Source of the DNA: Clostridium minihomine
Lineage (GTDB): Bacteria; Bacillota; Clostridia; Oscillospirales; Acutalibacteraceae
Assembly (NCBI RefSeq): GCF_900240385.1
Contig: NZ_OEQH01000004.1
Location: forward strand, 248,001 to 312,000
DNA length: 64,000 bases
Direction of reading: 5' to 3'
Shown: positions 1 through 64,000 of the stretch, one piece after another
How the letters are laid out: each line of letters opens with the position of its first letter
How positions within the stretch are numbered: the stretch's first letter is position 1
Position numbers and translations under genes: made by a program
The notes under the pieces: generated by a model
Database searches by the model: none
Seen by the model: only the letters and a program-made list of their open reading frames with translations
What the model was told of the DNA's origin: nothing

Positions 1-399
1 AAAATCGGCATTCCCGGGGATTTACTGACAAAGCCTTCTCAGCTAACTCCGTTGGAAAAAGAGCTGATTCAAACTCACGCAGAAATCGGCTATCAAATTG
101 TCAAAGACATTTCTTTTTTTGTGCCTCTGGCAGAAATCATCCGTCAGCATCACGAACGGCTGGACGGTAGCGGTTACCCCCGCGGCCTGAAATCGGACGA
201 AATGTTGCCGGAAGCCAAAGTGCTTGCTGTCGCTGATGTGTTTGAAGCAATGACCTCGCACCGACCGTACCGCCCTGCACTTTCTCCTTCAATCGCCTTT
301 GATGAGCTGCTAAAAAATCGGGGGACATGCTACGATTCTTTGGCCGTCGATACTCTTTTTTCTATGATAACAGAAAAAAAGTATCAAATTCCGGAATAA
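1..399 (+). CDS. HD-GYP domain protein, C-terminal part (partial)
   Basis: The frame is open from base 1, so the start lies upstream of the window. The visible 132 residues carry a KIGIP segment, a TH pair near residue 25 and the motif HHERLDGSGYP at about residues 50-60, which is the HD-GYP signature of cyclic-di-GMP phosphodiesterases. A VADVFEAMTSHRPYR segment follows, also typical of the family. Family knowledge says such domains hydrolyse c-di-GMP using a metal centre; which sensor domain is attached cannot be seen. The family call is firm; the actual substrate is inferred. Confidence 0.88.
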   Translation, partial: KIGIPGDLLTKPSQLTPLEKELIQTHAEIGYQIVKDISFFVPLAEIIRQHHERLDGSGYPRGLKSDEMLPEAKVLAVADVFEAMTSHRPYRPALSPSIAFDELLKNRGTCYDSLAVDTLFSMITEKKYQIPE

Positions 400-434
400 A
401 AGAAAAATAGCATCTGTCGAACGTATCACCGGAA

Positions 435-463
435 TTGAAAACCGGACGACTGTGAATTATAAT
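435..463 (+). promoter_or_regulatory. Sigma-A-type promoter for the PLP-decarboxylase-led block
   Basis: TTGAAA at 435-440, a 17-base spacer, and TATAAT at 458-463. It lies 36 bases before the start codon at 499 and is well placed to drive the following genes. Confidence 0.7.
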
Positions 464-498
464 GAAGAAAAGGACTACCCAAGGGAAAGGATACCCAT

Positions 499-1830
499 AT
501 GACTGAAACACCGCTCTACACCGCTCTTTTGGAACATCAGCGGAAAAGCCGCTCCTCGTTCCACACGCCGGGGCACAAAAGCGCACCGGATGCTTTGCCG
601 GAACATCTTCTCTCTTTCGATTTTACCGAACTGCCAGACACTGACAGCCTATACGAAGCCCAAGGGGCAATTTTAGAAGCCGAGCAACGGGCGGCCACAG
701 TGTTTGGCGCCGCGCGAACTTTATTTTCTGCCGGAGGCTGCACCCTTTGTCTTCAAACCATGCTGTGTTTAGCCGCACCTTGCGGCGGAATCATTTTGTT
801 CGATCGGATTCTTCATCGCAGTGTGGTCAATGCCATGGCCCTTCTGGATATTACCCCTGTTTGGATTCTGCCCCGCCCCACCGCCGGGGCAGGGCTTCCG
901 GGCCGTATAGAGAGCAGGGACATTGAAGATGCGCTGAACCGCCACCCAAACGCCAAAGCCGTTTTTCTCACCAGCCCCGATTATTACGGGGTATTGGCGG
1001 ATATTCCGGCCATTGCCGGGGTTTGCCAAGAGAAAGAAGTTCCCCTTTTGGTGGACAATGCCCACGGAACTCATTTGAGGTTCGGAACAGAAAATCTGCA
1101 CCCCCTCTCTTTGGGCGCTTCTGCCACGGCATGTTCCGCCCACAAAACGTTACCCGTACTTACCGGCGGTGCATGGCTTCATCTGGCCGAGCCATCCTTT
1201 GTGGACGAAGCAAAGCGTGCCATGGCTCTGTTTGGCTCCACAAGCCCCTCTTACCCCATCATGGCCTCGCTGGATTTGGCCCGGGCTTGGCTGGAAGAGA
1301 AAGGGCATGCGGCCTTTTCTTCTTTGGAACAACGGGTAAGCGCCATTCGTTTGCTGGCTGAGGACTTGGGTTTTCCTTCCCCATTGGGCTTGTGCGATCC
1401 CACCCGCTTGACGCTGCGCACGGCCCAAGCTGGAATTTGCGGGAAAGATGCCGCAGAGCAACTGCGGCAAATGGGTGTGGAACCCGAATATGCCGATGAT
1501 GCCCAAATCGTGCTGATTCCTACGCCTTTTAACAGCGAAGAGGATTTTAGGCGGCTGGAACACGGACTGAAAGCGCTGCATCCCCAAAGTCCCGTTACGG
1601 CGGCACACCCGCTGCCAGAACTGCCGGACTATGTGTTGTCGCCCCGGCAGGCCCTTTTGGCCCCCCAAGAAACCGTTTCACTGAGCAATTCTGTGGGAAG
1701 AATTGCCGCAGAAGCAGCCTGCCCCTGCCCACCCGGCGTGCCCGTTGTGATGCCCGGCGAAAAAATCACACGGGAAATTGTGGACTTTTTACGCAGGTAT
1801 GGCATTTTTGCAATGAAAGTGGTAAAATAA
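499..1830 (+). CDS. Orn/Lys/Arg decarboxylase family PLP enzyme (YaaO-like)
   Basis: This 443-residue protein belongs to the fold type I PLP-dependent family of basic amino acid decarboxylases. Visible marks are HTPGHK at 22-27, DNAHG at 186-190 (the Asp normally binds the pyridine nitrogen) and SAHKTLP at 213-219, whose Lys216 is the expected Schiff-base lysine. It is about the length of the short Firmicute forms. The start is supported by AAAGGA seven bases upstream. In Bacillus subtilis the homologue yaaO opens the same gene block, so position and sequence agree. The substrate (lysine, arginine or ornithine) cannot be told from sequence. Confidence 0.88.
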   Translation: MTETPLYTALLEHQRKSRSSFHTPGHKSAPDALPEHLLSFDFTELPDTDSLYEAQGAILEAEQRAATVFGAARTLFSAGGCTLCLQTMLCLAAPCGGIILFDRILHRSVVNAMALLDITPVWILPRPTAGAGLPGRIESRDIEDALNRHPNAKAVFLTSPDYYGVLADIPAIAGVCQEKEVPLLVDNAHGTHLRFGTENLHPLSLGASATACSAHKTLPVLTGGAWLHLAEPSFVDEAKRAMALFGSTSPSYPIMASLDLARAWLEEKGHAAFSSLEQRVSAIRLLAEDLGFPSPLGLCDPTRLTLRTAQAGICGKDAAEQLRQMGVEPEYADDAQIVLIPTPFNSEEDFRRLEHGLKALHPQSPVTAAHPLPELPDYVLSPRQALLAPQETVSLSNSVGRIAAEAACPCPPGVPVVMPGEKITREIVDFLRRYGIFAMKVVK

Positions 1831-1887
1831 TTCTGATACACATACGCTTTTTTCGGAGTTTCCGCAACCTGTATAGGAGGGATATGT

Positions 1888-2211
1888 ATGAAACTGATCC
1901 TTGCCATTGTCAGCAGTGACGACAGTGCCACGGTACAGGCCGCATTGACAAAAAAGCAATTCCCCATTACCAAACTGGCAACTACCGGCGGTTTTTTAAA
2001 AGCCGGCAACACCACCTTTATCGTAGGGGTAGAGGACGAAAAAGTCGACGAGGTCATTTCTGAAATAGCCGCACACAGCAGCCGCCGCACACAGATCGTG
2101 CCAAGCGCTTCTACCATGGATATGGGGCTTTACGCTTCCTTCCCCGTGGAGGTCACGGTCGGTGGTTCCACCATCTTTGTGCTGAACGTGGATCGGTTTG
2201 AAAAAGTATGA
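1888..2211 (+). CDS. darA: Cyclic-di-AMP receptor DarA (PII-like, YaaQ/PstA)
   Basis: A 107-residue PII-like protein. It opens MKLILAIVSSDD, has the glycine-rich TTGGFLKAGNTTF loop at about 34-46 and ends in VFVLNVDRFEKV style, all typical of the trimeric c-di-AMP binding protein DarA/PstA. AGGAGGGATATGT precedes the ATG. Family knowledge: it binds c-di-AMP at subunit interfaces and acts as a signal transducer. Its stop codon overlaps the start of holB (ATGA), so the two are translationally coupled. In Bacillus tmk lies just before this gene; here tmk is absent. Confidence 0.93.
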   Translation: MKLILAIVSSDDSATVQAALTKKQFPITKLATTGGFLKAGNTTFIVGVEDEKVDEVISEIAAHSSRRTQIVPSASTMDMGLYASFPVEVTVGGSTIFVLNVDRFEKV

Positions 2212-3077
2212 TATTTGAGGGATTTACAGGAAACGATTCCCTTCGGCAGCAGCTTTCCCTTGCTTTGGATCAGGGCCGCCTTCCCCACGCTGTTATTTTG
2301 GAAGGCCCCCCCGGCAGCGGCAAGCGCGCTCTGGCGGGAATTTTGGCAAGAGCCTGCATATGCACCGCTCAGGGAGAGCGCCCCTGCGGGATATGCCCGG
2401 CTTGTGTCAAGGCAAAAGCAGGCAGTCATCCCGATATCATAACCGAAAGCGGCGGTTCCGCCGCCCGGTCGTTCCATGTGGATGCGGTGCGCCGCATCCG
2501 CAGCGATGCTTTTATTAAGCCCAACGAGTCATCCCGAAAAATTTATTGCCTGTTTGAGGCTCAAACGATGTCTGAACAGGCTCAAAATGCATTATTAAAA
2601 ATATTGGAAGAACCGCCGAACGGGATTTTATTTATTTTAACCTGTCCGTCTGCTTCCGCATTGCTTCCCACCATCCGCTCCCGGTCACTCATTCTGACTT
2701 TAGAGCCGCGGGAAGAATCCAATTTGAATCCCGAAGCCGATGCGCTGGCAGCAAAAATTCTTCGGGAAATTACATTGCCGGAAGAAGCGGCGGTGCTCAA
2801 AACCTGTGCACCGCTCACCCAAAACCGGGATCTGCTGCGGCAAGTGCTTGACCGGCTGATTTTGCTGTTCCGTGATGCTGCCGTACTGCGGGCCGGGGGA
2901 ACCAGCCTGACCCGCGAGCCCACGGCAGAAGAACTGGCGGCGGTTTTAACCCGTGACCGCCTGCTGGCGCTAACCGAGCTGGCGGTGCAAACCCGGCGGC
3001 GGATGGAGCAAAACGCCAACACCACCCTGCTGGTTACCGTTTTCTGTGCGCAGCTGCGTGCCGTGGCAGGGTATTGA
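2208..3077 (+). CDS. holB: DNA polymerase III subunit delta-prime
   Basis: A 289-residue AAA+ clamp-loader protein. The P-loop GPPGSGKR is at 33-40, followed by a four-cysteine zinc module (Cys50, Cys60, Cys63, Cys66) and, further on, the sensor-type segment ALLKILEEPP. In the family delta-prime is the stator of the clamp loader that places the beta clamp on DNA. The gene overlaps darA by four bases and is followed 22 bases later by ricT, the order also seen in Bacillus (with yaaR between in that species). Confidence 0.92.
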   Translation: MIFEGFTGNDSLRQQLSLALDQGRLPHAVILEGPPGSGKRALAGILARACICTAQGERPCGICPACVKAKAGSHPDIITESGGSAARSFHVDAVRRIRSDAFIKPNESSRKIYCLFEAQTMSEQAQNALLKILEEPPNGILFILTCPSASALLPTIRSRSLILTLEPREESNLNPEADALAAKILREITLPEEAAVLKTCAPLTQNRDLLRQVLDRLILLFRDAAVLRAGGTSLTREPTAEELAAVLTRDRLLALTELAVQTRRRMEQNANTTLLVTVFCAQLRAVAGY

Positions 3078-3099
3078 TAAGAATTTGAAGGAGAAAACT

Positions 3100-3969
3100 A
3101 TGGCCGAAGTAATTGGCGTACGATTTAAAAACGTGGGCAAGGTGTATTACTTTGACCCCGACAATAACGCACTGAAAAAAGGTGATATGGTCATCGTGGA
3201 AACCTCTCGCGGCATAGAGTGCGGAGAGGTCGCGATGGAAAACCGGGAGGTCAGCGATGAAAATATCGTGCAGCCCCTGAAAAAGCTGATCCGTATCGCC
3301 ACTCAGGACGACCTGAAAAAAATGGCGGAGAACCGAATCCGTGAAAAAAGCGCGTTTGAAATTTGCAATAAAAAAATTGCCGCCCACAAACTGGAAATGA
3401 AGCTTGTGGATGTGGAATATACGTTTGACAACAGCAAAATTTTATTCTATTTTACTGCCGACGGCCGTGTGGATTTCCGGGAACTGGTCAAAGATTTGGC
3501 CTCTGTTTTCCGCACCCGCATCGAACTGCGCCAAATCGGCGTGCGAGACGAAGCAAAAATGCTGGGCGGCCTTGGCATTTGCGGCCGGCCTTTCTGCTGC
3601 TCCACTTTTTTGGGCAGCTTTCAGCCGGTATCGATTAAGATGGCGAAAGAACAGAATCTTTCGCTGAATCCGGTGAAAATTTCTGGAACCTGCGGGCGGC
3701 TGATGTGCTGCCTGAAATATGAGCAAGAAGCTTATCTGGACTTGCTGCGCACCACCCCCAAGGTAAATGCCATTGTGATGACCCCCGAAGGACGCGGCAC
3801 AGTGGTGGATCAAAACCTTTTAACCGGTGTTTTGCAAATCCGGTTGGACAAAGCCCCTGACGCAGCGCCCGCTACCTATAAGGTCAAAGAGGTCAAGCTC
3901 ATCAAAGATGCGCAGCTTCGACTAAATAAGGCCGAATTGGAAGAATTGAAAGAACTGGAAAAAGATTAG
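3100..3969 (+). CDS. ricT: PSP1 domain protein RicT (YaaT)
   Basis: A 289-residue PSP1-domain protein starting MAEVIGVRF; AAGGAGAAAACT precedes the ATG at 3100, which decides this start over an upstream ATG inside holB. The centre carries clustered cysteines: GGLGICGRPFCC and GTCGRLMCCLKYE. In Bacillus RicT (YaaT) forms the RicAFT complex that binds [4Fe-4S] clusters and works with RNase Y in mRNA maturation, competence and sporulation. Partners RicA and RicF are not coded nearby, unlike in Bacillus where yaaR and yabA flank the block. Family call is firm; the complex here is inferred. Confidence 0.92.
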   Translation: MAEVIGVRFKNVGKVYYFDPDNNALKKGDMVIVETSRGIECGEVAMENREVSDENIVQPLKKLIRIATQDDLKKMAENRIREKSAFEICNKKIAAHKLEMKLVDVEYTFDNSKILFYFTADGRVDFRELVKDLASVFRTRIELRQIGVRDEAKMLGGLGICGRPFCCSTFLGSFQPVSIKMAKEQNLSLNPVKISGTCGRLMCCLKYEQEAYLDLLRTTPKVNAIVMTPEGRGTVVDQNLLTGVLQIRLDKAPDAAPATYKVKEVKLIKDAQLRLNKAELEELKELEKD

Positions 3970-4001
3970 GTATATTTTCATGTATTGTCAAAAAAAATCA
4001 G

Positions 4002-4029
4002 TTGCATTTCTGCCATTCTGTGCTAGAAT
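4002..4029 (+). promoter_or_regulatory. Promoter of the ferredoxin gene
   Basis: TTGCAT at 4002-4007, a 16-base spacer and an extended -10 (TGC-TAGAAT, TAGAAT at 4024-4029). It is 36 bases before the ferredoxin start, so this gene can be transcribed on its own. Confidence 0.6.
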
Positions 4030-4064
4030 AAGGGTGTAAATACTTATTCTGGAGGTGCTTTATA

Positions 4065-4238
4065 ATGGCATATGTAATTAACAGCGATTGTATTTCTTGC
4101 GGCGCTTGCGCTGGCGAGTGTCCCGTGAGCGCTATCTCTGATGGCGCGGACAAGTATGTAATTGATCCCGAAATTTGCACAGAGTGCGGCGCTTGCGCAG
4201 CTGTCTGTCCCGTAGGGGCTCCGAATCCGGAAGCTTAA
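4065..4238 (+). CDS. 2[4Fe-4S] ferredoxin, clostridial type
   Basis: A 57-residue protein with two CxxCxxCxxxCP motifs: CISCGACAGECP at 9-20 and CTECGACAAVCP at 38-49. This is the small clostridial ferredoxin, a low-potential soluble electron carrier for enzymes such as pyruvate:ferredoxin oxidoreductase and hydrogenase. GGAGGTG at 4051-4057 precedes the ATG. It has its own promoter and a strong terminator, so it is an independent unit set into the yaa/yab-type block. Confidence 0.95.
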   Translation: MAYVINSDCISCGACAGECPVSAISDGADKYVIDPEICTECGACAAVCPVGAPNPEA

Positions 4239-4259
4239 GATCAATTAATTCGTATTGGA

Positions 4260-4294
4260 TTTAAGGCGGAGCAGCTTGCTCCGCCTTAAATTTT
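4260..4294 (+). terminator. Intrinsic terminator after ferredoxin
   Basis: A perfect 13-bp stem (4260-4272 with 4278-4290) around a five-base loop AGCTT, followed by TTTT. Confidence 0.85.
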
Positions 4295-4399
4295 GGACAA
4301 GCCACCCTTTTGGCTACGTCTTATATTCTATTTTTACCATTCCATCGGCACTTCTTATTTGAATTTACTTTTTTTATTTTACTTTTTGCGGAGGTTTGT

Positions 4400-5140
4400 A
4401 TGCAGCTGGAGCCCCTATCGAAAAACCAATCCGTTTTTGTATCAGACACCCACCGGTTTAATACCGATACCATTTTGCTGGCTCACTTTGCCGCCCCCAA
4501 AAAAGGGGAACGATGTGCCGATTTGGGAACCGGATGCGGTGCCATCCCGCTGATTTGGCTGGCACGCTATTCCCCCCAATGCATTTGTGCGATAGAAATT
4601 CAGAAGGATGCCTGTGAATTGGTTCAGCACTCCATTTCTCACTGCGGCGTTTCCGATCGCCTGCGGGTACTGAATCTGGATCTGCGGCAAATCAAAACTG
4701 CCCAGCCCCGGGACCCCTGGCTGGAAAACCTGGATTTGGTATCCTGTAATCCGCCGTACAAAATGCAGGGAGCAGGAATTCAAAACCCGCAAGAGGGAAA
4801 ACGATTGGCAAGGCACGAGGAAACCTGTACCATAGAAGATATCGCCCAAGCCGCAGCGGCCTCACTTCGGTATGGAGGGCGTTTTTGTCTGTGCCAAAGG
4901 CCAGAGCGGCTGGCCGATGTGATTACCTCTTTGTGCCGCAATCAGCTCGAGCCCAAGCGCCTTCGGTTTGTACAGGCCCGTCAGGGAAAAGCGCCGGGGC
5001 TGTTTTTATTGCAGGCTCGTAAAAACGGCCAGCCCGGCGGACTGGTGGTAGAGCCGCCGCTGATCCTCCATAATGAGGATGGAAGCTTTACCCGGGAAAT
5101 GCTGGACATTTACGGGGATTATAAGGAGGGGCATGTATGA
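4400..5140 (+). CDS. TrmN6/YabB-like adenine-N6 methyltransferase
   Basis: A 246-residue class I SAM-dependent methyltransferase. The SAM loop DLGTGCG is at 41-47 and the catalytic NPPY, typical of N6-adenine and glutamine methyltransferases, is at 117-120. The early FNTDTILLAHF segment matches the tRNA1(Val) A37 N6-methyltransferase family (YfiC/TrmN6, YabB). GCGGAGGT at 4388-4395 precedes the ATG at 4400 and sets the start. The stop overlaps rsmI by four bases, matching the yabB-yabC pair of Bacillus. The tRNA target is inferred from family. Confidence 0.85.
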   Translation: MQLEPLSKNQSVFVSDTHRFNTDTILLAHFAAPKKGERCADLGTGCGAIPLIWLARYSPQCICAIEIQKDACELVQHSISHCGVSDRLRVLNLDLRQIKTAQPRDPWLENLDLVSCNPPYKMQGAGIQNPQEGKRLARHEETCTIEDIAQAAAASLRYGGRFCLCQRPERLADVITSLCRNQLEPKRLRFVQARQGKAPGLFLLQARKNGQPGGLVVEPPLILHNEDGSFTREMLDIYGDYKEGHV

Positions 5141-5961
5141 CCGGAAAACTTTATGTGGTAGGAACTCCCATTGGAAATTTATCGGATTTTTCTCCCCGGG
5201 CAGCACAAACTTTAGAAGAAGCGGACTTTATCGCCGCAGAAGACACCCGGGTAACCATAAAACTGTTAAACCACTTGGGCATCAAAAAGCCCATGATCAG
5301 CTATTATGAGCACAATAAGCTGGAGCGCGGCGGCATCATCTGCCGTCGGATTTTAGACGGGGAAACCTGTGCGCTGGTATCCGACGCGGGAATGCCGGCT
5401 ATTTCTGATCCCGGCGAACTTCTGGTGGCGCAATGCGCCGAATTGGGCATTCCCACTTTGGTGGTGCCCGGCCCCAGCGCCGTCATCTCTGCTTTGGCAA
5501 TTTCGGGGCTTCCCACCGGCCGGTTTACCTTTGAAGGCTTTTTAAGCATGAATAAGCGCACTCGTCGGGAACATTTGGAACAGGTGGCCCGAGAAGAACG
5601 CACTATGATTTTCTATGAGGCTCCCCACAAGCTGGCCTCTACCCTTTCTGATATGCTGAACGCCTGGGGGGACCGCCGAATTGCATTAGTGCGCGAGCTG
5701 ACCAAAATTCACGAAGAAGTAATTCGCACTACTTTGGCAGAAGCCGCTGAAAAATACGCAAACGGCGGCGCCAAAGGAGAATTTGTTCTGGTTGTGGAAG
5801 GTGCCCCCATCGAACAAAAACAATCTTTTACATTAGAGGACGCCATCGCTTTGGCCCAAACATTTTTGTCCGAAGGCAATTCCGTTTCAGACGCAGCAAA
5901 GAAAGCTGCAAAAGAAAGTGGCTACCCAAAAGCCGAAATCTATAAAAAAATCTGCGAATAA
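5137..5961 (+). CDS. rsmI: 16S rRNA 2'-O-methyltransferase RsmI
   Basis: A 274-residue tetrapyrrole-methylase-fold enzyme. Visible family marks are GTPIGNLSD at 9-17, the EDTR segment near residue 36, SDAGMPAISDPG and GPSAVISALAISGLP. RsmI methylates the ribose of C1402 in 16S rRNA in the decoding centre. ATAAGGAGGGGC precedes the ATG, which overlaps the stop of the upstream methyltransferase gene, so the two are coupled. Confidence 0.95.
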   Translation: MTGKLYVVGTPIGNLSDFSPRAAQTLEEADFIAAEDTRVTIKLLNHLGIKKPMISYYEHNKLERGGIICRRILDGETCALVSDAGMPAISDPGELLVAQCAELGIPTLVVPGPSAVISALAISGLPTGRFTFEGFLSMNKRTRREHLEQVAREERTMIFYEAPHKLASTLSDMLNAWGDRRIALVRELTKIHEEVIRTTLAEAAEKYANGGAKGEFVLVVEGAPIEQKQSFTLEDAIALAQTFLSEGNSVSDAAKKAAKESGYPKAEIYKKICE

Positions 5962-5985
5962 TTCTTATTTTATGCTGTTTTCCTC

Positions 5986-6013
5986 TTGTATTTTTTACAG
6001 ATTTTAGTATAAT
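5986..6013 (+). promoter_or_regulatory. Promoter of rubrerythrin
   Basis: TTGTAT at 5986-5991, 16-base spacer, TATAAT at 6008-6013. No clear PerR box was recognised, although rubrerythrin genes are often PerR targets. Confidence 0.55.
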
Positions 6014-6130
6014 AATGAAGAAGAGATCGCATCCTATTTCAGAATGCCAGGAATCCGGCTTTCCGTTTTTTACCAAACGGAGGAATCAGGATGGACATCC
6101 TTCCTACATTTTTAAAGGAGGACTTACAGT

Positions 6131-6670
6131 ATGGAACTGAAAGGAAGCAAAACCGAAGCCAATCTGCTGACTGCATTCTCTGGAGAAGCACAGGCCAGAA
6201 CCAAGTACAGCTTCTATGCCTCTCAGGCAAAAAAAGAGGGCTACGAGCAAATTGCAGCTATTTTTGAAGAGACTTCCGGCAATGAGAAAGAACATGCCAA
6301 GCTGTGGTTTAAATATCTGCACGGCGGAGAAGTCGGCACCACCAAAGAGAACCTGCTGGATGCCGCTCAGGGTGAAAACTATGAGTGGACCGAAATGTAT
6401 AAGGAATTTGCGGAAACCGCAGAGCAAGAAGGTTTTCGTGAGATTGCTGCTGCCATGAAGATGGTTGCCAGTGTGGAAAAAGCTCACGAAGAGCGTTATC
6501 GCAAGCTGCTGAGAAACATTGAGGAAGATATCGTGTTCCAGAGCGGCGAAAAAACCGTTTGGGTATGCCGCAACTGCGGATACATCCACATCGGCGAAAA
6601 GGCACCGAAGCTCTGTCCCGCCTGTAAGCATCCCCAGGCATTCTTTGAGCGCAAAGCAGAAAACTATTAA
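6131..6670 (+). CDS. rbr: Rubrerythrin
   Basis: A 179-residue protein with an N-terminal ferritin-like di-iron domain (Glu19, EKEH at 52-55, EKAH at 116-119) and a C-terminal rubredoxin-like domain with Cys146, Cys149, Cys162 and Cys165. Rubrerythrin reduces hydrogen peroxide in anaerobes using electrons from rubredoxin or NADH-linked partners. AAAGGAGG lies before the ATG. It is a single-gene unit with its own promoter and terminator. Confidence 0.95.
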
Positions 6671-6715
6671 TGTTTTCTCACCGCTAAAGAACAGATGCTT
6701 GCAGCGAATCGCCGC

Positions 6716-6758
6716 AAAAAGGGCTATTGCACTTTTAAAGTGCAATAGCCCTTTTTTT
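6716..6758 (+). terminator. Intrinsic terminator after rubrerythrin
   Basis: A perfect 14-bp stem (6721-6734 with 6738-6751) with a three-base loop, followed by seven T. A run of A before it may let it act on the minus strand also. Confidence 0.9.
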
Positions 6759-6928
6759 ATTTTGGCAAAAGCCACAGCCTGCCGGTCCCCCGCCTATCTT
6801 CTTCTGCAAAAACAGTTTCATTTATAGACACTTCGGGTTTCAGCCGTACCCTTTTCAATCCATTACACCCCAAAGAGAAGCGCAGCTTTTCCGCAAGTAA
6901 GTTTCAGATGACCATTTTTTTGATCCAT

Positions 6929-7783
6929 TCATTCTAATTGCTTGACTTTTATCAGCACATCCACGCAAATTCCTGACAAGAGAAACACGCCCGTAAAGGT
7001 GATAAAAGGAGATACCTCCACCCTCAAAGAGTAAAAAGCATATTGTAAAACAGCAAACAGCAAAATCTGAGCTAACACATTCCAAGAGTAAAAAGGATGC
7101 TTTTGATACAGCCGTGCTTCTTTTCTTTGAGAAAGAAAGAACGCAAAAACTGCAAAGAAAATCAACCAAACCCGATCTGCTTTGATCGGATAATACGGAT
7201 TAATAGACAAAGAGTCTTGGTGAATCCATAAGTAGGCTGCGTAACCTATCAGAAACAGTGGGATCCAATAAGGCTTTGCGAAAATCTCTACCAAGCGGGT
7301 ATGAAGGCGCATGACCGCCGTATCTTCGTTGCCAATTTGTCTTTTGGAACAAAAACTGGTAACCACAGTTTGCAGCAAAAAAACTTCTGCCAAAACCCAC
7401 ATCACAGACACTTTCGAATCCACAAAAGAATACAAGACCGAATACAAAATGGCACAAGCCCAAAGCGACCATTCCCAATAAAAACTAAAGTAAGGCGGAA
7501 GTATCTTTCGTGTTCCGTTGGCGGAATCAGGGTCTTCTATGCTTTTTATCTGTTTCAAAAACGCGGATTCAAACTCGGTTCTTTGGCCGTTATGAATAAT
7601 AATAGCCAGCAAAAAAAATATTTGTGAAACAATCCGTTTCAGGAACAGATGATTATCATAAATATCGTAAATATTCTGAAAAATTTGCGGATGAAAATAT
7701 GTGTATGCGTTAAAAAATACAAATAAAGAAATGCACACGATTTTCCCGGTCAATATTTTTTTAATTTGCTTAACCCAATCCAA
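6929..7783 (-). CDS. Integral membrane protein of unknown function
   Basis: I do not recognise this 284-residue protein. It has hydrophobic stretches at about 13-30, 48-64, 104-122, 125-145, 170-190, 205-222, 235-250 and 255-275, consistent with six to eight membrane spans, and polar residues between spans 2 and 3. There is no visible catalytic or binding motif. It stands alone between the rubrerythrin terminator and the ychF terminator. Its codons are more A/T-rich than its neighbours, which could mean later acquisition (inference). Confidence 0.65.
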   Translation of the reverse strand: MDWVKQIKKILTGKIVCISLFVFFNAYTYFHPQIFQNIYDIYDNHLFLKRIVSQIFFLLAIIIHNGQRTEFESAFLKQIKSIEDPDSANGTRKILPPYFSFYWEWSLWACAILYSVLYSFVDSKVSVMWVLAEVFLLQTVVTSFCSKRQIGNEDTAVMRLHTRLVEIFAKPYWIPLFLIGYAAYLWIHQDSLSINPYYPIKADRVWLIFFAVFAFFLSQRKEARLYQKHPFYSWNVLAQILLFAVLQYAFYSLRVEVSPFITFTGVFLLSGICVDVLIKVKQLE

Positions 7784-7920
7784 AACAACACCTCTTTTCT
7801 TTCCATTAGATTATGCAACGCCTGATTCTCTTGCACCCCAAAAACAAAATCCCTATTTTCTGTGCTGTACAAAATTGCCGTTCAAACAATAGAACAAATA
7901 AAACATGGATTTTGTGACAT

Positions 7921-7958
7921 AAAAAAAGAGGAACGGCAGATGCCGATCCTCTTTTTTT
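7921..7958 (-). terminator. Intrinsic terminator after ychF
   Basis: An imperfect stem, AGAGGA plus CGGCA pairing with TGCCG plus TCCTCT, flanked by A and T runs on both sides. On the minus strand it ends in seven T, 50 bases after ychF. Confidence 0.75.
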
Positions 7959-8008
7959 ACAGATGCGTTGCTTTTATCCACCTGTTCATCAGAGGAATCC
8001 ACAACCAA

Positions 8009-9103
8009 TTATACATTAAACCGGAACAGCACCACGTCGCCGTCCTTCATCACATATTCCTTGCCTTCGGAGCGAACCAGACCCTTTTCTTTTGCAGCCG
8101 TCATGCCTGCGAAGGCCATCAGATCCTCAAAAGCCACCACTTCTGCCCGGATAAAGCCCCGCTCAAAATCCGTATGAATTTTGCCCGCGGCCTGGGGCGC
8201 TTTTGTTCCCTGGTTAATCGTCCAGGCGCGAACCTCTTGGGGGCCTGCCGTCAGATAAGAAATGAGCCCCAGAAGGCTATAGCATTCCCGAATCAGACGA
8301 TCCAGTCCCGATTCGTGCAACCCCATATCCTCTAGGAACATCTGCTTTTCTTCCAGCTCCATACCCGAAATTTCGGCTTCGATTTCTGCGCAAATTGGCA
8401 GTACACCGGCACTCTCTTGCTGAGCCAGTTTCTGAACCACTGCAAAATATGGATTTTTCTCGACTCCGTCTTTAAAATCCGTGTCGCACATATTGGCGGC
8501 ATAAATCACAGGCTTGTTGGTCAGAAGGGATACCGTAGAAAGAATTTCCTCTTCTTCCGGGCTGCACTCCATGCTGCGGGCTGTGTGTCCTGCGTCCAGC
8601 TCTGCCCGCACTCTTTCTAAGAACTCACATTCGGTCTGGTACTTTTTATCTGCCTTCAGCATTTTACGGGATTTATCCAAACGCCTGTCCAATACTTCCA
8701 TATCAGATAAAATTAGTTCCAAATTAATGGTTTCCACATCCCGGGCGGGATCCACGCTCCCATCCACATGGATGATATCGTCATTTTCAAAACAGCGCAC
8801 CACATGAACAATTGCATCCACTTCTCGGATATTGGCCAAAAACTGGTTGCCTAGGCCCTCTCCCTTAGAAGCTCCCCGAACCAAACCGGCGATGTCTACA
8901 AATTCAATGGTGGCAGGGGTGAATTTTTCCGGATGATACATTTCTGCCAAGCGATCCAGACGTTTGTCCGGCACCGCCACAACACCCACATTGGGCTCTA
9001 TGGTGCAAAACGGATAGTTGGCCGACTGGGCCCCCGCATTGGTAATTGCATTAAACAGTGTGCTCTTCCCCACGTTGGGCAGTCCGACGATTCCCAGCTT
9101 CAT
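8009..9103 (-). CDS. ychF: Ribosome-associated ATPase/GTPase YchF (OLA1 family)
   Basis: About 364 residues starting [17 protein letters not shown]. The Walker A NVGKS and the switch segment DIAGLV are visible, and the C-terminal TGS-like domain ends in [11 protein letters not shown], which is the invariant YchF ending. Family knowledge: YchF binds ribosomes, prefers ATP and is linked to stress control. The start is not certain: AGAGGT lies 11 bases before the ATG at 9103 but only 2 before an ATG at 9112; the chosen one fits family length better. Confidence 0.93.
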
Positions 9104-9184
9104 TTCACTCATCAACCTCTTTCTGTCACAAAAGCATTCCAGTTTATTATATTCTTTTTCCCCTGCCCGCGCAAGAGCAACCGC

Positions 9185-9967
9185 TTATCCAAACAATCCC
9201 ACCCGCTTTAACAGCCAGCATACCGCGTAAATCACCGGCTGATGGGCAATGTAAATCGCCAAAGCCCAGCGCCCCATAACCGAAAAAAACGGCACACGGC
9301 TTTTATACATCCACTGGGGCACGCGCCCCTGTGCCACCAATCGCCCCACAAAAGTACCCGCCAAAAACACAAATCCCCAAGGCAGCAGCGGAAAATAATC
9401 CGATGAAGTAAAGGACGAGCCGTAAAAACCCATAAAAACCAGCCAAGCCTGCTGATAGAAAACCTGCGGCAAGGGAAGAATGGAAACGGGGCCAAAGCCC
9501 AAATACCCCATTGGTATAGTCTTGGTAAAATAATACAGAACAGCGCACAGCAACACCATTGCCCAAGAAAACGGGATTTTTTCCAGATATTTTCCAAACA
9601 GCCCAAATAAAATCATGTTGATGGCAAGGAAGTGCAAAATTCCAAACCAAATGGTATATTGCGGGGTTATCAGAAGCGTTACCGCCGTTACGGCCAACGC
9701 TATTGGTAAAAGCCGAAACCCGCGGCGCAGGTTCGAGCGGGAAAGCAGCGAGGATATTCCCGAAATAAAAATAAACAGGGCTGCAAAATACGGCTCCGCA
9801 GGAGTAAAAAACCAAAACAAAAATGTCGCCCATTTCAGTTCATATAAAAAAGCCAGCGTATAAAACCCATGGTAAAACACCATGCAAAAAACCGCAAACC
9901 CCCGCAGCTCGTCCATCAAATGCAGCCGGGAACGCCGTTCTGCCTGTGGCTCTATGCTATTCTTCAA
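9185..9967 (-). CDS. DUF1624/heparan-alpha-glucosaminide acetyltransferase-like membrane protein
   Basis: A 260-residue polytopic membrane protein opening with charged residues and RLHLMDELRGFAVF, then FYHGFY, the pattern of the HGSNAT catalytic-like (DUF1624) acyltransferase family. At least seven hydrophobic segments follow, and a YIAHQPVIY segment lies near the C-terminus. The start is a TTG at 9967: AGGAGG sits seven bases before it, while no ATG near has a ribosome site. The family transfers acetyl groups across membranes to sugars; the substrate here is unknown. Confidence 0.75.
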   Translation of the reverse strand: MKNSIEPQAERRSRLHLMDELRGFAVFCMVFYHGFYTLAFLYELKWATFLFWFFTPAEPYFAALFIFISGISSLLSRSNLRRGFRLLPIALAVTAVTLLITPQYTIWFGILHFLAINMILFGLFGKYLEKIPFSWAMVLLCAVLYYFTKTIPMGYLGFGPVSILPLPQVFYQQAWLVFMGFYGSSFTSSDYFPLLPWGFVFLAGTFVGRLVAQGRVPQWMYKSRVPFFSVMGRWALAIYIAHQPVIYAVCWLLKRVGLFG

Positions 9968-10053
9968 AACAAATCCTCCTGCAAAAAACAGAAACTGGTG
10001 GCTGATATACAAAAATTGCTCAATTTCTGACGGAACATAAGCAAAAATAACGC

Positions 10054-10082
10054 TTCAAACTGGAACGATGTCATGTTATAAT
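10054..10082 (+). promoter_or_regulatory. Possible promoter abutting the tandem repeat array
   Basis: TTCAAA at 10054-10059, 17-base spacer, extended -10 TGT-TATAAT (TATAAT at 10077-10082). The first repeat unit begins inside this -10, so transcription would run straight into the repeats. Confidence 0.4.
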
Positions 10083-10607
10083 AACCTTACGGCGTAAGCG
10101 GAAGCTAAACTTCCGACGCCTGAAAGAACATTGAACGACAGTTTATTCTAATCTATTGTTTTGCCGTTCTTACCGTATACTGAAAATGATTTTTGGTTTA
10201 AATAACCTTACGGCGTAAGCGGAAGCTAAACTTCCGACGCCTGAAAGAACATTGAACCACAGTTTATTCTAATCTATTGTTTTGCCGTTCTTACCGTATA
10301 CTGAAAATGATTTTTGGTTTAAATAACCTTACGGCGTAAGCAGAAGCTAAACTTCCGACGCCTGAAAGAACATTGAACCACAGTTTATTCTAGTCTATTG
10401 TTTTGCCGTTCTTACCGTAAACTGAAAATCGTTTTGGTTTAAATAACCTTACGGCGTAAGCGGAAGCTAAACTTCCGACGCCTGAAAGAACATTGAACTA
10501 CAGTTTATTCTAGTCTATTGTTTTGCCGTTCTTACCGTAAACTGAAAATGGTTTTAGTTTAAATAACCTTACGGCGTAAGCGGAAGCTAAACTTCCGACG
10601 CCTGAAA
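10080..10607 (+). repeat. Tandem array of 120-121-bp hairpin repeats (4 full + 1 partial)
   Basis: Units start at 10080, 10201, 10322, 10442 and 10562 (spacings 121, 121, 120, 120); the fifth stops after about 46 bases. Each unit begins AATAACCTTACGGCGTAAG and folds as GGCGT...ACGCC around CGGAAG-CTAAA-CTTCCG; CTTAC-GGC-GTAAG is an alternative stem. AAGAAC and GTTCTT in the middle can pair too, and unit junctions give GGTT-TAAAT-AACC. Units 1-2 and 3-4 share private variants. There are no unique spacers and no long frame. The array fills most of the 755-base gap between the DUF1624 gene and the thioesterase gene. Confidence 0.92.
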
Positions 10608-10722
10608 AGCAGTCATAGCAAAGACAACGATAGGATTCTTTGCAGTCTTTCCGGATTTTTATTTTCGCCGGGCAGACTTCAAAAACTTTATTTTATTATA
10701 CCGAATAGAAGGGAGAATTACA

Positions 10723-11118
10723 ATGAACGAACCGAAAATTGGACAAACGCTTTCCCGAGACTATACCGTTACTTCTGCCGATTTGGCAACCGCCATCGGC
10801 AGCGGCAGTGTCGAAGTTCTGGCAACCCCCAGAATTGTAGCTTTAATGGAGGGTGTTGCCGCTGAACTGGCACAGGGTTATCTGGAAGATGGGCTAACCA
10901 CGGTGGGCGCAGAAATCTGCGTGCAGCATTTGGCCCCCACCGCTGAGGGTGTCACCGTAAAAATCGCCGCCGAACTGACAGAAACCGACGGCAGAAAATT
11001 CGGCTTTGCTCTTCAGGCCTTTGACAACGCAGGCAGAATTGCCACCGGAACTCATGTGCGCGCCAGCATTAAGCGAGACAGCTTCTTAAAAAAGGTGCAG
11101 GAGCGCAAAGAAAAATAA
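10723..11118 (+). CDS. Hot-dog fold thioesterase (FlK-like)
   Basis: A 131-residue single-domain thioesterase. Thr35, Glu43 and His69 line up with the Thr-Glu-His triad of fluoroacetyl-CoA thioesterase FlK, and the PRIVALMEG and HLAPTAEG segments fit that family. It likely hydrolyses a short acyl-CoA; the acyl group is unknown. AGGGAG precedes the ATG. It follows the repeat array by about 115 bases and its own promoter is not clear. Confidence 0.8.
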   Translation: MNEPKIGQTLSRDYTVTSADLATAIGSGSVEVLATPRIVALMEGVAAELAQGYLEDGLTTVGAEICVQHLAPTAEGVTVKIAAELTETDGRKFGFALQAFDNAGRIATGTHVRASIKRDSFLKKVQERKEK

Positions 11119-11277
11119 GCAATAGGAGCTCTTGAAAGCAAGAAAATTCATCTGCTTTTTGCTGAAAAAACAATGAATGGGAGTATCTTAAAACAGGATA
11201 TCTTCCAAACTTGTCTTTTGCAGCAAGCGCTGGTGAAAATCTGATTTTTTCAGAGAACCCCTAGGGAAGGAAGTGCC

Positions 11278-11958
11278 ATGAAACCTGTATACCCCTTTGT
11301 CTTGTTTGATTTGGACGGTACCCTAACGGAATCGGGGCCGGGCGTTATCAGCACCGTGCAGAAGGTGCTGGCGCAAATCAATCATCCAGAGCCGCCCCAG
11401 GAGCTTTTGCGCACCTTTATCGGCCCGCCGCTGTATCAAAGCTTTACTGAAACCTGTGGGATTTCCCATGAAAAAAGCGAAGAAGCGGTGCTTTTATACC
11501 GAAAGCTTTATGAAGCCGAAGGAATTTTTCAAAATTCGGTCTATCCTTATACGCAGGAATTGCTTTCTGCCCTGCGCAAAGCCGGGGCCAAAATCTGCAT
11601 TGCGACCTCAAAACCCCAAAAGCAGGCGGAACGGGTGGCGCAGATTTTTAACTTGTATTCCATGGTGGACTATATTTCCGGGCCAGGTGATGAAAAAGAA
11701 CATTCCAGCAGCAAAACCGCCGTAATTCAAAAATGCCTGGATCACTTTTCGGCAGAGCCCGGCCAGGCAGTCATGATTGGCGACACCAGGTTTGATGCCA
11801 ACGGGGCACTGGAAGCCGGCATGGACTTCATCGGTGTACTGCACGGATATGGAACCCAGCAGGAAATGCTGGATTCCTTCCCAAAAGCCCGGTTCGTCCC
11901 AGATTTTGTGCAGCTGGAAAAACTTCTCTTGACAAACGAAGCGAATGTGATATATTGA
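11278..11958 (+). CDS. HAD hydrolase, phosphoglycolate phosphatase-like
   Basis: A 226-residue HAD-superfamily protein. Motif I FDLDGTLTES has nucleophile Asp11 and Asp13; motif II is the TSKP segment near 104; motif IV is GDTRFDANGA near 167. The helical cap lies between motifs I and II, as in Gph/PpaX. The family removes phosphate from small molecules such as 2-phosphoglycolate; the true substrate is not visible. GGGAAGGAAG precedes the ATG. Its last codons overlap the promoter of the thiamine transporter unit. Confidence 0.85.
   Translation: MKPVYPFVLFDLDGTLTESGPGVISTVQKVLAQINHPEPPQELLRTFIGPPLYQSFTETCGISHEKSEEAVLLYRKLYEAEGIFQNSVYPYTQELLSALRKAGAKICIATSKPQKQAERVAQIFNLYSMVDYISGPGDEKEHSSSKTAVIQKCLDHFSAEPGQAVMIGDTRFDANGALEAGMDFIGVLHGYGTQQEMLDSFPKARFVPDFVQLEKLLLTNEANVIY
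11929..11956 (+). promoter_or_regulatory. Promoter of the TPP riboswitch-thiT unit
   Basis: TTGACA at 11929-11934, 16-base spacer, extended -10 TGA-TATATT (11951-11956). It lies inside the 3' end of the HAD gene and touches its stop codon. Confidence 0.75.
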
Positions 11959-11969
11959 TTACAGAACTG

Positions 11970-12062
11970 AATACGGGGCGCTGCGTATACGCGGCTGAGA
12001 TAAGGCGGATTGACGCCGATGTCCCTTTGACCTGATCTGGGTAATGCCAGCGTAGGAAAACT
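11970..12062 (+). ncRNA. TPP riboswitch (THI element)
   Basis: The conserved THI parts are all present: GGGGCGC near 11975, GCGGCTGAGA at 11991-12000, then CCCTTTGACCTGATCTGGGT and AATGCCAGCGTAGGAAA. These form the pyrimidine- and pyrophosphate-sensing helices of the thiamine pyrophosphate riboswitch. An intrinsic terminator follows directly, so control is by premature termination when TPP is bound (established for the class). Confidence 0.97.
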
Positions 12063-12077
12063 GTTTGCAGCAAGCCA

Positions 12078-12120
12078 AGGTGCATTGTGGTATTTCCCGC
12101 AATGCGCCTTTTTTATTTGC
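12078..12120 (+). terminator. Riboswitch-controlled terminator before thiT
   Basis: GGTGCATTGTGG pairs over 12 bp (two G-U pairs) with CGCAATGCGCC and its flank, followed by TTTTTT. It is the expression platform of the TPP riboswitch. Confidence 0.85.
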
Positions 12121-12182
12121 AGCACAGAATTTCAGGTAGAAGAACAGTTCCAATTTCGGTTTTCCGTTACCGAAACAGCGGA

Positions 12183-12200
12183 CGCGCTGATAACAGCGCG
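12183..12200 (+). promoter_or_regulatory. Hairpin abutting the thiT ribosome binding site
   Basis: CGCGCTG-ATAA-CAGCGCG, a 7-bp stem with a four-base loop, ending at the base before GGAGG. It could affect translation start; this is inference only. Confidence 0.5.
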
Positions 12201-12212
12201 GGAGGATCTTCT

Positions 12213-12785
12213 ATGAAAAAAAACAGTACGGTCACTTTGGTGGAATGTGCCTTGATGATTGCCCTTGCCACCGTTTTGAGCATGCTGAAGATATTTGAAC
12301 TGCCCCAGGGCGGCTCAATTACTTTAGCCAGCATGGTTCCCCTGGTTTTGGTGTCTTATCGCCATGGCCTAAAATGGGGGCTGGGAACTGCATTTGTTCA
12401 CAGCCTTTTGCAAATGCTGCTTCAGTTCTCTGCGCCGCCGGCAAAAACATTGGGTGCTTTTGCTTTGGTGGTTCTTTTGGATTATGTTTTGGCCTTTACC
12501 GTTTTGGGAAGTGCTTCTTTTTGGGGAAAACTTATCCGCAGCCGCACAGCCAGCATAGCTTTTGGTGCAGGGGTCGCCGTGTTCCTGCGGTTTATTTGCA
12601 GCTTTTTGTCGGGCATTTTGATTTGGCAGGAATATGCGCCCGAAGGAACCCCTGTGTGGCTCTATTCTTTGGTATATAACGGCAGCTATATGCTTCCCGA
12701 ACTAATCATCACCTCTTTGGCAACGGTAGCACTGATGAAAGTTTTAAATCGGGCCGGCGGGCAGGGCTCCGCTCATGCAGCATAG
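12213..12785 (+). CDS. thiT: Energy-coupled thiamine transporter ThiT
   Basis: A 190-residue, six-span membrane protein with the ECF S-component pattern of ThiT: an LVECALMIALATVLS start, then GGSITLASMVPLVL, and a conserved aromatic region WLYSLVYNGSYMLPE near the end that in ThiT contributes to thiamine binding. It would work with a shared ECF module coded elsewhere. GGAGG at 12201-12205 sets the ATG at 12213. A 7-bp hairpin (12183-12200) ends directly before that site. The TPP riboswitch upstream confirms the substrate. Confidence 0.93.
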   Translation: MKKNSTVTLVECALMIALATVLSMLKIFELPQGGSITLASMVPLVLVSYRHGLKWGLGTAFVHSLLQMLLQFSAPPAKTLGAFALVVLLDYVLAFTVLGSASFWGKLIRSRTASIAFGAGVAVFLRFICSFLSGILIWQEYAPEGTPVWLYSLVYNGSYMLPELIITSLATVALMKVLNRAGGQGSAHAA

Positions 12786-12974
12786 CGTTGTCCACAAATA
12801 AAACTTTTCTGATTTGGGGAAGTCCACAAAGTTCGGACAGACCTGTCAACAACTTGGACGGCTTGTCATATGATAGAGCAGGTGAGCCGAATGCCTTCTT
12901 CTATTCTATGTTCCTCCTAATTTCTTTGCTTCGGCCACAACAATACAAGCCCTGCCCCATGGGGGAACGCACAG

Positions 12975-13020
12975 GTGCAAAAAAGGGAATCGCCATGTTG
13001 GGCGGTTCCCTTTTCTAATT
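12975..13020. terminator. Bidirectional terminator between thiT and a DUF975 gene
   Basis: AAAAGGGAATCGCC and GGCGGTTCCCTTTT pair over about 14 bp with one G-U. A and T runs flank both sides, serving thiT (+) and the convergent gene (-). The rest of 12786-12974 shows no supported gene. Confidence 0.8.
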
Positions 13021-13037
13021 TTCACACAGTATCTTTC

Positions 13038-13817
13038 TTATTCATGCGCCGCCAAAGACAATCCCAGTTCTTCCGGCTCTACCATGCCGGTCTGAATGGC
13101 ACGGTCGCGCAGAAAAATATACAGCTCCGAATAAGTCGCATAATAATAAGGGTAAATCAACGTCAGTCCCAAGAACGACACTACCTGAGAAATGACTCCC
13201 ATCTCAAAAGCTCCGTTGTCTAAAAGGTTCGCCGCCAGAACCGGAATCAAAAACCAGCCGATAAAAGAAAGCTGCAATACAAAAATCGCACCCTTTTCCC
13301 CGGTTGTCATCAAGCGGCTGATCTGTCTGGCACGGGAACTGGAAAGATTGGGATTATCAGACAGAAGATATGGCACCATGCTGTACTGAATTCGTTTGAT
13401 AATCCCCGGCACAACCAGCAAAAGGGTCCATAAGCCAATGATTAAATTGGTCACAAAGGTCGTTTTTACCACATTGCCGTAATTCCCCTGAAATCCCAAA
13501 AATACATTGCTCAACCGGGACTCCCCAAAGCGATTGCGAATAAAATAAGCGCTGCGGCCCACTTCCAACGGAAGGCTAATCAAAATCCCCACTAAAACGA
13601 TTGCCAAACTAAGCATACAAAACATGCCGGTATCGGCAAATGGAATCTGATAGGCGAAATAATAAATTATTTTTTCACTGTAATTTCCTGCCCAAAACAA
13701 CCCGTCCAAAAGGGTGGGCAGCAAGGTCACGACAACGATGACCAGAAAACCAGTCCAAAACCTTTTGCCTCCAATGGCTTTTTTCGCGTTGGTTTTTAAA
13801 ACATCTCTACTCCACAT
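13038..13817 (-). CDS. DUF975 family membrane protein
   Basis: A 259-residue protein opening MWSRDVLKTNAKKAIGGKRFW, the usual N-terminus of DUF975 proteins, followed by five or six hydrophobic segments (about 22-38, 55-80, 118-140, 170-195, 205-230). A cytoplasmic loop with a LLSDNPNLSSSRARQISRLM type segment lies between spans, also typical. The function of the family is not known to me. It is a single gene convergent to thiT. Confidence 0.8.
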   Translation of the reverse strand: MWSRDVLKTNAKKAIGGKRFWTGFLVIVVVTLLPTLLDGLFWAGNYSEKIIYYFAYQIPFADTGMFCMLSLAIVLVGILISLPLEVGRSAYFIRNRFGESRLSNVFLGFQGNYGNVVKTTFVTNLIIGLWTLLLVVPGIIKRIQYSMVPYLLSDNPNLSSSRARQISRLMTTGEKGAIFVLQLSFIGWFLIPVLAANLLDNGAFEMGVISQVVSFLGLTLIYPYYYATYSELYIFLRDRAIQTGMVEPEELGLSLAAHE

Positions 13818-13857
13818 CGATTTGATAACCCCTTCCTCTCCTGTTTCTATCCCTTCA

Positions 13858-13910
13858 CAGAAAAAAATCAGGCAACCGGAATTTTTCCGGTTTTGTGCCT
13901 GATTCCTTTT
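13858..13910 (-). terminator. Intrinsic terminator after ilvC
   Basis: Nested stem: AATCAGGCA with TGCCTGATT outside and ACCGGAA with TTCCGGT inside. On the minus strand it ends in a T run, 42 bases after ilvC. Confidence 0.85.
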
Positions 13911-13951
13911 CTGCCGATCTTTTTATTCCATGGATCAGCCGCTCTGCTTTC

Positions 13952-15527
<1,576 letters not shown>

Positions 15528-15542
15528 GTAAGTCCCTCCTTC

Positions 15543-17162
15543 TTAAAGTGACGGCAAAGCCGGATCGACTTTGCAAACCAACAGATACGGCTTATGAGAA
15601 GCCAGCATCTTTTCTGCCAGTTCTTCGGCCTGACGGTTATTTTCTGCCAAAGCAGATTCTATTCCATAGGCCTTGGCCAGCATGACAAAATCCGGATTTC
15701 CGTGCAGCTCTGTGGCCATGTGCCGGCCGCCGTACTGCTTATCCTGAATCTCGCGCACCATCCCCAAATGTTCGTTAACCATCACGATAATTTTTACATT
15801 GGCATTGCTTTGCATGATAGTCCCCAGTTCACACATGGACATCTGAAAGGAGCCGTCACCGCAGACCGCCACTACCTGACGGCGGGGTTTGGCTAATTTG
15901 GCACCGATGGCCGCCGGAATGGAATACCCCATCGTGCCAAGACCACCGGAAGTTAAAAACCGGCCTTCTTTTACATTAAAATTATTGACTGACCAGATTT
16001 GGTTCTGCCCCACATCTGCCACCAAAATGGCATCGTCTTTCATCATTGCTGACAAAGTCCGGAAGAAAGACCGAGGTTCTACAAACTCTTCGGAAGGTTC
16101 CCCTCGCAGCACTTCATTCTCTTTCAGCTGCTCCACCCGGCTCAACCATTCCTCAGAGCGGTTCCAGCCGGCCTTATCCGCCAAATTGCCCAAAACCAGC
16201 CGAATATCGCCCACAATGGGAATATGAGCAGTAATGTTTTTCCCGATTTCTGCCGGGTCCACATCAATATGGATAATTTGTGCCTGAGTCCCCAGCATTT
16301 CCGGGGAAATAATGGCACGATCCCCCACCCTGGCGCCGCACAGAATCACAACATCTGCGGCCAAAAGGGCCTGATTGGCAGGCTTTCTGCCGTGGGAACC
16401 CACCATTCCCAAATAATGCCTGCTGTCCAACGGAACAACGCCTATGCCCATCATAGTCGAAACCACGGGGATTCCCGTTTTTTCCACCAAAGACAGCAGT
16501 TCTTTGCGTGCACCCGCCAAAACCACACCGCCGCCGCAGCAAATCACCGGCCGCTGTGCTTTTGCCAGCACTTCTACCGCCTTTTTGATTTGCAGAGCAT
16601 GTCCCTGGGTACGGGGTTTATATCCGATAATATCCGCATTTGGGGGATATTTAAATTCTTTGATCTGATTCTGCTGAATGTCCACCGGAACATCAATCAG
16701 CACCGGCCCGGGGCGGCCCGTGGAAGCAATATGGAACGCTTCCTTAAACACACGGGGCAAATCTGCCGTATCTTTTACCAGATAACTGTGTTTGGTAAAA
16801 GGCTCACAGGCGCCGGTAATATCCGCTTCTTGAAATACGTCGCGGCCCAAAAGCTCAGAGCGCACCTGGCCGGTAATGGCTATCAGCGGCACCGAATCCA
16901 TATAGGCCGTCGCAATCCCCGTAATCAGGTTGGTGGCGCCGGGGCCGGAGGTAGCGATGCACACGCCGGGCTTGCCGCTGGAACGGGCATAGCCGCTGGC
17001 CGCATGAGCCGCGTTCTGCTCCTGACGCACCAAGACATGCTCGATGGAGGATAGCGATAGCTTATCATAAAAAGGACAAATTGCCGCACCGGGATAGCCA
17101 AAGGTTAGGGTAACGCCTTCTTGCTCCAGGCATTTTACCATGATTTCCGCTCCGCTTATCAT
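15543..17162 (-). CDS. ilvB: Acetolactate synthase large (catalytic) subunit
   Basis: A 539-residue TPP-dependent enzyme. The catalytic Glu lies in the VRQEQNAAH segment near residue 47, and the TPP/Mg motif CGDGSFQMSMCELGT is near 440. It joins two pyruvates, or pyruvate and 2-ketobutyrate, in branched-chain amino acid synthesis. AGGTGGAG before ATG 17162 sets the start over an upstream one. Its leader is only about 37 bases long, so no T-box or attenuator fits before it. Confidence 0.96.
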   Translation of the reverse strand: MISGAEIMVKCLEQEGVTLTFGYPGAAICPFYDKLSLSSIEHVLVRQEQNAAHAASGYARSSGKPGVCIATSGPGATNLITGIATAYMDSVPLIAITGQVRSELLGRDVFQEADITGACEPFTKHSYLVKDTADLPRVFKEAFHIASTGRPGPVLIDVPVDIQQNQIKEFKYPPNADIIGYKPRTQGHALQIKKAVEVLAKAQRPVICCGGGVVLAGARKELLSLVEKTGIPVVSTMMGIGVVPLDSRHYLGMVGSHGRKPANQALLAADVVILCGARVGDRAIISPEMLGTQAQIIHIDVDPAEIGKNITAHIPIVGDIRLVLGNLADKAGWNRSEEWLSRVEQLKENEVLRGEPSEEFVEPRSFFRTLSAMMKDDAILVADVGQNQIWSVNNFNVKEGRFLTSGGLGTMGYSIPAAIGAKLAKPRRQVVAVCGDGSFQMSMCELGTIMQSNANVKIIVMVNEHLGMVREIQDKQYGGRHMATELHGNPDFVMLAKAYGIESALAENNRQAEELAEKMLASHKPYLLVCKVDPALPSL

Positions 17163-17199
17163 AAAACTCCACCTTCTCACAGCATTATAGTTGCTTTTA

Positions 17200-17228
17200 A
17201 TTATATTATGTTATCCAGCAACCGTCAA
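17200..17228 (-). promoter_or_regulatory. Promoter of ilvBNC
   Basis: On the minus strand TTGACG (17228-17223), 17-base spacer, TATAAT (17205-17200), 38 bases before the ilvB start. Confidence 0.8.
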
Positions 17229-17230
17229 CT

Positions 17231-17271
17231 AAAAAAGGCTGCGCCGCATCCCAATTGGAATGCGGCGCAGC
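17231..17271 (-). terminator. Terminator of the sugar/transketolase operon
   Basis: A stem of about 15 bp, GCTGCGCCGCAT with ATGCGGCGCAGC plus a further CCAATTGG top, ending in six T on the minus strand. It insulates the upstream operon from ilvB. Confidence 0.9.
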
Positions 17272-17294
17272 GCCATTCTTTTGTGCAATATTTC

Positions 17295-17693
17295 TTATTT
17301 CACCAGGGATTTCAGTGTTTCAATCTGTTCCGGGGTCAAATCAATAATGTCACTATTTTCCATGCTGGTGGAAACGTCCTCAATCAGAACCATTTTGGTG
17401 TCTTTTTGAGTAACGGTGTTGTGCCACAAAGACTGGGGAATGTTATACACTTTAAAAGGCTCCATTTCCAAAGCCTCCAGCTTCAGCTCGCCGTTGATTT
17501 CCTCGCCGGTAATCAAAGTACAGCGGCCATTGAGCAAAACGAACAGCTCGTCGGTCTTATTATGGCGTTCCAGGCAGGTGGTGCCTGTAATATCATTCTG
17601 GGGCTTCCAGTTTTTAATGCCTACCATCCACTTTTCGTTTTCGTAGACTCTCTGCATGCCCTCGCCGTTCATTTCAAAGGTTTGGATTTTCAT
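17295..17693 (-). CDS. Cupin-fold protein, last gene of the GntR operon
   Basis: A 132-residue single cupin domain. A HNKTDELFVLLNGR segment matches cupin motif 1 in shape, and PQSLWHNTV gives a motif 2 histidine. One motif 1 position is His, the acid is Glu, so metal binding is possible. The gene follows the transketolase pair by 17 bases with AAGGAGATATC before its ATG. Sugar isomerase or sensing roles are possible but not shown. Confidence 0.75.
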   Translation of the reverse strand: MKIQTFEMNGEGMQRVYENEKWMVGIKNWKPQNDITGTTCLERHNKTDELFVLLNGRCTLITGEEINGELKLEALEMEPFKVYNIPQSLWHNTVTQKDTKMVLIEDVSTSMENSDIIDLTPEQIETLKSLVK

Positions 17694-17709
17694 TTGCGAT
17701 ATCTCCTTA

Positions 17710-18642
17710 TTATTTCAGCAGCGCCTTGGCTTTCGCCACAATATTTTCCGGAGTCAGTCCGTAAATGCGGAACAGATCCGCCGGTTTACCGGATTTTCCG
17801 AATTTATCCATCACGCCAACGCGGTCAAACTTCGCATTGGATTTGCCTGCCAGAACTTCTGCCACAGCAGAACCCAAGCCGCCGATGATGGAATGCTCTT
17901 CCACAGTGACAATCGCGCCGCACTTGTCTGCCATTTTCAAAATGGTTTCGCTGTCAATGGGTTTAATGGTATGCATATTCACAACAGCCGCGCTGATGCC
18001 TTCCTGAGCCAGCTGCTCGGCAGCCTTCAAAGCTTCGGGAACCATCAATCCGGTGGCAATCAGGCACACGTCAGAGCCGTCTTTCATCACATTGGCTTTG
18101 CCGGGGATGAAGGGGGTGCTTTCTTCGGTGATAGTGTCACACACCGGGCGTGCCACGCGAATATAAACCGGGCCGTCAATTTCTGCCGCAGCAAAAACAG
18201 CCTTTTTGGTTTCAATGGGATCGCAGGGAACAAAAATAGTCATATTGGGAAGAACGCGCATCAGCGCCAAGTCCTCAATGGACTGGTGGCTTCCGCCGTC
18301 TTCGCCCACACACAGGCCCGAGTGAGACAAGCCGAATTTTACATTGGCGTTTACATATGCAATCGAGTTGCGAATCTGCTCATAGGCACGCCCTGCACCG
18401 AACAGCGCAAAGGTGCTGACAAAAGGCATCAGGCCGGAATGAGCAAAACCAGCTGCGGCGCAAACCAGGTTTGCTTCCGCAATACCGAAGTTAAAGAAAC
18501 GCTCGGGATACTTGTCCATGAAAATACTGCTCATGGTAGCGTGGGCCAAGTCGGCGTCCATCGCAACTACTTTATCGTTTTTCGCGCCAAGCTCTACCAG
18601 AGCCTCGCCATATGCTATTCTTAAAGATTTCTTCTCAGCCAT
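17710..18642 (-). CDS. Transketolase, C-terminal subunit
   Basis: A 310-residue protein covering the pyrimidine-binding and C-terminal domains of transketolase. It has the FNFGIAEANLVCAAAGFA segment, whose Glu contacts TPP, and the GEDGGSHQSIEDLA loop. It pairs with the N-terminal subunit coded just upstream; the two genes overlap by eight bases. Split transketolases are usual in Clostridia and archaea. Confidence 0.95.
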   Translation of the reverse strand: MAEKKSLRIAYGEALVELGAKNDKVVAMDADLAHATMSSIFMDKYPERFFNFGIAEANLVCAAAGFAHSGLMPFVSTFALFGAGRAYEQIRNSIAYVNANVKFGLSHSGLCVGEDGGSHQSIEDLALMRVLPNMTIFVPCDPIETKKAVFAAAEIDGPVYIRVARPVCDTITEESTPFIPGKANVMKDGSDVCLIATGLMVPEALKAAEQLAQEGISAAVVNMHTIKPIDSETILKMADKCGAIVTVEEHSIIGGLGSAVAEVLAGKSNAKFDRVGVMDKFGKSGKPADLFRIYGLTPENIVAKAKALLK

Positions 18643-19450
18643 GGATCTCTACCCCCAGTTCCTTCATTGCCGCTTCATAGTTCTCGGTTGCAATCGGTTT
18701 GCCGTGCCAGTTATGGTTATCCTGCATAAAGGAAATTCCATATCCCTTGTGAGTGTGGCAGCAAATAAACTTGGGTTTTCCGCTGACCGGCTGATTCAGC
18801 GCTTTGGTAATTGCATCGATATCATGGCCGTCCACTTCGATACATTCAAAGCCAAATGCCTTGAATTTTTCAATGGGATTGCCGATATTCATAACTTCTT
18901 CGTTGCTGCCGTCTATCTGAAGATGGTTGTAATCGAGAAGCACGGTGAAATTGTCCAGCTTATAGTGCGCTGCGGACATGGCCGCCTCCCACACAAGGCC
19001 TTCCTGCATTTCGCCATCGCCAATTAAGGCATACACTTTGTAATCTGCCTTTTTATATTTGGCCGCCAGGGCCATGCCGCCCGCAACAGAGATTCCCTGT
19101 CCCAGAGAACCGGTGTTGCAGTCAATGCCCGGGGTCTTTGTCATATCAGGGTGCCCCTGCAGGTGGGAATCCGCCTGACGCAGGGACAGCAGATCCTTCT
19201 TGGGGAAGAATCCTTTATCAGCCAGAATTGCATACAGCGACGGGCAAGCGTGGCCTTTGCTCATCACAAAACGGTCACGGTCTTCCATTTGCGGATTCTT
19301 CGGATCGTACTTCATTACATTTTCATACAACGCCAACAGAATTTCCACGCAGGATAAGGACCCGCCGGGGTGTCCCGACTGGCAGGCATAGAGCGATTCC
19401 AGAATATCGACTCTAATCTGCTTTGCTTTTGCGTTCAGTTCGCTGTTCAT
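18635..19450 (-). CDS. Transketolase, N-terminal subunit
   Basis: A 271-residue protein with the TPP-binding domain: GHPGGSLS near 28, SKGHACPSLYA near 68, and the GDGEMQEGLVWEAAM motif near 143, whose Asp binds the Mg of TPP. Together with the downstream subunit it transfers two-carbon units between sugar phosphates in the non-oxidative pentose phosphate pathway. It follows the ABC permease gene by 19 bases. Confidence 0.95.
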   Translation of the reverse strand: MNSELNAKAKQIRVDILESLYACQSGHPGGSLSCVEILLALYENVMKYDPKNPQMEDRDRFVMSKGHACPSLYAILADKGFFPKKDLLSLRQADSHLQGHPDMTKTPGIDCNTGSLGQGISVAGGMALAAKYKKADYKVYALIGDGEMQEGLVWEAAMSAAHYKLDNFTVLLDYNHLQIDGSNEEVMNIGNPIEKFKAFGFECIEVDGHDIDAITKALNQPVSGKPKFICCHTHKGYGISFMQDNHNWHGKPIATENYEAAMKELGVEIHG

Positions 19451-19469
19451 TTCGATTACTCCTTTACAA

Positions 19470-20306
19470 TTAACCCTTCACGGCCCCCGCGGTCAAGCCT
19501 TCTACCAAGCGTTTCTGCGCGAAGAAGAACATGATGCAGACGGGGATGATTGTTATAATTCCACCGGCCGTCAGCAGATCCCACTGGACCCCCAGCTGAC
19601 CGATCAAATTCTTAAGTGCTACGGGAATGGTACGGTTGCTTTCGTTGGTAAACATAACAGCAAAGGTGTACTCATTCCAGGAGGTCATGAAGATGTACAC
19701 TCCGGTAGCCACAAGACACGGAACCAAAACCGGAAAAATAATCCGGGTGAAAGCCTGTGCGCGGTTGCAGCCGTCCACCATGGCGGCTTCTTCCAGCGAC
19801 AAAGGCAAATCATTGATAAACCCGTTTAAAAGCCACACGGAAAAAGGAATGGTGAAAGTGGTGTAAGAAAGCACCAAAGACATGGGGGTGTACAACAGAC
19901 CCATACTACGCATAATAGCATAAAGCGGGATCAACAGCAAGACCGTAGGGAACATGTTGTTGGTCAAAAACAGAATCATAAATGCTTTTCTTCCGGCAAA
20001 GCGATAACGAGAGAAAGCATAAGCAGCCAGCATGGAAACCACCAAGCTGATGATGGTGGTAATCGCCGCCACCAGCAAGCTGTTGCCCATGGGTTTTAAA
20101 AAGTTAAAATCTACAAATAATTTTTTGTAGGATTCAAATGTCACATTTTGAGGCCAATAGGTAATTACACTGCCATAAAGCTCTGATTCCGGTTTAATGG
20201 AAGTAACAAACGTCCAATAAAACGGGAACAGCAAAAACAGAAGCATTACAATCAGAGGCAGGTACAAGAGCAAAAATTTCTGCAAAGGTGTTCTTTTATG
20301 CTGCAT
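19470..20306 (-). CDS. Sugar ABC transporter permease (MalG-like)
   Basis: A 278-residue inner membrane permease of the carbohydrate uptake-1 family. It has six spans and the EAA loop EEAAMVDGCNRAQAFTRIIF near 190, which docks on the ATPase. AGGAGG nine bases before ATG 20306 sets the start. The operon has no ATPase gene, so a shared MsmK-type ATPase must be supplied from elsewhere (inference). Confidence 0.93.
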   Translation of the reverse strand: MQHKRTPLQKFLLLYLPLIVMLLFLLFPFYWTFVTSIKPESELYGSVITYWPQNVTFESYKKLFVDFNFLKPMGNSLLVAAITTIISLVVSMLAAYAFSRYRFAGRKAFMILFLTNNMFPTVLLLIPLYAIMRSMGLLYTPMSLVLSYTTFTIPFSVWLLNGFINDLPLSLEEAAMVDGCNRAQAFTRIIFPVLVPCLVATGVYIFMTSWNEYTFAVMFTNESNRTIPVALKNLIGQLGVQWDLLTAGGIITIIPVCIMFFFAQKRLVEGLTAGAVKG

Positions 20307-20310
20307 CGTT

Positions 20311-21189
20311 TTACGCCTCCTGATTCGCAAACATATTTTTCAGATACGGAATCGCCACCAACAATAAAAGCAAAGTAAGCAGCAGCGACATCGTGGACGA
20401 ATAGCCCAGATTCAGGGCGTTCGCCTTGTTGAAAACATAAACGCTCAGCGTCTGAGACGCATAAGCAGGCCCGCCGCCCGTCATGTTGAAAATTACGTCG
20501 ACGGAATTTGCCACCCAGATAATGCGCAGCAAAGTGGTTACAAAAATGGTGTTCTTAATTGCGGGAATGGTAATTCGGAACAGCTTCTGCATTCCGGTTG
20601 CACCGTCAATATCCGCCGCCTCATACAGTTCGCCGGGAACCCCCTGCAAACCGGCCAGAAGCATCAGGGCAAAAAACGGAATTCCCTGCCAGATGATGGT
20701 CACAATGACTGACGGCATAACGGTAGATTGCTGTGCCAAAAACGGAATCGGCATATCAATCAGGCCGACCTTCATTAAAAGGTCATTCAGCACGCCATAG
20801 CTTCCATCATAAATCCAGCGCCACATCAAACCGATAAGAACGCCAGGGGTGACCCAAGGGATCAGGCTGACCGCGCGGACAACACCGCGGCCTTTAAAGC
20901 TTTTGTTCAGAAGATTTGCCAAGATAAATCCAAAAACAAACTGGAATCCCACGCCAAATACAACCCAGAGGATAGTCCGCCAAAGAGACGACCAGAACAG
21001 TTCATCCTGCAGCACTTCGATGTAGTTGGCAAAGCCAATAAAACCGATGTCGCTTGGCCTTCTTAAATCGTAATTTTGAAAACTCATTAGAATCGCGTTG
21101 AGCGCGGGAATCAAAACAACCGCGACAATAATCAGCACCGCAGGCGTGATCAGCAAATACGGCCATATATTCGTCTTTTTGCGCTGCAC
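20311..21189 (-). CDS. Sugar ABC transporter permease (MalF-like)
   Basis: A 292-residue permease with six spans and the EAA loop YEAADIDGATGMQKLFRITI near 195. The start is taken as GTG at 21189 because AGAGGTG lies eight bases before it; an in-frame ATG upstream lacks a site. It forms the membrane pore with the MalG-like protein. The next gene begins five bases after its end. Confidence 0.93.
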   Translation of the reverse strand: MQRKKTNIWPYLLITPAVLIIVAVVLIPALNAILMSFQNYDLRRPSDIGFIGFANYIEVLQDELFWSSLWRTILWVVFGVGFQFVFGFILANLLNKSFKGRGVVRAVSLIPWVTPGVLIGLMWRWIYDGSYGVLNDLLMKVGLIDMPIPFLAQQSTVMPSVIVTIIWQGIPFFALMLLAGLQGVPGELYEAADIDGATGMQKLFRITIPAIKNTIFVTTLLRIIWVANSVDVIFNMTGGGPAYASQTLSVYVFNKANALNLGYSSTMSLLLTLLLLLVAIPYLKNMFANQEA

Positions 21190-21271
21190 TGTAAAATCAC
21201 CTCTTCTAAAAAATGGGGCTGCAACCAGATTTTGTCTCATTGCAGCCCACAAACCGAAATCTTACATCCTT

Positions 21272-22558
21272 TTATTTGCCGTATAGACCGTCCTGCAGGG
21301 TCTTCATAGCCTGTTCGGCAGTTGTTTTGCCAGACAGGGCAGCAGCCACTGTGTTGGGCCAAATGGTACTAATCCACTCGGTGGTTGTGTCTTTAATCGG
21401 AACAATGCCCGCATAGGACTGACCCTCCATGGAAGCCTTCATAAACTTATTATCCTGGAATTCCGGCAGAGCCTGCACAGTCTTGCTGACCGGCACGTTT
21501 CCGGTGAATGTGCACCATTTCTCTTGGCCTTCGCCGGCTGCCAGATAAGCCAGCCACTCAAAAGCAGCGTCCTTATTTTTGCAGGACTCGAAGATTACGT
21601 TCTCGGTGTCACCCATAGAGGTCCACTGGCCTTTGCCTGCGGGGAAGGGGAATGCGTCCACATCATCGCCAAAGGTCTTTACCATATCAGCAGAAGAACC
21701 GGTATGGTGAATGGTCATAGCGGTTTTGCCGGACTTAAAGTTGGAAATAATCTCGTTAAATCCATCCTGAGTAGCCGTGGGCGGTACATAACCGTTCTTA
21801 TACAGGTCAATGAAGTCCTGCATACCCTGAACAGATTCGGGAGTGGTCATGTCATTAAAGCTGCCGCCGCGGCCATAAATAAAGCTGCCCCAGGGTTCTT
21901 GTCCACCCTTTGCGCCGCGCATACCAAAGCCGTAAACGTCGGTTTTGCCGTCACCGTTGGTATCCATCGTTGTCTTCTTGATGACATTCAGAAACTCTTC
22001 ATAGGTTTTGGGAACCTCTACTCCGGCCTTCTGGAAAATAGAGGGGCGGTAGTAAACGTACAGAACCTGAATGTTCCAGGGCATCACATACATTTCATCT
22101 TTGCCGCCGGCTTCTTTCATAATGTTGTAAATGTTCTGGTCAATATCGTCTTTCTTGTCCCAGTTTGCCACGTAATCGTCCAAGCTGGCCAGAAGATTGT
22201 TGGCTGTGAACAGGGGAGTTGCGGTCAGCTTCCATGCCGCAGTATCGGGGCCGCCGCCGCCCATAACAGCGTTAAACAGATTTTCGCTGTATTTGCCGCC
22301 GTCCCAAGGATATTCTTCTGCCACTACGGTAATGTTGTTCTTGTTGGACTTATTGAAATCAGCCACGATTTCCTTCATCTTTGCAGAGTAATCCGAGTTA
22401 TCTGCCCAATACCAGTGGGTAAGGGTTACTGCTTCCCCAGAAGCGGCGCCGGAAACGGCCCCACTGGAAGAAGCGTCAGGCTTTTTGGCGCAGCCGGCAA
22501 AAGAAGTCATTGCCATAGCAAGCGCCAGGGTAAAGGCTAAAATCTTTTTTCTTTTCAC
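21272..22558 (-). CDS. Sugar ABC transporter substrate-binding lipoprotein
   Basis: A 428-residue family 1 extracellular solute-binding protein. The signal peptide ends in a lipobox TSFAGC, with Cys23 to be lipidated, then a Ser/Ala-rich linker. The start is GTG at 22558: AGGAGG is seven bases before it but only one before the nearby ATG. A calcium-loop-like segment DTNGDGKTDVYGFG occurs near 183. The ligand is not visible; the transketolase genes hint at a pentose or related sugar (inference). Confidence 0.93.
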   Translation of the reverse strand: MKRKKILAFTLALAMAMTSFAGCAKKPDASSSGAVSGAASGEAVTLTHWYWADNSDYSAKMKEIVADFNKSNKNNITVVAEEYPWDGGKYSENLFNAVMGGGGPDTAAWKLTATPLFTANNLLASLDDYVANWDKKDDIDQNIYNIMKEAGGKDEMYVMPWNIQVLYVYYRPSIFQKAGVEVPKTYEEFLNVIKKTTMDTNGDGKTDVYGFGMRGAKGGQEPWGSFIYGRGGSFNDMTTPESVQGMQDFIDLYKNGYVPPTATQDGFNEIISNFKSGKTAMTIHHTGSSADMVKTFGDDVDAFPFPAGKGQWTSMGDTENVIFESCKNKDAAFEWLAYLAAGEGQEKWCTFTGNVPVSKTVQALPEFQDNKFMKASMEGQSYAGIVPIKDTTTEWISTIWPNTVAAALSGKTTAEQAMKTLQDGLYGK

Positions 22559-22569
22559 TGTCATTCCTC

Positions 22570-23262
22570 CTAATATTTCAGCTTAGAGTCGTCCATAGCC
22601 TGCAGGATATGCAGTCGAGCCTGTTCTGCCGCCTCATCCGGATTTTTGCTGCGAATTGCCTCAAAAATACGGATATGGGCCTCGATTGCACGCCGATGCG
22701 TGCCAGGGACATTCATCGTTTCGAGATAACCTTCCCGAATCGATTCACAGATTAAAGGCAGAATGCGCTGCAAAACATCATTCTGCGTACACTCCGCCAC
22801 GGCCGTATGAAAATCCACATCGCAGGAGGGATAAGCCAAATCATCCGTTTTTTCTGCGATTTCCATTTTTTCAATGGCCTGACTGAGCCGGTAGAGGTTG
22901 TCGCCGGTTGCCCTTTGTGCCGCCAGACTTGCTATTTGAGGTTCTATTAACAGTCTGCTTTCCAGCAGATTTTGAAGCAGTTTGTTCTGATTGGCGAAGT
23001 CCAAACCCAACGGATCATTTTTCATGCCGGGGCTTTCTGTTACATAAGTCCCTTTTCCCCGGTGAATCTCGACAATATTATCCGCAATCAGAAGCTTCAC
23101 CGCTTCGCGCACCGTAGACCGCCCTACACCGAACATCGCCACAAGCTCGCCTTCACTGGGCAGACGATCTCCCGGTTTTAAATTCTTTTCCAAAATCATT
23201 TCCTTCAGCTTTTTAGAAATTAAAAGTGGAAGCTCCCTAGTCCCAAATAAAATCTGACTCAT
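22570..23262 (-). CDS. GntR-family regulator (FadR/FCD subgroup)
   Basis: A 230-residue regulator. The winged helix covers about 13-80 (LPSEGELVAMFGVGRSTVRE), and the FCD ligand domain follows, with CDVDFHTAVAE and later His residues that commonly bind a metal. GGGGAG seven bases before ATG 23262 sets the start. It is the first gene of the operon that holds the ABC importer, transketolase and cupin, so it most likely senses the imported sugar or an acid made from it (inference). Confidence 0.92.
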   Translation of the reverse strand: MSQILFGTRELPLLISKKLKEMILEKNLKPGDRLPSEGELVAMFGVGRSTVREAVKLLIADNIVEIHRGKGTYVTESPGMKNDPLGLDFANQNKLLQNLLESRLLIEPQIASLAAQRATGDNLYRLSQAIEKMEIAEKTDDLAYPSCDVDFHTAVAECTQNDVLQRILPLICESIREGYLETMNVPGTHRRAIEAHIRIFEAIRSKNPDEAAEQARLHILQAMDDSKLKY

Positions 23263-23484
23263 CTCTACACTCCCCGGCTTTGGCAAAGCCTTGTTTTTGC
23301 TGTCAGACCATCCCATTCTTTCACACCAAATCGAACGCAAAGCAAAGCCTTTTTGTGCAATATGACAGAATTATCGCTCTGTTTGCACCAAATCCATTTT
23401 TCCATTTCAAAGAATTTAAATAAATAATTCTTCTGATTTTTAGTTTTGATATAAAATAATACCAAAAATCGAACCAAACTGGTG

Positions 23485-23505
23485 TGATGTCTGACCGCTG
23501 ATGTC
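23485..23505. promoter_or_regulatory. Candidate GntR operator, direct repeat
   Basis: TGATGTC occurs at 23485-23491 and 23499-23505, a 14-base period, just downstream of the -10 of the operon promoter. A GTC-T-GAC core lies between them. Autoregulation by the GntR protein would fit; not proven. Confidence 0.3.
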
Positions 23506-23523
23506 CGATTAGAATTTGACACT

Positions 23524-23552
23524 ATTATATCTTGTCTTTTTTCTAAAATCAA
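23524..23552 (-). promoter_or_regulatory. Promoter of the GntR-sugar-transketolase operon
   Basis: Minus strand TTGATT (23552-23547), 17-base spacer, TATAAT (23529-23524). The leader to gntR is about 255 bases; I see no hairpin terminator in it. The rest of the 609-base gap to the alcohol dehydrogenase gene is A/T-rich and holds no supported gene. Confidence 0.65.
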
Positions 23553-23871
23553 GTAACCAATGATAGAATTTTCTAGAAAAAATAACGGTTTTCCCTTTTT
23601 TCTTTTTCAGACAAAAGTAAGAGTGCCAAATAAAAGCCAGATACCAACAGACTTTTCGGTGGTTTTCAGCAATTTCCCTCCAATTTTATTTTTTACTAAA
23701 TGCACAAAAACATACCTTGATTTTTTGTTCTTTATTTCAATCAACTTTCATTCGGTTTTTACGAAAAGACCGATTCTACCTTGGTATACTTGACTTTGCA
23801 ACCGGCCACGATATAGAATAAGGGTAGATTGCCGCAATTTGGAAATTTGGATGATAGAAAGGATGTTGACT

Positions 23872-25053
23872 GTGCAAAGCTTTGTTTATCAGGTTCCCAC
23901 CAAGGTGATTTTTGGAAAAGGCGCAGAGTTACAGATTGCCCCGGAAGCGGCAAAGCGCGGCGCCAGCCGAATTTTGCTGGTTTACGGTGGAGGAAGTGTT
24001 GTAAAAAGCGGATTGCTCTCTCGAATGGAAGAATCGATTCAGCAGGCAGGACTAGCCGTTCAGACTTTGGGCGGAGTTCAACCAAACCCCAGGCTGCAGT
24101 TGGCTCGAAAAGGCGTAAAACTGGCCGTCGAATGGGGCGCAGACCTGATTTTAGCAGTGGGCGGCGGCAGTGTTATCGACACTGCAAAAGCCATTGCCAT
24201 TGGCGCAGCCAATCCGGAAACCGATATATGGGAGTTCTGGCTTTCTAAAAAGCCAGTTACAAAAGCTTTGCCTGTGGCCACCGTGTTAACCATTTCAGCA
24301 GCCGGCAGCGAAACCAGTGATTCGGCCGTTTTGACAGACGAAGAAACCGGCAATAAGCGCGGCCTCAACTGTGAATGGAACCGTCCTGCTTTTTCGGCTT
24401 TAAACCCGGAACTGACCATGACTTTGCCAAAATTCCAAATTGCCTGCGGCATTGTGGATATGATGATGCACACCATGGACCGTTACTTTAACCCGGTGGT
24501 AACCAATCAGGTTACTGACGAAATAGCAGAAGCTTTGCTGCGGGTGATTATAAGAAACGGCACCAAGGCCATGGAAAATCCCCATGATTATGAGGCTATG
24601 AGTGAGCTGATGTGGGCCGGAAGTTTATCTCACAACGGCCTGACAGGGCTGGGCAACGAAAAAGACTTTGCTCCGCACCAGCTGGGGCATGAACTCAGCG
24701 GTAAATTCGACGTAGCCCACGGCGCGTCCCTTTCCGCAATATGGGGTTCGTGGGCGCTTTATACCCGTTCTTCCGATCCGGAACGTTTTGCCCGATTTGG
24801 AAGAAATGTGTGGGGACTGGCCGGTGAAGATGTGGAAACGCTGTCTACCGCCGCTATTGAGGCCGCTGTCCGCTATTTCCGCTCTCTTGATATGCCCACC
24901 AATTTCACCGAGCTTGAGATTAAAGTTCAGCCTTCAGAAGCAATTGATGAACTGGCCATGCGCTGCTCCTTCCAGAACACCCGTACCATCGGCACGTTCC
25001 AGAAGCTCGCCTTGGAAGATATCCGAAAGATTTATCAGATGGCAAACCGGTAA
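23872..25053 (+). CDS. Iron-containing alcohol dehydrogenase (butanol dehydrogenase type)
   Basis: A 393-residue group III dehydrogenase. The GGGSVIDTAKAIA nucleotide loop is near 95-107, and metal ligands fall in GIVDMMMHTMD (Asp, His) and HQLGHELSGKFDVAHG (two His). It resembles NADPH-dependent BdhA/YugJ. The start is GTG at 23872: AAAGGA lies eight bases before it, while the ATG nearby touches the site. It is divergent from the gntR operon and ends in its own terminator. Substrate is an alcohol or aldehyde of unknown length. Confidence 0.92.
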   Translation: MQSFVYQVPTKVIFGKGAELQIAPEAAKRGASRILLVYGGGSVVKSGLLSRMEESIQQAGLAVQTLGGVQPNPRLQLARKGVKLAVEWGADLILAVGGGSVIDTAKAIAIGAANPETDIWEFWLSKKPVTKALPVATVLTISAAGSETSDSAVLTDEETGNKRGLNCEWNRPAFSALNPELTMTLPKFQIACGIVDMMMHTMDRYFNPVVTNQVTDEIAEALLRVIIRNGTKAMENPHDYEAMSELMWAGSLSHNGLTGLGNEKDFAPHQLGHELSGKFDVAHGASLSAIWGSWALYTRSSDPERFARFGRNVWGLAGEDVETLSTAAIEAAVRYFRSLDMPTNFTELEIKVQPSEAIDELAMRCSFQNTRTIGTFQKLALEDIRKIYQMANR

Positions 25054-25084
25054 ATGTTCTGACCTTTTTGTCTGATGAATCATC

Positions 25085-25123
25085 ACTTGGAACAGAAAAA
25101 TAAAAATCCTGTTCCAAGTTTTT
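25085..25123 (+). terminator. Intrinsic terminator after alcohol dehydrogenase
   Basis: CTTGGAACAG pairs with CTGTTCCAAG (10 bp) around a 13-base A/T-rich loop, then TTTTT. Confidence 0.8.
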
Positions 25124-25200
25124 AAAGGAACAGGATGACAAAACCCGAAAACACAAACATGTGCCATCCAATAAACAGGATGTAAAGAAGGAGATGTCTT

Positions 25201-25566
25201 ATGAATTCTACATTTCTTCATTTTAACTATAATGTACTGAATCTGGAAAAAAGCCTGGAGTTTTACGAAAAAGCACTGGGTCTGACTGAAAAGCGCCGCA
25301 AATGCGCCGCAGACGGCTCCTTTATTCTGGTTTACCTGACTGACAGTTCCACAGACTTTGAGCTGGAACTGACATGGATGCGGGATCGCAAAGAGCCCTA
25401 CAATCTGGGCGACAATGAAATTCATTTAGCTGTGCGCGTTCCCGACAAAAAGCAAGCCTATGAACTGCACAAAAGCATGGATTGCATCTGCTATGAAAAC
25501 CATGAAATGGATCTGTATTTTATCAACGACCCGGACGGATACTGGATTGAGATTCTGGACAGATAG
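25201..25566 (+). CDS. VOC/glyoxalase I family protein
   Basis: A 121-residue protein with two beta-alpha-beta-beta-beta units. His7, Glu in FELELT (about 59), His in NEIHLAV (about 81) and Glu in YWIEILD (near 118) match the four metal ligands of glyoxalase I, so it may be a true lactoylglutathione-type lyase or relative. AAGGAGATGTCTT precedes the ATG. It is a single-gene unit with terminators on both sides. Confidence 0.85.
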   Translation: MNSTFLHFNYNVLNLEKSLEFYEKALGLTEKRRKCAADGSFILVYLTDSSTDFELELTWMRDRKEPYNLGDNEIHLAVRVPDKKQAYELHKSMDCICYENHEMDLYFINDPDGYWIEILDR

Positions 25567-25602
25567 TCAAAAAAAGAAAGCACCAACAAAATAAATTCGA
25601 AT

Positions 25603-25647
25603 AAAAAGGGCTGTTGCAAAACTTCTGTTTTGCAACAGCCCTTTTTT
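25603..25647. terminator. Bidirectional terminator
   Basis: A perfect 14-bp stem (25608-25621 with 25628-25641), six-base loop, A run before and T run after. It serves the VOC gene (+) and the MBL gene (-). Confidence 0.88.
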
Positions 25648-25672
25648 CATCTGAATTTTAGATAGAACCACT

Positions 25673-26419
25673 TTATCCCTTCACCTGAAAGGATTGCCCT
25701 CTGCGGGTTAAAATCTGCACCTTGTCTAAATAATCCTGGGCCTGGGGCTGCTCTTTCAGCCAGTCAAACACTTCATACTGCTGGCGAAAATGCATGGGAA
25801 CCACGTGTCTGGTTTGGGTGGTTCTCATATAGTAATCAAGCCCTTTCCAATAGTTGCCTTCCAGCCTGCCATCTAAGGGAACAAAAGCCAAATCAATGGT
25901 TTCGCCTTTTAGAAAATCAATTTGTTCTTTATAATTCTGCTCCATTTGTTTGCGGTATACAGGGCTTTCCCCTTCCCAATCCCAGAAATTCAGATCCCCC
26001 GCATGATACAGCGTGAAACCCTGTGCCCGGATTAAAAAAGCCACCCCCTGATCGGTGGAAGAAAGTGTCTGAATTCCCATTCCCTGAAATTGATAGCCGT
26101 GATTTGGTTCCACCACCAGCACATTTTCATCCAAAATGCTTCCTCTGGCGGGAACATCACTGGAAAGAACATATTTCACATCCGGAAGCATCCACTTCCA
26201 TTCAAAAATACTGCTATCATAATGATCGTAATGAGAATGGGATACAAAAACAATCACCGGCAGGCCAAAATCGCGAATTTGCTTCAAATCCAGCCTGCCC
26301 CGGTCTAAATCACCGGTTACGGGTTGTCCTTCATAAGGATAATAATCAAAAATAAAGCAATGTGTTTTTGTTTTTAACACGAAAGCACTGTTATATAAAT
26401 ACCAGCACTGCAAATCCAT
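25673..26419 (-). CDS. Metallo-beta-lactamase fold hydrolase (UlaG-like)
   Basis: A 248-residue protein with the HSHYDHYDSS zinc motif near 65, a YHAGDLNFWDWE segment giving the next ligands, and PMHFR near the end. It fits the broad L-ascorbate-6-phosphate lactonase-like/MBL-fold group. AGGGGG eight bases before ATG 26419 sets the start. The substrate is not visible, and neighbours give no help. Confidence 0.85.
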   Translation of the reverse strand: MDLQCWYLYNSAFVLKTKTHCFIFDYYPYEGQPVTGDLDRGRLDLKQIRDFGLPVIVFVSHSHYDHYDSSIFEWKWMLPDVKYVLSSDVPARGSILDENVLVVEPNHGYQFQGMGIQTLSSTDQGVAFLIRAQGFTLYHAGDLNFWDWEGESPVYRKQMEQNYKEQIDFLKGETIDLAFVPLDGRLEGNYWKGLDYYMRTTQTRHVVPMHFRQQYEVFDWLKEQPQAQDYLDKVQILTRRGQSFQVKG

Positions 26420-26679
26420 GGTTTCATCCCCCTCTTTTTGCCAGTATACCATGATTTTTTTTTGTTTTCAAATCACTCTTCTAAAACTCCAAAGGTTTTT
26501 TGTGCAGAATTCCTGTTTTTCCCTTGTGGTCTTTTCTTGACATGCCCCCCAAATCATTTTATTATAAAGTTGTTATAGACGACTAATCAGATCTCTTGCA
26601 AAAGCGCCTATCAAACAGAGTAAAAATATGTCGGAACTGTAAATTAGCCGTAAATTTTTTAATTGCCTAATTGGATATA

Positions 26680-26708
26680 TTGATTTTTGTTTTACTTTCA
26701 TGTATGAT
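26680..26708 (+). promoter_or_regulatory. Promoter of the MacB-type export operon
   Basis: TTGATT at 26680-26685, 17-base spacer, TATGAT at 26703-26708. The 353-base gap upstream (26420-26772) holds this promoter and the palindrome after it; nothing else was recognised. Confidence 0.6.
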
Positions 26709-26728
26709 TGTATTAATTAACTAATACA
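26709..26728 (+). promoter_or_regulatory. Palindromic operator overlapping the start site
   Basis: TGTATTA-N6-TAATACA, a perfect 7-bp inverted repeat directly after the -10 box. Its place suits a repressor of the TetR, MarR or GntR kind, but no regulator gene is adjacent. Confidence 0.5.
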
Positions 26729-26772
26729 GAATTCAATTGTCCATTAGGATGCTATTTCTGGAGGATAACAAT

Positions 26773-28500
26773 GTGAAAAAAAAGAAAATAATTCTTATCG
26801 CCGGCGTTGTGGTGGTTGGAGCCATTGCTGCTTCCATGCTGTTCTCCAACAAAGCCCCGGCCCCCACCCCGGTACAAACAGAACCGCTGACTGCACAGGC
26901 TCTTCGAAACACCATCGAAGCCAGCGGCAATGTGGAAAGCACCGACACCATCAATGTTTATGCAGAGGTTTCCGCCCCTATCGAACGTGTTCACGTGAAA
27001 GTGGGAGATCGGGTTTCTGCGGGTCAGCTTTTGGCCGAACTGGATGACACCGACTTACATAATACGCTGGAGCAAAGGCAAATTGCCCTTCGCACCGGAA
27101 GCGAAGCTTCACAGCAGCGAATTAAAATAGCGGAAAAAAACTATGAAGAAACCAAAGGCACTTTAGATCAAGGGCTGAATACTCAGCTGAATGCGGCAAA
27201 AGAACAAGTGGTGGCCGCACAACGCGCTTTGGATAAAGCTGTGGATGACCAAACCATCAACCAGCAAAGAGTGGATCAAGAAACCAAAGATCAGCTTTTG
27301 CAGCCCAAAGCAACCCTATCCTCAGCAGAAGTCGTACTGAACCGGACAAAAAAGGCTTATGATGATGCCAAAAAAGAATGGAAAGACGACTATAAAGATT
27401 TGAAAGATGAATTAAAAAAGCTGAAAGATTCAGGGGCTGACAAAGAAAAAATTAAAGAGGCCCAAGAAGCTCTGGATAAATATGAAGAGGATAAGGTCAT
27501 CATTGACGAAAACACAGGGGCCACTTCTCTGAAAACCCTTCGCGAAGCCTATGAAGATGCCGAGCTGAATTACAACAATGCCAAAAAATCACTGACAGCG
27601 GCCGAAACCTCTGCAAAAAATGCTGCCACCGATAAAATGAAAACCTATAACAAAGCGGTAGAAGATTCCCAGATTGCTTATGACAATGCGGTTCGCGCTC
27701 TCAAGGCGATGGAAACCTCAATCGAGCAGTCTTTGGAAAGCGCTCAGGATACCATTCATTCTGAAAAAATAGCCGCCAATACCGAGTCTTTGCAAGCGGA
27801 AATTAAGACACTGAATACCAATCTGCAAAAATGCAAGATTACGGCCCCGGCCGCCGGAACCATTACCGCTGTTTACGCAGTGGAAAACGCAGTGGCCAAC
27901 GGTTTAATGTTTGTCATTGAGGACACTGGCGGACTGCAAGTCACCGTGCGCATTAAAGAATACGACATTCCCTCTGTGAAAGAAGGAATGAAAGCCATAA
28001 TCACTGCGGACGCCACCGACAAGACCGAATATGAAGGCGTCGTGCAGAAAATTTATCCCGCAGCCATTCGGGCAGATGCCGCAGCCGGCGCCGCAGCAGC
28101 GGCCAACAACAATGTGGAATTTGAAGCCGAAGTGCTGATTCAAACGCCCGATTCTCCTTTGCGCATCGGAATGAGCGCCAAGGCAAAAATTATTTTAGAA
28201 GAAAAGAGCAATGTGCTCGCCGTTCCCTATGATGCGCTGACCACCAACGAAGAAGGGAAAACAGTCATTTATACCGTAAAAAAGCAGCCCGATGACTCCT
28301 ATCAGTCTATTTCACTTCCGGTAACCACCGGTTTGGAAACCGATTTTTCCGTGGAAATTTCCGGTGATGGAATCACGGCCGGAATCCCTGTCATTTCCGA
28401 AGCGAAATCTGTGACACCCGGGCTTCCTATTACTGTAACCGGCGGTGCCGAGGCGCTGGCAGACGCGGTTAGCAGCGGTTCTGGGGAGGCAGCGCCATGA
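26773..28500 (+). CDS. HlyD/MacA-like membrane-fusion adaptor
   Basis: A 575-residue adaptor: an N-terminal membrane anchor (about 5-24), a first lipoyl/barrel half (VSAPIERVHVKVGDRV), a long charged coiled coil of over 250 residues, then the second half and a beta domain ending in a flexible tail. The start is GTG at 26773, with GGAGG eight bases before it. In Gram-positives such proteins link MacB-type ABC exporters to substrates at the cell surface. Stop overlaps the ATPase start (ATGA). The coiled coil is longer than in MacA. Confidence 0.9.
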   Translation: MKKKKIILIAGVVVVGAIAASMLFSNKAPAPTPVQTEPLTAQALRNTIEASGNVESTDTINVYAEVSAPIERVHVKVGDRVSAGQLLAELDDTDLHNTLEQRQIALRTGSEASQQRIKIAEKNYEETKGTLDQGLNTQLNAAKEQVVAAQRALDKAVDDQTINQQRVDQETKDQLLQPKATLSSAEVVLNRTKKAYDDAKKEWKDDYKDLKDELKKLKDSGADKEKIKEAQEALDKYEEDKVIIDENTGATSLKTLREAYEDAELNYNNAKKSLTAAETSAKNAATDKMKTYNKAVEDSQIAYDNAVRALKAMETSIEQSLESAQDTIHSEKIAANTESLQAEIKTLNTNLQKCKITAPAAGTITAVYAVENAVANGLMFVIEDTGGLQVTVRIKEYDIPSVKEGMKAIITADATDKTEYEGVVQKIYPAAIRADAAAGAAAAANNNVEFEAEVLIQTPDSPLRIGMSAKAKIILEEKSNVLAVPYDALTTNEEGKTVIYTVKKQPDDSYQSISLPVTTGLETDFSVEISGDGITAGIPVISEAKSVTPGLPITVTGGAEALADAVSSGSGEAAP

Positions 28501-29234
28501 GCGGCAAAACCGTAATTGAAATGCACAATATTATTAAAACCTATTATTTGGGAACCCCCAATGAATTGGAAATCCTGCACGGAATTGACCTGACTGTATC
28601 CGATGGTGAATTTGTTTCTATTGTGGGCGCATCCGGCTCCGGAAAGTCCACCTTGATGAACCTGATAGGTGCTTTGGATCGCCCGACCTCTGGCGAATAC
28701 GAACTGGATGGCATGGCTACCTCAGAAATGTCCAGCAACCAGCTCTCAGATATCCGCAATCGGAAAATCGGATTTGTATTTCAGACCTTTAACCTGATTC
28801 CCCGCTCCACCGCATTGGGAAATGTGGAGCTGCCTATGCTGTATGCAGGCACGCCCCGTTCTCAGCGCATCAAGCGCTCCCGAGAGCTTTTGGAATTGGT
28901 TGATATGTCCCAACGGGAAAAGCACATGCCAAACGAACTTTCGGGCGGACAGAAACAGCGTGTGGCCATCGCCCGCGCCATGGCCAATGATCCTGCAATT
29001 ATTCTGGCCGATGAGCCCACCGGCGCACTGGACAGCAGAACTGGGCGTTTGGTGATGGATTTGTTTCACACCCTGCACCAAAAAGAAAAGAAAACCATCG
29101 TTTTAATCACCCATAACCAAGAATTAGCAGAAGAAACCGACCGAATCATCACCATTCGTGACGGCCGGATTGTGGATGATCAGGACAATCGAGAAAAAGC
29201 GCGTCTTCTGTGGGGCGGGGAGGACAACATATGA
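28497..29234 (+). CDS. MacB-type ABC exporter ATPase
   Basis: A 245-residue ATPase. Walker [10 protein letters not shown] is near 43, the signature LSGGQKQR near 145, and Walker [10 protein letters not shown] near 165. It is of the MacB/LolD/YknY class that powers mechanotransmission exporters. It overlaps the adaptor gene and the permease gene, so the three are tightly coupled. Confidence 0.95.
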
Positions 29235-30481
29235 ATTTATCCGAAAACATCCGCCTGGCCGCAGCAGGCCTTCTCGCCAATAAAATGCGTGCCCTGTTAA
29301 CCATGCTGGGCATTATCATCGGCATTGGCTCGGTAATCGCCATTTCATCTGTGGGTACTTCCATGACCAATTCTGTCAGTACCGCTTTAGAAAGCTTTGG
29401 AATTACCAACATTCAGGTGTATTTATCTCCCAAAGACAACGCCATGAGCATGTCAATGGATTCCGATGAACTGATTACCGATGAAATGATTGAAAAATAT
29501 CAAGAACGGTTTGCCGATAAAATCAATGGAATCGGCCTGTCCCAAGGGGTTGGGAGCGGCACGATTAAATTTCGCGGCGAAACCTATAAAGTAGATGTTT
29601 CTGGCGTCAGCCCCGGCTATGCCACTACCGGAAACATCAAAATGAAAAGCGGCCGATTCTTTACCGACCGCGATATTCAGCGTTCCAACAATCTGGCGAT
29701 TGTGTCGGAAAAACTGGTTGCCATTTTATTCCCCGGCAATCCGAATCCGTTGGGCGAAGAAATTAAGGTGTCTTTAGATACCGGCCGGGAAACCGTAACG
29801 ATTGTCGGAATTTATGAAGATGTTGCTTTGGAAAATGAAACCATGCAAATGATGATGGGGGTTACTGACACCACCAATCTATATCTTCCCCTTGGAACAG
29901 CTACCCGTATACTAAACCGCAGCGACGACGGATACGCTTCCTTTATGGTTAGTGCACTGATGGGTTCTAATTATGCAAAAATTACCGCAGATACCGAAGA
30001 CTTTTTCAATACGTATTACGCCAAGAACGAAAAAGTTATGGTGCGTGCGGTGAGCCTAGATTCCCAGCTGGCTGAAATGAACAATATTATGAACACTATG
30101 TCATTGGCCATCGCAGTTATCGCCGGAATTTCCCTTCTGGTAGGCGGCATTGGCGTTATGAACATTATGCTGGTATCCGTAACCGAACGTACCCGAGAAA
30201 TCGGCATACGAAAAGCCCTGGGTGCCAAAGACAGTGCCATTCGCATTCAGTTTATTGTGGAATCTATGATCATCTGTGTGATCGGCGGTATTCTGGGCAT
30301 TATCACCGGCGGCCTTTTAGGCTATGCAGGCAGCCTATTAATCAAACAGCCCGTAATCCCCTCCATCACCTCTATTGTGATTGCGGTGGGCTTCTCTATG
30401 GCGATTGGCCTGTTTTTTGGCTATTACCCCGCCAATAAAGCTGCAAAGCTGGATCCCATTGAGGCACTGCGTTACGAGTAA
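29231..30481 (+). CDS. MacB-type ABC exporter permease (FtsX family)
   Basis: A 416-residue permease: one span near 20-45, a large extracellular domain of about 230 residues, then three spans. The NKMRALLTMLGIIIGIGSV start and the late GGIGVMNIMLVSVTERTREIGIRKALGA segment are hallmarks of MacB/YknZ. GGGGAGGAC before ATG 29231 sets the start. Likely exports a peptide, antibiotic or lipid; substrate unknown. Confidence 0.95.
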   Translation: MNLSENIRLAAAGLLANKMRALLTMLGIIIGIGSVIAISSVGTSMTNSVSTALESFGITNIQVYLSPKDNAMSMSMDSDELITDEMIEKYQERFADKINGIGLSQGVGSGTIKFRGETYKVDVSGVSPGYATTGNIKMKSGRFFTDRDIQRSNNLAIVSEKLVAILFPGNPNPLGEEIKVSLDTGRETVTIVGIYEDVALENETMQMMMGVTDTTNLYLPLGTATRILNRSDDGYASFMVSALMGSNYAKITADTEDFFNTYYAKNEKVMVRAVSLDSQLAEMNNIMNTMSLAIAVIAGISLLVGGIGVMNIMLVSVTERTREIGIRKALGAKDSAIRIQFIVESMIICVIGGILGIITGGLLGYAGSLLIKQPVIPSITSIVIAVGFSMAIGLFFGYYPANKAAKLDPIEALRYE

Positions 30482-30507
30482 CAGAAAACGAAAGGCAGGC
30501 AAAAGAA

Positions 30508-31014
30508 ATGATTCGCAAACCACGGGAGATTATTATTATCTTCCTGTTTTTATCCATCATTGTTTCAAGCGAATGCGTTACCACGTTTACAAACAGCAGC
30601 ACATTAAACACACCGGCAACACAATCGCTTGCCCTTGCTGAAGTATACTCGGCAAAGGATTGGGAATGGTTAAAGGCCATTGAGGATCAAAACACCCTGA
30701 ATTTTATTTCAGCCGTCCTTTCCCCAGTGACGCAGGAAAAATTTCAAAAACAGCCCAGCAAAACAAAAACCCTGCAGCATTTAAAACCGGAATATCTGTT
30801 CCGTTTGTACAAATCTGGTGCCGCCCACAGCAACAGCAGATTTCCGGAAAAAATGTTAGATATTACCTTATATAAAAATACCAACACCTTAAGAATGCAG
30901 CTGCCGGTTTCCATTACAAAAAGTCAGTCATTGCTGACAGATTATCTTACCTATTATTACGATGCCCCGGCCGAAGTAATTGCCTATTTTAAATCTTTGG
31001 CTCCCCGTTCCTAA
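30508..31014 (+). CDS. Small secreted or anchored protein of unknown function
   Basis: I do not recognise this 168-residue protein. It has a hydrophobic N-terminus (about 8-22) that could be a signal or anchor, then a Thr/Ser-rich stretch and a basic, mixed helical body. It starts 26 bases after the exporter permease with AAGGCAGGC in front, and shares its terminator, so it is the fourth gene of that operon. It may be an exported partner or substrate-binding piece (inference). Confidence 0.65.
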   Translation: MIRKPREIIIIFLFLSIIVSSECVTTFTNSSTLNTPATQSLALAEVYSAKDWEWLKAIEDQNTLNFISAVLSPVTQEKFQKQPSKTKTLQHLKPEYLFRLYKSGAAHSNSRFPEKMLDITLYKNTNTLRMQLPVSITKSQSLLTDYLTYYYDAPAEVIAYFKSLAPRS

Positions 31015-31019
31015 AGCAA

Positions 31020-31070
31020 AAGAGCACCCCCAAAAAGAGAATTTCTTTTCGGGGGTGCTCTTTCTTTTTT
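31020..31070. terminator. Terminator between the export operon and apgM
   Basis: GAGCACCCCC pairs with GGGGGTGCTC; T run after it on the plus strand and TTTTG on the minus strand. A second hairpin, TGCCCGGC-GAAAA-GCCGGGCA, follows at 31077-31098. Confidence 0.85.
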
Positions 31071-31137
31071 AAGATGTGCCCGGCGAAAAGCCGGGCACCA
31101 CAAATTTTAAAGCAATTTCAGATAGTTCGGGTTCTGA

Positions 31138-32346
31138 CTAACCTTTTAAGAATTCTTCCATCAGCAAATGGCCAGTATTAATGCAAATTCCCGTATTTGC
31201 CGCAGATTCTTCCGAGAAGCACTCTACCCCGGGCTGTTCCTTGCTTTTTTGATAAATAAAATACGGAACCGGGTCATTGGTATGGGTGCGCAGTGCCAAA
31301 GGCGTGGGATGATCCGGCACCACCAAAATTCGGTAGTCATCGTATTGTTCCATGCCTTCCAACAGAAGTTTCAGAATCCGGCTGTCAATGTATTCGATGG
31401 ATTTGACTTTATTTTCGATTTCGTGGCGATGCCCGCACTCGTCGGGAGCCTCCACATGAATATAAACAAAGCCCTGCCCTTGCTCCAATTCTTGCAAAGC
31501 TGCCTGAGCTTTGCCCTCGAAATTAGTATCAATGTAACCGGTGGCTCCTTCCACAGAAACCACATTCATCCCGGAAAACTTTCCGATTCCCTTGAGCAAG
31601 TCCACAGCAGAAATCATCGAGCCTTTTACACCAAACTTCTGCTCAAAAGGAGACAGCTGGGCGCGAACACCTTCTCCCCACAGCCACATGCTGTTGGCCG
31701 GGCGCTGTCCGCGTTCCATCCTGGCCAAATTCACCGGATGATCTTTGAGCAGTTCATAGGATTTTACCATCATTGCGTAAAGCTTTGCCGCATTGGGGTG
31801 TGTCGGCACATGATCTTTGATGGGCTTTCCGGTAATATCGTGAGGTGGCGTCAGCGTGCCTATCTCCAAGGTTCCGTTGTCCCAAATCAGGCAATGGCGG
31901 TAGCTTACCCCACTGTATAACTTAAACTCTTCATTGTCCAGATGCTCGGCCAGATACTCCACCAGAATCTTTGCTTCCTCTGTTGAGATATCGTCGGCAC
32001 AGTAGTCTAAAATGGTTTTGTCGGCGTATTCCGGTTCATCCGACAGGGTAACCAGATTGCAGCGGAAAGATACATCCGTGGGCTTCATGTCAATGCCGAT
32101 ACTTCCCGCCTCTAAAGGAGAACGGCCGGTATAGCATTCTGACGGATCATATCCCAGAACCGACAGATTGGCCACGTCGCTGCCCGGCTTTAAATGATCC
32201 GCCACAGTTTTCACCAGCCCAACCCGGGACTTGCAAGCCAGAGCATCCATATTGGGTTTGTGGGCGGCCTGCATGGGGGTTTTCCCGCCCAGCTCCTCCA
32301 CCGGATAGTCCGCCATTCCATCGCACAACAGAACTACATATTTCAT
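31138..32346 (-). CDS. apgM: 2,3-bisphosphoglycerate-independent phosphoglycerate mutase, archaeal type
   Basis: A 402-residue alkaline-phosphatase-superfamily enzyme. MKYVVLLCDGMADYP gives the first metal Asp, the GSDVANLSVLGYDP segment supplies the active Ser-like region, and HVEAPDECGHRHE and VPDHPTPL carry later metal ligands. It interconverts 3- and 2-phosphoglycerate in glycolysis. ApgM is found in archaea and several Clostridia. It has its own promoter. Confidence 0.94.
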   Translation of the reverse strand: MKYVVLLCDGMADYPVEELGGKTPMQAAHKPNMDALACKSRVGLVKTVADHLKPGSDVANLSVLGYDPSECYTGRSPLEAGSIGIDMKPTDVSFRCNLVTLSDEPEYADKTILDYCADDISTEEAKILVEYLAEHLDNEEFKLYSGVSYRHCLIWDNGTLEIGTLTPPHDITGKPIKDHVPTHPNAAKLYAMMVKSYELLKDHPVNLARMERGQRPANSMWLWGEGVRAQLSPFEQKFGVKGSMISAVDLLKGIGKFSGMNVVSVEGATGYIDTNFEGKAQAALQELEQGQGFVYIHVEAPDECGHRHEIENKVKSIEYIDSRILKLLLEGMEQYDDYRILVVPDHPTPLALRTHTNDPVPYFIYQKSKEQPGVECFSEESAANTGICINTGHLLMEEFLKG

Positions 32347-32378
32347 AGAGAAAGATCCCTTCTTATGATATTTCGTTT

Positions 32379-32407
32379 ATTCTAACATATTGCAGATTAC
32401 ATTTCAA
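32379..32407 (-). promoter_or_regulatory. Promoter of apgM
   Basis: Minus strand TTGAAA (32407-32402), 17-base spacer, extended -10 TGT-TAGAAT (32384-32379), 33 bases before apgM. Confidence 0.65.
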
Positions 32408-32603
32408 ACAGCTTGTGTAAAAAGAAAAGAATTCACCTTTTCCATCGAAGCTCAAAAAATCCTGTTATGTTCTGTTTTGGTATCAGCCCCAGTCCTTTTA
32501 TTAATTTAAAAACTTCCCTATAAAATGACAACCCACACTCTCCCCGGCTGTTTCGAGTAAATGAAGCGGAGAGGCAAAGCATTTTGATTTTCTGTCATAA
32601 CAA

Positions 32604-32757
32604 ACAAAAAAAGCAGCTAAGATTTTTCTTAGCCGCTTTATTAATAAGATGATTATACAGACCTAGCCGTCCCGGCCGAATGCCGGTCCGGTATGCTTTC
32701 GCATGGCGCTAATTCCAATATATCGCGCAGACTTCGTTTGTCCGTCCTGTATAACTT
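32604..32757 (-). ncRNA. Small RNA gene, copy 1 (unrecognised family)
   Basis: Promoter on the minus strand: TTGACA (32792-32787), 17-base spacer, TATACT (32769-32764). The RNA of about 154 nt opens with TTATACAG, which pairs with CTGTATAA near its 3' side (32660-32653) to close the fold. Inside are GCGC...GCGC, ATGC-GAAA-GCAT and GGCC-GGGAC-GGCT stems. It ends in AAGCGGCTAAGA-AAAA-TCTTAGCTGCTT and TTTTT. Copy-specific changes here (GGCT, AGCTGC) keep G-U pairs. I know no family for it; the function is unknown. Confidence 0.75.
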
Positions 32758-32941
32758 GTTTATAGTATAACCCCAACTCTCCGATTTGTCAATAACCCAA
32801 CCTAATTTTTGCATATTATTAACAGAATTTTAACAAAAATCCTTCTGTTTGTGTTTTTGTACCGGCATACAGCATTTTTATAGAACGATGCTTCTGAAAA
32901 CTGTGGTGCAAGGTTGTAATCGCCAAATTAAAATAAATGAG

Positions 32942-33095
32942 ATCAAAAAAGCGGCTAAGATTTTTCTTAGCCGCTTTATTAATAAGATGATTATACAGAC
33001 CTGGCCGTCCCGGCCGAATACCGGTCCGGTATGCTTTCGCATGGCGCTAATTCCAATATATCGCGCAGACTTCGTTTGTCCGTCCTGTATAACTT
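32942..33095 (-). ncRNA. Small RNA gene, copy 2
   Basis: Same layout: TTGACA (33130-33125), 17-base spacer, TATACT (33107-33102), closing stem TTATACAG/CTGTATAA, GAAA tetraloop hairpin, and a fully paired GCGGCTAAG/CTTAGCCGC terminator. A C to T change in the middle (ACCGGACCGGT) is private to this copy. Confidence 0.75.
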
Positions 33096-33279
33096 GATTA
33101 TAGTATAACCCCAATTCTCCGATTTGTCAATAACCCAACCTGATTTTTGCATATTATTAACAGAATTTTAACAAAAATTCTTCTGTTTGTGTTTTTGTAC
33201 CGGCATACAGCATTTTTATAGAACGATGCTTCTGAAAACTGTGGTGCAAGGTTGTGATCGCCAAATTAAAATAAATGAG

Positions 33280-33433
33280 ATCAAAAAAGCGGCTAAGATT
33301 TTTCTTAGCCGCTTTATTAATAAGATGATTATACAGACCTGGCCATCCCGGCCGAATGCCGGTCCGGTATGCTTTTGCATGGCGCTAATTCCAATATATC
33401 GCGCAGACTTCGTTTGTCCGTCCTGTATAACTT
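33280..33433 (-). ncRNA. Small RNA gene, copy 3
   Basis: TTGACA (33468-33463), 17-base spacer, TATACT (33445-33440). The hairpin loop is AAAA rather than GAAA, and the GGCC stem loop reads GGGAT: both changes fall in loops, so the stems stay intact. The region upstream of its promoter no longer matches the repeat. Confidence 0.75.
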
Positions 33434-33506
33434 GTTTATAGTATAACTCTGATTTTCCGATTTGTCAATACCTTGATAGTAATTTTTTATATTATGAACA
33501 AAATTT

Positions 33507-35201
33507 TCAAATTCCCAACAATTTAGGCGTTGCCTCTTTCAGTGCTTCAATCACATTCAGGGCATCCTGCCGGGTTTTACCTTTGGCAGACAAATAGGCT
33601 TTCAGCTTCGGCTCTGTGCCGGAGGGCCGCACCATCAGCTTGCTGCCGTTTTCCAGCCGAAATTCCAACACATTAGATTTCGGCAAAGCAATCTGACTGA
33701 CAGCTTCTTCGTCATGCCGCTCGCTCAGCAAATAGTCGCTGTGCCCGGTCACCCGGATTCCCGCAATTTGCTGGGGCGTAGATTTACGCAGAGAATCCAT
33801 CATGGCAGACATTTTGTTCATGCCATCCTGCCCTTCAAACACAAAGTTCATCAGGTCATTTAGATAGTATCCGTGCTTTTGATACAAGTCTTCCATTGCA
33901 TCCACCAAAGTTTTGCCCTGACGCTTGTAATACAAAGCCATTTCACAAACCAGCATGCTGGCATTCACCGCGTCTTTATCCCGCACATAGCTGCCGGACA
34001 AATAGCCATAACTTTCTTCGTATCCAAAAATAAACTGATCTTCTCTGCCCTGCTCTTCTAACTCGGCCAGCTTGTCGCCAATAAATTTAAAGCCGGTCAG
34101 AACCTTAAACAGTTCAATTCCGTATTCTTTGGTAATCGCCTCATTCATATCGGTGCTGACTATGGTGCTGATCACGACCGGGTTCTTCGGCATAATGCCG
34201 TTTGCAACCCGCTGACGCGCCACATAATCCATCAGCAGAACGCCTACCTCGTTCCCGTTAAGAAGCACAAAATCCCCTTTATGCCGCACAGCGATGCCCA
34301 CCCGGTCGCAGTCCGGGTCGGTCGCCAAAAGCAGATCCGGCTGCACCTTTTCGCTCAGCTCCAGTCCCTTTTGCAGTGCTTCGCGGAATTCCGGGTTCGG
34401 ATAGGGGCAGGTGGGGAAATTCCCATCCGGCTCTGCCTGCTCAGGCACAATGGTTACATCCCGAATCCCGATGCTGTCCAGAATACGGGTAACGCACATT
34501 CGTCCCGCACCGTTCAGCGGTGTATAAACCAGCTTCAGACCACTGTCGATATCTTTTAACAGGCTTTGCTTTTTCACATCCGCCAAATAAGCATCGGTGA
34601 CTTCGTCTGCAATGGTGCAAATCAGGCCTGCTTTCACTCCGGCATCATAATCCATGTGCTTGACATCGTTAAAGATATCAAGGCTATTGATCTCTGCCAA
34701 CACCTGATCGGCCATTTCCATCGCAATTTGGCAGCCGTCGCTGCCATAGGCTTTATATCCGTTGTATTTGGCCGGGTTGTGGCTGGCCGTCACATTGATT
34801 CCGGCGTCACAATGCAGATATCGCACCGCATAGGAAAGCGCCGGTGTGGGCATCAGCTGTGGATACAAGTGGGCAGTAATGCCATTGGCCGCCAAAACCC
34901 CGGCCGCTTCTTTCGCAAACCGGTTGGAATTGATGCGGCTGTCATGGGCAATGGCAACCGAACCGCCTTTTCTCTGCTTGTTAAGATAATTGGCCAAGCC
35001 TTGGGTTGCCTTGCGAATGGTGTAAATATTCATACGGTTGGTGCCTGCGCCTAACACGCCGCGCAAACCGCCCGTTCCAAATTCCAAATTACGATAAAAC
35101 CTGTCGTTAATCTCCTCCGGTTTTCCGGCAATGTCTTCCAGCTCCTGGGTCAGCTTCGGGTCTTCCAACGGGGTATTTCGCCATCTTTCATATTCTGTCA
35201 T
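33507..35201 (-). CDS. pgcA: Phosphoglucomutase/phosphomannomutase
   Basis: A 564-residue alpha-D-phosphohexomutase. GTGGLRGVLGAG is near 43, the phosphoserine loop TASHNP near 144, the metal loop DPDCDR near 300 and the sugar loop GYEESYGY near 390; RPSGTEPK near the end binds phosphate. It interconverts glucose-1- and glucose-6-phosphate for envelope and glycogen synthesis. The start at 35201 (MTEYERW) fits family N-termini; the ribosome site is weak. Confidence 0.95.
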   Translation of the reverse strand: MTEYERWRNTPLEDPKLTQELEDIAGKPEEINDRFYRNLEFGTGGLRGVLGAGTNRMNIYTIRKATQGLANYLNKQRKGGSVAIAHDSRINSNRFAKEAAGVLAANGITAHLYPQLMPTPALSYAVRYLHCDAGINVTASHNPAKYNGYKAYGSDGCQIAMEMADQVLAEINSLDIFNDVKHMDYDAGVKAGLICTIADEVTDAYLADVKKQSLLKDIDSGLKLVYTPLNGAGRMCVTRILDSIGIRDVTIVPEQAEPDGNFPTCPYPNPEFREALQKGLELSEKVQPDLLLATDPDCDRVGIAVRHKGDFVLLNGNEVGVLLMDYVARQRVANGIMPKNPVVISTIVSTDMNEAITKEYGIELFKVLTGFKFIGDKLAELEEQGREDQFIFGYEESYGYLSGSYVRDKDAVNASMLVCEMALYYKRQGKTLVDAMEDLYQKHGYYLNDLMNFVFEGQDGMNKMSAMMDSLRKSTPQQIAGIRVTGHSDYLLSERHDEEAVSQIALPKSNVLEFRLENGSKLMVRPSGTEPKLKAYLSAKGKTRQDALNVIEALKEATPKLLGI

Positions 35202-35256
35202 ACCTGATACTTTCCTTTCCTCCCGCCCGATCAAAAGACGTTATTTTTGTATCATT

Positions 35257-35285
35257 AGAGTATCATTGGTGGCAGCTTTTGTCAA
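35257..35285 (-). promoter_or_regulatory. Promoter of pgcA
   Basis: Minus strand TTGACA (35285-35280), 17-base spacer, TGA-TACTCT (35262-35257). Confidence 0.5.
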
Positions 35286-35413
35286 TGCAGTAAGTTGTGC
35301 CTTACAGATAGATTCAAAAGCAGTGCGGAACTTGTTCTTTCCCTACATTTCTTCGTGGAGATTCGCTGTGGGTTTTGGGGAGCCACAGGTGTGATTTTAC
35401 TGTTAATTCTGCC

Positions 35414-35881
35414 CTATTTTACTTGAATCAGATTTGTCACCACACCTTGGGGCACTAAATCCAGGATGCCATAAGTTGCATTTGCACCCCGCAGCGAACC
35501 GGGGTTCATGAAATACAGCCCCTTTTCATATTCCGTATAGGGAACATGAGTATGGCCAAACAGCACAATATCTGCTTTTTGCAGCCGTGCCGCCAATTTA
35601 ATTTCATCCAATCCGTATTTTACATTATATAAATTACCATGAGTATAAAATATTTTTCGATTTTCCAATTGAATTTGCCCCACAGGCGGCAAGGCACAGC
35701 CCCAGTCGCAGTTCCCCCGAACCTGTAAAAACATTTTTTCCGGATAAAGAAACTTTTCATCCTCAATATCATCCTGCCCATCTCCCAAGTGGATTATTAC
35801 CTGAGACGAGGGCTGAGACAAGATAACGCGATGCAAGGTTTGTTTGTCACCATGCGTGTCCGAAACCACCAAAATTCTCAT
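35414..35881 (-). CDS. YfcE/MJ0936-type metallophosphoesterase
   Basis: A 155-residue calcineurin-like phosphoesterase. SDTHGD at 7-12 , HLGDGQDD near 32, RGNCDW near 56, and GHTH near 109 give the di-metal site. Small YfcE-type enzymes cleave phosphodiesters; natural substrate unknown. It is divergent from the cluster that follows. Confidence 0.9.
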   Translation of the reverse strand: MRILVVSDTHGDKQTLHRVILSQPSSQVIIHLGDGQDDIEDEKFLYPEKMFLQVRGNCDWGCALPPVGQIQLENRKIFYTHGNLYNVKYGLDEIKLAARLQKADIVLFGHTHVPYTEYEKGLYFMNPGSLRGANATYGILDLVPQGVVTNLIQVK

Positions 35882-35948
35882 AAAACGCTCCTTATATTTT
35901 TCATATCACGAACCTGTCATTCATATGATAGTGAAAGGGGTGATAAGA

Positions 35949-36194
35949 ATGCCATCAAACCAAAATGATGAAAAGCAGGTGCTGCTAAATCTGTTGGCTC
36001 AGCGCCTTGGCAAACGTCCAGATGAGATTCAAAAACATGCACAAAGTGGGAATTTGCAAGCTCTGATGCAAAACATGAATCCAAGTGACGCAGCCACTCT
36101 GCAAAAAATCCTGAATGATCAGCAGGCAATGCAAAAGCTGATCAGCACACCGCAGGCACAAGAACTGTACCGGCGGATAAACGGGCAAAAATAA
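35949..36194 (+). CDS. Small Gln/Asn-rich protein of unknown function (cluster gene 1)
   Basis: I do not recognise this 81-residue helical protein. It is rich in Gln, Asn and Met, has no membrane span and contains two similar stretches (LLNLLAQRLGK and LISTPQAQELYRR) that resemble the ends of the next protein. AAGGGGTGATAAGA before ATG 35949 sets the start. It begins a three-gene run, 23 bases before gene 2. Confidence 0.65.
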   Translation: MPSNQNDEKQVLLNLLAQRLGKRPDEIQKHAQSGNLQALMQNMNPSDAATLQKILNDQQAMQKLISTPQAQELYRRINGQK

Positions 36195-36217
36195 CTGAAA
36201 ACAAAGGGTGTGAGGGT

Positions 36218-36877
36218 ATGGATGACATCACCAGCAAAATCAACGATCTGCTCAGCGATCCCGCGGCAATGCAACAACTGAACAGTCTGGCCGCTTCGTT
36301 GGGACTGGGAAACGCCGCACCCGACACCGCTCCGTCGCCGGGTCAACCAAATAACACACAAAACAATCCCCTGCAAGGGCTGGATATGAACATGCTCAGT
36401 CAGCTTTTGGGGGGACTTGGCGGCTCCGGTGACGGAAACAACATACAACCCCCTGATGCCTCATCCGGCGCCGGCGGGCTGGATACTGCAAAGCTCGCCT
36501 CTCTTTTGTCGGGGCTCGGTGGTTCCGGCGGGGGCGGCGGACTTGGTGCTCTTTCCGGCCTGCTGGGCGGCGGAGGCGGCGGGCTTGGTGCTCTTTCCGG
36601 CCTGCTGGGCGGTGGGGGCGGCGGACTTGGCGCCCTATCGGGCCTGCTGGGCGGCGGAAGCGGCGGGGGCAGCGGAATAGACGGTGACGCCTTAAAGACT
36701 GTCACAAAAATCATGCCGCTGCTATCTACTTTCCGGCAGGAAGACAATAATACCCGCCTGCTTCATGCCCTTCGGCCGCTTTTGGGGCCGGACCGGCAAA
36801 AAAAGTTAGATGAATCCGTCAAGATGCTTTCCATGCTGCGTCTTCTGCCCCTGTTAAAAGAGCAGGGAATCTTGTAA
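36218..36877 (+). CDS. Glycine-rich repeat protein of unknown function (cluster gene 2)
   Basis: A 219-residue protein with three domains: an N-terminal helix (MDDITSKINDLLSDPAAMQQ), a central glycine-rich part with three copies of a 14-residue unit (LGALSGLLGGGGGG), and a C-terminal helical part (LLHALRPLLGPDRQKKLDES). There is no signal peptide. The ribosome site is weak (GGGTGTGAGGGT). Such a layout suggests a self-assembling or structural protein, perhaps in the spore or envelope, but that is speculation. Confidence 0.65.
   Translation: MDDITSKINDLLSDPAAMQQLNSLAASLGLGNAAPDTAPSPGQPNNTQNNPLQGLDMNMLSQLLGGLGGSGDGNNIQPPDASSGAGGLDTAKLASLLSGLGGSGGGGGLGALSGLLGGGGGGLGALSGLLGGGGGGLGALSGLLGGGSGGGSGIDGDALKTVTKIMPLLSTFRQEDNNTRLLHALRPLLGPDRQKKLDESVKMLSMLRLLPLLKEQGIL
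36533..36658 (+). repeat. Three 42-bp tandem repeats inside the Gly-rich gene
   Basis: CTTGG starts at 36542, 36584 and 36626, an exact 42-base period coding LGALSGLLGGGGGG. Copies 1 and 2 are nearly identical; copy 3 carries synonymous changes, so copy number may vary among strains. Confidence 0.88.
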
Positions 36878-36895
36878 AGAAAGGGGGGCTTTCTG

Positions 36896-37243
36896 ATGGC
36901 AAGCAACGACACCGCTGACATGCAGCGTATGCAGCAAGACGCTATCCGGCGAGTCAGAGAAATGCAAAGCCGCGCACAGCAAACTCTAAACCAATCACAA
37001 AACCCGGCGCCGCCACCGGAACCACCACCCCACAAGGAACCGGAACGCGCACACAAACCGCATGCTGTTCCACCACCGCCGCCGCAACTGCCGCCACAAG
37101 CACAGGCCACTAGCCTATCGAACCTGTTTGACGGCCTGATGCAAGACAGTGAACGCACCTTGATTATGGTGCTTCTCCTTATTTTGGTCTCCGAAAAGGC
37201 AGACACCGGGCTCATTTTTGCCCTGATGTATCTAATTGTCTAG
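36896..37243 (+). CDS. Proline-rich protein with C-terminal membrane tail (cluster gene 3)
   Basis: A 115-residue protein: a helical, Gln/Arg-rich N-terminus, a Pro/His-rich middle (PPPEPPPHKEPERAHKPHAV), and a C-terminal hydrophobic tail from about 89 broken by an acidic SEKADTG turn. It starts 19 bases after gene 2 with AAAGGGGGGC in front. I do not recognise it. The tail could insert in the membrane. Confidence 0.65.
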   Translation: MASNDTADMQRMQQDAIRRVREMQSRAQQTLNQSQNPAPPPEPPPHKEPERAHKPHAVPPPPPQLPPQAQATSLSNLFDGLMQDSERTLIMVLLLILVSEKADTGLIFALMYLIV

Positions 37244-37306
37244 GCCTGATTCACAAAATGAAAACAGCCCAGTGTGTAACATCATAAAAACGGATATTTC
37301 TTATTT

Positions 37307-38452
37307 TTATTTAGCCTCTATCGCGCGGATAGCCGACACATAATAACTTTTTCCCTCTGCTGTGGTTTGCAGAATATATTCCATATACTTAATAGGTGCA
37401 GGCTCAGAAGGCTGACTTTCTGTGCCGTCCATCCAATCTTCCCCGCCGATCACATAACCCACCTTCAGAATAACCTGGGTTCCGGCTCGTTTGCTGCTGG
37501 CAGTATAGGGGGAGAAACTGCTTTGGGAACTATAAGGTGCCACACGGAACACGTTCTGATCCGCATCGTATTCAAAGAAGGTTTCTTCTTGGGGGCTGGA
37601 CGGCTGCAAATCGCAGTCCGGCCCAAACAATGCGTGACAGGCATCCACCACATCCCCAAGGGGCACCAAAGTGCGTCCCTCTTCATCATAATTGTTGTAC
37701 TCGGCACCATTTTGGGTGACAGCACGCCACAAAGAGGCTTTCATAACCATCTCTGGATCCGCTTCCTTGGCATTTTCAAAAGGCTCTGGATCCTGCATGA
37801 CAATGGGCGACAAAAAGGTGTCATAGGCCCTCAGGTGGCTATCATCGGTTACCGTGTAGTAAACCTGACGCCCCACACCCAAAAGAATGGCTGCAAGCCC
37901 CACAAAAGCAAGAACCATCACCAACGCACCCATTCCAATTCCATAGCGGTACTTTCCCCGCCGTCTCAGTGGCTGGGAAAGCGCCGCTTTTTCATTTTCC
38001 GGCTCTGTTGGTTCCTGAGTCTGCGCGGCCTCTTCGCCCGGCTCCTGTTCAGAACGGGAGCTTTTCTTGATCAGCAGGATATCCTCTTGTGCGGATTCTT
38101 CTTTTGGAAGAAACTCCTCCAGCTCGGGCTCTGGCTCGGGCTCTGGGGTCTGAGCCAGTTGTGCGGCTCTTTTCTGAGCTTTGATCCGGGCCTGTTCCGC
38201 GGCTTCCAAAGCCGCGCGAACCTTTCTTTCTTCCGGATCCTTCTTGCTGGACCGATTCTTTTTCTCCCGCTGTTTCTGGCCGTTTTTTTGTTTGGGCTGA
38301 AAAGCAGAACGATAATCGGCAGTTACTTCCGTGTCGCTTTTCTTTTTACTTTCCGCAAACTGGTCGAAATCGATTTCTTCAACAAGCTCTTCCGAAAGGC
38401 CGTTTGGGATTTCGCTTCCTTCCCGCTTCTTTTCGTTTTGCTCTCCGTTCAT
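37307..38452 (-). CDS. Single-pass membrane protein with charged cytoplasmic arm
   Basis: A 381-residue protein I cannot assign. About 165 highly charged, low-complexity N-terminal residues (Lys/Glu/Gln, a PEPEPEPELEE run) precede one span at about 172-195; about 185 extracytoplasmic residues follow. It begins 12 bases after proA on the same strand, so it may be co-transcribed. The layout recalls septum or spore-envelope proteins, but nothing specific supports that. Confidence 0.6.
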   Translation of the reverse strand: MNGEQNEKKREGSEIPNGLSEELVEEIDFDQFAESKKKSDTEVTADYRSAFQPKQKNGQKQREKKNRSSKKDPEERKVRAALEAAEQARIKAQKRAAQLAQTPEPEPEPELEEFLPKEESAQEDILLIKKSSRSEQEPGEEAAQTQEPTEPENEKAALSQPLRRRGKYRYGIGMGALVMVLAFVGLAAILLGVGRQVYYTVTDDSHLRAYDTFLSPIVMQDPEPFENAKEADPEMVMKASLWRAVTQNGAEYNNYDEEGRTLVPLGDVVDACHALFGPDCDLQPSSPQEETFFEYDADQNVFRVAPYSSQSSFSPYTASSKRAGTQVILKVGYVIGGEDWMDGTESQPSEPAPIKYMEYILQTTAEGKSYYVSAIRAIEAK

Positions 38453-38464
38453 GCGGCTTCTCCT

Positions 38465-39718
38465 TTATTCTCTGATCTGGCCGTCTCCGGTCACAATAAA
38501 TTTTTGAGATGTGAGCTCATTGACCCCCATGGGGCCTCTTGCGTGAAGTTTTTGGGTAGAAATCCCAATCTCTGCTCCCAACCCAAACTGTCCGCCATCC
38601 GTAAAACGGGTGGACGCATTCACATAAACTGCGGCAGAATCAATCTGCGCTGTAAACTGTCTGGCATTGTCATAGCGGCTGGTAATAATGGCCTCACTGT
38701 GGCCGGAAGAATATCGGTCGATGTGAGCAATGGCTTCTTCCATAGAGTTTACCACACGAACTGCCAGAATATAATCGGAAAACTCATCCTCCCAGTCACT
38801 TTCTGCGGCGGGAACAACCCGATCGCTTTGCCCCAAAAGTTCAATGGTACGCTCGCACCCACGAATCTGCACCTGCTTTTTGTCCAGCGCTTCTTTTGCC
38901 AAAGGCAAAAATTTTTCTGCCACAGCACTGTGTACCAACAAAGTTTCTGCCGCATTGCACACAGAGGGACGAGAGGTTTTGGCATTAAACACAATTCTTG
39001 CGGCCATTTCCAAATCGGCACTTTCATCCACAAAGATATGGCAGTTGCCCACGCCGGTTTCAATGACGGGCACACGGGAGTTTTCTTTCACTGAGCGAAT
39101 TAAACCTGCCCCGCCGCGAGGAACCAAAACATCCAAATAATCGGTCAGCCCCATCAGTTCAACGGAACTTTGCCGGGTGGTGTCCTGAATCAGCTGAATA
39201 CTGTCCCGAGGCAGTCCGGCTTTTTCCACCGCGTCCCGCATAACCTCTGCCACCGCGGTATTGGAATGAATGGCTTCTTTTCCACCCCGCAAAATCACTG
39301 CATTACCGGCTTTCAGACAAAGCACAGCCGCGTCTGCCGTTACATTGGGGCGTGCTTCGTAAATCATGCCGATCACCCCAAGGGGGACCGCCACCCGCTC
39401 GATTTTCAGCCCATTAGGACGCACTTCACCGGACAAGATCCGCCCGATGGGATCCGTCTGTGCCGCCACCTGCCTTGCACCCTCGGCCATGTCTTTAATG
39501 CGGGTTTCGGTAAGCGTTAGGCGATCCAAAAGAGATTCACTCATTCCGTTTGCTCTGGCATTGTTCAAATCTTCCTGATTGGCCTTTATAATGGTTTCAA
39601 AATGGGCCTCTAGTCCATCGGCAATTTGCAGCAAAGCAGCATCCTTTTTGGCATTGGCCGTAGCCAACACACGAGCTGCCGCCTTGGCCTTTTGGCCCAT
39701 TTTCTGTAATTCTGTCAT
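38465..39718 (-). CDS. proA: Gamma-glutamyl phosphate reductase
   Basis: A 417-residue aldehyde-dehydrogenase-fold enzyme. The catalytic Cys is in RPSVCNAAETLL near 253, and the IYEARPNVTADAA segment is near 118. It makes glutamate semialdehyde for proline. AAAGGGG lies before ATG 39718. It is 158 bases after proB, an unusually long gap that can fold (see next entry). Confidence 0.96.
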   Translation of the reverse strand: MTELQKMGQKAKAAARVLATANAKKDAALLQIADGLEAHFETIIKANQEDLNNARANGMSESLLDRLTLTETRIKDMAEGARQVAAQTDPIGRILSGEVRPNGLKIERVAVPLGVIGMIYEARPNVTADAAVLCLKAGNAVILRGGKEAIHSNTAVAEVMRDAVEKAGLPRDSIQLIQDTTRQSSVELMGLTDYLDVLVPRGGAGLIRSVKENSRVPVIETGVGNCHIFVDESADLEMAARIVFNAKTSRPSVCNAAETLLVHSAVAEKFLPLAKEALDKKQVQIRGCERTIELLGQSDRVVPAAESDWEDEFSDYILAVRVVNSMEEAIAHIDRYSSGHSEAIITSRYDNARQFTAQIDSAAVYVNASTRFTDGGQFGLGAEIGISTQKLHARGPMGVNELTSQKFIVTGDGQIRE

Positions 39719-39768
39719 AAGAGTTTCCCCTTTCTATTTAGCCCGGGCCCGAAAAGCCACGGAAAAAA

Positions 39769-39868
39769 GCACGCATCCGCCGGCAGCCATATCAGGGCAG
39801 CCTCTTTCACATTCCCGAACGGGGAAAGTGAAAGCCAATGCCCAAGAGGCAGTGGGGCGAACGCGTGC
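39769..39868 (-). ncRNA. Candidate structured RNA/attenuator between proB and proA
   Basis: Minus-strand pairings: GCACGC (39868-39863) with GCGTGC (39774-39769), CGCC (39859-39856) with GGCG (39781-39778), CTTTCAC (39834-39828) with GTGAAAG (39810-39804) topped by TTCCC/GGGAA. GCCTCT (39850-39845) can pair AGAGGC (39805-39800), and GGGCA (39843-39839) can pair TGCCC (39799-39795), which together make a pseudoknot. TTTTTT follows at 39768-39763. I do not recognise the class; regulation of proA is inferred. Confidence 0.4.
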
Positions 39869-39876
39869 GATGTTTT

Positions 39877-40671
39877 TTATTCTGCCTCGAAAACCGTCCC
39901 CAGATTTTCCCCTGCCAAAAGGCGGTATAAATCTTTGGGGGCAGCACCATCAATGATGCAGCAAGGAATTCCCGCTTCGGTAGAAACCGTTGCTGCGGAA
40001 ATTTTGGTGCGCATTCCCCCGGTTCCTCGGGAAGAGCCTTCTCCACCACCAAGGGTTTTGATCTCGTCTGTGATCTTTTCTACCCTGGGGATCCGTTTTG
40101 CATCCGGATTTTTTCTAGGATCGGCATCATATAGGCCGTCAATATCCGTCAGCAAAACCAAAAGATCCGATTCCGACAACACTGCAACCGTTGCAGACAA
40201 TGTGTCGTTATCGCCGATATGCGCGCCAACCAGTTCATCAATAGATACGGTATCGTTTTCGTTGACCACCGGAATAATCCCCATTTCTAAAAGCGCACGG
40301 AACGTATTCTGTACGTTCTGTTTGCTGGTGTCATGGGTTATTACATCACTGGACAGCAAGACCTGTGCCACAATATGATTGAACTCGCCAAAGAGTTTGT
40401 CATACAAGAACATCAGCTCACACTGGCCCACCGCTGCGATCGCCTGTTTTTTCTCGATCTCACGCGGTCGTTCCTTTAACCCCAGCTTGCTCATGCCGAC
40501 GGCCACCGCTCCAGAGGTTACCAAAATCATTTCCTTGCCCGAATTCTGCAAGTCACTTAACACTTTGCACAACTCTTCAATGGTGCGGAAATTCGCTTTG
40601 CCATTCTCGTAAGTCAAAGTGGATGTTCCTACTTTAACCACGATTCGTTTGGCCTGTGTGATATCAGACAT
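39877..40671 (-). CDS. proB: Glutamate 5-kinase (short form)
   Basis: A 264-residue amino acid kinase. KVGTSTLTYENGK opens it, with VTSGAVAVG near 52, NENDTVS near 138 and GTGGMRTKISAA near 210. It phosphorylates glutamate, first step of proline synthesis. The C-terminal PUA domain of the E. coli enzyme is absent, as in many Firmicutes. AAAAGGAGTGAA precedes the ATG. Confidence 0.95.
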   Translation of the reverse strand: MSDITQAKRIVVKVGTSTLTYENGKANFRTIEELCKVLSDLQNSGKEMILVTSGAVAVGMSKLGLKERPREIEKKQAIAAVGQCELMFLYDKLFGEFNHIVAQVLLSSDVITHDTSKQNVQNTFRALLEMGIIPVVNENDTVSIDELVGAHIGDNDTLSATVAVLSESDLLVLLTDIDGLYDADPRKNPDAKRIPRVEKITDEIKTLGGGEGSSRGTGGMRTKISAATVSTEAGIPCCIIDGAAPKDLYRLLAGENLGTVFEAE

Positions 40672-40750
40672 TCATTTCACTCCTTTTCCTGGTTCTATCT
40701 ATATGCAAAGCAGGCACTGCCTGCTCTCATATCCGAAAAACCTTTTTCGG

Positions 40751-41365
40751 TCAGCTGTTGCCAGAAGATTCGCTTAAACCAGCAGCGGCTTCGACTTCAT
40801 CCCTGCGCATGCGAATTCTTCCGCAATATACACAGGCACCCAATGCCGCGCAAACCAAAATCAGCGGTTCCGTTGCGGCAGAAATACCCAAAAAGATACC
40901 TGTCAGAACATCCGAAGGATAATGGACAAACAAATACAAACGGGAAAAAGCCATTAGAAAAGCAAAAGTAAATGCTACAACTCCCATGGTCTGATTCGCC
41001 TGAAAAATGATAAACGCAGCCCCAAACGAAGACATGGTATGGCCCGAAGGGAAAGAATAGTCTGGCGGGCATGCCACCAGAAGTTTTTGTTCCGGATATG
41101 TGTGGCAAGGCCGTGGACGGGCCACCAAAGGTTTCAGCACAAAGTTTGTTAAAACACCGCAGGCCGCCAGCACAAAGAACATGATTACACCGGCCTCTCG
41201 GTAATGGGGCATTAAGAAAAACACCACCATAACAGTTGCCCAAACCGCCCCCACATTCCCAACCAAAGAAATATAAGGCATAATTGCATCGAACAGGCTG
41301 CATCGCAAATTTCTTTGAATCATCCGAAGCAATTTAATATCTATTGTTTGAATCCTACCAAGCAT
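40751..41365 (-). CDS. PAP2-family phosphatase, membrane bound
   Basis: A 204-residue protein with about five spans. The acid phosphatase motifs are KPLVARPRP, PSGH and SRLYLFVHYPSD, all three complete. It may be an undecaprenyl-diphosphate or phosphatidylglycerophosphate phosphatase. AAAGGA eight bases before ATG 41365 sets the start. It lies upstream of proB on the same strand; two hairpins (40708-40724 and 40731-40748) lie in the 79-base gap. Confidence 0.88.
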   Translation of the reverse strand: MLGRIQTIDIKLLRMIQRNLRCSLFDAIMPYISLVGNVGAVWATVMVVFFLMPHYREAGVIMFFVLAACGVLTNFVLKPLVARPRPCHTYPEQKLLVACPPDYSFPSGHTMSSFGAAFIIFQANQTMGVVAFTFAFLMAFSRLYLFVHYPSDVLTGIFLGISAATEPLILVCAALGACVYCGRIRMRRDEVEAAAGLSESSGNS

Positions 41366-41490
41366 TAAAACATTCCTTTCTAAAACTCGTCTCGCAAAAA
41401 CCACAAGTTTGCTAAAACGAAAAAGACCATTCCCTTAAAAACACTCTCCACATACGAATACACTTACCTCATAATATGGTCTTATGTAGT

Positions 41491-41519
41491 ATTATACCTT
41501 ATCTGCAAATATCTCACAA
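41491..41519 (-). promoter_or_regulatory. Promoter of the PAP2 gene
   Basis: Minus strand TTGTGA (41519-41514), 17-base spacer, TATAAT (41496-41491). The leader contains AAGACCAT, repeated inverted as ATGGTCTT about 50 bases away. The rest of 41520-41866 has only the hairpin at 41635. Confidence 0.65.
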
Positions 41520-41634
41520 GGGATAAAACTGTGAAAAAACCGAAAAGTTTCGTTTAAAAATCAATCAAAACCACCGGAATCTGTGCCGTTTCCTCAGTAC
41601 CATTCTATCCTTTGGAATTCTTCCCATTCAACGG

Positions 41635-41671
41635 AAAACACCTGCCATAAAATTATGGCAGGTGTTTTATG
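41635..41671. terminator. Hairpin, bidirectional terminator
   Basis: ACACCTGCCATAA pairs perfectly with TTATGGCAGGTGT, with A and T runs on the flanks. It likely ends the minus-strand gene at 41867. Confidence 0.7.
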
Positions 41672-41866
41672 GAAATACACTACTGTTCTTAGAGTGCATT
41701 TGCAAATTGCCAGTGTGCCGAAAAACAGAAGAAAGCCGCAGGAACACTTCCGTTATTCCAAGCATTTTTGGGGGACGGATACCGATTTTTTCATTTATTT
41801 TGTGTGTTGCAGAAGTTTGCAAACATGCTTAATCCAATGCGTATGGTTATAGGAAAATGCTCTTTC

Positions 41867-42166
41867 TTACAGCAAATATCCCTTTATCCCCTGCAATACT
41901 GCTGCCAGCAGGATAAAACTCAAAAACAGAATCAGAAACTTTTTGTCTTTGAACAACTGTTTATTGGGTACCGGATACTTTCTTGACAGATAAACCAAAT
42001 AAAGTATCAGCATAATGGCAAAAATAATGCTTGTAATGAAAAATGGAGTATCAACTATCGTTATCTGGAACCAAAAAGCCAACGGGCGTAACAAATAAAA
42101 AAACAAAATATAAAGAATACTCATGTACATAAAGTGATACCATTTTTTATTAAAATTATTTTTCAT
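41867..42166 (-). CDS. Small membrane protein of unknown function
   Basis: A 99-residue protein with three hydrophobic segments (about 12-34, 40-60, 76-95) and Lys-rich ends. There is no known motif. It is A/T-rich compared with its neighbours. The ribosome site is weak (AGAAAGGCG). Gene status is likely but not certain. Confidence 0.5.
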   Translation of the reverse strand: MKNNFNKKWYHFMYMSILYILFFYLLRPLAFWFQITIVDTPFFITSIIFAIMLILYLVYLSRKYPVPNKQLFKDKKFLILFLSFILLAAVLQGIKGYLL

Positions 42167-42334
42167 AACTACGCCTTTCTACAGAAATTTTATAATTTAA
42201 TAAGATACAACGTGATTCTCACATTAATTGGTGCAAAAAACAGTTGTTTTGCCGAATCGCTGTTCTCAGGCGAAAGCACCGGAAAACAAAAAGCTGTCTT
42301 TTCTAGTAATCCAGCAGATAGCTTACAGAAAATG

Positions 42335-42796
42335 TTAATCTAACGTTTCCGCTTGTTTTTCCCCAATTCCGATTACACCACTTTTGGCAGTGTAGACAAC
42401 CTGTACCAAAGACTTCTCTTTCTCTAAATTCACTGCAACAGAAATGGGATTTTCCATCGAATGCAGTGACTTAATATCCTCTTCAGCCCGAAAAGATTCT
42501 GTATATCCAGCATCTTTTAACGCTTGAATATAGTTCTCAAAGTCTTTCGGTACGACTTCCATAAAATGCACAGACAGGCTTTCTGGGTGTGTGCCAATCC
42601 GAACAATTCCACCCATTTGGGGCTGGGGTAATTGTTCTGTCCATTCGTTTTGCGGCCATTTATTTGTTTCTACATAGCTAACACCCAACTGCTCCATAAC
42701 CTCAGATGTACTGTTGGCTGATGGCACATTTTCATTTGTACAGGCACACAACGAAAAAAGCAGAAGCAAAACCAGTACCAATTTTTTATAATTCAT
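42335..42796 (-). CDS. Lipoprotein of unknown function
   Basis: A 153-residue protein with a signal peptide and lipobox SLCAC, Cys about 18, then a polar N/S/T-rich linker and a compact domain (VPKDFENYIQALKDAGY) as seen in several Firmicute lipoproteins of no known role. GGTG six bases before ATG 42796 favours this start over one 21 bases upstream. A TATAAT with TGA before it lies at 42834-42829. Confidence 0.65.
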   Translation of the reverse strand: MNYKKLVLVLLLLFSLCACTNENVPSANSTSEVMEQLGVSYVETNKWPQNEWTEQLPQPQMGGIVRIGTHPESLSVHFMEVVPKDFENYIQALKDAGYTESFRAEEDIKSLHSMENPISVAVNLEKEKSLVQVVYTAKSGVIGIGEKQAETLD

Positions 42797-42927
42797 AAGA
42801 TACACCATTTCATTCATTATTTGGTTAAATTATATCACGGTAAACTTTTCGATTATAATTTTTTCGAATTATATAACAGTTATATCTATTTCTACTGCTT
42901 ATCGCGTACCTAACTGCCGTCTTATAA

Positions 42928-42968
42928 CAAAAAAGCAGAACGCCTCATAAAAAGGACGTTCTGCTTTA
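42928..42968 (-). terminator. Intrinsic terminator after pnp
   Basis: AAAGCAGAACGTCC pairs with GGCGTTCTGCTTT on the minus strand, followed by a T run; 20 bases after pnp. Confidence 0.85.
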
Positions 42969-42987
42969 TCTCTTAAAAAATTACAGT

Positions 42988-45207
42988 TTACTGGCGAGGT
43001 TTATTGGTATTGGGGCGGAATCCATTGCTTCCTCTGCGGTCATCGCGGCGATCATCCCTGCGGGGAGCCGGACGACGGGGCGCATCGGAAATCTCGTTTT
43101 CCGGCACCAGGCCATCTACTTCAATCAGCGCATCACGGCGGGACAGATTCAGGCGGCCCTTATCATCAATCTCCAGAACCTTAACCATAATCTCATCGCC
43201 TACATCGACCACGTCGGTCACCTTTTCGGTACGCTTGACATCCAAGCGAGAAATGTGAACCAGACCTTCTTTTCCGGGAGCGATTTCAACAAAGGCACCA
43301 AAGTCCATCAGGCGGGTTACTTTACCGTTGTAAATTGCGCCCGGCTCCGGATCGTTTACGATGGTGTCAATAATCGTCATAGCGCGGCGGCAGTTGTCGA
43401 TATCAATGCCGGACACAAATATATGACCGTCATCCTCTACATCCACTTTAACTTCGCACTCGGCGCAAATCTTCTGAATCACTTTTCCGCCGGAACCGAT
43501 CACTTCACGGATCTTCTCCACCGGAATTACAGTAGACAACATTTTGGGTGCATACTTGGAAAGCTCCTCACGAGGCTTGTCGATTTCCTTGAGCATAATT
43601 TCATCAAGGATATAATCGCGGGCTTTGTGGGTTTTTTCCAGAGCTTCCTTCACCATTTCAGGGGTCAAGCCATCAATTTTCAGGTCCATCTGAATCGCGG
43701 TAATGCCCTCATGGGTACCGGCCACCTTAAAGTCCATATCGCCGAAGAAATCTTCCAGACCCTGAATATCCACCATGGTCATCCAGCGATCGCCCTCGGT
43801 AATCAAGCCGCAAGAAATACCCGCAACCGGCGCCTTAATCGGCACACCGGCATCCATCAGCGCCAAAGTACTGCCGCAAACGGAACCCTGAGAGGTGGAA
43901 CCATTAGAAGAAAGCACTTCGGACACCAAACGCAGCGCATAGGGGAATTCCTCTACCGGAGGAATCACAGGCAGCAATGCGCGCTCTGCCAAAGCACCAT
44001 GGCCGATTTCACGACGGCCGGGGCCACGGCTGGGCCTGGTTTCGCCCACCGAATAGGAGGGGAAATTATAATGGTGCATATAACGCTTGTATTCTTCCTC
44101 ATCAATTCCGTCCAAAAGCTGACGATCGCTGACGGGGCCTAAGGTTACAACGGTCAGAACCTGAGTCTGGCCGCGGGTGAACATACCGGAACCGTGCACG
44201 CGGGGAATCAGGCCCACTTCTGCAGCCAAGGGGCGCAGCTCGTCCATATGACGGCCGTCCACACGCTTCTGCTCATCCAGCAGCCAGCGGCGCACCACAT
44301 ATTTCTGGGTCTTGTAAAGGCATTCGTCGATTTTAGCCGCACTATCGGGATAAATCTCGTCAAACTTTTCGTGAACTTTCTCATAAATGGGCTTGAGCCG
44401 TGCATCACGAACGGTTTTGTCATCGGTGTCCAAAGCCACACGAATATCTTCGATGGCAAATTCCTTAATCGCATTCAGCATTTCTTCATCGGGCTCATTG
44501 CTGGGGTAGCTGAATTTTTCTTTACCGATTTCTTCTACCATCTTTTTGATCAGCTCAATGATGGACTGGTTGGCCTGGTGACCCGCAATAATGCCATTGT
44601 ACATGATTTCATCCGAAACCTGTTCTGCACCGGCTTCAATCATGGCAATGCGGGAATCAGTGGAAGCCACAGTCACCGCCATTTTGGAAACTTCTTTCTG
44701 CTCTGCAGTGGGGTTAATGACGATCTCGCCATCTACATAGCCCACAGAAACCGCAGAAATCGGGCCGTTCCAGGGAATGTCAGAAATGCTGAGCGCAACA
44801 GAGGTTCCCACCATTGCAGCAATTTCAGGGGAGCAATCCGGGTCAACCGCCATTACGGTGCAGACCACCGAAACGTCATTACGCATATCCTTGGGGAACA
44901 AGGGGCGAATGGGGCGGTCAATCACGCGAGAAGCTAAAACCGCCTTTTCGGAAGGACGGCCTTCGCGCTTTAAAAAAGAACCGGGGATTTTACCCACAGC
45001 ATAAAGTTTCTCTTCAAAATCTACGGAAAGCGGGAAAAAATCGATTCCGTCGCGAGGTTTGGCAGAAGCAGCCACTGCCACATGAACTGCGGTTTCGCCA
45101 TAACGAACCAAACATTGACCGTTGGCCAACTGGGCCATTTTTCCGGTTTCAATTACCAGCGGACGGCCGGCAAAGTCCGTCTGAAATACTTTGAAATTTT
45201 CAAACAT
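42988..45207 (-). CDS. pnp: Polynucleotide phosphorylase
   Basis: A 739-residue enzyme: two RNase PH domains joined by a helical domain, then KH (KIREVIGSGGKVI near 555) and S1 (GKVTRLMDFGAFVEIAPG) domains, and a basic Arg/Asp tail (RRDDRRDDRR). It degrades RNA 3' to 5' with phosphate. AGGAGG nine bases before ATG 45207 sets the start. It follows rpsO, as in most bacteria; hairpins lie between. Confidence 0.97.
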   Translation of the reverse strand: MFENFKVFQTDFAGRPLVIETGKMAQLANGQCLVRYGETAVHVAVAASAKPRDGIDFFPLSVDFEEKLYAVGKIPGSFLKREGRPSEKAVLASRVIDRPIRPLFPKDMRNDVSVVCTVMAVDPDCSPEIAAMVGTSVALSISDIPWNGPISAVSVGYVDGEIVINPTAEQKEVSKMAVTVASTDSRIAMIEAGAEQVSDEIMYNGIIAGHQANQSIIELIKKMVEEIGKEKFSYPSNEPDEEMLNAIKEFAIEDIRVALDTDDKTVRDARLKPIYEKVHEKFDEIYPDSAAKIDECLYKTQKYVVRRWLLDEQKRVDGRHMDELRPLAAEVGLIPRVHGSGMFTRGQTQVLTVVTLGPVSDRQLLDGIDEEEYKRYMHHYNFPSYSVGETRPSRGPGRREIGHGALAERALLPVIPPVEEFPYALRLVSEVLSSNGSTSQGSVCGSTLALMDAGVPIKAPVAGISCGLITEGDRWMTMVDIQGLEDFFGDMDFKVAGTHEGITAIQMDLKIDGLTPEMVKEALEKTHKARDYILDEIMLKEIDKPREELSKYAPKMLSTVIPVEKIREVIGSGGKVIQKICAECEVKVDVEDDGHIFVSGIDIDNCRRAMTIIDTIVNDPEPGAIYNGKVTRLMDFGAFVEIAPGKEGLVHISRLDVKRTEKVTDVVDVGDEIMVKVLEIDDKGRLNLSRRDALIEVDGLVPENEISDAPRRPAPRRDDRRDDRRGSNGFRPNTNKPRQ

Positions 45208-45282
45208 CAAGAATGTCCTCCTTTAATCTGTCTTTTATTCTGCCCAGGAGGTAACAGGCTTAGCAATAAAACCAACTTCCAA

Positions 45283-45308
45283 AACGAACTCTTTTGGGAG
45301 TTCGTTTC
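45283..45308 (-). promoter_or_regulatory. Hairpin in the pnp leader
   Basis: AACGAACTC-N6-GAGTTCGTT forms a 9-bp stem upstream of pnp. In other bacteria pnp leaders are cut by RNase III for autocontrol; this hairpin could play that part (inference). Confidence 0.4.
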
Positions 45309-45369
45309 ACTGCTAAAACCCGAATACCCCCTATCTTTTTTGAGTAAAAATGGGGAACTAGAAGTCGAA

Positions 45370-45398
45370 AGGCAGACGGCTATAAAAGCCGTCTGCCT
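45370..45398 (-). terminator. Hairpin after rpsO
   Basis: AGGCAGACGGCT pairs with AGCCGTCTGCCT around a five-base loop. The T tract is short (TTCGACTT), so read-through to pnp is likely. Confidence 0.6.
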
Positions 45399-45412
45399 AA
45401 AACAGCGTGCGA

Positions 45413-45676
45413 TTACTTGCGGATACCCAGCTTTCCGATAATAACGCGGTAACGCTCAATATCAGTTTTGGTCAGGTATTTCAGCAGATTTCTTCTCTGT
45501 CCGACCATTTTCAAAAGGCCGCGGCGAGAGTGATGGTCTTTCTTGTGGATTTTCAGGTGATCGGTCAAATCGTTGATTCTCTTGGTCAAAATCGCGATCT
45601 GAACCTCTGCGGATCCTGTGTCACCCTCATGCAGGGCATACTGCTGAATAATTTCTTGTTTTTCTTCTTTTAACAT
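45413..45676 (-). CDS. rpsO: 30S ribosomal protein S15
   Basis: An 87-residue protein with the S15 pattern: [20 protein letters not shown] near 16, the [11 protein letters not shown] loop near 45, and the C-terminal [13 protein letters not shown]. It binds 16S rRNA helix 22 early in 30S assembly. AAGGTGGAAAGAT precedes the ATG. Its own promoter lies in the end of ribF. Confidence 0.98.
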
Positions 45677-45797
45677 ATCTTTCCACCTTGTCCGTGCGGT
45701 TAGCGCACTAAATTTACCCTCAAACCCAGCAAAAGGCTCGGTGAACTCCCCGTTGGGGCTTACTCCTTTTTCCGGGAAAGGGGCATATAACTGGATT

Positions 45798-45826
45798 ATT
45801 ATATCATAGCTTCTGTCTTTTGTAAA
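45798..45826 (-). promoter_or_regulatory. Promoter of rpsO within ribF
   Basis: Minus strand TTTACA (45826-45821), 17-base spacer, TGA-TATAAT (45803-45798). The leader of about 115 bases has a CCCC-AAC-GGGG hairpin (45758-45748), a possible S15 autocontrol site. Confidence 0.65.
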
Positions 45827-46734
45827 TAGGGCTGAACCAGCCCACGGGCGGTTTCTGCGTCCCTCAAAATTGCCTGGCGCAGTTCGGTCAAATCTTCAAA
45901 CCGCTGCTCTGGCCGAAGGAAACAGACCAGTTCCACCGGCACACGGCGGCCATATAAATCGCCCGAAAAACCGTCGATAATGGTTTCTGCCAACACACCG
46001 TCCGACCCAACAGTGGGGCGAACCCCAATGTTGGTAACCCCGGCATATTTCGCACCGTCTACCGTAACTACAGAAGCATAAACCCCAAATTTGGGACACA
46101 AATAACCATCGGGAAATGGCTGATTAATGGTGGGCGCCCCTAATTTTCGGCCCAACTGCCGGCCAGCGGCCACGGGAAAATCCACCGAATAAAAACGGCC
46201 AAGCAGCCGGGCAGCCTGCTCTGCATCCCCAGCCTGCAATGCCTGCCGAATCCGGGTGGAACTAACCGGCTCGCCATCCAGCTTCATGGCAGGAACCACC
46301 ATCACCTCAATGCCGAATTCTTCGCAAAGACCTTTTAGTTCGTCGCTGCCGGCTTTGCCCCCTTGGCCAAAATGAAAATTAAAGCCACAGCTGACTTTTT
46401 TTGCCCGCATCACACCGCAAAGAATTTTTTCCACAAAATCCCGTGCGCTCAGCTGGCGAACCTCTTCAAACCGGGGCATATAAACCCGTTTGACACCCAT
46501 TTCTTCTAAAATCTGAAGCTTGCGGTGGCTGCTGGTCAGCCGCAAGGCCCCGTTTCCCTTAAAAAGCTCTTGCGGGCTGGCGTCAAAAGTAAACACAGTG
46601 GGAACCAGATTCCGGGATGTAAAAGCAACACAGGAAATCACCCTTTGGTGACCCAGATGAAGCCCGTCAAAAGCCCCCAGCGCCACTGCGCTTTTGGATG
46701 GCGCAATCTGTTTTAAATCATGGAACACCTGCAA
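45799..46734 (-). CDS. ribF: Bifunctional riboflavin kinase/FAD synthetase
   Basis: About 311 residues: an N-terminal FMN adenylyltransferase domain ([13 protein letters not shown] near 20) and a C-terminal riboflavin kinase domain ([14 protein letters not shown] near 185). It makes FMN and FAD. The start is uncertain: TTG at 46734 lies 11 bases after GGGAGG and after the truB stop, giving usual family length; an upstream GTG at 46773 has no ribosome site. Confidence 0.93.
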
Positions 46735-46756
46735 AACGAAATCAACCTCCCGATCA

Positions 46757-47671
46757 TCAGCCCGGCTGCGCACTAAATAGCTTTTTCACAGCCAGCTCCT
46801 GCTTTTCCAGATCTACTTCGCCCAATCCCAAAAATTCCTGCTCCGGCGAATACACCCGTATCCTTTGCCCCGAGCCAAGCGAATCAGAAGAAATTTTGAC
46901 CCGTTCCAGAGCCAGGGCTCCCCCGTTCCCAAACCGCACGCTCTGCGCACCGCTGACCGTTATCTGCGGGCACCCTTGAAACAGGCCGTCCACCGGAAGA
47001 ACCCGGCTAGGAAGCTGTGCCGCTTCGGCTAATCCCCGAGCCTGTTCCAATGTAATTGCCTCTTCCAGCGAAAATCCGCAGGCACGGGTACGGCGAAGGG
47101 CGGTCATCATACCAAAGCTGCCCAAAGCCTGTCCCAGATCTGCGCACAGTGTGCGAATATATGTCCCCTTAGAGCAAGACACCAACAAGGTTCCCTGTCG
47201 CTGTTCTTCGCTGTAATCCAGCAGCTCTAACTGATAAATAGTGACCGGTCGGGGCTCCCGCTCTACCTCAATTCCCTTACGCGCCAACTCGTATAGGCGT
47301 TTTCCGTCCTTCTGCACCGCAGAATACATCGGCGGTATCTGCAAAATCTCGCCCCGAAAAGCGGGCAGTGCCGACAAAAGCTGTTCCCGGCTGACCGGCA
47401 CATCACTTTGCGTCAGGACAACACCCGTACTGTCCTGGGTATCGGTATCTACTCCCAGACGAAAATCCGCCTGATACACTTTATCTGCATCTTCCAAAAG
47501 AGATGCTGCCCGGGTCGCTTTGCCCAAAAGCAAGGGCAAAACTCCTGTGGCCATGGGATCTAATGTTCCCGTATGCCCGATTTTCCGCTCTTTGCACAGG
47601 CGGCGCATTACCGCCACCACATCAAAAGAGGTAAAGTCCCGGGGCTTGTCTATCACAATGATACCGTTCAT
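46757..47671 (-). CDS. truB: tRNA pseudouridine-55 synthase
   Basis: A 304-residue enzyme starting MNGIIVIDKPRDFTSFDVV. The catalytic Asp lies in GHTGTLDPMATGVLPL near 39, and the C-terminal PUA-like part is present. It makes pseudouridine 55 in tRNA. It is 9 bases after nrnA and just before ribF, the standard order. Confidence 0.97.
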   Translation of the reverse strand: MNGIIVIDKPRDFTSFDVVAVMRRLCKERKIGHTGTLDPMATGVLPLLLGKATRAASLLEDADKVYQADFRLGVDTDTQDSTGVVLTQSDVPVSREQLLSALPAFRGEILQIPPMYSAVQKDGKRLYELARKGIEVEREPRPVTIYQLELLDYSEEQRQGTLLVSCSKGTYIRTLCADLGQALGSFGMMTALRRTRACGFSLEEAITLEQARGLAEAAQLPSRVLPVDGLFQGCPQITVSGAQSVRFGNGGALALERVKISSDSLGSGQRIRVYSPEQEFLGLGEVDLEKQELAVKKLFSAQPG

Positions 47672-47680
47672 TGCGTCCCC

Positions 47681-48637
47681 CTACATGGTTTCCAATACTT
47701 TTCCAATCACTGCCAGAATCTTGTCACGGGCAGATTCAAAGGGTTCTTCTATGGTGCATCCAGCTGCCGCATTATGGCCACCGCCGCCGAACTCGGCACA
47801 AATTTTGGCCGCATCCACCGGGGCCAGCGTGCGAAGAGACACCTTATAGCCGCCGATTTTTCTTTCCCGCATGGTCACACCAACCAGAACGCCCTCAATT
47901 TGGCGCGGCAAGGACGAAAGGCCTTCTAAGTCACCTTCATCCGCACCCGAGCCTTCAATCATTTTACGGCTGATCTGCATGACGGCACAACGGTCATTAT
48001 AATAAAATTCGATCGAATCCAGCACACTGCGTTCCATTTCCAGCCTGGCGCGAGTCTTGGTTTCAAACATCTCTCGATTAATATCCGGCCCGTTCATTCC
48101 GGTGCGCAAAACCAATGCGGCAATCTCATGGGTACGCGCCGTGGTATTGGAATACCGAAAACACCCGGTATCTGTGGTAATACCGGTATAAATGGCGCGC
48201 GCAATGATTTGATCCGGAACTACACCCAACCGGCAAACCACTTCATAAATAATTTCACAAGCCGCAGAAGCGGTGCTGTCCACATAGGTGTTTTTCGCAA
48301 ATTCCTGATGGGAGCCATGGTGATCGATGCACAGATCGATGTTCTTGGCATGCTTTTCTGCCAACACCGGACCCAAAAGCTTAATGTCAGCCACATCTAC
48401 ACTAACAATAAATTGAGCAGGGAATTCCTGACGCTCGATACCCTCAAACAGAAAACCGTATTTGGGAGCCACCGGATCCGCGCAGGTGCACCGGGCCCGT
48501 TTGCCCAGCAGGTGCAGCGCCCGGCAAAGAGCCGCGGCGCTGCCCAATGTGTCGCCATCGGGATAATGGTGGCTCAGGATTTCCACATCCTGGGCCTGTT
48601 GCAGCATGGAAACCGCTTTCTCCAAATCAATTTTCAT
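47681..48637 (-). CDS. nrnA: Oligoribonuclease/pAp phosphatase NrnA
   Basis: A 318-residue DHH/DHHA1 phosphoesterase. The metal sites are SHHYPDGDTLGS near 22, VDVADIK near 83 and DHHGSHQEF near 107; the DHHA1 end has FGGGGHNAAAG. It degrades nano-RNA and dephosphorylates pAp. It overlaps rbfA by 11 bases. Confidence 0.95.
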   Translation of the reverse strand: MKIDLEKAVSMLQQAQDVEILSHHYPDGDTLGSAAALCRALHLLGKRARCTCADPVAPKYGFLFEGIERQEFPAQFIVSVDVADIKLLGPVLAEKHAKNIDLCIDHHGSHQEFAKNTYVDSTASAACEIIYEVVCRLGVVPDQIIARAIYTGITTDTGCFRYSNTTARTHEIAALVLRTGMNGPDINREMFETKTRARLEMERSVLDSIEFYYNDRCAVMQISRKMIEGSGADEGDLEGLSSLPRQIEGVLVGVTMRERKIGGYKVSLRTLAPVDAAKICAEFGGGGHNAAAGCTIEEPFESARDKILAVIGKVLETM

Positions 48638-48989
48638 CTTCTTCCTCCCCGTCTTTCAAATCAGACAGCAGCCTGGAAATGTTCGCGCCATATTCAATGG
48701 AATCTGTGGCGTGAAACAACAGCTCCGGCACATGGCGAAGCTTCAGGCGCCGGCCCAATTCCCGCCGGATAAATCCACTGGCCGATTTCAGACCGGTTAC
48801 CGCCGTTTTTGCCTGCTGCAGCCCTTCCATGGCACTGATATACACCGTGCAGTAAGAAAGGTCGTTTGTCACATCCACCCGCACGATGCTGATAAGACCC
48901 TGTATCCGGGGATCCTTCAGTTCACGGAAAATGGCGGTCAGCTCCCGCCGGATATCCTCTGTAGTGCGTCCTATTCTATGGCTAGGCAT
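48627..48989 (-). CDS. rbfA: Ribosome-binding factor A
   Basis: A 120-residue KH-type protein (HRIGRTTEDIRRELTAIF at the start, VDVTNDLSYCTVYIS in the middle, FIRRELGRRLKLRHVPEL near 85). It matures the 5' end of 16S rRNA and helps in cold. It starts three bases after infB ends. Confidence 0.96.
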   Translation of the reverse strand: MPSHRIGRTTEDIRRELTAIFRELKDPRIQGLISIVRVDVTNDLSYCTVYISAMEGLQQAKTAVTGLKSASGFIRRELGRRLKLRHVPELLFHATDSIEYGANISRLLSDLKDGEEEDEN

Positions 48990-48992
48990 TCA

Positions 48993-51518
48993 TTAATCCT
49001 CCCGGTATTCCTCTATGATAAAGGCTTCCAGAATATCGCCCTCTTTTACGTCGCCAAAACGTTCCAGACCGATACCGCAGTCAAAACTGTCGGCAACTTC
49101 TTTTACGTCATCCTTAAAGCGGCGCAGAGAAGCAATTTTGTCTTCCGCAATGACAATTCCGTCGCGCACAACGCGTACCTGAGCATTGCGAACCAGCTTT
49201 CCGCTGGTAACATGGGCGCCGATAATCAGCCCCACATTGGTAATTTTATAAATTTCACGGGCCTGAGCGCGTCCCAGCTGCACTTCGCGGAACTTGGGAT
49301 CTAGCATGCCCTTCATAGCAGATTCAATTTCTTCAATGCAATCGTAAATAATGCGATACAAGCGCATATCCACGCCGTCACGCTTGGCATTTTCTTCGGC
49401 AATGGGATCGGGGCGCACATTAAAGCCCACCACAATGGCATTAGAAGCATTAGCCAGCATCACGTCAGACTCACTGATGGCACCCACGCCGCCGTGAATC
49501 ACAGAAACGCGAACTTCGCTGTTAGAAAGTTTCTCCAACGACTGGCGAACCGCTTCCACAGATCCCTGCACATCGGCTTTTACAATAATTTGCAGCGTTT
49601 TCATTTCGCCCAACTGCATCTGATCGAACAGATTCTCTAAAGTAACCTTTGTCTGCGCACGGAACTGCTCTTCCTTCTGCTCGTTATGGCGCTGTTCCAC
49701 CAATTCGCGGGCCAGACGCTCATCCGAAACAGCGTTCAGAATATCGCCGCCAGCGGGAACTGCATCCAAACCGGTAATTTCCACCGGAACAGAGGGGCCG
49801 GCTTCCTGAACTCGGTTGCCTCGGTCATCCATCATGGCACGCACACGGCCTACACTGGCGCCTGCCACCACGATATCGCCCACACGCAAGGTGCCGTTCT
49901 GAACCAAAACGGTGGCAATGGGGCCGCGTCCTTTATCCAGACGGGCTTCAATAACCGTACCCTTTGCCGCACGTTCCGGGTTAGCTTTGAGCTCTTTCAT
50001 GTCAGAAATCAAAAGAATCATTTCGAGCAGCTCATCAATGCCCTCATGGGTTTTTGCAGAAACCGGAATGCAGGGGGTTTCACCGCCCCATTCTTCGGGA
50101 ACCAAGCCATGTTCTGTCAGCTGCTGTTTAATCTGATCCGGATTTGCGGAAGGCTTATCCATTTTGTTAATTGCCACAATAATGGAAACATCCGCTGCTT
50201 TTGCGTGGTTGATGGCTTCTACAGTCTGGGGCATAATGCCGTCGTCAGCCGCCACAACCAGAACAGCAACATCCGTTACCTGAGCACCGCGGGCACGCAT
50301 GGTGGTAAACGCCGCGTGACCAGGGGTATCCAAAAAGGTAATGGGTCTTTCTTGCGCCTGCACCCGGTATGCACCGATGTGCTGGGTAATACCGCCCGCT
50401 TCGGAAGCAGTTACCTTTGCATTGCGGATCGCATCCAGCAAAGAGGTTTTACCGTGGTCAACGTGACCCATGACAACCACTACCGGAGCGCGGGTGACCA
50501 AGTTGTCATCCTCGTCTTCACTGTCATCGATAATCTGCTCTTCGATGGTGACAACCACTTCTTTTTCCACCTTGGCATGGAATTCCATAGCCACCAAAGC
50601 GGCTGTATCAAAATCAATGGGATCATTGACCGTGGCAAACACGCCCATCGCCATCAGCTTTTTAATCACTTCGGCGGCAGTGGCCTTCAGGCGCAGAGCA
50701 AAATCACCCACAGAAATTTCCTCGGGAACCGTAATGGTCATTTGCTTTTGCTTGCGCTCCATGGCAATGCGGCGCAAACGCTCACTTTCGGTTTCTCTGC
50801 GGGCATGTCTGGGCTTTCCACGATACTGAGAACTGCGCTGTGTCAGCTTCTGTTTTTTGACTACGTTATCGGTCTTTACCTTTTCAGAAGCCATGCGATC
50901 GTATTTTTCATTGTAACGATCCAGCTCCACATTAGAGGTACGGGTATCTACAATACGGCCCTGGGGCTTTCTGACCACACCGTTGTCAGAAACCGGAGCG
51001 GAGGAAGTGTTCTGCTGGGGATTCGGATGATGTGGCTGCTGGGAGCGATTCTGCTGACCCTGCTGCCCTTGGGGACGCTGATTTTGATTTTGATTTTGCG
51101 GCTGGCGGCCGCGGCTCTGCTGCTGTCCCTGTTGTGGGGCGGCATCCGGCCGGGGTCTTACAGGAGTAATTTTGCCCGGTTTTACCGCTTGCTTTCTCGG
51201 TGCCGGGGCATCAGCGGCTGCCTGTTGAGGCTGAGGCTGCTGTGCCTTACTGGGAGCTGCCGGAGCAGGTGCTGCGGCCTGGGGCTGCGGTGCTGCTTCT
51301 TCTTTTGCTTTTTGCGCATTATCCGCAAAATAAGTGTCCAGCGTACCCATGGCGTTTTTCTGGGTAATGGCATCAAATACCAAATCCAGTTCCTTCTCTG
51401 TAAGTGCCGTCATGTGCTTTTTATTTTCATCACAATATTTTTGCAGGATCTCGATTACTACCTTATTCGGCACGTTCAGATCCTTCGCTACTTCATGTAC
51501 CCTATATTTAATCATCAT
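48993..51518 (-). CDS. infB: Translation initiation factor IF-2
   Basis: An 841-residue GTPase. An N-terminal IF2N domain ([20 protein letters not shown]) is followed by a long Gln/Pro/Ala-rich linker to about 250, then the G domain with [16 protein letters not shown] and NKMDKP, and C-terminal beta-barrel domains. It brings initiator tRNA to the ribosome. Start overlaps ylxQ by one base (TAATG). Confidence 0.98.
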
Positions 51519-51847
51519 TACTTCAATCCCTCCCGTTTGTCTGCAGCCTCTTCGGCCAGCTCTGTCAGCCTTTTGGCAAATCCCTGGTCATTTACCGAGA
51601 GAACACCGATGCGTTTTCCCAGCGCCATCCCAATTTCATCCATCGTATCTGCCATGCCGATTAGGGGCACTCCCTGCCGCTTTGCCGTATCTTGAACTTT
51701 TTCGGCGGTGCGTGGGGAAATGTCCCGCGCCAATAACACTAGCTTTGCCTCTCCCTTTTCTACGGACTCCTGCACGGCATCGTGGCCCAGGCTTAGCCGG
51801 CCTGCACGCCGGGCAATTCCCAAAAGGGAAAGAACTCGGTTTTTCAT
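51518..51847 (-). CDS. ylxQ: L7Ae-family RNA-binding protein YlxQ
   Basis: A 109-residue L7Ae/L30e-fold protein ([17 protein letters not shown] at 9-25, [12 protein letters not shown] near 37). Members bind kink-turn RNA and, in Bacillus, RNase P or ribosomal RNA. Tightly packed between ylxR (overlap 4 bases) and infB. Confidence 0.92.
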
Positions 51848-52140
51848 TTTCCGATCTCCTCCTCCAGGCGGTCATACACCTCTGCCGGTATGGGGCAGGA
51901 AAAGACCCGTTCGAACCGTCGTGATTTGCGCGCCGCTTTCAGACAATTGATATCCTGGCATACATAAGCACCGCGTCCCGGCTTGCGTCCCGTCAAATCC
52001 AGCGAAATTTCGCCCGGTCCGATGGGCTGACCGGATTCATCTTTCACATCCGGCGCCTTCACCACCCGTACCAGCTCCTTTTTCGGTTTCATTTCTCCGC
52101 AGCCTGCGCACATCCGCAGGGGCACGCGCTTTTGCACCAT
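51844..52140 (-). CDS. ylxR: YlxR family protein (DUF448)
   Basis: A 98-residue protein with [19 protein letters not shown] and GRGAYVC, the DUF448 signature; the RNA-binding GRGA loop is intact. YlxR is reported as an RNase P modulator in other bacteria. Lies after nusA in the standard order. Confidence 0.94.
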
Positions 52141-52194
52141 ATATCATTCTCCTTTTAAAACCGCGATATTTCGCGGCGGTTCCCTGTTATGCGA

Positions 52195-53283
52195 TCATTC
52201 TTCTATAACTTCTTCCGAAGTTTTTTCTGTCATGAGTTCTTCGCCAAAAAATCCGCTTTCCGGCTTAATGTCAATTTTCCATCCGGTGAGCTTCGCCGCC
52301 AAGCGGGCATTTTGCCCCTTGTTGCCAATGGCAAGAGAAAGCTGGCTGTCCGGCACGGTCACCCGGCAAACACGGGCGCCATCTTCTGCCACCTGAACCG
52401 AAACCACATCCGCCGGGGACAAGGCCGATGCAATGAACTGAGCCGGATCTTCACTGTATTCCACAATGTCAATCTTTTCGCCGCCCAGCTCGCTGACTAT
52501 GTTGGACACACGCGCACCCCGTGCGCCAATACAAGCGCCAACCGGGTCCACATCGGGGTTATGACTTAAAACCGCCAGTTTGGTGCGGGAGCCCGCTTCT
52601 CGGGAAACCGCCTTGATTTCCACCACGCCATCATAAATTTCAGGCACTTCGGTTTCAAACAATCGCTTGACCAAATCCGGGTGGGTACGGCTGATCATGG
52701 CCCGGGGGCCTTTTTCGGTTTCTTTGACATCCACCACATAAACCTTAACGTGATCGCCTTCTGTGAGCACCTCGTCGCCCACCTGCTCGCTTTTGGGAAG
52801 AACCGCTTCGGCTTTTCCGATTTTCAGAGTAACCGCTCCGGAGCGGGGGTCGACTCTCTCTACCAATGCGGTGACCAGCTCCTGATTTTTGCTTTGGAAT
52901 TCCTGCATCATCTGGCCGCGCTCACCATCGCGAATCCCCTGTCGGATAATGTTCCGGGCCGTTTGAGCGGCAATGCGTCCGAATTCTTTCGTATTCAGCG
53001 CCACGCTGACCTTATCCTCCAAAGAGGCGGAAGGATCGATTTCTCTTGCAGCTGCAAAAGAGATCTCCCTGCCGGGATCCATCACTTCCTCCACCACGGT
53101 TTTCCGCAGGAACACCTCGAAATTCCCCCGGGCCGCATCCATGTTGATTAGGGCATCTTCATTCCCGTAGCTGTTTTTACATGCGGTTAAAATCGCCTTC
53201 TTGATTTTATCCAGCATAAAATCAACCGGAATGCCCCTTTCCTTTTCCAACAAATTCAAAGCCTCAAAAACTTCGCTGTTCAT
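52195..53283 (-). CDS. nusA: Transcription termination/antitermination factor NusA
   Basis: A 362-residue protein with N-terminal RNA polymerase-binding domain, S1 domain (about 135-200), and two KH domains including [20 protein letters not shown] and [20 protein letters not shown]. No C-terminal acidic repeats, as usual in Firmicutes. It controls pausing and termination. Six bases after rimP. Confidence 0.97.
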
Positions 53284-53289
53284 CCTAAC

Positions 53290-53781
53290 TTACTCCTCTT
53301 CAAAATCGTCATCCAACAGACGCACCGACGCGCTGTCTTTCTGGGCTATGGTAATAACTTCCTCTCCCTCTGCGCGCAGGCGGATCTGGGAATCCGCGCA
53401 GCCTAAAAGCTCGCCTGCCAGGTCCCGGCGGCCATCCGGCAGCGGACGAATCAATTTAACCCGCACCGGCGAGCCGGCAAACTGCTCAAAATGCTCCGGG
53501 CGGGTCAATTCTCTGTTAATTCCCGGAGAACATACCTCCAGGCAATAGCTTTGCTCAATTGGATCCTCTTCATCCAGCAGGGGACTAAGCGCACGGCTGA
53601 TGGTTTCACAATCCTCCAGCCCGATTCCCTGCGGCTTGTCAATAAAAATGCGCAAAAACCAGTCTGCGCCCTCTTTGACAAATCGTACGTCCCAAATGCC
53701 GATATCGGTTCCCTTCGCTGCTCTTTCGGCAAGGGCCCAAACGGCAGACACCGTATTCCCGGATTTTCTTTTACCAGCCAA
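53290..53781 (-). CDS. rimP: Ribosome maturation factor RimP
   Basis: A 163-residue protein with the DVRFVKEGADWFLRIFID and VCSPGINREL segments of RimP. It helps assemble the 30S subunit. The start is TTG at 53781: AGGTG lies six bases before it, while the upstream ATG at 53805 lacks a site and would overlap a leader hairpin. It opens the nusA cluster. Confidence 0.93.
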   Translation of the reverse strand: MAGKRKSGNTVSAVWALAERAAKGTDIGIWDVRFVKEGADWFLRIFIDKPQGIGLEDCETISRALSPLLDEEDPIEQSYCLEVCSPGINRELTRPEHFEQFAGSPVRVKLIRPLPDGRRDLAGELLGCADSQIRLRAEGEEVITIAQKDSASVRLLDDDFEEE

Positions 53782-53801
53782 CGCTTTCACCTCATAGACA
53801 A

Positions 53802-53832
53802 ACAAAAGAGCGGGTCACCCCACTCTTTCATC
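53802..53832 (-). promoter_or_regulatory. Hairpin in the rimP-nusA leader
   Basis: AAAGAGTGGG-GTGA-CCCGCTCTTT then TGTTTG, a terminator-like stem between the promoter and rimP. It could allow NusA-linked attenuation of its own operon (inference). Confidence 0.5.
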
Positions 53833-53855
53833 CTCACTGTTATTTACACTATCTT

Positions 53856-53884
53856 ACTATAGCATACTCTTCTGAAAAAAGCAA
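53856..53884 (-). promoter_or_regulatory. Promoter of the nusA-infB cluster
   Basis: Minus strand TTGCTT (53884-53879), 17-base spacer, extended -10 TGC-TATAGT (53861-53856). Confidence 0.65.
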
Positions 53885-53904
53885 CTTGAAAAGCAACTTT
53901 AATT

Positions 53905-54444
53905 TCAGTTTTCAATCTGCCGAGCCAGGAAGGACGCGGCTGCCTGAGTCAGCTTAATGTCACTGACATCGGGCTGTTCCGAAGAATCCCCCGCCAGCAA
54001 AACCACGGCGCCCATTACATCACTGGAAGCAATGATAGGGTACACCACAGAAGCGGCGCGGTTGATTCCTTCCACCGGCTGCAAGGGAGGGCTGTTCTGA
54101 TCCCGCACATAAGTATGGCGAGAGTGCATGGTTTCCTCCAAATCCTGCGACACACGGCGTTCCATATATTCCTTGCGGGAAGCTCCCGCGACAGCGATGA
54201 CGTGGTCACAATCGCATACCAGTGCCGGACGATTGGCAATTTTGCTCAGCACATCTGCGTACTGCGCGGCGAAAGCAGACATTTCTCCCACGGCAGAATA
54301 CTTTTTAAAGATAACGCCGCCTTCCGCATCCGTAAAAATCTCAAGCGGATCTCCCTCACGGATTCGCAGGGTACGGCGGATTTCCTTTGGTATGACAACA
54401 CGGCCTAAATCATCTATTCTTCTAACAATTCCTGTAGCTTTCAA
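53905..54444 (-). CDS. spoVT: Stage V sporulation protein T
   Basis: A 178-residue regulator: N-terminal AbrB swapped-hairpin domain (TGIVRRIDDLGRVVIPKE) and C-terminal GAF-like domain ending FLARQIEN. Length and ending match Bacillus SpoVT. The start is TTG at 54444, ten bases after AGGAGG, giving the family N-terminus. SpoVT tunes forespore sigma-G genes. It supports a spore-forming host. I looked for a sigma-G promoter upstream but found none convincing. Confidence 0.95.
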   Translation of the reverse strand: MKATGIVRRIDDLGRVVIPKEIRRTLRIREGDPLEIFTDAEGGVIFKKYSAVGEMSAFAAQYADVLSKIANRPALVCDCDHVIAVAGASRKEYMERRVSQDLEETMHSRHTYVRDQNSPPLQPVEGINRAASVVYPIIASSDVMGAVVLLAGDSSEQPDVSDIKLTQAAASFLARQIEN

Positions 54445-54824
54445 ATTGATATTCCCTCCTGCGTTTGATTTCACGATTATTATCCGCAGGAAGGTTCTTC
54501 TTATTCATGTTCTTTGCCAATTCCACCATAGTTTGCCTCTGGATTTCTTTAACAACTGTTTCGGGGAATTCCGCTGTTCTTTTAAAAAACTTTGGTGTAT
54601 AATTAATTCCATAATGCCCAAGAATACCGAGTTTTGACGATTTATGAAATATAAAACCGCGATTTAGCCGCTTTTTTTGCTGTTTACAAGAATGCGGCCG
54701 CGGCTCAAATAAACTGAATCATCGCCCCTGCTTTCGCACAAGAGCGGCTGTGCCGCAAAAAATAGCCTGTCGCTTTTTATAAAAAAATAAAAAATTGATT
54801 TTTAAAAACAGGAGGTTTATTCCG

Positions 54825-55274
54825 TTGAAACAAACAAAACTTTTTTTCCCGGTTTTACTGGTGCTGATTATGGCACTGGCCATGGTCGGATGTTCCGCAC
54901 GCACTGCTGTGGACGCAGATGATTTCAAAGCATTGGCAGAAGGTGCCGGTTTTACCGTAACAGACGTAACCGATCAGCTGTTGGGCTCAAAAAGCTATTT
55001 AATCGCTTCCAATGAAAACGGCAACGAGCTGCACTATGCCGCTTTGGCAGACGATTCTTCGGCATTAAAGCTGTATAACTCTTTTAAAAGCAGTATCCAA
55101 ACCGGAAACAACAAACCTTCTAATGTGGATTCTACCCCTTATGCGAAGTATACCGTAACCAACGGGGAATTGTATTACCGGGTCAGCCGGGTAAACAACA
55201 CCGTAATTTACGGCAAGTATCAGGCAACGAATCAAAAGGCGCTGGATAAACTTCTCGATTCCATCCATTATTAG
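54825..55274 (+). CDS. Lipoprotein of unknown function
   Basis: A 149-residue protein with a lipobox LAMVGC near residue 20-23, then an alpha/beta domain (DDFKALAEGAGFTVTDVT) related in form to small DUF-type lipoproteins. TTG at 54825 is the start, nine bases after AGGAGG. The 380-base gap before it holds the spoVT upstream region and a GCGGC-TGT-GCCGC type stem, nothing more. Role unknown. Confidence 0.75.
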   Translation: MKQTKLFFPVLLVLIMALAMVGCSARTAVDADDFKALAEGAGFTVTDVTDQLLGSKSYLIASNENGNELHYAALADDSSALKLYNSFKSSIQTGNNKPSNVDSTPYAKYTVTNGELYYRVSRVNNTVIYGKYQATNQKALDKLLDSIHY

Positions 55275-55312
55275 GGCAAATCATGTTGAGACGGAACACA
55301 TAGGAGAATTCT

Positions 55313-56230
55313 ATGAAAAACATTTTAGTTTTGACCCGTGTAACAGATCATCATAAAAATCTGCTGGAACAAAGTCTTCCCGATGCCGTATTTACTTATG
55401 CCGCACCGAAACAGGTAACCGATGAGCAGCTGAGCAAAGCCAACATCATTTTGGGCAACCCAAAACCGGAACAGCTGCACAGCCTTACCAATTTAACACT
55501 TTTGCAATTGCACACCGCCGGCAGCGAACAATATGAAAAAGAGGGCATTCTGCCCCCCAACTGCCGCCTTTGCAGCGCCAGCGGCGCATATGGCCCGGCC
55601 GTTTCAGAGCATATGCTCGCGTTGACTTTATCCCTTTGTAAAAAACTGCACCGCTACCGGGACAATCAACAGCAGAACCTTTGGAAGGATGAAGGCGAAG
55701 TTCTTTCGATTTCAGAGCTTTCCATTTTGGTCATCGGTGCCGGTGATATTGGCAAACACTATGCCCGTATGTGCAAAGCGCTGGGCGCTTATACTGTGGG
55801 AATCCGCCGCAAAGCATCCGAACCTTCCAGCGAGTTTGATGAACTGCTGGCAGCAGAACAGCTGGACTTTGCCCTTCCCCGGGCAGATGTGGTGGCAATG
55901 GCTCTGCCATACACTGCACAAACCCACCACTTTTTGGATGAAAGACGGCTAAAACTCATGAAGCCGGGCGCACTGCTGATTAACGGCGGGCGGGGCAAAA
56001 CGTTGGATCAGCAGGCAGCATTAGAGGCTCTGCGCAGCGGAAGGCTGGGCGGAATCGCCACCGACGTTTGCGTTCCGGAACCTTTACCGCCGGAAAGTCC
56101 CTTATGGCAGGAAAAAGATTTTATCCTGACGCCCCATATTGCGGGCCTGTTTCATCTTCCCAAAACGCTGGATTTGGTGGTTGACCTTGCCATCCGGAAT
56201 ATAAAGCGCTATAGCGAAGAGAGCCATTAA
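55313..56230 (+). CDS. D-2-hydroxyacid dehydrogenase
   Basis: A 305-residue NAD-dependent enzyme. The Rossmann loop GAGDIGKHYA is near 142, the conserved Arg/Glu/His catalytic set appears in NGGRGKTLD, the DVCVPEPLP segment and TPHIAG. Related to phosphoglycerate and glyoxylate/hydroxypyruvate reductases; substrate not clear. AGGAGAATTCT precedes the ATG, 39 bases after the lipoprotein gene. Confidence 0.9.
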   Translation: MKNILVLTRVTDHHKNLLEQSLPDAVFTYAAPKQVTDEQLSKANIILGNPKPEQLHSLTNLTLLQLHTAGSEQYEKEGILPPNCRLCSASGAYGPAVSEHMLALTLSLCKKLHRYRDNQQQNLWKDEGEVLSISELSILVIGAGDIGKHYARMCKALGAYTVGIRRKASEPSSEFDELLAAEQLDFALPRADVVAMALPYTAQTHHFLDERRLKLMKPGALLINGGRGKTLDQQAALEALRSGRLGGIATDVCVPEPLPPESPLWQEKDFILTPHIAGLFHLPKTLDLVVDLAIRNIKRYSEESH

Positions 56231-56285
56231 GATAAAATGCTAAGAATCCGAAAAATCGTTCCATTTCATTCCGTCAACTCAATTA

Positions 56286-56323
56286 CAAAAGCCTGTTTCC
56301 GTAAATGGAAACAGGCTTTTTCT
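56286..56323. terminator. Bidirectional terminator
   Basis: AAAAGCCTGTTTCC pairs with GGAAACAGGCTTTT around a six-base loop, with T runs both ways. It ends the dehydrogenase gene (+) and the Rnf-like cluster (-). Confidence 0.88.
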
Positions 56324-56325
56324 TA

Positions 56326-56919
56326 TTAAAATAATTTTCCCCCAGTAAAAGCGAAAAATGCCAGGGACAAAATCCCTACATACAGAAAAACAGAAGGCAA
56401 CCCCTGAAACGCTTTGGGCATATCCGGGTTTTTCAGCCGTTCCATTGCGTGGCACAACACCAGAGCCGCCAAAAAGAACGCGATCCCGGTTCCCAAGGCA
56501 TACCCGGTAATCTGCCAGCCGTTCATCCGGAATACCCTTTTTAAAAAAGGCATAGCCAAAACAATGCAGTTCATCGCCGAAGAAGAAAACACCGGCTCTA
56601 ATCTTTTGTATCGGGCAGAAAAAAACATTTTATAAATCATTGTGGCAATCAGATAGACCACTGCCACACAAACCGTAAAAATAGCCGGGCGATAAAAAGA
56701 GGCCGGACTGCTGGCAGGAACCAAATTATTCAGCGCGATTCCCATCCAGGCCGAAATTAAAGTAAACAGGCTGAGCAAAGCCACATAGGAAAACAGGGTT
56801 TTAGGACGCCTTGCCGCACGCAGCACACGGCTGAACCCAATTCCACCGGCGAAAATCAAATTCTGAGCCGTCAGTGCCAGAATCGTATACAAAAACAGCT
56901 GTGCAGCCATTTCCATCAT
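56326..56919 (-). CDS. rnfA: RnfA-like membrane subunit, one of two cluster cysteines missing
   Basis: A 197-residue, six-span protein. Its end (DMPKAFQGLPSVFLYVGILS) is clearly RnfA/NqrE-like, and MNCIVL keeps the second conserved Cys (118). At the first site, where RnfA has GICPFLG, this protein reads AGGIGFS near 25-30, with no Cys. In the known family these cysteines hold the intramembrane iron or [2Fe-2S] site together with RnfE. Its start overlaps the RnfE-like gene by four bases. Family certain, function uncertain. Confidence 0.88.
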   Translation of the reverse strand: MMEMAAQLFLYTILALTAQNLIFAGGIGFSRVLRAARRPKTLFSYVALLSLFTLISAWMGIALNNLVPASSPASFYRPAIFTVCVAVVYLIATMIYKMFFSARYKRLEPVFSSSAMNCIVLAMPFLKRVFRMNGWQITGYALGTGIAFFLAALVLCHAMERLKNPDMPKAFQGLPSVFLYVGILSLAFFAFTGGKLF

Positions 56920-57602
56920 ATTTTCGCCTTCCTTTCTGCATTCCGTTTCTGATTCCAATGCTGAATTAGGGCTGCTAAAATTCCAAGCAGTAAAAATCCG
57001 ATAAAGGGATATGCCCCTGCCTGAACAGTCCCGGTCATGCGGGCAATCAAAGAGCTCCAAATTTCACGAAGCATTGCCACTGCAAAAATCACGGCAGAAA
57101 AACCTGCCGTGCAGCCCAGGGAATCCATTACCACCGCCAACGTAATATGGGTGGGGGCGTAATCGTTGGCTCGGGACAACACAATGGAATTGCCGATCAT
57201 TAAAATCCCGTAAATTCCCAGCCCCGAAAAGGTTCGGGGGGCAAAGTGCTCTAACAAAGCGGCCGCAGGAAGATACATTAGTCCAGACAAAACCAGCGCC
57301 ACCGCAGGGCGAACCCAAACAGGCATTCGCAGCCAACCGCAAATCAGGCATACCGGCAGCATCATGAAAAGCATCATAAAAGACAGCGCTGCTGCATTTT
57401 CCATGGAATATCCTGCACCCACCACCGGGAACAACCCCAATGCGCCAAGTGCCACCGGGTTGCGGAATACCAGACCATTTAAAAAAATATTACCGCTTTC
57501 CCGAATCAGACGCTTTCTCACTGCTTTTTTTGAGCCCCTGGCGGCAACTGCCCGCCCACGGCCTTTCGACATCAGCGAAGAGTCTTCTTTTCGTTTACTC
57601 AT
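56916..57602 (-). CDS. rnfE: RnfE-like membrane subunit, both cluster cysteines missing
   Basis: A 228-residue protein: a basic N-terminal arm of about 35 residues, then six spans. GLVFRNPVALGALGLFPVVG (43-62) matches the canonical NPVLVQxLGLCP region but with Phe58 for Cys; MIGNSIVLSRA (135-145) matches VVNCxxLGRA but with Ser139 for Cys. The arm is longer than usual. It overlaps the RnfD-like gene by eight bases. Confidence 0.85.
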   Translation of the reverse strand: MSKRKEDSSLMSKGRGRAVAARGSKKAVRKRLIRESGNIFLNGLVFRNPVALGALGLFPVVGAGYSMENAAALSFMMLFMMLPVCLICGWLRMPVWVRPAVALVLSGLMYLPAAALLEHFAPRTFSGLGIYGILMIGNSIVLSRANDYAPTHITLAVVMDSLGCTAGFSAVIFAVAMLREIWSSLIARMTGTVQAGAYPFIGFLLLGILAALIQHWNQKRNAERKAKI

Positions 57603-58518
57603 TGCTCTTTCTCTCCCTTCCGGCCCGGAACGAGCATATGGCGCTGTCAATTACCGGTGACAGCGAGTTCATCAGCAAAACCGCAAAGCAGGCGGTCTGC
57701 TCAAAGATGCCGTAACGCCGCATCAGCATCAGCAAAACACCCGCCAAAGCGCCGTAAATCGCGCCGCCCAGCCGTGTATTGGGAGCCGTCACCGGGTCGG
57801 TAATCATAAAAACAGCGCAAAACAGCACAGAACCCGATAACAATTCATATTTTAAAGAGGTTAGCGGTGAAATCATAATCCGCGGAAACAACAGAGCAAA
57901 CAACCCTACCGCAACCAAAAAACAAAGCATAATCCGCCAGTTGATGGTTTTTTTTACGATCAGATATACCGCACAAGCCACAATGACTAGAATCGCGGTG
58001 GCACCAATCGCACCCCCGGCCGTTCCCCAAATCATTTCCGAGGGAATCATTTCGGGTTTAAACCCCGCTTTTAGTGCTGCAGCGGCGGAAGGCGCCGGAT
58101 AAGAAAACATTTCTTTGGGCCAAAAGGCTGTTACAAAGGCCACACCTGCCGCGGCCGGGTTAAACGGATTATGCCCGGTAAATCCAAAGGGGGCCCGCGC
58201 AATCAAAACCGCAAACATTCCGGCGGTAACCGGAAGCCACAAAGGCGCGCCCGGCGGCATCAGCATGGCAATGATTAGTCCTGTTACAATGGCCGAAAGC
58301 TCTGAAATATCCACCTGCCGCTTCGACAGCAGGCAAGCCGCAATTTCGGACAAAAAGCAGGCTGCTACAGACGCCAAAGCGATCTGAAGCACATGGAACC
58401 CATAATGCACCACAGGCAAAGGCAAGAGCAGCACCAAAGCCCAAAGCATATTTTTCATCATGATAGAAACCGTTTCTCCCCTGCGAATAAAGGGAGGTTT
58501 TTGGATGGTAAGCTGCAT
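57595..58518 (-). CDS. rnfD: RnfD-like membrane subunit without the flavinylation threonine
   Basis: A 307-residue multi-span protein. GHNPFNPAAAGVAF near 115-128 and MITDPVTAPNTRLGG near 238-252 are strong RnfD/NqrB marks. Between them, the SGATPL segment that normally bears covalent FMN on Thr is replaced by APSAAAALKAG (142-152) with no Thr. The start at 58518 has AAGGGG upstream. Family certain; flavin-binding is doubtful. Confidence 0.88.
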   Translation of the reverse strand: MQLTIQKPPFIRRGETVSIMMKNMLWALVLLLPLPVVHYGFHVLQIALASVAACFLSEIAACLLSKRQVDISELSAIVTGLIIAMLMPPGAPLWLPVTAGMFAVLIARAPFGFTGHNPFNPAAAGVAFVTAFWPKEMFSYPAPSAAAALKAGFKPEMIPSEMIWGTAGGAIGATAILVIVACAVYLIVKKTINWRIMLCFLVAVGLFALLFPRIMISPLTSLKYELLSGSVLFCAVFMITDPVTAPNTRLGGAIYGALAGVLLMLMRRYGIFEQTACFAVLLMNSLSPVIDSAICSFRAGRERKSNE

Positions 58519-58526
58519 GCCGGTGC

Positions 58527-59765
58527 CTATCCCCTTTCTTTCATTTCCATTGCGAGTGCCACTGATTCCGCCAAAGGAAGCCCCGAAGGACAGATGACGG
58601 AACACGCGTTGCAGGCACAGCACTTTTCTGCCCCAAGAAGCTGCTCCGAATCCGGGTGATTCCTATTGTGCAGCTGCCGGTGAAGGTACCACGGCATAAT
58701 TCCCACGGGACAGACTTCCTCACACCGGCCACAGCCGATGCAGGGAAAGACTTTTACTTTTTGCGTAGATTCGGGCAAAACCAAAAGGCAGCGCAGATCT
58801 GCCGTCACCGGCGCCGAAACATCCAAAAGCCGCTCCCCGGTAATGGGGGAACCGGAAATCACAATGGTTTTCTTCTTCCTGCTGCAGGCAGAAAGAAGCG
58901 CCTCTACCGGAGTTCCCAAAGGAACCCTTAGATTTTTCCACTGGGAAACACCTTCCCCTGCCACAGTCACTACCGTGCTAACCTGAGGCAATCCCTTTTC
59001 CACCGCATAGTGAAAAGCTTCCAGTGCCTGAACACCAATCAACCCGGGTTCATGCCCCTGGCGGCGAAGTTTCTTCATCAGGCTAAGACCAGCGGGATAT
59101 CCGCTGCCCCCGCTGACCAAAAGGCCGGCGGTTTCCCCAGAAAGCTGAGAACTATATCTGGCCCGCAATCTGCTGGCCACAGCAATCCCGGTTTCTTTGG
59201 CGCCACAAGCCTGCGCTGCCAAAGCCAAACCGGAACGAACCGCATCGGGGCTTTCTCGTAGCACTGCCAAACCGCTGCACACATAAGGCTCGTCATCTAA
59301 AACATTCGCACCCAACCAATTAATTTTTAGCCTTCGAAACCTTTTTAGCTTCTTAAACAAGGGTATCCCATCATATTCATCAATAATACCCGCGGCGGCC
59401 GCCAGCCGAATCAGCTGTTCTGGTGTTTGATCCCATTCGGGAGCCTGTATCGAAAGTTCTCTTTCTTCCGCTTCCCGTTGAATCACCGCACAATCCACCT
59501 GTCCGCGCACCGGATGGGGCATTGTTTTGACTGCCGACACCACGCCGCCCACGGGGGATGTTATTGCCACATGATTCCCCGGCATAGAGAGCTGAGAAAA
59601 GCGAAGCACCCGTTCCCCCGGGCGAACACAACGCTCGGCTGAGGTTTGGGCGCCGGGCAGCGGAACAAAAAGGATTTCGGGTGCCGAAAGTGCCTGAATT
59701 TTCGCCTTCATTGTATGGCTTTTTTTCTGTTCCAACCGAACTCCTGAGGAAAAAAATGAAATCAT
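58527..59765 (-). CDS. rnfC: RnfC-like iron-sulfur subunit with altered FMN/NADH site
   Basis: A 412-residue protein. Both [4Fe-4S] motifs are intact: Cys342, 345, 348, 352 and Cys382, 385, 388, 392. The glycine-rich FMN/NADH loop GLGGAGFPT of true RnfC reads IIDEYDGIP here (about 127-135), and NGAECEPY reads ANVLDDEPY (153-161). AGAGGTG seven bases before ATG 59765 sets the start. It opens the cluster. It may take electrons from a ferredoxin or other protein instead of NADH (inference). Confidence 0.87.
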   Translation of the reverse strand: MISFFSSGVRLEQKKSHTMKAKIQALSAPEILFVPLPGAQTSAERCVRPGERVLRFSQLSMPGNHVAITSPVGGVVSAVKTMPHPVRGQVDCAVIQREAEERELSIQAPEWDQTPEQLIRLAAAAGIIDEYDGIPLFKKLKRFRRLKINWLGANVLDDEPYVCSGLAVLRESPDAVRSGLALAAQACGAKETGIAVASRLRARYSSQLSGETAGLLVSGGSGYPAGLSLMKKLRRQGHEPGLIGVQALEAFHYAVEKGLPQVSTVVTVAGEGVSQWKNLRVPLGTPVEALLSACSRKKKTIVISGSPITGERLLDVSAPVTADLRCLLVLPESTQKVKVFPCIGCGRCEEVCPVGIMPWYLHRQLHNRNHPDSEQLLGAEKCCACNACSVICPSGLPLAESVALAMEMKERG

Positions 59766-59843
59766 TGGCAATCACCTCTTACAAAATAGCAGGCCCGTTA
59801 ATATTATAGTAGTGAAGCTCTTATTGTTATTGGGGGTGTCAAA

Positions 59844-60416
59844 TTGAAGACTAAAGCCTTAGATGCTTCCCACCTGCTGATTATTTTGACGGCGCGGGAA
59901 ACCCGAGCCCTGGGGCTGACCCAGGGATTAAGCTGGAACAGCCTGCATTGCCGCCTGACCATTGCCCGCATTTTTGCCGCGGCATGCGCCAGCACCAATT
60001 TTACCCTTCACCGAGATCAGGTGGCGATACGCGCGATGGCAACCGCGGATGGCGAAACGGTTCTCATGTTTACCGCGGTGGCTCCTGCCAAGGCGAAAAA
60101 GGGAGCTCCGCGTAAAATTTACAGAATCAAATGCTCCGGCCCGTATGTATACGAACTGGAAAATGCCGGGGATCTTCTGGATGTTCTGGAACATCTGTAC
60201 CGCATCAACACACTGGGCGGCTGCCAGCTGATCCGTTATGGAAATAGCTATCGACTCATTTTGTCCCCGTACTTTTCTATGAAGGACAAAACCGAAACCT
60301 TTTTAAAAGAATATGCCAAACTGAAAGGAATCGGAAAAACAGCGGCAGCTTTATCCCTGGAACATGGGGAACTTTTATCCCGAGACGCGGTAAATCAGGT
60401 GGGCAGCTGCCTTTAA
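59844..60416 (+). CDS. MecA-like adaptor protein
   Basis: A 190-residue protein with an N-terminal domain like that of MecA (an LTARETRALGL helix region followed by a beta pair) and a C-terminal part with LDVLEHLYRINTLGGCQLIRY recalling the ClpC-binding domain. It is shorter and more diverged than Bacillus MecA. The start is TTG at 59844, five bases after GGGGGTG. It is divergent from the rnfC-like gene; its stop overlaps that of rpe, convergent. Confidence 0.6.
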   Translation: MKTKALDASHLLIILTARETRALGLTQGLSWNSLHCRLTIARIFAAACASTNFTLHRDQVAIRAMATADGETVLMFTAVAPAKAKKGAPRKIYRIKCSGPYVYELENAGDLLDVLEHLYRINTLGGCQLIRYGNSYRLILSPYFSMKDKTETFLKEYAKLKGIGKTAAALSLEHGELLSRDAVNQVGSCL

Positions 60417-61051
60417 CGGCCCGCCGCCTGCAATTGCCGAATTGCCTCTGCGGGATCTTTTGCTTTAAAGACGCCTGTTCCTGCCACACAGATATCCACT
60501 CCTGCCCGGGCACAGTCCAAAATGGTGCTGGCATTGATCCCTCCGTCCGCCTCAATCAGGATGGAGGGGTTTTTGTCTTTTAAAACCCGCGCCTTCTGAA
60601 GCGGTTCCGGCATAAAGCTTTGCCCGCCAAAGCCGGGTTCCACCGTCATAAGCAGCACCATATACAGCTTGTCCAGATAAGGGAATAACTTTTCTGCGGG
60701 AGTATTGGGTTTTAAAACCATTGCCGGCTTTACCCCATGAGCCAGAATTTCCTGAATCGTTTCTTCGGGATCATCTTCGCACTCTACATGAAACGAAATA
60801 ATATCCGCACCTGCGGCGGCAAAATCAGCAATATAACGCTTGGGGTGCTGAATCATCAAATGCACATCAAAGGGCAGATTGGTATGGGGACGCATGGCCC
60901 CAATCACCGGCGCGCCAAAAGAAAGGTTGGGGACAAACAGACCATCCATCACATCCAGATGAACATAATCCGCCCCGCCCTCAGTAATTTTTTTCAGTTC
61001 GTCCGCCAGATGGGCAAAATCCGACGCCAGCATAGATGGTGCCACTAACAT
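60413..61051 (-). CDS. rpe: Ribulose-phosphate 3-epimerase
   Basis: A 212-residue TIM barrel. APSMLASDF at 4-12, HLDVMDGLFVPN near 32-43, and TVEPGFGGQSF near 136-146 carry the metal and catalytic Asp residues. It interconverts ribulose- and xylulose-5-phosphate. AAGGAGG sets ATG 61051. Its product feeds the transketolase coded at 17.7-19.5 kb. Confidence 0.97.
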   Translation of the reverse strand: MLVAPSMLASDFAHLADELKKITEGGADYVHLDVMDGLFVPNLSFGAPVIGAMRPHTNLPFDVHLMIQHPKRYIADFAAAGADIISFHVECEDDPEETIQEILAHGVKPAMVLKPNTPAEKLFPYLDKLYMVLLMTVEPGFGGQSFMPEPLQKARVLKDKNPSILIEADGGINASTILDCARAGVDICVAGTGVFKAKDPAEAIRQLQAAGR

Positions 61052-61242
61052 AATACAAAAGCCTCCTTGACCAGATCGCAGAACGACCGAATTGGCGCTG
61101 CGTTTTTCTTTGAGGGGAACCTTTTTGAGCCGTCCGGCCCTCAAACAGACTTTCCCCATCATAGCTTTTTTATTTTACCCCAATTTCCACGCTTTTTCAA
61201 GCGCTGCGTCTTTTCCGAAGAAAACACGTCCAAAATCAAAAT

Positions 61243-61274
61243 GCCCGCCCCAGCCTATTTCGGCTGGGGCAGGC
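61243..61274 (-). terminator. Hairpin terminator after the AEC carrier gene
   Basis: GCCTGCCCCAGCC pairs with GGCTGGGGCGGGC, then ATTTTGATTTT on the minus strand. The gap 61052-61348 holds little else. Confidence 0.65.
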
Positions 61275-61348
61275 AATCTATTTAAAGCGGTGCTAAATCT
61301 CGCCCGCAATTCATACTATGCAAGTTACCAAGGAAACGTCACTGCTTT

Positions 61349-62290
61349 TTACGCAACACCGACCATGTTTTGCGCTACTGCGGCGATGGCTGGCATCGCT
61401 AAAATAGAAAGCAGCGTGCTCAGTGCAATCATTTTACAGGCCAGCTCGGCATCGTGCCCAAACTTTGCGGCGAACAGAATCGCATTGGCCGCCACAGGCG
61501 CCCCCATCAGCACCGCGGTGGTAACCAAAACTGCCGGATCCGGGCGAACCAGCCACATCAGCACCAAAAATACGCAAGGAACAATCAGCAGGCGCACCCC
61601 GGCCACCAGATAAACATCCTTATCCGAAAAAATCTGCCCAACGCTGAGCTTTGCCAAATAAGTGCCGACCACAATCATAGCCAGCGGCGTATTCATCTGG
61701 CCAATGGCATCCAGCGGCTGCAAGAGCACCGGGGGCAGCTTAATCGACAAAGCATATAACGGAAGGCCAATCGCAAAACTGACGGTTCCCGGGTTCAGCA
61801 ATACATTCCGAATCATTTGCCTGCGGTCATCACCGCCGCCGCTCAGGGTTATGTAGCCATGAGTCCAAAGCAAAAGGTTAAATGCCACCAGACAGGCAGA
61901 TGCATACACAACGCCCACTTCTCCCAAAAGCCCCTGCGCCAGCGGAAGGCCCATGAACCCGCAGTTGGAATACACCATACCAAACCGCAGCAGCTTGGCT
62001 CTCCCCGATTCCTGATCCCGGAACATGATTCTGGTAAGCACCGCCGTCAGTATCATTCCCACGCTAAATAAAAAAACGGTCAGCAGAATCTTGTTCATGC
62101 TGACACCGTCTGAATCTGTCTGAAGCGCCGCAATAATTAAACAAGGCCCAATGACATACAACAAAAGGTTGGTCAGTTGGGCCGCTCCTCTGGAAGTAAT
62201 AATTCGCTTTTTATAACAGAGATATCCCACTCCCATCATCAAAAATAAAACAAAAACCTTTTCCGTAACGGTCAAAACCGACTGTATCAA
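61349..62290 (-). CDS. Auxin efflux carrier (AEC) family transporter
   Basis: A 313-residue protein with ten predicted spans in two halves of five, a cytoplasmic loop SGGGDDRRQMI in the middle, and NCGFMGLPLAQGLLG, a hallmark of AEC proteins. Bacterial members often carry malate or other organic acids. It overlaps the upstream 140-residue protein gene by four bases (ATGA). Confidence 0.9.
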   Translation of the reverse strand: MIQSVLTVTEKVFVLFLMMGVGYLCYKKRIITSRGAAQLTNLLLYVIGPCLIIAALQTDSDGVSMNKILLTVFLFSVGMILTAVLTRIMFRDQESGRAKLLRFGMVYSNCGFMGLPLAQGLLGEVGVVYASACLVAFNLLLWTHGYITLSGGGDDRRQMIRNVLLNPGTVSFAIGLPLYALSIKLPPVLLQPLDAIGQMNTPLAMIVVGTYLAKLSVGQIFSDKDVYLVAGVRLLIVPCVFLVLMWLVRPDPAVLVTTAVLMGAPVAANAILFAAKFGHDAELACKMIALSTLLSILAMPAIAAVAQNMVGVA

Positions 62291-62709
62291 TGCTGGGCCT
62301 CCTCATAATCGCTCTGCTCATCCTGATTGTCATCTTCCTGGGCAGAGGCAGGCCCCGGCAGGCTCTCCTGAGCCAAATCCGAAATGGGGGTTGTCCCGTC
62401 CGTGTCTTCCAAAAGCAGCTCTTCCTCACCGGTTTGCGGCTCCTGTTTTAAAAGAACATCGTTTTTCTTCTTCTCGCGGAAAAAGGCAACTCCCACAATT
62501 ATCAATGCAAAGGCGCTAATTCCCCGCATCAACAGGCCCATTTGACCGCGGAACAGGTTATATTCCGGGTGAAGAATGCTCATAAGCCACCATCCACCTA
62601 AAAACAAAAAGTAAATGCCGGCAAAAATAAAGATCTTATTTTCTTTGTGCAGTTTAAAAATCATAATCAGACCCACCGCAAACCACATCAACGGGTAGAT
62701 ATACGCCAT
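62287..62709 (-). CDS. Small membrane protein with acidic tail
   Basis: A 140-residue protein with three spans (about 4-20, 28-47, 60-80) and an acidic cytoplasmic tail (EDDNQDEQSDYEEAQ). I do not recognise it. It is coupled to the AEC carrier gene, so it may assist that carrier (inference). Confidence 0.7.
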   Translation of the reverse strand: MAYIYPLMWFAVGLIMIFKLHKENKIFIFAGIYFLFLGGWWLMSILHPEYNLFRGQMGLLMRGISAFALIIVGVAFFREKKKNDVLLKQEPQTGEEELLLEDTDGTTPISDLAQESLPGPASAQEDDNQDEQSDYEEAQH

Positions 62710-62786
62710 ACTTCCTTCTCTCCTATCCGGTCTTTCGCAAATTTCGTCTTTTCAGTATAGAACCAGCGCCCCGGATTGTCAAGGAC

Positions 62787-63116
62787 TCAGGCGCACCGCC
62801 CCCCAGCAGCCAGATGCGCCACAGCCCGCAGATTTCCCCGCTCTTTGCCCTTTTTGCGGCTTTTAAAAAAGCGTTTTCTTCTTTTTCGGGATGTATTCTC
62901 CCTGCGAAATGCCAGCAAACAGCAACTAAACAGCGCTGCCTGAAGAAAAACTTGAACCATTTGCAGAACCAAGGGGCCGCCCGGAACAACAAGGCCCATC
63001 AGTCCGCACACCATACACAGCGCACTGATTTGCTTGTTTTGCTTCCAGCGGGGTTTCTGGTAAAAGAAAACCAGCATTGTAATCGCCAACAAAAAGATCG
63101 TCATTATTGTACCCAT
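62787..63116 (-). CDS. Small membrane protein with basic tail
   Basis: A 109-residue protein: three spans (about 4-20, 30-45, 52-70), then a very basic tail (RRENTSRKRRKRFFKSRKKG). GGGAGG seven bases before ATG 63116 sets the start. I do not recognise it. It may bind nucleic acid or lipid head groups at the membrane face. Weak evidence. Confidence 0.5.
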   Translation of the reverse strand: MGTIMTIFLLAITMLVFFYQKPRWKQNKQISALCMVCGLMGLVVPGGPLVLQMVQVFLQAALFSCCLLAFRRENTSRKRRKRFFKSRKKGKERGNLRAVAHLAAGGRCA

Positions 63117-63286
63117 TGTTCCGCCTCCCACTCCACCGCTCATACGTTCGATTATAAACGCATTATACCAAACATATGTTTATTTTGCAAGAGGTTCTGT
63201 TAAAAAACAATCCACCCATCGTGCTTTCTTTTGCATCATCGGGATGCCCGCAAGTCGATTTCAAAAACAACCGAAACGGAACAAAG

Positions 63287-63320
63287 AAAGGTACCGCAGA
63301 ATTTTCTGCAGTACCTTTTT
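63287..63320 (-). terminator. Terminator after hppA
   Basis: AAAGGTACTGCAGAA pairs with TTCTGCGGTACCTTT on the minus strand, then CTTTGTT; also works as a hairpin with T run on the plus strand. Confidence 0.7.
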
Positions 63321-63364
63321 GAGCGAAAAGCAATGTGTGCTTTTTATATTTTATTGTTTTAAAA

Positions 63365-64000
63365 TTACAGCAAACTTCCTCTGGACATAAAAATGGGTGC
63401 AAACACCAGTGCAATAATGGACATCAGCTTAATCAAAGTGTTAAGAGAAGGGCCAGAGGTATCCTTGAAGGGATCCCCCACGGTATCGCCTACCACAGAA
63501 GCTTTGTGAGCTTCACTGCCCTTTCCGCCATGATTGCCCTGCTCAATAAACTTCTTGGCATTGTCCCAGGCTCCGCCTGAGTTAGCCATGAAAATAGCCA
63601 TCATAACACCGGTAACCAAAGCGCCGGCCAATGTGCCGCCCAGCGCTTGTACGCCCAAAGTCAATCCCACCACCACCGGAGTGGCAATAGCAATCAGTCC
63701 GGGAGCCAGCATTTCTTTCAGCGCTGCTTTTGTGGATATGGCAACGCATTTTTTATAATCCGGTTTCGTCGTTCCTTCCATAATTCCTGGCATGGTGCGG
63801 AACTGACGACGAACTTCTTCAATCATCTCAAATGCGGCCTTACCCACCGACTGCATAGTAAAAGCAGAAAACAGGAAGGGCATCATACCGCCAATGAACA
63901 ACCCTATCATAACTCTGGGTTCCAGAATACTGATAGCATCCAAATCCACGGCTTCCGCATAAGACACAAACAAAGACACTGCAGTAAGCGCAGCAGAACC
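63365..64000 (-). CDS. hppA: Membrane-bound pyrophosphatase, C-terminal part (partial)
   Basis: The last 211 residues of an ion-pumping pyrophosphatase; the start lies beyond the window. [18 protein letters not shown], the [17 protein letters not shown] span, [17 protein letters not shown] and [20 protein letters not shown] are all hallmark sequences, with the acidic PPi-binding residues in place. It uses PPi to pump H+ or Na+. The residue set that tells K+ dependence is outside the window. Confidence 0.96.

Follow-up and report, generated by a model that had tools for sequence, protein, structure and literature searches.

A predicted structured small RNA encoded in tandem in Clostridium minihomine, conserved within its family and matching no Rfam family

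The window analysed here, a 64,000-nt stretch of the Clostridium minihomine genome, contains three tandem genes for a small RNA that, judging from comparison of its relatives, is conserved both in shape and in the letters of its loops and matches no Rfam family. The preliminary description of this DNA, made from its letters alone, had proposed an unrecognised structured small RNA, and this proposal is supported by covariation, by the presence of a promoter and a terminator at every complete locus and by the lack of an Rfam match. A well-supported RNA class is thereby added to anaerobic Clostridia, in genomes without detectable Hfq, and its function is directly testable in cultured hosts (F. 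sporosphaeroides, F. jeddahensis and Caproiciproducens).

Organization of the three genes

The genes occupy positions 32604-33470 of the window and lie on the minus strand; each is composed of a TTGACA-N17-TATACT promoter, a 104-nt core and an intrinsic terminator (Table 1). The promoters and terminators read from the letters in the preliminary description were all found, the three promoters matching 11 of the 12 consensus bases and the three terminators having 13-bp stems on the minus strand; promoter-like sites numbered 12 in the scan (3.0 in shuffles) and terminator-like sites five (1.4 in shuffles). The predicted RNA, from an inferred start at about 32757 to the end of the terminator in copy 1, measures about 154 nt, in agreement with the length first proposed.

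The 338-nt spacing of the cores, described beforehand as a tandem repeat of three units, is real, but the repeat is composed of two full units and a partial third, which has only the RNA gene and its promoter in common with the others; the DNA upstream of copy 3 is the end of pgm, without the repeat spacer. Over the 338 positions, units 1 and 2 show 10 differences from each other and unit 3 about 110 from both, about 100 of them in the spacer. The duplication that separates copies 1 and 2 is recent (2/104 differences in the core and 3/146 in the spacer), so these copies carry no usable signal of selection, and the differences between copies do not by themselves show excess constraint. The earlier argument that these differences reveal selection on the shape of the RNA is therefore weak, and one of the changes on which it relied, GGCC/GGCT, had been taken as preserving pairing in a stem, whereas the comparative structure places it in an unpaired linker. 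It had also been suggested that tandem copies serve either dose or different targets; the P2 and P3 loops are identical among the three window copies, which favours dose over divergent targets and makes dose the more likely explanation.

Table 1. Features of the RNA genes and their neighbours in the window
Feature	Position	Strand	Basis
RNA core, copy 1 (P1 closing stem, hairpins P2-P5)	32652..32755	-	match to models R1/R2 and covariation
P2 hairpin, copy 1: GGAC-AAACGAA-GUCU	32729..32743	-	stem covaries
P3 hairpin, copy 1: GCGC-GAUAUAUUGGAAUUA-GCGC, nearly invariant element of the family	32706..32728	-	36-sequence comparison
P5 hairpin, copy 1: sequence free, pairing kept	32667..32691	-	8/8 pairs changed on both sides, 96.5% paired
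Promoter, copy 1, TTGACA-N17-TATACT	32764..32792	-	promoter scan; same arrangement at 34/34 full-flank loci
Intrinsic terminator, copy 1 (13-bp stem, T-run)	32604..32639	-	terminator scan and family flank comparison
RNA core, copy 2	32990..33093	-	model match
Promoter, copy 2	33102..33130	-	promoter scan
Terminator, copy 2	32942..32977	-	terminator scan and family flank comparison
RNA core, copy 3	33328..33431	-	model match
Promoter, copy 3	33440..33468	-	promoter scan
Terminator, copy 3	33280..33315	-	terminator scan and family flank comparison
pgm (phosphoglucomutase/phosphomannomutase), usual upstream neighbour	33507..35234	-	PF02878/02879/02880/00408; conserved neighbour
Cofactor-independent phosphoglycerate mutase, next annotated gene downstream	31138..32346	-	PF10143, PF01676

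Fold and sequence conservation

The fold is under selection. It consists of P1 (9 bp plus 2 bp past a bulge), which closes the structure, and of P2 (4 bp), P3 (4 bp), P4 (4 bp) and P5 (8 bp) inside it, and in a test on 36 distinct core sequences and 31 base pairs, 93.9% of the cells were paired. Changes on both sides that preserve pairing were found in 22 of the 31 pairs and in 122 cells. Shuffles gave 33.1 such cells, and not one of 500 reached the values observed. Control structures slid from their true place gave 17-36 such cells, and although the alignment was fitted to the structure of the model, which biases it towards pairing, the effect relative to these controls is far larger than the bias. 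The closing stem GUUAUACAG/CUGUAUAAU and the inner hairpins claimed beforehand fold as described (core z-scores of -3.4, -2.5 and -2.1). Mutual information between columns revealed no other clear pair beyond these helices; the best candidate, columns 82 and 107, falls inside the internal loop of P5. A reading of the NUG in P4 as a start codon was rejected, because the frames that follow vary in length and sequence and pairing explains the column.

The sequence of P5 has changed completely across the family with its pairing maintained, and the stem of P2 appears as GGAC/GUCC, GAAC/GUUC, GGGC/GCCC or AGAC/GUCU, its loop (L2) retaining A, C and G at three positions. In P3, 12 of the 15 loop positions (L3, GAUAUAUUNGAAUNA; C54 in all) and six of the eight stem positions are invariant among the 36 sequences, a conservation that is in part ascertainment, as the exact-pattern scan required part of this loop, although the model search, which has no such requirement, supplied most of the 36 sequences. 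The two free positions of L3, columns 43 and 48, are scattered within the otherwise invariant loop, and one locus, L012 (GAAATATT), deviates from the pattern of the P3 loop. Stems that vary freely beside loops that are frozen point to a specific partner, which could be fished out.

Distribution and gene neighbourhood

The first relatives came from a DNA search in the genus and family, and covariance model R1 was built from ten sequences (the three window copies and seven relatives). R1 matched in 28 of the 398 genomes of the GTDB family, Acutalibacteraceae; G026 and G239, with weak matches that a second model (R2) did not recover, were excluded, which leaves the RNA in 26 genomes of at least nine genera. 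The search of clostridial genomes proposed in the preliminary description has thus recovered the same RNA in its own family, and none was found outside this family among the 295, 391 and 299 genomes sampled at the order, class and phylum level, respectively. Phage, plasmid and viral collections (including viral contigs) gave no match. Among named genomes, an exact-pattern scan located it in Faecalispora (C. sporosphaeroides, F. jeddahensis), Caproiciproducens, Anaeromassilibacillus, Candidatus Gallacutalibacter and further Oscillospiraceae/Clostridia.

F. sporosphaeroides and F. jeddahensis contain two copies each. Orthologous copies of these two sister species have core identities of 97 and 91%, against 70 and 84% in the downstream DNA, and the paralogues within each species have 90 and 92% against 66 and 74%; since the core is better kept than the neighbouring DNA, both copies appear to be retained in each species. 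Tandem copies are also present in UBA5408 (L051), at 5478-5574 and 5844-5939. Between these two intact copies lies a broken remnant (the end of P4, P5 and P1' only), which is evidence for repeated gain and loss of copies.

The core is always accompanied by its promoter and terminator, the three forming one gene. At all 34 loci with full flanks, the promoter ends 2-9 nt upstream of P1 and a terminator, a hairpin with a T-run, follows 0-13 nt downstream; transcription is therefore predicted to start almost at P1. The best promoter match per locus covers 10-12 of the 12 consensus bases (TTGACA being exact in 33), and among shuffled flanks 0-3 of 100 reached the promoter score and 0-1 of 60 that of the terminator. 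Many terminators of the family share an AAGG-AUUU-CCUU-like upper stem across genera despite differing flanks. The terminator is perhaps a part of the functional RNA.

The gene upstream is pgm in most distinct loci, and in the window the promoter of copy 3 starts about 39 nt past the pgm stop, the scan giving no terminator between them. This arrangement would suit a single unit formed by the 3' end of pgm and the RNA, with read-through from pgm also stopping at the terminator of copy 3 and the RNA acting back on sugar-phosphate metabolism. Such a unit is improbable, since many of the loci are not at pgm and the RNA has a promoter of its own in every case. Near pgm, the window also contains an ORF (36218-36877, plus strand) whose protein product would contain repeated GGGGLGALSGLL units rich in glycine, and small proteins resembling it are found near pgm in other genera too (neighbour cluster c8).

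The phosphoglycerate mutase gene also lies downstream of the RNA in two sister species, but downstream genes vary among loci and some face the RNA, such as the malic enzyme gene in L050, which disfavours a general role in cis; the RNA would thus most likely act in trans. An orphan aptamer or cis riboswitch that controls the gene behind it by way of the terminator beside P1 is a quite unlikely alternative. The arrangement of hairpins around invariant loops followed immediately by a terminator resembles a transcription-attenuating riboswitch, and six loci (some of them duplicate entries of one genome) have a nagA-like amidohydrolase gene downstream in the same direction (L049, 3089-4234; L018; L024; L033; L060; L064). 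On the other hand, two of the three copies in the window are followed just by another copy, the next gene elsewhere varies or faces the RNA, and P1 and the terminator form separate helices in the folds of the three window copies. The nagA-like loci lie away from pgm; this neighbourhood perhaps reflects a second ancestral site, or else synteny by chance.

Known RNA classes and the possible partner

The covariance search against Rfam suggested at the outset gave no match: with Rfam 15, nothing in the window reached the gathering score, and among the sub-threshold matches at E values up to 10 the best was trpB, which rests mainly on the terminator hairpin. Among 16 diverse relatives, nothing lay over the core at E values up to 1, one of them having a sub-threshold match on the opposite strand at the 3' edge. 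Literature searches with the loop sequence (as DNA or RNA), for F. sporosphaeroides small RNA and for Acutalibacteraceae riboswitch gave nothing. A screen of the human microbiome reported thousands of unnamed structured-RNA candidates outside Rfam (PMC8040213); this motif may be among them, the main text of that paper mentioning neither phosphoglucomutase nor F. sporosphaeroides.

A highly diverged form of a known housekeeping RNA (6S, SRP RNA, tmRNA, tRNA, raiA/ModT or Y RNA), for which a strong promoter and a compact closed fold would be typical, is very improbable given these searches and what was found for individual classes. 6S RNA stands alone, acts in trans and is closed by a terminal stem, and the RNA described here has a similar closing stem, stands alone too and most likely also acts in trans; unlike 6S, which forms one long bulged hairpin, it has four inner hairpins. 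Identity with 6S, named in the preliminary description as an outcome that would speak against its proposal, is rejected, because these genomes encode 6S separately: RF00013 matches elsewhere in G000 (contig C3), and likewise in six relatives, passing the cut-off in all seven genomes tested. ARAGORN gave no tRNA or tmRNA gene in the window or the 16 loci, and the Y RNA partner Ro60/Rsr (TROVE) is absent from 28 of 28 genomes. The raiA motif RNA (ModT) has 215-260 nt and occurs in over 2,500 species belonging to two phyla; it is abundant and stable, acts in trans and is suspected to bind protein (PMC11706538). Both ModT and the RNA of the window are structured, stand alone and occur in Clostridia under a sigma-A promoter. 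The RNA of the window differs in that its core has 104 nt, it occurs in one family only and it does not match the Rfam raiA model.

It has the features of a structured stand-alone sRNA, namely its own promoter and terminator and a fold under selection. No Hfq was detected in any of 40 genomes, whereas five controls gave a match, and an Hfq-dependent sRNA was therefore rejected, as was a CsrA/RsmE sponge, since GGA is present in the P3 loop of only 14 of the 36 sequences, the rest having UGA or AGA. The undetected Hfq counts against an antisense role too, but Hfq-free antisense RNAs exist, so that this RNA may still act by base pairing: LhrC of Listeria, of 111-114 nt and in five copies, needs Hfq neither for stability nor for target binding (PMC4132741). 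An Hfq-independent regulator whose exposed P2 and P3 loops pair with mRNAs, blocking or exposing ribosome binding sites as in LhrC, would fit the size, the own promoter and terminator and the several near-identical copies, and it is a plausible, if doubtful, reading. Unlike LhrC, with its exposed CU-rich target sites, the RNA described here has a fixed fold and fixed loops without conserved sites of this kind; the UCCC-type motif of RNAs from low-GC bacteria (PMC4132741) is not conserved, CCC being found in or near L2 or L3 in only two of 36 sequences, and an LhrC-type RNA was rejected on this count. An invariant L3 with scattered free positions is expected for a three-dimensional motif and awkward for an antisense seed.

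The reading that we favour, with moderate confidence, is that of a stable housekeeping-style RNA that binds a protein through its P2 and P3 loops. Each unit would be a complete gene, with a near-consensus housekeeping promoter and its own terminator, for a trans-acting structured RNA of about 150 nt that accumulates as a stable and abundant transcript; the two loops would form a fixed three-dimensional surface for a protein (less likely a tRNA or a small ligand), whose activity or availability would change upon binding, and extra tandem copies would raise the dose. No protein family was found to co-occur with the RNA, and the co-occurrence of Spo0A, present in 38 of the 40 genomes, is uninformative.

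Within the P3 loop, the letters UUNGA suit the pentanucleotide turn of T-loops and may form a T-loop-like turn there. RNase P, T-boxes and the ribosomal L1 stalk use interdigitated T-loops to recognise the elbow of tRNA (PMC4810234). A more specific, and unlikely, version would be a family-specific housekeeping RNA, with no known counterpart elsewhere, whose P2 and P3 loops form a tRNA-elbow-like or T-loop surface for a core partner such as tRNA, the ribosome or the polymerase.

Follow-up and report, generated by a model that had tools for sequence, protein, structure and literature searches.

Introduction

The Rnf complex, RnfCDGEAB, for which structures have been solved from A. woodii (9eri), C. 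tetanomorphum (7zc6), and A. vinelandii (8ahx), contains homologs of the four proteins described here, which we call C', D', E', and A', and the genes for these subunits lie in the same order in both. The D' and C' folds, the iron-sulfur motifs of RnfC, and the riboflavin residues of RnfD are retained in the new cluster. In contrast, RnfG, RnfB, the AE1 [2Fe-2S] ligands, the Na+-site R67, and the RnfC flavin loop are missing, and C' or E'A' is absent from some layouts. The Na+-NQR (NqrABCDEF) also arose, as proposed below for our cluster, by duplication of an rnf operon in which rnfB was lost (PMC4014512). NqrB, NqrD, and NqrE are homologous, and NqrA is like C' in that the flavin site of RnfC has been lost (PMC9588780). 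The two differ in that Na+-NQR gained NqrF and keeps both NqrC, the RnfG homolog, and the A/E cysteines, whereas nothing replaces RnfB or RnfG in C'D'E'A', and in that C' retains the Fe-S motifs that NqrA lost. No NqrF is found among the genes of the cluster.

Partial Rnf/Nqr systems built around an NqrB/RnfD-like membrane protein are also known as the NQR/RNF-like flavinylation clusters, which combine RnfD-NqrF fusions with linked FMN_bind and ApbE and come mostly from Actinobacteria and CPR (PMC8238504). Our cluster resembles these in being partial but has no RnfD-NqrF fusion and no linked FMN_bind or ApbE gene. Four rnf genes of the caproate producer strain BL-6 were mentioned in passing as an incomplete Rnf (PMC7764203), and these genes are probably the present cluster, noticed earlier. 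Our search of the openly accessible literature, in which human RNF genes crowd some of the name matches, turned up no account of a CDEA complex.

Organization of the cluster

The window, the 64,000-nucleotide stretch of DNA analyzed here, contains the following features.

rnfC' (C'), 58527..59765, minus strand: 412 aa, ATG start, RnfC-like
rnfD' (D'), 57595..58518, minus strand: 307 aa, RnfD/NqrB-like
rnfE' (E'), 56916..57602, minus strand: 228 aa, RnfE-like
rnfA' (A'), 56326..56919, minus strand: 197 aa, RnfA-like
Terminator-like stem, 56287..56320: 15 pairs, between the rnfA' 3' end and a convergent 2-hydroxyacid dehydrogenase gene
Spacer separating rnfC' from the divergent gene, 59766..59843: TATAAT-like box and ribosome-binding site AGAGGTGAT
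MecA-like protein gene, 59844..60416, plus strand: 190 aa, divergent from the cluster
rpe (ribulose-phosphate 3-epimerase), 60413..61162, minus strand: constant neighbor of the cluster

The preliminary description of this DNA saw four full-length, tightly coupled frames in the segment 56326–59765, with rnfG and rnfB absent, and the coordinates bear this out: all four frames are complete and on the minus strand, C' and D' are separated by 8 bases, and overlaps of 8 and 4 bases join D' to E' and E' to A'. That the cluster is bounded by terminators holds for the 3' side, where the stem is found, but not for the 5' side, which is a short region shared with the divergent gene and near-identical in two other Faecalispora.

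Pfam assigns D' to PF03116 (E 9e-76), with no match to PF00175, and places PF02508 in both E' (E 1.5e-16) and A' (E 6e-20), above the cut-offs; C' comprises RnfC_N and two 4Fe-4S stretches. All four proteins score below the cut-offs of the NCBIfam models for canonical rnfA, rnfC, rnfD, and rnfE. The predicted model of D' (pLDDT 87) superimposes on solved RnfD with TM 0.84–0.85, and the AlphaFold model of C' (pLDDT 88) on RnfC chains with TM 0.83–0.84. Homology and fold of its membrane proteins, of the RnfD/NqrB and RnfA/E types, make the cluster a member of the Rnf/Nqr superfamily.

A second, canonical rnf was looked for in the window genome, which is 97.7% complete, and none was found. The whole genome encodes no other PF03116 or PF02508 protein and no RnfB, there being neither a PF04060 match nor a TIGR01944 match above the cut-off. 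Its sole FMN_bind protein is encoded on another contig, among ABC transporter genes.

Distribution, layouts, and ancestry

The same cluster is found next to rpe in dozens of genera within a single family, apparently the Acutalibacteraceae. A second family of the order has the cluster as D'E'A', also beside rpe, and no paralogous cluster was found elsewhere in the class. Three layouts occur, C'D'E'A', D'E'A', and C'D', with D' constant in all, and no paralogous locus contains rnfG or rnfB. In 19 genomes of two families, D'E'A' is present and the whole genome encodes no C'. D'E'A' lacking C' occurs on at least three branches, and C'D' lacking E'A' is the layout of genus g2. In FastTree trees of paralogous and canonical sequences, the split between the two has moderate support (0.68) with family f5 included and higher support without it. 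C'D'E'A' and its variants are one old paralogous clade. The dN/dS values of eight pairs, 0.05–0.25, indicate that the cluster is under purifying selection.

Many genomes of the family have both a canonical Rnf and the paralogous cluster, and canonical RnfG and RnfB are encoded in most related genomes. At least four genera without canonical Rnf, that of the window genome included, retain the cluster. The RnfG-type FMN_bind protein is absent from four of the five canonical-Rnf-free genomes checked (G051, G077, G090, and G103). G077, which has the D'E'A' layout, also lacks RnfB and RnfC, and G051, which is of the same genus as the window genome, lacks ApbE as well. Whether ApbE might mark D' as having a flavin role was also considered, but ApbE is uninformative, being present also in genomes without any Rnf.

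In Caproicibacterium, a Rex site has been predicted at rpe (PMC9600882), which prompted a test for control by Rex, the NADH/NAD+ repressor; no site was found near the window cluster, the paralogous loci score about the same as shuffled sequence, and Rex control is rejected. The conserved downstream lipoprotein (54795–55274) is rejected as a substitute for RnfG, since its gene is convergent and is present in only part of the clade, and the protein lacks a flavin motif and has the lipobox Cys as its sole conserved cysteine. The MecA-like gene adjoins the cluster in both families and was undetected in a whole sub-clade, that of Caproiciproducens and relatives; a functional link to the cluster is putative.

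Redox sites lost and retained

All the C' proteins scored have kept the RnfC iron-sulfur motifs and lost its flavin site. In the window C', both CxxCxxCxxxCP [4Fe-4S] motifs are intact, at residues 342 and 382; the flavin loop is replaced by GIIDEYDGIPLFKKL, and DDEPY stands for ECEPY. The eight Fe-S cysteines are kept in 48/48 C' sequences, while the FMN/NADH site, with its GLGGAGFP loop, is missing from the same 48. C' also carries a new conserved motif.

The membrane [2Fe-2S] cluster has lost ligands in both E' and A'. Both cluster cysteines of the window E' are replaced, by F58 and S139, and in A' the first is a Ser and C118 is present, so that one cysteine in four remains; even this position is Cys in only 9 of the 66 relatives scored. 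No alignment restoring the A' or E' cysteines was found. Across the paralogous sets, the position of RnfE Cys108 is never Cys (67 scored), nor is that of RnfA Cys25 (66 scored), so that no more than two ligands out of four can remain. RnfE R67, of the Na+ gating ion pair, is a gap or Gly in nearly all and Arg in one scored set.

In D', the window Ser144 aligns with the FMN-bearing Thr156 of A. woodii RnfD (SAAAALKAG versus TPLALLKAG), and this position is Ser in 65/70 paralogous D' proteins and Thr in 2/70. Since the canonical RnfD of the same bacteria also has Ser there in 5 of 16 cases, D' is best described as a Thr/Ser exchange in which the surrounding motif is lost and the position kept. 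The riboflavin residues N120 and D241 are present in the window D', and across the paralogous sets the corresponding N123 and D249 are found in 45/70 and 59/70; where C' is present, they are found in 42/52 and 45/51. One D'E'A' clade of family f1 has lost the riboflavin Asn (0/14) along with C'. A coupling of the two losses, true of that clade, fails in family f5, which retains the Asn although C' is absent, and so is not general.

The residue replacements listed for RnfE, RnfA, and RnfC in the preliminary description are thus all found, together with the intact [4Fe-4S] motifs. Its reading of RnfD as a lost site was overstated, given the conserved Ser and the riboflavin ligands, and its claim of lost redox sites applies to the A/E cluster and the RnfC flavin loop but is too strong for RnfD, with N120, D241, and a hydroxyl residue where FMN would be attached, and for RnfC, with its [4Fe-4S] motifs.

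A probable function other than that of Rnf

The known Rnf reaction is impossible when RnfB (its ferredoxin-accepting Fe-S subunit), RnfG (the FMN-carrying shuttle), the four-Cys AE1 cluster, and the flavin loop of RnfC are all missing, and some genomes have no protein able to replace RnfG or RnfB. Judged from sequence, ferredoxin:NAD+ pumping by C'D'E'A' is effectively excluded, and it is very probable that the complex has lost the Rnf reaction and that selection maintains some other function. The view that the cluster has a new job rather than being in decay is strongly supported by the conserved order, the single clade, the dN/dS values, and its retention without canonical Rnf, and no RnfB elsewhere and no frameshifts were found to oppose it. 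The jobs that the preliminary description suggested, a non-redox ion channel, a ferredoxin-linked sensor, or a partner of another protein, are candidates.

We propose that the cluster descends from an old rnf operon duplicate, in the taxonomic order of the window genome, which was stripped of rnfG, rnfB, and the A/E iron-sulfur site and retained because it had taken on another task. D', the constant subunit, with an RnfD fold related to urea/ammonium transporters, would act as a membrane channel or transporter, which A' and E', as a non-redox inverted-repeat pair, would shape or gate. C', where present, would dock from the cytoplasmic side. Its two [4Fe-4S] clusters, probably together with riboflavin bound by D', would serve to sense the redox state of the gate or to set it, and not to reduce NAD+. 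This mechanism as a whole is plausible, at somewhat less than an even chance. The riboflavin ligands and the FMN-site Ser of most D' proteins fit electron transfer equally well as gating, and the C'D' layout of genus g2 indicates that E'A' is not an obligatory gate. The next-best structural match of the D' model is to urea transporters (TM 0.46), a kinship noted for RnfD itself (PMC9588780); a transporter-like fold, predicted here for D', is common to every RnfD, pumping or not, and is weak evidence for a channel. A slightly more tentative suggestion is that the cluster represents a new class of complex, a redox-independent transporter or channel of D', usually with E'A', derived from an Rnf module, with C' left as a redox gate in most lineages.

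Electrons might instead pass one way, from cytosolic ferredoxin or flavodoxin through the C' [4Fe-4S] clusters and the D' riboflavin to a soluble or other acceptor outside, with A'/E' as scaffold. Such a wire would repeat the contact order of Rnf, in which the Fe-S of RnfC is followed by the riboflavin of RnfD (PMC9588780), and it fits the invariant C' motifs, the frequency of N123 and D249 in sets with C', the joint loss of Asn and C' in the f1 clade, and the existence of C'D' without E'A'. We consider it rather unlikely, given the several genomes without an FMN_bind acceptor (one also without ApbE), the occurrence of D'E'A' without C' on at least three branches, and the Asn of f5. Still less likely is that the complex transports nothing and acts as a redox or iron-sulfur sensor for some other system, the MecA-like neighbor being one possible relay. 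Intact Fe-S motifs without an NAD+ site and the divergent MecA-like gene in both families would suit a sensor; however, Pfam finds no signaling domain in any subunit of the window cluster, the neighbor is undetected in the Caproiciproducens sub-clade, and D'E'A' has no Fe-S subunit at all.

The remaining explanations start from the canonical complex. Co-occurrence in many genomes of the family would allow the cluster to help assemble or regulate the canonical Rnf of its cell, but its persistence in at least four genera after loss of canonical Rnf, the window genome among them, refutes this as the sole role and makes it very improbable. A functional Rnf completed by RnfG and RnfB from another locus, which most related genomes could supply, is more improbable again, and is refuted by the loss of AE1 ligands everywhere, the lack of RnfB in the window genome, and the four relatives that also lack the FMN_bind protein. 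The missing rnfG and rnfB and the lost ligands might also be taken as signs of a decaying operon, but the frames are intact in dozens of genera of one old clade, and purifying selection and the new C' motif refute decay, for which we see almost no chance.

Significance

Annotations of genomes that carry the cluster are likely to list Rnf subunits, and pathway models built for gut bacteria and caproate producers may wrongly include ion pumping driven by ferredoxin. A true Rnf is absent from the window genome. Natural variants without the redox centers, D'E'A' and C'D', are available within the family. These bear on the contested path of the ion in Rnf, which has been placed through RnfD (PMC9588780) or through RnfA/E (PMC11889175). 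In the gut and fermentation bacteria that carry it, the cluster is an old, well-preserved offshoot of Rnf that most likely moves or gates something across the membrane.

The cluster in the window genome

The window, 64 kb of a genome of 2.7 Mb that is 97.7% complete, carries four complete genes joined, in order, by an 8-base gap, an 8-base overlap and a 4-base overlap. Their products are related to RnfC, to NqrB/RnfD and to the RnfA/RnfE family, and all score under the curated cut-offs for canonical Rnf. The features are as follows.

59765 to 56326, minus strand: the four genes, arranged rnfC'-D'-E'-A'
3' end of the cluster: terminator-like stem of 15 pairs
59844-60416: divergent, weakly MecA-like gene of 190 aa, facing the cluster's 5' end
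beyond the MecA-like gene, 5' side of the cluster: rpe

The preliminary description had suggested looking for a second, canonical rnf; the remainder of the genome has no other RnfD, RnfA or RnfE, and no RnfB. The single FMN_bind protein adjoins the sole ApbE on another contig, with a DUF4418 protein, amid FtsX/MacB-type ABC transporter genes (G000:C5 41993-43229, L074); it is a flavinylated protein in a host that lacks canonical Rnf. Convergent with the cluster, downstream of rnfA', lies a small conserved lipoprotein (54795-55274; GCSART lipobox, NGE...R motif, no Pfam family) that occurs in the window's sub-clade.

Distribution and layouts

Among named records, Faecalispora jeddahensis and [Clostridium] sporosphaeroides come closest, with 74% identity in D'; the cluster is also found in Caproiciproducens, Caproicibacter, Anaeromassilibacillus and Gallacutalibacter. 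These named carriers belong to Acutalibacteraceae, order Oscillospirales. An RnfD relative is present in 125 of 150 family genomes, and many carry a pair: a canonical copy at about 30-34% identity and a window-like copy at up to 71%. The canonical copies examined lie in rnfCDGEAB operons at other sites; the window-type copies stand beside rpe, with G and B missing. In the scan of named genomes, 36 of 37 loci are of window type. A canonical-type operon in another genome (G057, L069 7126-8295) encodes an RnfG of 389 aa with two FMN_bind stretches.

When RnfA' was searched against 392 genomes of the class, matches of at least 125 bits came only from the window's family and a second family of the order, f5, and none outside the order exceeded 111 bits. 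The f5 cluster is D'E'A', likewise adjoining rpe and a MecA-like gene. In D+E+A trees, the paralogous sequences form one long-stemmed group, separate from the canonical ones of both families; therefore, the duplication most likely predates the family split. The 190-aa MecA-like gene keeps its divergent place in both families and most layouts. Caproiciproducens and its relatives are the exception: there the gene was not detected, and rpe directly precedes rnfC'.

The cluster occurs without any RnfB over the cut-off in the window's genus (two genomes) and in genera g77, g90 and g103. No FMN_bind protein was found in F. sporosphaeroides (G051), G077, G090 or G103, and no ApbE in G051. These genomes are 93-99% complete, so that a gene could be missed in one but is unlikely to be missed in all.

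The layouts are modular. No C' was found in 19 genomes with D'E'A' only, which have canonical RnfC instead, except G077, with no RnfC-type protein. The two genomes of genus g2 have a C'-D' pair near ssb (L121 5380-9080; L120 5972-8112), their PF02508 proteins being two canonical ones only; the L121 C' reaches about 890 aa through a long acidic tail, probably disordered. Thus, D' is the sole constant part. In D'E'A' lineages (L049, L119, L128 and others), long C-terminal extensions bring the whole RnfE' frame to as much as about 700 aa; the extensions that were scanned match no Pfam family.

Selection and conserved residues

In eight pairwise comparisons, C', D', E' and A' have dN/dS values of 0.05-0.25, similar in magnitude to those of rpe from the same pairs (0.03-0.16); three pairs are close to synonymous saturation, and the five with dS <1 agree. 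These low values argue against decay, as had been supposed from the intact frames.

Sites were scored in A. woodii numbering (PMC11889175) by alignment to solved chains, over 86 non-identical loci, including 70 paralogous sets, a few incomplete. Every complete canonical set has the four A/E cysteines, R67, N123 and D249, with T (11) or S (5) at RnfD 156. The proposed loss of the membrane redox sites holds for RnfE C108 and RnfA C25, which are never Cys in paralogous sets and mostly Ser; at RnfE C25 the window's clade has Phe or Tyr and the deeper branches have Cys, the RnfA C113 position is mostly Thr, and R67 is retained in one set only. It does not extend to all of RnfD, however, where Ser stands at 156 in 65/70, D249 is kept in 59/70 and N123 in 45/70. 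RnfA N112 is retained in every complete paralogous gene. Since no ApbE was detected in G051, RnfD' keeps Ser at its FMN position even where none is found to flavinylate it.

As first described, RnfC' has lost the GLGGAGFP loop (0/48 sets), replaced by a conserved G-I-x-D-E-x-D-G-x-P-L motif, and keeps all eight Fe-S cysteines (48/48). One sub-clade (Caproiciproducens group; L036, L054, L072, L079 and others) lacks most of the N-terminal barrel, with the core and both Fe-S motifs present. The C' model retains the RnfC fold. The D' model has the RnfD fold and next resembles urea transporters, a likeness already noted for RnfD itself (PMC9588780).

Proposed role

The path that electrons take in known Rnf is interrupted at B (entry), A/E (membrane cluster), G (shuttle) and C (flavin site). 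In G077, which has the D'E'A' membrane proteins and neither RnfC, RnfB nor an FMN_bind protein, electrons therefore have no entry by any component known from Rnf. We tentatively favour a reading in which D' would be a channel or transporter, E'A' its helpers or gate, and C', with intact Fe-S motifs, a redox input wherever a lineage retains it. The chief competing reading has C' pass electrons to D' as a one-way wire, which is hard to tell from transport by sequence. Transport is preferred because two families, and at least three branches, have D'E'A' with no C'; however, the Fe-S cysteines of C' are perfectly conserved, and for this reason our confidence in the favoured reading stays somewhat short of even.

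No description of such a C-D-E-A complex was found in the searchable literature. A passing remark that strain BL-6 has just four Rnf genes (PMC7764203) probably refers to the C'D'E'A' cluster. The cluster is neither a new fold nor a new principle; it extends the Rnf/Nqr kind.
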